From positions 1 to 5,499 of the forward strand of contig DOTA01000245.1 in assembly GCA_003513015.1 (NCBI GenBank): a DNA stretch of 5,499 nucleotides, written 5' to 3'. This document shows, piece after piece, positions 1 through 5,499 of the stretch. The DNA comes from Chloroflexota bacterium. GTDB lineage: Bacteria > Chloroflexota > Anaerolineae > Anaerolineales > UBA11858. The notes under the pieces were generated by a model that did not search any database, had not been told where the DNA came from, and saw nothing but the letters and a program-made list of their open reading frames with translations. The first letter of the stretch is position 1. Every line of letters begins with the position of its first letter. A program made the position numbers and the translations under genes.

Positions 1-2090
1 ATATCCAGACCGTGGAAACCCAGCGTCTGCACGGGAATCTCAAAAGTCAGGGTTTGGTTTTCGCCAGGCAGCAAACGGATTTTTTGGAAGCTTTTGAGTT
101 CTCGCACCGGGCGGGTGACTTCGGCCACCAGATCGCGCACGTAAAGCTGCACGATTTCAGCGGCGGGGATTTCTCCGGAGTTGGTAATTTTAACGGTGAC
201 TTTCAGGGTGGAATCCGCAGCTACTGTTGGCGTGAGCACCCCTAAATTCGAGTAAGCGAAACTCGTATAGGAGAGGCCAAAGCCGAAGGGGAAGAGCGGG
301 GCGACCTCCTCATCCACATATTCCGTAAAATGATATTTTTGGAATTGGAAACCTCCCTCACCATCGGGGGGGCGGCCTGTCATTTTGTGGGCGTAGTACA
401 CCGGAATTTGCCCCTCAGCCCGCGGCCAGGAGGCCGTGAGTTTGCCGCTGGGGTTAGCTTGCCCAAAAAGCAGATCGGCCACAGCTCGCCCCGTGCGCAG
501 CCCGCCATGCCAGGCGCACAAAATGGCGGGAATATTTTCGGCCATCCAGGGGATCACCAACGGGCGGCCCGACATGAGTACGGCGACAACCGGGGTGCCG
601 GTGGCATGCACGGCTTCGAGTAGGAATTGTTGTTTGCCGGGCAGCCCCAGGTGGGCGCGGGAGTGGGCCTCACCGCTCATGGCTTCGGCTTCGCCCAACA
701 CCATGATGACCAGATCGGCTTTTTGGGCGGCGGTGACAGCAGAGATGGTGTTGGTGGGGCGCTCGCCGCGGATATCGCAGCCTTGCGTGTAGGTGAGTTC
801 GATATCATCAGGGAGCACTTGCCGCAGCCCGTCGAGCACCGATTCGGTGTCTTCGTCGCGCCCAATGCGGTGCCAGGTGCCTAAAATTTCGTGATGGTCA
901 TCGGCCAGGGGGCCAATCAGGGCGATACGTTTGATATTTTGGGTGTCAATTGGCAGCAGGTTGCCCTGGTTTTTGAGCAGCACCATCGCTTGCGTGGCCG
1001 CTTCGAGAGCGGTTTGCAAGTATGCGGGTTTCAGGATAGCGGCGTCGGCACCGGCTGGATCGATGCGGGTGTTTTCAAATAACCCCAGCATTAATTTGAT
1101 GCGCAAAATTTGGCGCACAGCTTCGTCCAGGCGTTCTGTGGGGATGTAGCCTTCGTGGATGAGTTCGGCAAGGTGTTTATGATAGGCTCCGGAGGTCATA
1201 TCCATATCGACCCCAGCCAGGAAGGCGCGCCGGGCGGCTTCTTTGTGATTAGCGGCTACGCCGTGGGGTATCAATTCTCCTACGGAATTCCAGTCGGAGA
1301 CCACCAACCCCTTGAAATTCCACTCATCCCGCAGGATTTGCCGCAAAGTCAGGGGGTTAGCCGAGGCGGGGACGCCATTAAGGTCGTTGAAAGCCGACAT
1401 GGTTGTGCCAGCTCCGGCCTCGAAGGCGGCTTTGAAAGGTGGCAGGTAAATGTCCCGTAATTGGCGTTCGGAAATATCTACGGTGTTGTAATCTTTACCG
1501 GCTTCCGCGGCGCCATAGGCGGCGTAGTGCTTGGGGCAGGCTACCATTTTGTGGCCGTTATCAAGTTCGCTTTGGAAGCCGCGCACACGCGCCGCACCGA
1601 CGACTTGGCCTAAATAGGGGTCTTCGCCGGCCCCTTCAGCGATGCGCCCCCAACGCGGGTCGCGGCAGATATCCACCATCGGGCCAAAAGTCCAGTGAAC
1701 GCCGTTGGCGGTAGCCTCCTCAGCGGCGATGCGGGCGCTTTCTTCGATGAGTTCGAGATCCCAGGTGCAGGATTCGGCTAAAGGGATTGGGAAAATCGTA
1801 CGGTAGCCATGGATCACATCGCAGCCGATCAACAGCGGAATGCCGAGGCGAGATTCTTCTACGGCTACTTTTTGCACTGCGTTGATATTGTCGATGCCGT
1901 AGATGGTTAATACCGAGCCGACTTGCCCCTGGCGAATGCGCTCGATCATTTCTTTGCGGTTGCCTTCGTGGATGTTGATCTGTATGGTTTGCCCGATTTT
2001 TTCTTCCAAGGTCATTTTGGCGAGCAAGTTGTCGATCCGTTTTTCGATCTCAGGGTTGAGGGTGTTAAAGTTGTAGTGATTTCTTTTCAT
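1..2090 (-). CDS. bglX: GH3 family beta-glucosidase, BglX type; 3' end cut by window edge
   Basis: The frame is open from the ATG at 2090-2088 to the window edge (696 codons, no stop). The enzyme should remove terminal beta-linked glucose or related sugars from oligosaccharides by the retaining mechanism. The N-terminal GH3 barrel (about residues 15-330) carries MTLEEKIGQ, DPRWGR at 144-149 followed by GEDPYLG, and KHYAAYGA from 187. The nucleophile is expected at D266 in VVSDWNS. The alpha/beta-sandwich domain (about 370-560) holds GEAEAMSGEAHSR, where E474 is the likely acid/base, and PSGKL. PFGFGLSYTSF leads into the C-terminal fibronectin-III-like domain (about 620 onward). E. coli BglX has about 765 residues, so roughly 40-50 are missing. 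Unlike periplasmic BglX there is no signal peptide, which suggests a cytoplasmic enzyme acting on imported oligosaccharides. The start is supported by AGGA six bases upstream. It lies downstream of a tandem c-di-GMP riboswitch. Family call is firm; exact substrate and gene symbol are not. Confidence 0.96.
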   Translation of the reverse strand, partial: MKRNHYNFNTLNPEIEKRIDNLLAKMTLEEKIGQTIQINIHEGNRKEMIERIRQGQVGSVLTIYGIDNINAVQKVAVEESRLGIPLLIGCDVIHGYRTIFPIPLAESCTWDLELIEESARIAAEEATANGVHWTFGPMVDICRDPRWGRIAEGAGEDPYLGQVVGAARVRGFQSELDNGHKMVACPKHYAAYGAAEAGKDYNTVDISERQLRDIYLPPFKAAFEAGAGTTMSAFNDLNGVPASANPLTLRQILRDEWNFKGLVVSDWNSVGELIPHGVAANHKEAARRAFLAGVDMDMTSGAYHKHLAELIHEGYIPTERLDEAVRQILRIKLMLGLFENTRIDPAGADAAILKPAYLQTALEAATQAMVLLKNQGNLLPIDTQNIKRIALIGPLADDHHEILGTWHRIGRDEDTESVLDGLRQVLPDDIELTYTQGCDIRGERPTNTISAVTAAQKADLVIMVLGEAEAMSGEAHSRAHLGLPGKQQFLLEAVHATGTPVVAVLMSGRPLVIPWMAENIPAILCAWHGGLRTGRAVADLLFGQANPSGKLTASWPRAEGQIPVYYAHKMTGRPPDGEGGFQFQKYHFTEYVDEEVAPLFPFGFGLSYTSFAYSNLGVLTPTVAADSTLKVTVKITNSGEIPAAEIVQLYVRDLVAEVTRPVRELKSFQKIRLLPGENQTLTFEIPVQTLGFHGLD

Positions 2091-2096
2091 GTGGTT

Positions 2097-2100
2097 TCCT
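2097..2100 (-). promoter_or_regulatory. Ribosome binding site of the GH3 gene
   Basis: The minus strand reads AGGA followed by AACCAC and then ATG, a six-base spacing. This fixes the GH3 start at 2090. A TATAAAT just upstream (2107-2101) looks like a -10 box, but it sits too close to the start and has no convincing -35, so it is not called a promoter. Confidence 0.7.
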
Positions 2101-2114
2101 ATTTATAAAGTGGT

Positions 2115-2357
2115 GGCAGTTACAAAGTAAGTAGTGATGGCATACCGCAAGGGTATCCCCGTTGGTATGTTGAGGCTGAAGGCCGACGCTCCCCGGCACC
2201 CCCACCGGGGTAGGTATGCACCGCACGCAAGTGCAGGCGAACATCTTGCACAGCGTAAAATGGCATTTCGATGTCGAAATCCGCTTCGCTAGACCCTTCG
2301 CCTGCGACTCAGAGTGACACCGGTCTTTGCTTCATCACTTACAAATCAACCACTGCC
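2115..2357. repeat. Candidate short non-coding element with imperfect inverted ends and internal hairpins
   Basis: The left end on the plus strand reads GGCAGT, then GTAAG, TGATG, GCA (2115-2142). The right end read on the minus strand has the same blocks in the same order (2357-2328), with small gaps. Inside are several hairpins: ATACC/GGTAT around GCAAG (2142-2156), CCCCGG/CCGGGG (2191-2210), GCAC/GTGC capped by GCAA (2223-2234), and ATTTCGA/TCGAAAT with a two-base loop (2265-2280). The stretch 2281-2319 resembles, from memory, a dispersed bacterial repeat of the type CTGAG..GCGAAG. No open frame with a plausible start was seen. It could be a MITE- or REP-like insertion that lengthened the GH3 leader. 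No clear target-site duplication was found, so this remains a candidate. Confidence 0.4.
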
Positions 2358-2496
2358 TATTAAGTTTAGCTTTTTATTGGCTGAAGTGCTGAGCTATTTT
2401 ATCCGAGAAATGCGACTTTTCACGCTGATGTTGATGCTAATTTCAGTAGATCGCGATTCTGCTGAATTTGAATAAAAAAAATTGATGCATCGCCTT
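2358..2496 (-). other. AT-rich leader segment without a gene; one hairpin
   Basis: This stretch lies between the riboswitch terminator and the inverted-end element. It holds an imperfect hairpin at 2442-2466: TTCAGTAGA pairs with TCTGCTGAA around a seven-base loop, with one G-U pair if read as plus-strand RNA. A second run of eight T on the minus strand lies at 2480-2473, after the palindrome GATGCATC. The only minus-strand frames are very short (for example 15 codons from the ATG near 2488) and have no ribosome binding site. No promoter with two good boxes was found here for the GH3 gene. Confidence 0.4.
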
Positions 2497-2533
2497 AAAA
2501 AATTAAAACCCCCGCCGTTTTTGGCAGGGGTTT
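2497..2533 (-). terminator. Intrinsic terminator following the tandem riboswitch
   Basis: On the minus strand AAACCCCTGCC (2533-2523) pairs with GGCGGGGGTTT (2516-2506) around the loop AAAAAC, giving an unbroken 11-bp stem with one U-G pair. It is followed by TAATTTTTT (2505-2497). On the plus strand the same position would be a C-A mismatch and the T-tract would be missing, so the orientation is minus. It begins 10 bases after the outer aptamer helix, a usual arrangement for riboswitches that act by transcription attenuation. Confidence 0.88.
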
Positions 2534-2546
2534 GTTTGAATTGAAA

Positions 2547-2640
2547 GCACTCTTCGGTAGCCTGGCAATCTTCATCGGCCATACTTTTTCCGACTTAGAC
2601 CCATAGCTTTGCGCCCTTAGCTCCCGCTAAGTTAGCCTTT
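2547..2640 (-). promoter_or_regulatory. c-di-GMP-I (GEMM-I) riboswitch, aptamer 2 of a tandem pair
   Basis: The aptamer senses cyclic di-GMP in the nascent RNA. Read 5' to 3' on the minus strand: GGCTAAC (2637-2631); hairpin P2 CTTAGC/GCTAAG capped by the GNRA loop GGGA (2631-2616); GCGCAAAG (2614-2607); GGGTCTAAG, the tetraloop-receptor side (2602-2594); and TACCG at the 3' end (2559-2555). P3 folds as a stack: TGG/CCA, GTCT/AGAT and GTCGG/CCGAT. The position equivalent to G20 of Vibrio cholerae Vc2 is G, which predicts c-di-GMP rather than cGAMP recognition. It departs from the consensus in GGCTAAC (instead of GGCAAACC) and in its GGGA loop, so its affinity may differ from aptamer 1. Confidence 0.92.
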
Positions 2641-2740
2641 TTCGGTAGTCTGGCCGCCTTGGCCGTTAATCTTGCTGTAACGACTTTAGGCCCTGGACTT
2701 TGCGCCCCTGATTTTCATCAGGTTTGCCTTTTCGGAGTGC
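2641..2740 (-). promoter_or_regulatory. c-di-GMP-I (GEMM-I) riboswitch, aptamer 1 of a tandem pair
   Basis: This is the promoter-proximal and more canonical aptamer. On the minus strand it has GGCAAACC (2728-2721); P2 CCTGAT/ATCAGG capped by GAAA (2722-2707); GCGCAAAG (2705-2698); GGGCCTAAAG (2693-2684), matching the tetraloop receptor; and TACCG (2647-2643). AGTC after GCGCA and GACT before ACCG close P3. Inside, GTCGTTA pairs with TAACGGC and GCCT with AGGC. The G20-equivalent is G, consistent with c-di-GMP. Only five A residues separate its TACCG from the first GGC of aptamer 2. Confidence 0.94.
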
Positions 2741-2750
2741 TTTTTAACGT

Positions 2751-2760
2751 ACTGTACAGT
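2751..2760. other. 10-bp palindrome at the predicted riboswitch transcription start
   Basis: ACTGTACAGT is a perfect 10-base palindrome directly downstream of the -10 box at 2767-2762. The predicted start, about seven bases after the -10 box, falls near 2755 in its middle. This position fits an operator for a dimeric repressor, but no regulator can be named from it. Confidence 0.3.
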
Positions 2761-2761
2761 C

Positions 2762-2791
2762 ATTGTAGCACTGTGGATGATCGCGAGTCAA
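2762..2791 (-). promoter_or_regulatory. Sigma70-type promoter of the tandem riboswitch leader
   Basis: The minus strand has -35 TTGACT (2791-2786), an 18-base spacer, and -10 TACAAT (2767-2762) preceded by TG one base upstream (extended -10, TGCTACAAT). Transcription should begin near 2755, only about 12 bases before the outer helix. The riboswitch unit therefore has its own promoter and need not depend on read-through from the DUF3048 genes. Confidence 0.8.
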
Positions 2792-2803
2792 TAGATTACG
2801 GGG

Positions 2804-2833
2804 AAATTTAAGGTTGTCTAGACAAATTTAAGG
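2804..2833. repeat. 12-bp palindrome overlapping a 10-bp direct repeat
   Basis: AAATTTAAGG occurs at 2804-2813 and 2824-2833, and TTGTCTAGACAA, a perfect palindrome, lies at 2814-2825. The stop codon of the downstream DUF3048 gene (2830-2828) is inside the second direct repeat. The palindrome has no loop and no T-tract, so it is not a normal intrinsic terminator. It may be a protein binding site or chance. Confidence 0.4.
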
Positions 2834-4072
2834 AGTCTGGAATTGAACGCGCCAATCAGGGCTGCCTTGTTGGGTTAGGCTGGATTGCCCGACGATCTCA
2901 AACCAGGTATTGCCCGGTTTTAAGGGGAAGCGGCTGCCATCATCGAAGGTGATCGAAACAATCTCTCCGGCGTTCGGGCGCGCCCAATTAGCATCGTAAG
3001 CCTGTCCATCGCGGAAAAGTGTGGCTTTGCCATAGCCAATCAGGTCGATCAGGATCATTTCGGGTTCGCGGCTGTAAAAACTGTGCGGCACAAACAACAC
3101 TACAACATTATCGGCGGCAACGATTTGATCATTTGAGCGATCCGTGAGCAGTTCGAAGGTTTCGCCTGCTCCAGAATCATAGGCGGCATCATAGTAGCGT
3201 TGATATTTACCGGTAGCGGCATCGTAAACCCATTTGTGATAATCATCTGCAGAGTAACGCACGATCAAGCTGTCTCCAGTTTCGCCATCGGGTGGCACAG
3301 CTTTATCAAAGCGCATCCCATCGAGGTTTTGCCGTCCATTGGGAACGCCTTGCGCCGTAAAGTGTTGGCTGAGGATGCTGGTATCGGTCATCAGGTGATT
3401 CCACTGATTGGGGTCGATGCGGCAGGTAGGGTAGTCAATATCTGGGGGGCAAGGCTTATCGGAAACCGAGGCCAGACGGTTAGCATATTCTGCGTTGAAA
3501 AGCATGGAACGCACGCGGTAATCTGCGCTGCCAAAGGCAAAAACCGATTTATAAGCCTGAATTAGAAGATCATCCGGGAGGCGTGCCGAGCGGATGGGGC
3601 CAACTTCACTGGCATTATTGCCATAGAAAATGGCGTGAAAACGCGTCAACCCGCCTTCGTGATAGTATTCAAAAACGAGATCAGCCAGTGATAAGCCCCA
3701 TTGCGGGCGGATATCGCGGGGGTAATTCGAGATTTTGACGGCAACCGGGCGGCGATCCAGAATGGCGGGATCATCCACAGCTAAGCCGGTGAGGGGGTTG
3801 ATGTTCGCGGGGAAATTAGCCGGCCCGTAACCCTCCACAGGGTAATTTGCCAGGGGATCGAGATTAACCTCGGTTGCGGTGGGTTCCGGGGTATCTGTGG
3901 GTGTGGAGGTTGGCGGTACCAATGTGGAAGTTGCGGTTGGCTCCGCGGTAGCGGTATCCGTTGGGAGGCTGGCAGGTTGTTGTTCCGGTTCTGCTGTGGG
4001 CGTGGCGGTTGGTTCGGAGGCACAGGCCGTCAGCAAAAGGATCAGGATCAATATCCAAATTAAGCGTTTCAT
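2828..4072 (-). CDS. DUF3048 (YerB-like) lipoprotein, second gene of the pair
   Basis: A predicted membrane-anchored lipoprotein of 414 residues, facing outward, of unknown molecular function. The signal peptide is MKRLIWILILILLLTAC with lipobox LTAC and lipidated C17. Residues 18-69 are a Thr/Pro/Glu-rich tether. The N-terminal DUF3048 domain runs from NPLTG (92-96) through RPVAVKISNYP, GLSLADLVFEY and GGLTRFHAIFYG to VGPIRSAR (157-164). The C-terminal DUF3048 part has VAADNVVVLFVPHSF and FPLKPG (382-387). C208 and C217 may form a disulfide. The ATG at 4072 is preferred because GAGGAG lies 10 bases upstream; the ATG at 4090 has no ribosome binding site and would add six residues before the signal. 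It starts 30 bases after the stop of its paralogue and is probably co-transcribed. B. subtilis YerB is the best-known member of the family; the role is unknown there too, as far as I recall. No intrinsic terminator follows. Confidence 0.93.
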   Translation of the reverse strand: MKRLIWILILILLLTACASEPTATPTAEPEQQPASLPTDTATAEPTATSTLVPPTSTPTDTPEPTATEVNLDPLANYPVEGYGPANFPANINPLTGLAVDDPAILDRRPVAVKISNYPRDIRPQWGLSLADLVFEYYHEGGLTRFHAIFYGNNASEVGPIRSARLPDDLLIQAYKSVFAFGSADYRVRSMLFNAEYANRLASVSDKPCPPDIDYPTCRIDPNQWNHLMTDTSILSQHFTAQGVPNGRQNLDGMRFDKAVPPDGETGDSLIVRYSADDYHKWVYDAATGKYQRYYDAAYDSGAGETFELLTDRSNDQIVAADNVVVLFVPHSFYSREPEMILIDLIGYGKATLFRDGQAYDANWARPNAGEIVSITFDDGSRFPLKPGNTWFEIVGQSSLTQQGSPDWRVQFQTP

Positions 4073-4082
4073 AGATTCTTGG

Positions 4083-4088
4083 CTCCTC
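4083..4088 (-). promoter_or_regulatory. Ribosome binding site that decides the start at 4072
   Basis: GAGGAG on the minus strand lies 10 bases before the ATG at 4072 and immediately downstream of the alternative ATG at 4090. It can serve only the 4072 start, and so supports the 414-residue protein. Confidence 0.75.
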
Positions 4089-4102
4089 ATAATTTCTGTG
4101 AT

Positions 4103-5395
4103 TTATTCTGGGGGTGGGGTGGGGCGGACAAAATCAAATGTCCAGATGGAATTATCTTCTATGTAGGTTGAATCGGTGGTAAGGACCTGAAAGAAAGTCA
4201 CGCCGGGTTTAAGCGGGAAAAGGTTCCCCGCGGTATCTTGAATGGTGAGGGGTTTATTTTCATCGGTGCGGACCCAAACTGCTGGGTTGGCTTTGCCATC
4301 TCGAAAAACATAGGCGTCACCCTGGTCGGTGAGTTTAATATCGAAAATTTCAGAGGTATCCGATTTATAGAAAAATTCATGGGGCACGAACAAAACAATC
4401 ACATTGTCGGCTGCCACGGGTTGGCCGTTCAAATTGTCGATGAGCAGATCGTATTGCGGATTATTGTGCAGGTTATCTGCACTTCCCTGGTAACGCAGGT
4501 ATCGGCCCGTATTGAGATCGTATTCCCAGTAGGCGTAATTGGCGTAGGAATAGTTAACATACACTTGCATAGCCCAATCGTTGCCATAATTACCGATGGA
4601 ATAGAATGCATTGGTCACCAGATCAGGACGTTCGTTGCCAGTTCCTCGTTCCGTGACTAGATTAGAAATTTCGTGGGTGTTGCCAAAGAGATTGTTGTAA
4701 TCATTAATACTTTCATCGCGGCACATATAGGGCTTGCATTCGCCGGGATCGACCACAAACAGATTTTTGTTGAGGTTTTCAACCAGATAGCCATAAACAT
4801 CCAGAGCGGCATTATCGATTTCCTGGTAAGCGCCATTGAAAACATACACGGCGTTATACATCTTGACGATATGTACATCAAAAATTCGCCCGGAGCGGAT
4901 CGGCCCGACACGCTCAGCATCGTTGCCGTAAAATATGGCAATAAACCGGGTCAATCCTTCTTCCAGGTGATATTCAAATACGTTGTCCGCCAGGGATAGC
5001 CCGGCTTGATTTTGCCGCACCGAGTGCGGATAATTAGGGATTTTGACGGCGATGGGGCGGCGTTCCAGCAAGGCGGGATCTGAGGGCGGATACCCGGTCA
5101 GTGGGTTGATATTATCTGGAAAATTGTCGGGTTGAACGCGGGTGATCGGCGGCACTGTTGCCGAGGCTGTGGCAGTTGGCAGTTTGGTGCGGGTTGGCCG
5201 GGGAGTCGGCGAAATCGTGGGCGTGGGGCTGTCTACGGCAGTTGGCCAGGGAGTCACGGTATTCGGAATTTCTGTGGGCAAAGCCAATGTTGGGGGTAGT
5301 GTCGGCAGGGGAGCCAAGGCTTTATCTAAAGTAGCGCAGCCCACAAATAAACCGGCTGTTAAAATTATAATTAGTAAAAAGAATTTTCGTGACAT
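4103..5395 (-). CDS. DUF3048 (YerB-like) lipoprotein, first gene of the pair
   Basis: A predicted 430-residue lipoprotein, paralogous to its downstream neighbour. The signal peptide MSRKFFLLIIILTAGLFVGC puts the lipidated cysteine at 20; the lipobox FVGC is less canonical than LTAC. Residues 21-83 form a Thr/Pro-rich tether. The DUF3048 domain includes NPLTG (97-101), RRPIAVKIPNYP, GLSLADNVFEY, EGLTRFIAIFYG and VGPIRSGR (163-170). The C-terminal part includes VAADNVIVLFVPHEF and FPLKPG (393-398). C220 and C225 are a close cysteine pair at the place where the paralogue has C208/C217, but with different spacing. The protein ends in PTPPPE. An in-frame ATG at 5497 would add 34 residues, but that extension runs through the promoter and buries the signal peptide. 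The ATG at 5395 has a GGAAGAG six bases upstream. Family call is strong; function is unknown. Confidence 0.92.
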   Translation of the reverse strand: MSRKFFLLIIILTAGLFVGCATLDKALAPLPTLPPTLALPTEIPNTVTPWPTAVDSPTPTISPTPRPTRTKLPTATASATVPPITRVQPDNFPDNINPLTGYPPSDPALLERRPIAVKIPNYPHSVRQNQAGLSLADNVFEYHLEEGLTRFIAIFYGNDAERVGPIRSGRIFDVHIVKMYNAVYVFNGAYQEIDNAALDVYGYLVENLNKNLFVVDPGECKPYMCRDESINDYNNLFGNTHEISNLVTERGTGNERPDLVTNAFYSIGNYGNDWAMQVYVNYSYANYAYWEYDLNTGRYLRYQGSADNLHNNPQYDLLIDNLNGQPVAADNVIVLFVPHEFFYKSDTSEIFDIKLTDQGDAYVFRDGKANPAVWVRTDENKPLTIQDTAGNLFPLKPGVTFFQVLTTDSTYIEDNSIWTFDFVRPTPPPE

Positions 5396-5401
5396 GATTT
5401 T

Positions 5402-5408
5402 CTCTTCC
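5402..5408 (-). promoter_or_regulatory. Ribosome binding site of the first DUF3048 gene
   Basis: GGAAGAG on the minus strand lies six bases before the ATG at 5395. Together with the signal peptide that begins there, it selects this start over the in-frame ATG at 5497. Confidence 0.65.
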
Positions 5409-5431
5409 GTCAGGGATTCATTCAAAGCGTT

Positions 5432-5460
5432 ATCATACCGCGATTGCATAGGCTTGCCAA
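5432..5460 (-). promoter_or_regulatory. Sigma70-type promoter of the DUF3048 gene pair
   Basis: The minus strand has TTGGCA (5460-5455), a 17-base spacer, and TATGAT (5437-5432). Transcription should begin near 5425, leaving a leader of about 30 bases before the ATG at 5395. Part of the spacer (5449-5440) is one copy of a repeated 10-mer described separately. Confidence 0.75.
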
Positions 5461-5490
5461 ATGGGTTTGAGGCCTGTAGGGCGATTGCAT
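5440..5490 (-). repeat. Direct repeat ATGCAATCGC in and upstream of the DUF3048 promoter
   Basis: The 10-mer ATGCAATCGC (minus strand) occurs at 5449-5440, inside the spacer of the predicted promoter, and again at 5490-5481, upstream of the -35 box. The copies are 41 bases apart, close to four helical turns, so they face the same side of the DNA. This fits paired operator sites, but a chance repeat cannot be excluded. Confidence 0.4.
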
Positions 5491-5499
5491 GTAGCACTG

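Follow-up and report, generated by a model that had tools for sequence, protein, structure and literature searches.

Overlapping c-di-GMP-I aptamers enclosed by one outer helix in a candidate standalone RNA of Anaerolineales

Riboswitch aptamers tend to be viewed as beads on a string: every bead has a closing stem to itself and, in most cases, an output to itself. Two c-di-GMP-I (GEMM-I) aptamers that stand head to tail in an Anaerolineales genome (Chloroflexota; GenBank assembly GCA_003513015.1) raise the question of whether neighboring aptamers of this class can be built differently. We refer to the whole stretch of DNA that was analyzed, 5,499 nucleotides of contig DOTA01000245.1, as the window. 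A covariance-model search with Rfam model RF01051 gave two matches on the minus strand of the window, at 2738-2641 and 2647-2553, both above the gathering score of 35 and both covering model positions 1-87, the full length of the model. A sequence-only reading had proposed two complete c-di-GMP-I aptamers here, and these matches bear it out; the motifs that it listed were also all found, namely the P2 loops GAAA and GGGA, GCGCAAAG twice, GGGCCTAA and GGGTCTAA, and TACCG twice. That reading overlooked a 7-nt overlap between the two aptamers, a single 9-bp helix that encloses them, and the sites that flank them, one resembling a promoter and the other a terminator hairpin. On the minus strand, the order is the DUF3048 gene, the promoter-like site, aptamer 1, aptamer 2, the terminator-like hairpin, and the GH3 gene, with the following features:

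2828..4090, minus strand: gene for a DUF3048 protein, upstream of the array (Pfam PF11258, PF17479)
2762..2791, minus strand: promoter-like site TTGACT-18-TACAAT (10/12 matches), its second hexamer preceded by TG
2735..2743, minus strand: 5' strand of the outer helix, AAAGCACTC, forming 9 bp with 2552-2544 (pair probability 0.78-1.0; covaries in relatives)
2733..2734, minus strand: inward continuation CG, P1 of the composite, pairing with 2556-2555 past an AA bulge (MFE fold; probability 0.42)
2641..2738, minus strand: aptamer unit 1, c-di-GMP-I (RF01051, 70.1 bits)
2641..2647, minus strand: shared stretch TACCGAA, in which unit 1 ends (3') and unit 2 starts (5') (overlap of the RF01051 matches)
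2553..2647, minus strand: aptamer unit 2, c-di-GMP-I (RF01051, 68.0 bits; RF03167, 61.5 bits)
2544..2552, minus strand: 3' strand of the outer helix, GAGTGCTTT, pairing with 2743-2735
2506..2533, minus strand: intrinsic-terminator-like hairpin of 11 bp followed by a T-rich tail (pair probability 0.63-1.0)
3..2090, minus strand: gene for a glycoside hydrolase of family 3 (GH3), next downstream and running off the window (Pfam PF00933, PF01915)

The tetraloop, the receptor, and G20 are present in each unit. In Vc2 numbering, and with the placement of the A47 and C92 contact positions assumed by us, the ligand-contact letters of unit 1 are G20 at 2728, A47 at 2701, and C92 within the CCG at 2645-2643, and those of unit 2 are G20 at 2637, A47 at 2610, and C92 within the CCG at 2557-2555. 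None of 200 dinucleotide shuffles matched the stability computed for the fold of 2760-2500, a stretch that includes the terminator (z -4.49). The same genome carries single c-di-GMP-I copies at three further places and 14 GGDEF matches.

The overlap places one strand in both aptamers. The linker GACTACCGAAAAAGGC provides the 3' junction strand of aptamer 1 (TACCG) and the 5' junction strand of aptamer 2 (ACCGAAAAAGG), with one CCG closing the first aptamer and opening the second. The two ends of a lone c-di-GMP-I aptamer pair with each other as P1. In the same register, the units' own flanks in the window form 0 consecutive pairs for unit 1 and 1 for unit 2, while the outer flanks form 9, and therefore a single P1 would close both aptamers in the modeled structure. 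The CG/CG pairing that follows the AA bulge resembles P1 of the Rfam model, and the window fold loses 10 kcal/mol when the outer helix is forbidden. At 11 places in the same order where single or separated aptamers are listed, the aptamer's own P1 register also holds just 0-4 consecutive pairs (the survey had 23 candidate places in total, with the 12 others not at listed aptamers). Since the single aptamers of the order also have a short P1, the missing P1 of each unit is not special on its own; the special feature is the helix that joins the outermost ends, not the weak P1 of each unit. In the ligand-free MFE fold (-88.9 kcal/mol), the outer helix and the two P2 hairpins are preserved but P3 does not have its canonical bases; P3 of unit 2 pairs instead with the linker and with the 3' P3 strand from unit 1. 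A fold with both canonical aptamers has -85.3 kcal/mol, 3.6 above the MFE, before ligand and tertiary contacts are taken into account.

The design recurs within Anaerolineales, where we found 46 further distinct arrays, or 47 including the window. These are distinct arrays with both outer strands, counted after identical sequences were collapsed, since some genomes and records represent the same assembly. Three cores were recognized in 42 of the 47 arrays and two in the window; a divergent third unit is readable in L034, L081, L130, and L156. The window is thus the only clean two-unit array, all others having three units, recognized or divergent. In the RF01051 search, overlapping chains also appear in G007, with two listed units that overlap by 8 nt, and in G030, with three units that overlap by 7 and 9 nt. 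An Rfam scan of eight loci placed neighboring units next to each other, 0-1 nt apart, in L034, L081, and L102, where overlaps seem to have been trimmed; L034 is the G007 array, the one with the 8-nt overlap in the RF01051 search. The contig of that array also carries a cobalamin riboswitch (L034 1402-1615, plus strand).

A linker-plus-core pattern applied to one genome from each of 84,980 species matched 72 stretches, of which 29 are labeled Chloroflexi, Anaerolineales, or a member of that order, and chained units occur in all 29. The unit pattern gave no chain in the other 43, which were set aside as a group and include five Bradyrhizobium records with two bare cores 62 nt apart. With a two-core pattern, 85 of 400 genomes in an Anaerolineales sample matched and 49 were read by eye as arrays. 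The same pattern matched 42 of 400 genomes in a sample of the phylum, where an array was called from a CTA receptor after the first core; 11 were read as arrays, all from Anaerolineales, and the rest as chance; with this pattern, no array was called in any of the 364 genomes from outside the order. A backwards control pattern also matched some genomes in both samples, and a pattern match alone is therefore no evidence; the two-core pattern is in addition strict and misses some arrays, G007 among them. In a viral collection, the pattern search returned seven stretches with no chain in any.

The commonest class comprises 38 of the 47 arrays. The tip of P3 in unit 1 has the sequence GCTGWACTGAGYC (A1 columns 63-92; for example L066 6566-6835) in 32 of these 38 arrays and in none of the 9 others. 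Mean pairwise identity of the P3 tip is 0.77 in unit 1 (34 arrays), against 0.58 and 0.52 in units 2 and 3, and the conserved tip of unit 1 is possibly a target-pairing or protein site.

Comparison of the relatives indicates that the outer helix covaries. Across 49 arrays, a mean of 5.37 of 6 positions are paired in register, and this falls to 1.90-2.86 when the strands are slid by 1-2 nt. Because related sequences inflate shuffle tests, we give class-level figures. With one array for each distinct pair of outer strands (32 arrays), the mean is 5.16 versus 4.50 ± 0.13 for shuffled partners, a value reached in 0 of 10,000 shuffles, and with one array for each distinct 5' strand (14 arrays) it is 4.86 versus 3.91 ± 0.23, reached in 5 of 10,000. 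A looser-anchored test with 20 classes gave 3.60 versus 2.91 ± 0.26 (73 of 5,000), a weaker result because several arrays, those in which the pattern missed the first unit (L018, L078, L081, L130, L138, L156, L190), were wrongly anchored; the mean for the outer helix in that test, 4.83 (n = 40), is lowered by keeping them in. The exchanges between outer strands are of the sort expected and include GCACTC/GAGTGC, found in the window and elsewhere, TTGCTC/GAGCAA, CCACTC/GAGTGG, GCGCTC/GAGCGT, and GCATCC/GGATGC. RNAalifold predicted four outer pairs unprompted, with GC/AU, CG/UA, and UA/CG exchanges, from an alignment of 41 of the 47 arrays; L181, L184, L187, and L189 (all of the commonest class), the long L078, and L137, the window's two-unit copy, were left out, and three rows (L034, L081, and L102) have their 5' ends offset by 2 columns. 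The set of 47 keeps helices of at least 4 pairs, with L117 and L164 dropped as chance, and the set of 49 restores two arrays lost to the filter, which are the exceptions to the helix: L077, with 3 of 6 pairs, and L175, with 4 of 6 and an A-A at its base. The outer 5' strand was not found in L138/L176, while contig ends truncate L043 and L147/L174.

The arrays also carry flanking sites of their own, identified by consensus match. Directly upstream, a sigma-70-type site occurs in 45 of the 47 arrays (not in L102 or L186), where 0.54 would be expected from control windows further upstream, and in most arrays the predicted start of transcription coincides with the first letters of the outer helix. 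Transcription from the promoter-like site of the window is predicted to begin at about 2755. This site lies 18 nt from the outer helix, compared with 1-10 nt in the relatives that have such a site, and is one of eight promoter-like sites found window-wide, against 4.7 expected. Just upstream of the -35-like site, all 38 members of the commonest class carry a conserved motif, TAGAACRnnTG, 20-70 nt before the array (at about 6520 in L066, for example), and we take it to resemble half of a LexA-type box. Downstream, 41 of the 47 arrays have a terminator-like hairpin no more than 30 nt away, against 1.85 expected from 740 control windows; all 41 have a stem of at least 9 pairs, for which 0.05 would be expected. 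Five terminator-like sites were found in the window, against 7.2 expected, and the only one on the minus strand is the hairpin downstream of both aptamers; the scan found none between the aptamers on their strand. The stem of this hairpin starts 11 nt past the outer helix, shares no letter with the helix or the aptamers, and is near-certain in the computed ensemble.

A promoter-like site, aptamers, a terminator-like hairpin, and a same-strand gene, in that order, are also what a cis-acting riboswitch would present. The locus could accordingly be read as a two-aptamer riboswitch with one expression platform, in the style of the glycine riboswitch, in which c-di-GMP controls the terminator at 2533-2506 and governs GH3. 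We consider this unlikely. The terminator stem is separate from every aptamer strand and near-certain in the computed ensemble, and a search that was confined to pairing between the terminator arms and the array found no more complementarity than expected (mean z 0.28 and -0.47 for the two arms, n = 41). In those 41 arrays, the hairpin averages -20.9 kcal/mol and the best duplex of its 5' arm -9.4 kcal/mol. In the window, CAGGGG of unit 1 could form an antiterminator by pairing with CCCCTG in the terminator arm (-11.6 kcal/mol; z -1.44), but this was rejected, there being no excess over the 41 arrays.

The genes that follow the arrays speak on both sides of this alternative. A same-strand gene of two recurrent kinds follows 26 of the 47 arrays, as a cis-acting element would lead one to expect: ruvB lies within 700 nt downstream in 21, counted over the arrays of all classes together, and an MBOAT acyltransferase in 5 (L042, L055, L180, L181, and L183, by reading, with a Pfam match for L055). 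In L066 the downstream gene encodes a response regulator (by reading). The next open reading frame is convergent in 7 of the 47 arrays, encoding PurA in L057 and a DnaJ protein in L082 (both Pfam), a DnaJ-like protein in L090 (by reading), and a small product in L081, with no Pfam match in L071, L078, and L130. These tallies rest on longest open reading frames and not on a gene caller, and exclude from the convergent count L094 and L190, in which the convergent frame is short, and L061, in which it overlaps ruvB; L034, L088, L106, and L186 have no downstream frame within the stretch examined. In L082, a single c-di-GMP-I aptamer (2767-2858, minus strand) lies beyond the DnaJ-domain gene and is oriented toward the array. 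Upstream, the seven arrays of the commonest class that were examined (L042, L057, L066, L071, L084, L180, L190) follow a gene whose product reads as an HlyD-like membrane-fusion protein (Pfam for L066). A gene for an FtsX-like permease, identified by reading, lies beyond it in L066 and immediately before the array in L077. We rejected ruvB as the target, since other genes or convergent frames stand next to the array elsewhere. The array thus does not seem bound to any single downstream gene, and this is the main reason for regarding it as an RNA gene.

The surroundings of the array in the window add to the case against cis control of GH3. The GH3 start codon is 415 nt past the terminator stem, across a gap with no convincing gene. 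Seven relatives of the DUF3048 gene (L197-L203, 49-58% identity) have neither a chain of aptamer cores nor a GH3 match in the adjacent stretch, in a search that was aimed at chains and could have passed over a lone aptamer, and for this reason control of the window's neighbor genes was rejected as the purpose of the site. Regulation of GH3 by the array has no support in this analysis; cis control in some places, the window included, is possible. Between the terminator and GH3, positions 2110-2345 (minus strand) have 13 partial matches elsewhere in the same genome (24-107 nt, 75-96% identity) and look like a dispersed repeat. The DUF3048 genes form an adjacent pair (2828-5497, minus strand) that recurs in other genomes of the family, and a below-threshold match to the abiF RNA inside the GH3 gene (501-531, plus strand; 27.7 versus 37 bits) was read as chance.

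A second alternative is that the locus is an ordinary pseudo-cooperative tandem, with two independent aptamers that merely abut and an incidental outer helix. The sequence-only reading held that tandem GEMM aptamers are known but uncommon, whereas a survey from 2022 counts 347 doublets and 12 triplets, making tandems of c-di-GMP-I aptamers common and placing the class ahead of all others in both categories (PMC9481103). Separated tandems of the class also occur in this order (G030:C1:300983-301249, G043:C15:3667-3942, G046:C4:60401-60669). In these, however, 85-91 nt lie between the aptamers, and in G030, where an overlapping and a separated tandem are found in one contig, the spacer of the separated one holds a hairpin with a T-tract. 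Set against the 7-9 nt overlaps in the window, G007, and G030 and the covariation of the outer helix, this makes two independent aptamers improbable. A third alternative, that the two units are what is left of a three-unit array that decayed or lost its function, would account for the presence of two units only and for the unusual distance between the promoter-like site and the outer helix, but we regard it as very improbable, given that both units keep the conserved motifs at 68-70 bits, the 9 bp of the outer helix contain no mismatch, and both flanking sites are present.

We lean instead, with little more than even confidence, toward a standalone RNA of ~250 nt in which overlapping aptamers within one outer helix would bind two c-di-GMP molecules cooperatively, and which would act in trans with its own terminator not switched. 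The overlap, the shared strand, the covarying outer helix, the flanking sites, and the recurrence within one order rest on sequence and comparison; binding, cooperativity, and action in trans we infer as follows. Coupling between the sites is expected because the CCG of the linker serves both units, as the 3' junction strand of the first and the 5' junction strand of the second, and occupation of one site would order this common stretch and favor the other site. In the ligand-free state, P3 of unit 2 is predicted to be able to pair with the linker and with the 3' P3 strand from unit 1, and c-di-GMP would tip the array toward the canonical fold of both aptamers. The output would lie outside the terminator, and the RNA could serve as a ligand-gated regulator, which we favor, or as a buffer for c-di-GMP.

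Several observations count against this reading. The order of promoter, aptamer, and terminator is also typical of cis riboswitches, 26 arrays precede recurrent same-strand genes, and GH3 in the window is likewise on the same strand. The promoter-like site of the window is one of more such sites than expected and stands at a greater distance from the helix than in the relatives. Units abut and do not overlap in three of the eight scanned loci, the MFE fold lacks the canonical P3 bases, the window has the only clean two-unit array, and single aptamers in the order also have a short P1.

The relatives also vary at a position that bears on ligand choice. Position 20 is a selectivity position between cyclic dinucleotides (PMC9262584; PMC9481103), as illustrated by G20A (PMC6274999). 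In the arrays studied it is the letter before GC.AA, and both units of the window carry G, the letter for c-di-GMP. Over 41 distinct chains, the letters read AAG in 21, GG in 7, AAC in 3, GAG, AAA, and GGG in 2 each, and GAC, AC, GAA, and AGG in one each, where seven of the eight two-unit chains come from arrays in which a further unit or its end is readable upstream and the eighth is the window. Many relatives thus mix A and G units within one array. In the commonest class (for example L042 4673-4949), A predominates in units 1 and 2 and G in unit 3, where C or A is seen at times, and judging from these letters one RNA of this class may read two different cyclic dinucleotides. A broader proposal, which we put forward tentatively and hold to be doubtful as a whole, is that Anaerolineales possess a new type of small RNA with two to three cyclic-dinucleotide aptamers in a one-helix body that is transcribed alone and binds cooperatively, that many of these RNAs read a cGAMP-type ligand and c-di-GMP together through two A20 units and one G20 unit, and that the RNA acts as a signal-gated regulator in trans or as a second-messenger sink.

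These arrays represent a new form, a single-clasp array of overlapping aptamers that is likely a standalone RNA. In place of beads, the aptamers share strands and one clasp, and the array appears to be the RNA gene itself; if this is true, it would offer a natural test system for coupling between RNA binding sites and an example of a non-leader RNA that senses a second messenger. Among the matches listed in a search of open-licence papers by title and start of abstract, none described c-di-GMP-I aptamers that overlap within a single helix, or RNAs of this kind from Anaerolineales. The 2022 survey states that some candidates whose coordinates overlapped were discarded as being single riboswitches (PMC9481103, section 5), and an array of this design could therefore have been filtered out. 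A 2025 survey of contiguous riboswitches reports c-di-GMP tandems to be enriched in Thermodesulfobacteriota and Deinococcota (PMC12452182).

Among known systems, the RF01051 GEMM-I aptamer is matched over its whole model by each unit of the window, but here the units overlap, one helix closes the group, and the RNA is likely not the leader of a fixed gene. Within the GEMM-I family, the window-wide Rfam scan, which drops overlapping matches within one clan, kept RF03167 (c-di-GMP-I-GGC) as the best. Aptamer 2 exceeds the cut-off of 59 bits for this model but aptamer 1, at 35.1 bits, does not, and the letter in J2/3 that marks the variant is missing, with CGCAAA in place of the consensus CGCGAA; we therefore rejected RF03167 as the family. 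The GEMM-I variants that recognize c-AMP-GMP (3',3'-cGAMP) resemble the many relatives with A20 in units 1 and 2, but differ from the window, with G20 in both units, and from relatives that mix A and G units in one array.

A close tandem of the same class is the pseudo-cooperative Bc3-5 of Bacillus thuringiensis, which likewise has same-class aptamers in a row, two or three in such systems (PMC4759541; PMC9481103). Every unit of Bc3-5 is a riboswitch in full, with a terminator that competes against its binding site and P1, and the terminator of Bc4 includes letters of the binding site, P1, and P3 (PMC4759541). The 2022 survey appears to list c-di-GMP-I tandems in the multiple-expression-platform column of its Table 1 (PMC9481103). 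The window differs in having no terminator-like site between its units and a downstream one that overlaps nothing; with a 7-nt overlap and a sole minus-strand terminator-like site downstream, its aptamers do not each have an expression platform of their own. The sequence-only reading had drawn an analogy with doubling in other riboswitch classes, and while tandem c-di-GMP-I aptamers do exist, the sharper response does not carry over directly, since the units of Bc3-5 are separate riboswitches with their own platforms (PMC4759541). Tandem glycine aptamers, which are cooperative and have one expression platform (PMC9481103), are like the array in having adjacent homologous aptamers with a single terminator after the last, and cooperative binding is the gain to be expected of such an arrangement. 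They belong to a different RNA class, however, and the arrays of Anaerolineales are distinguished from them by a shared strand, one enclosing helix around two to three units, and a terminator that appears to be uncoupled from the aptamers.
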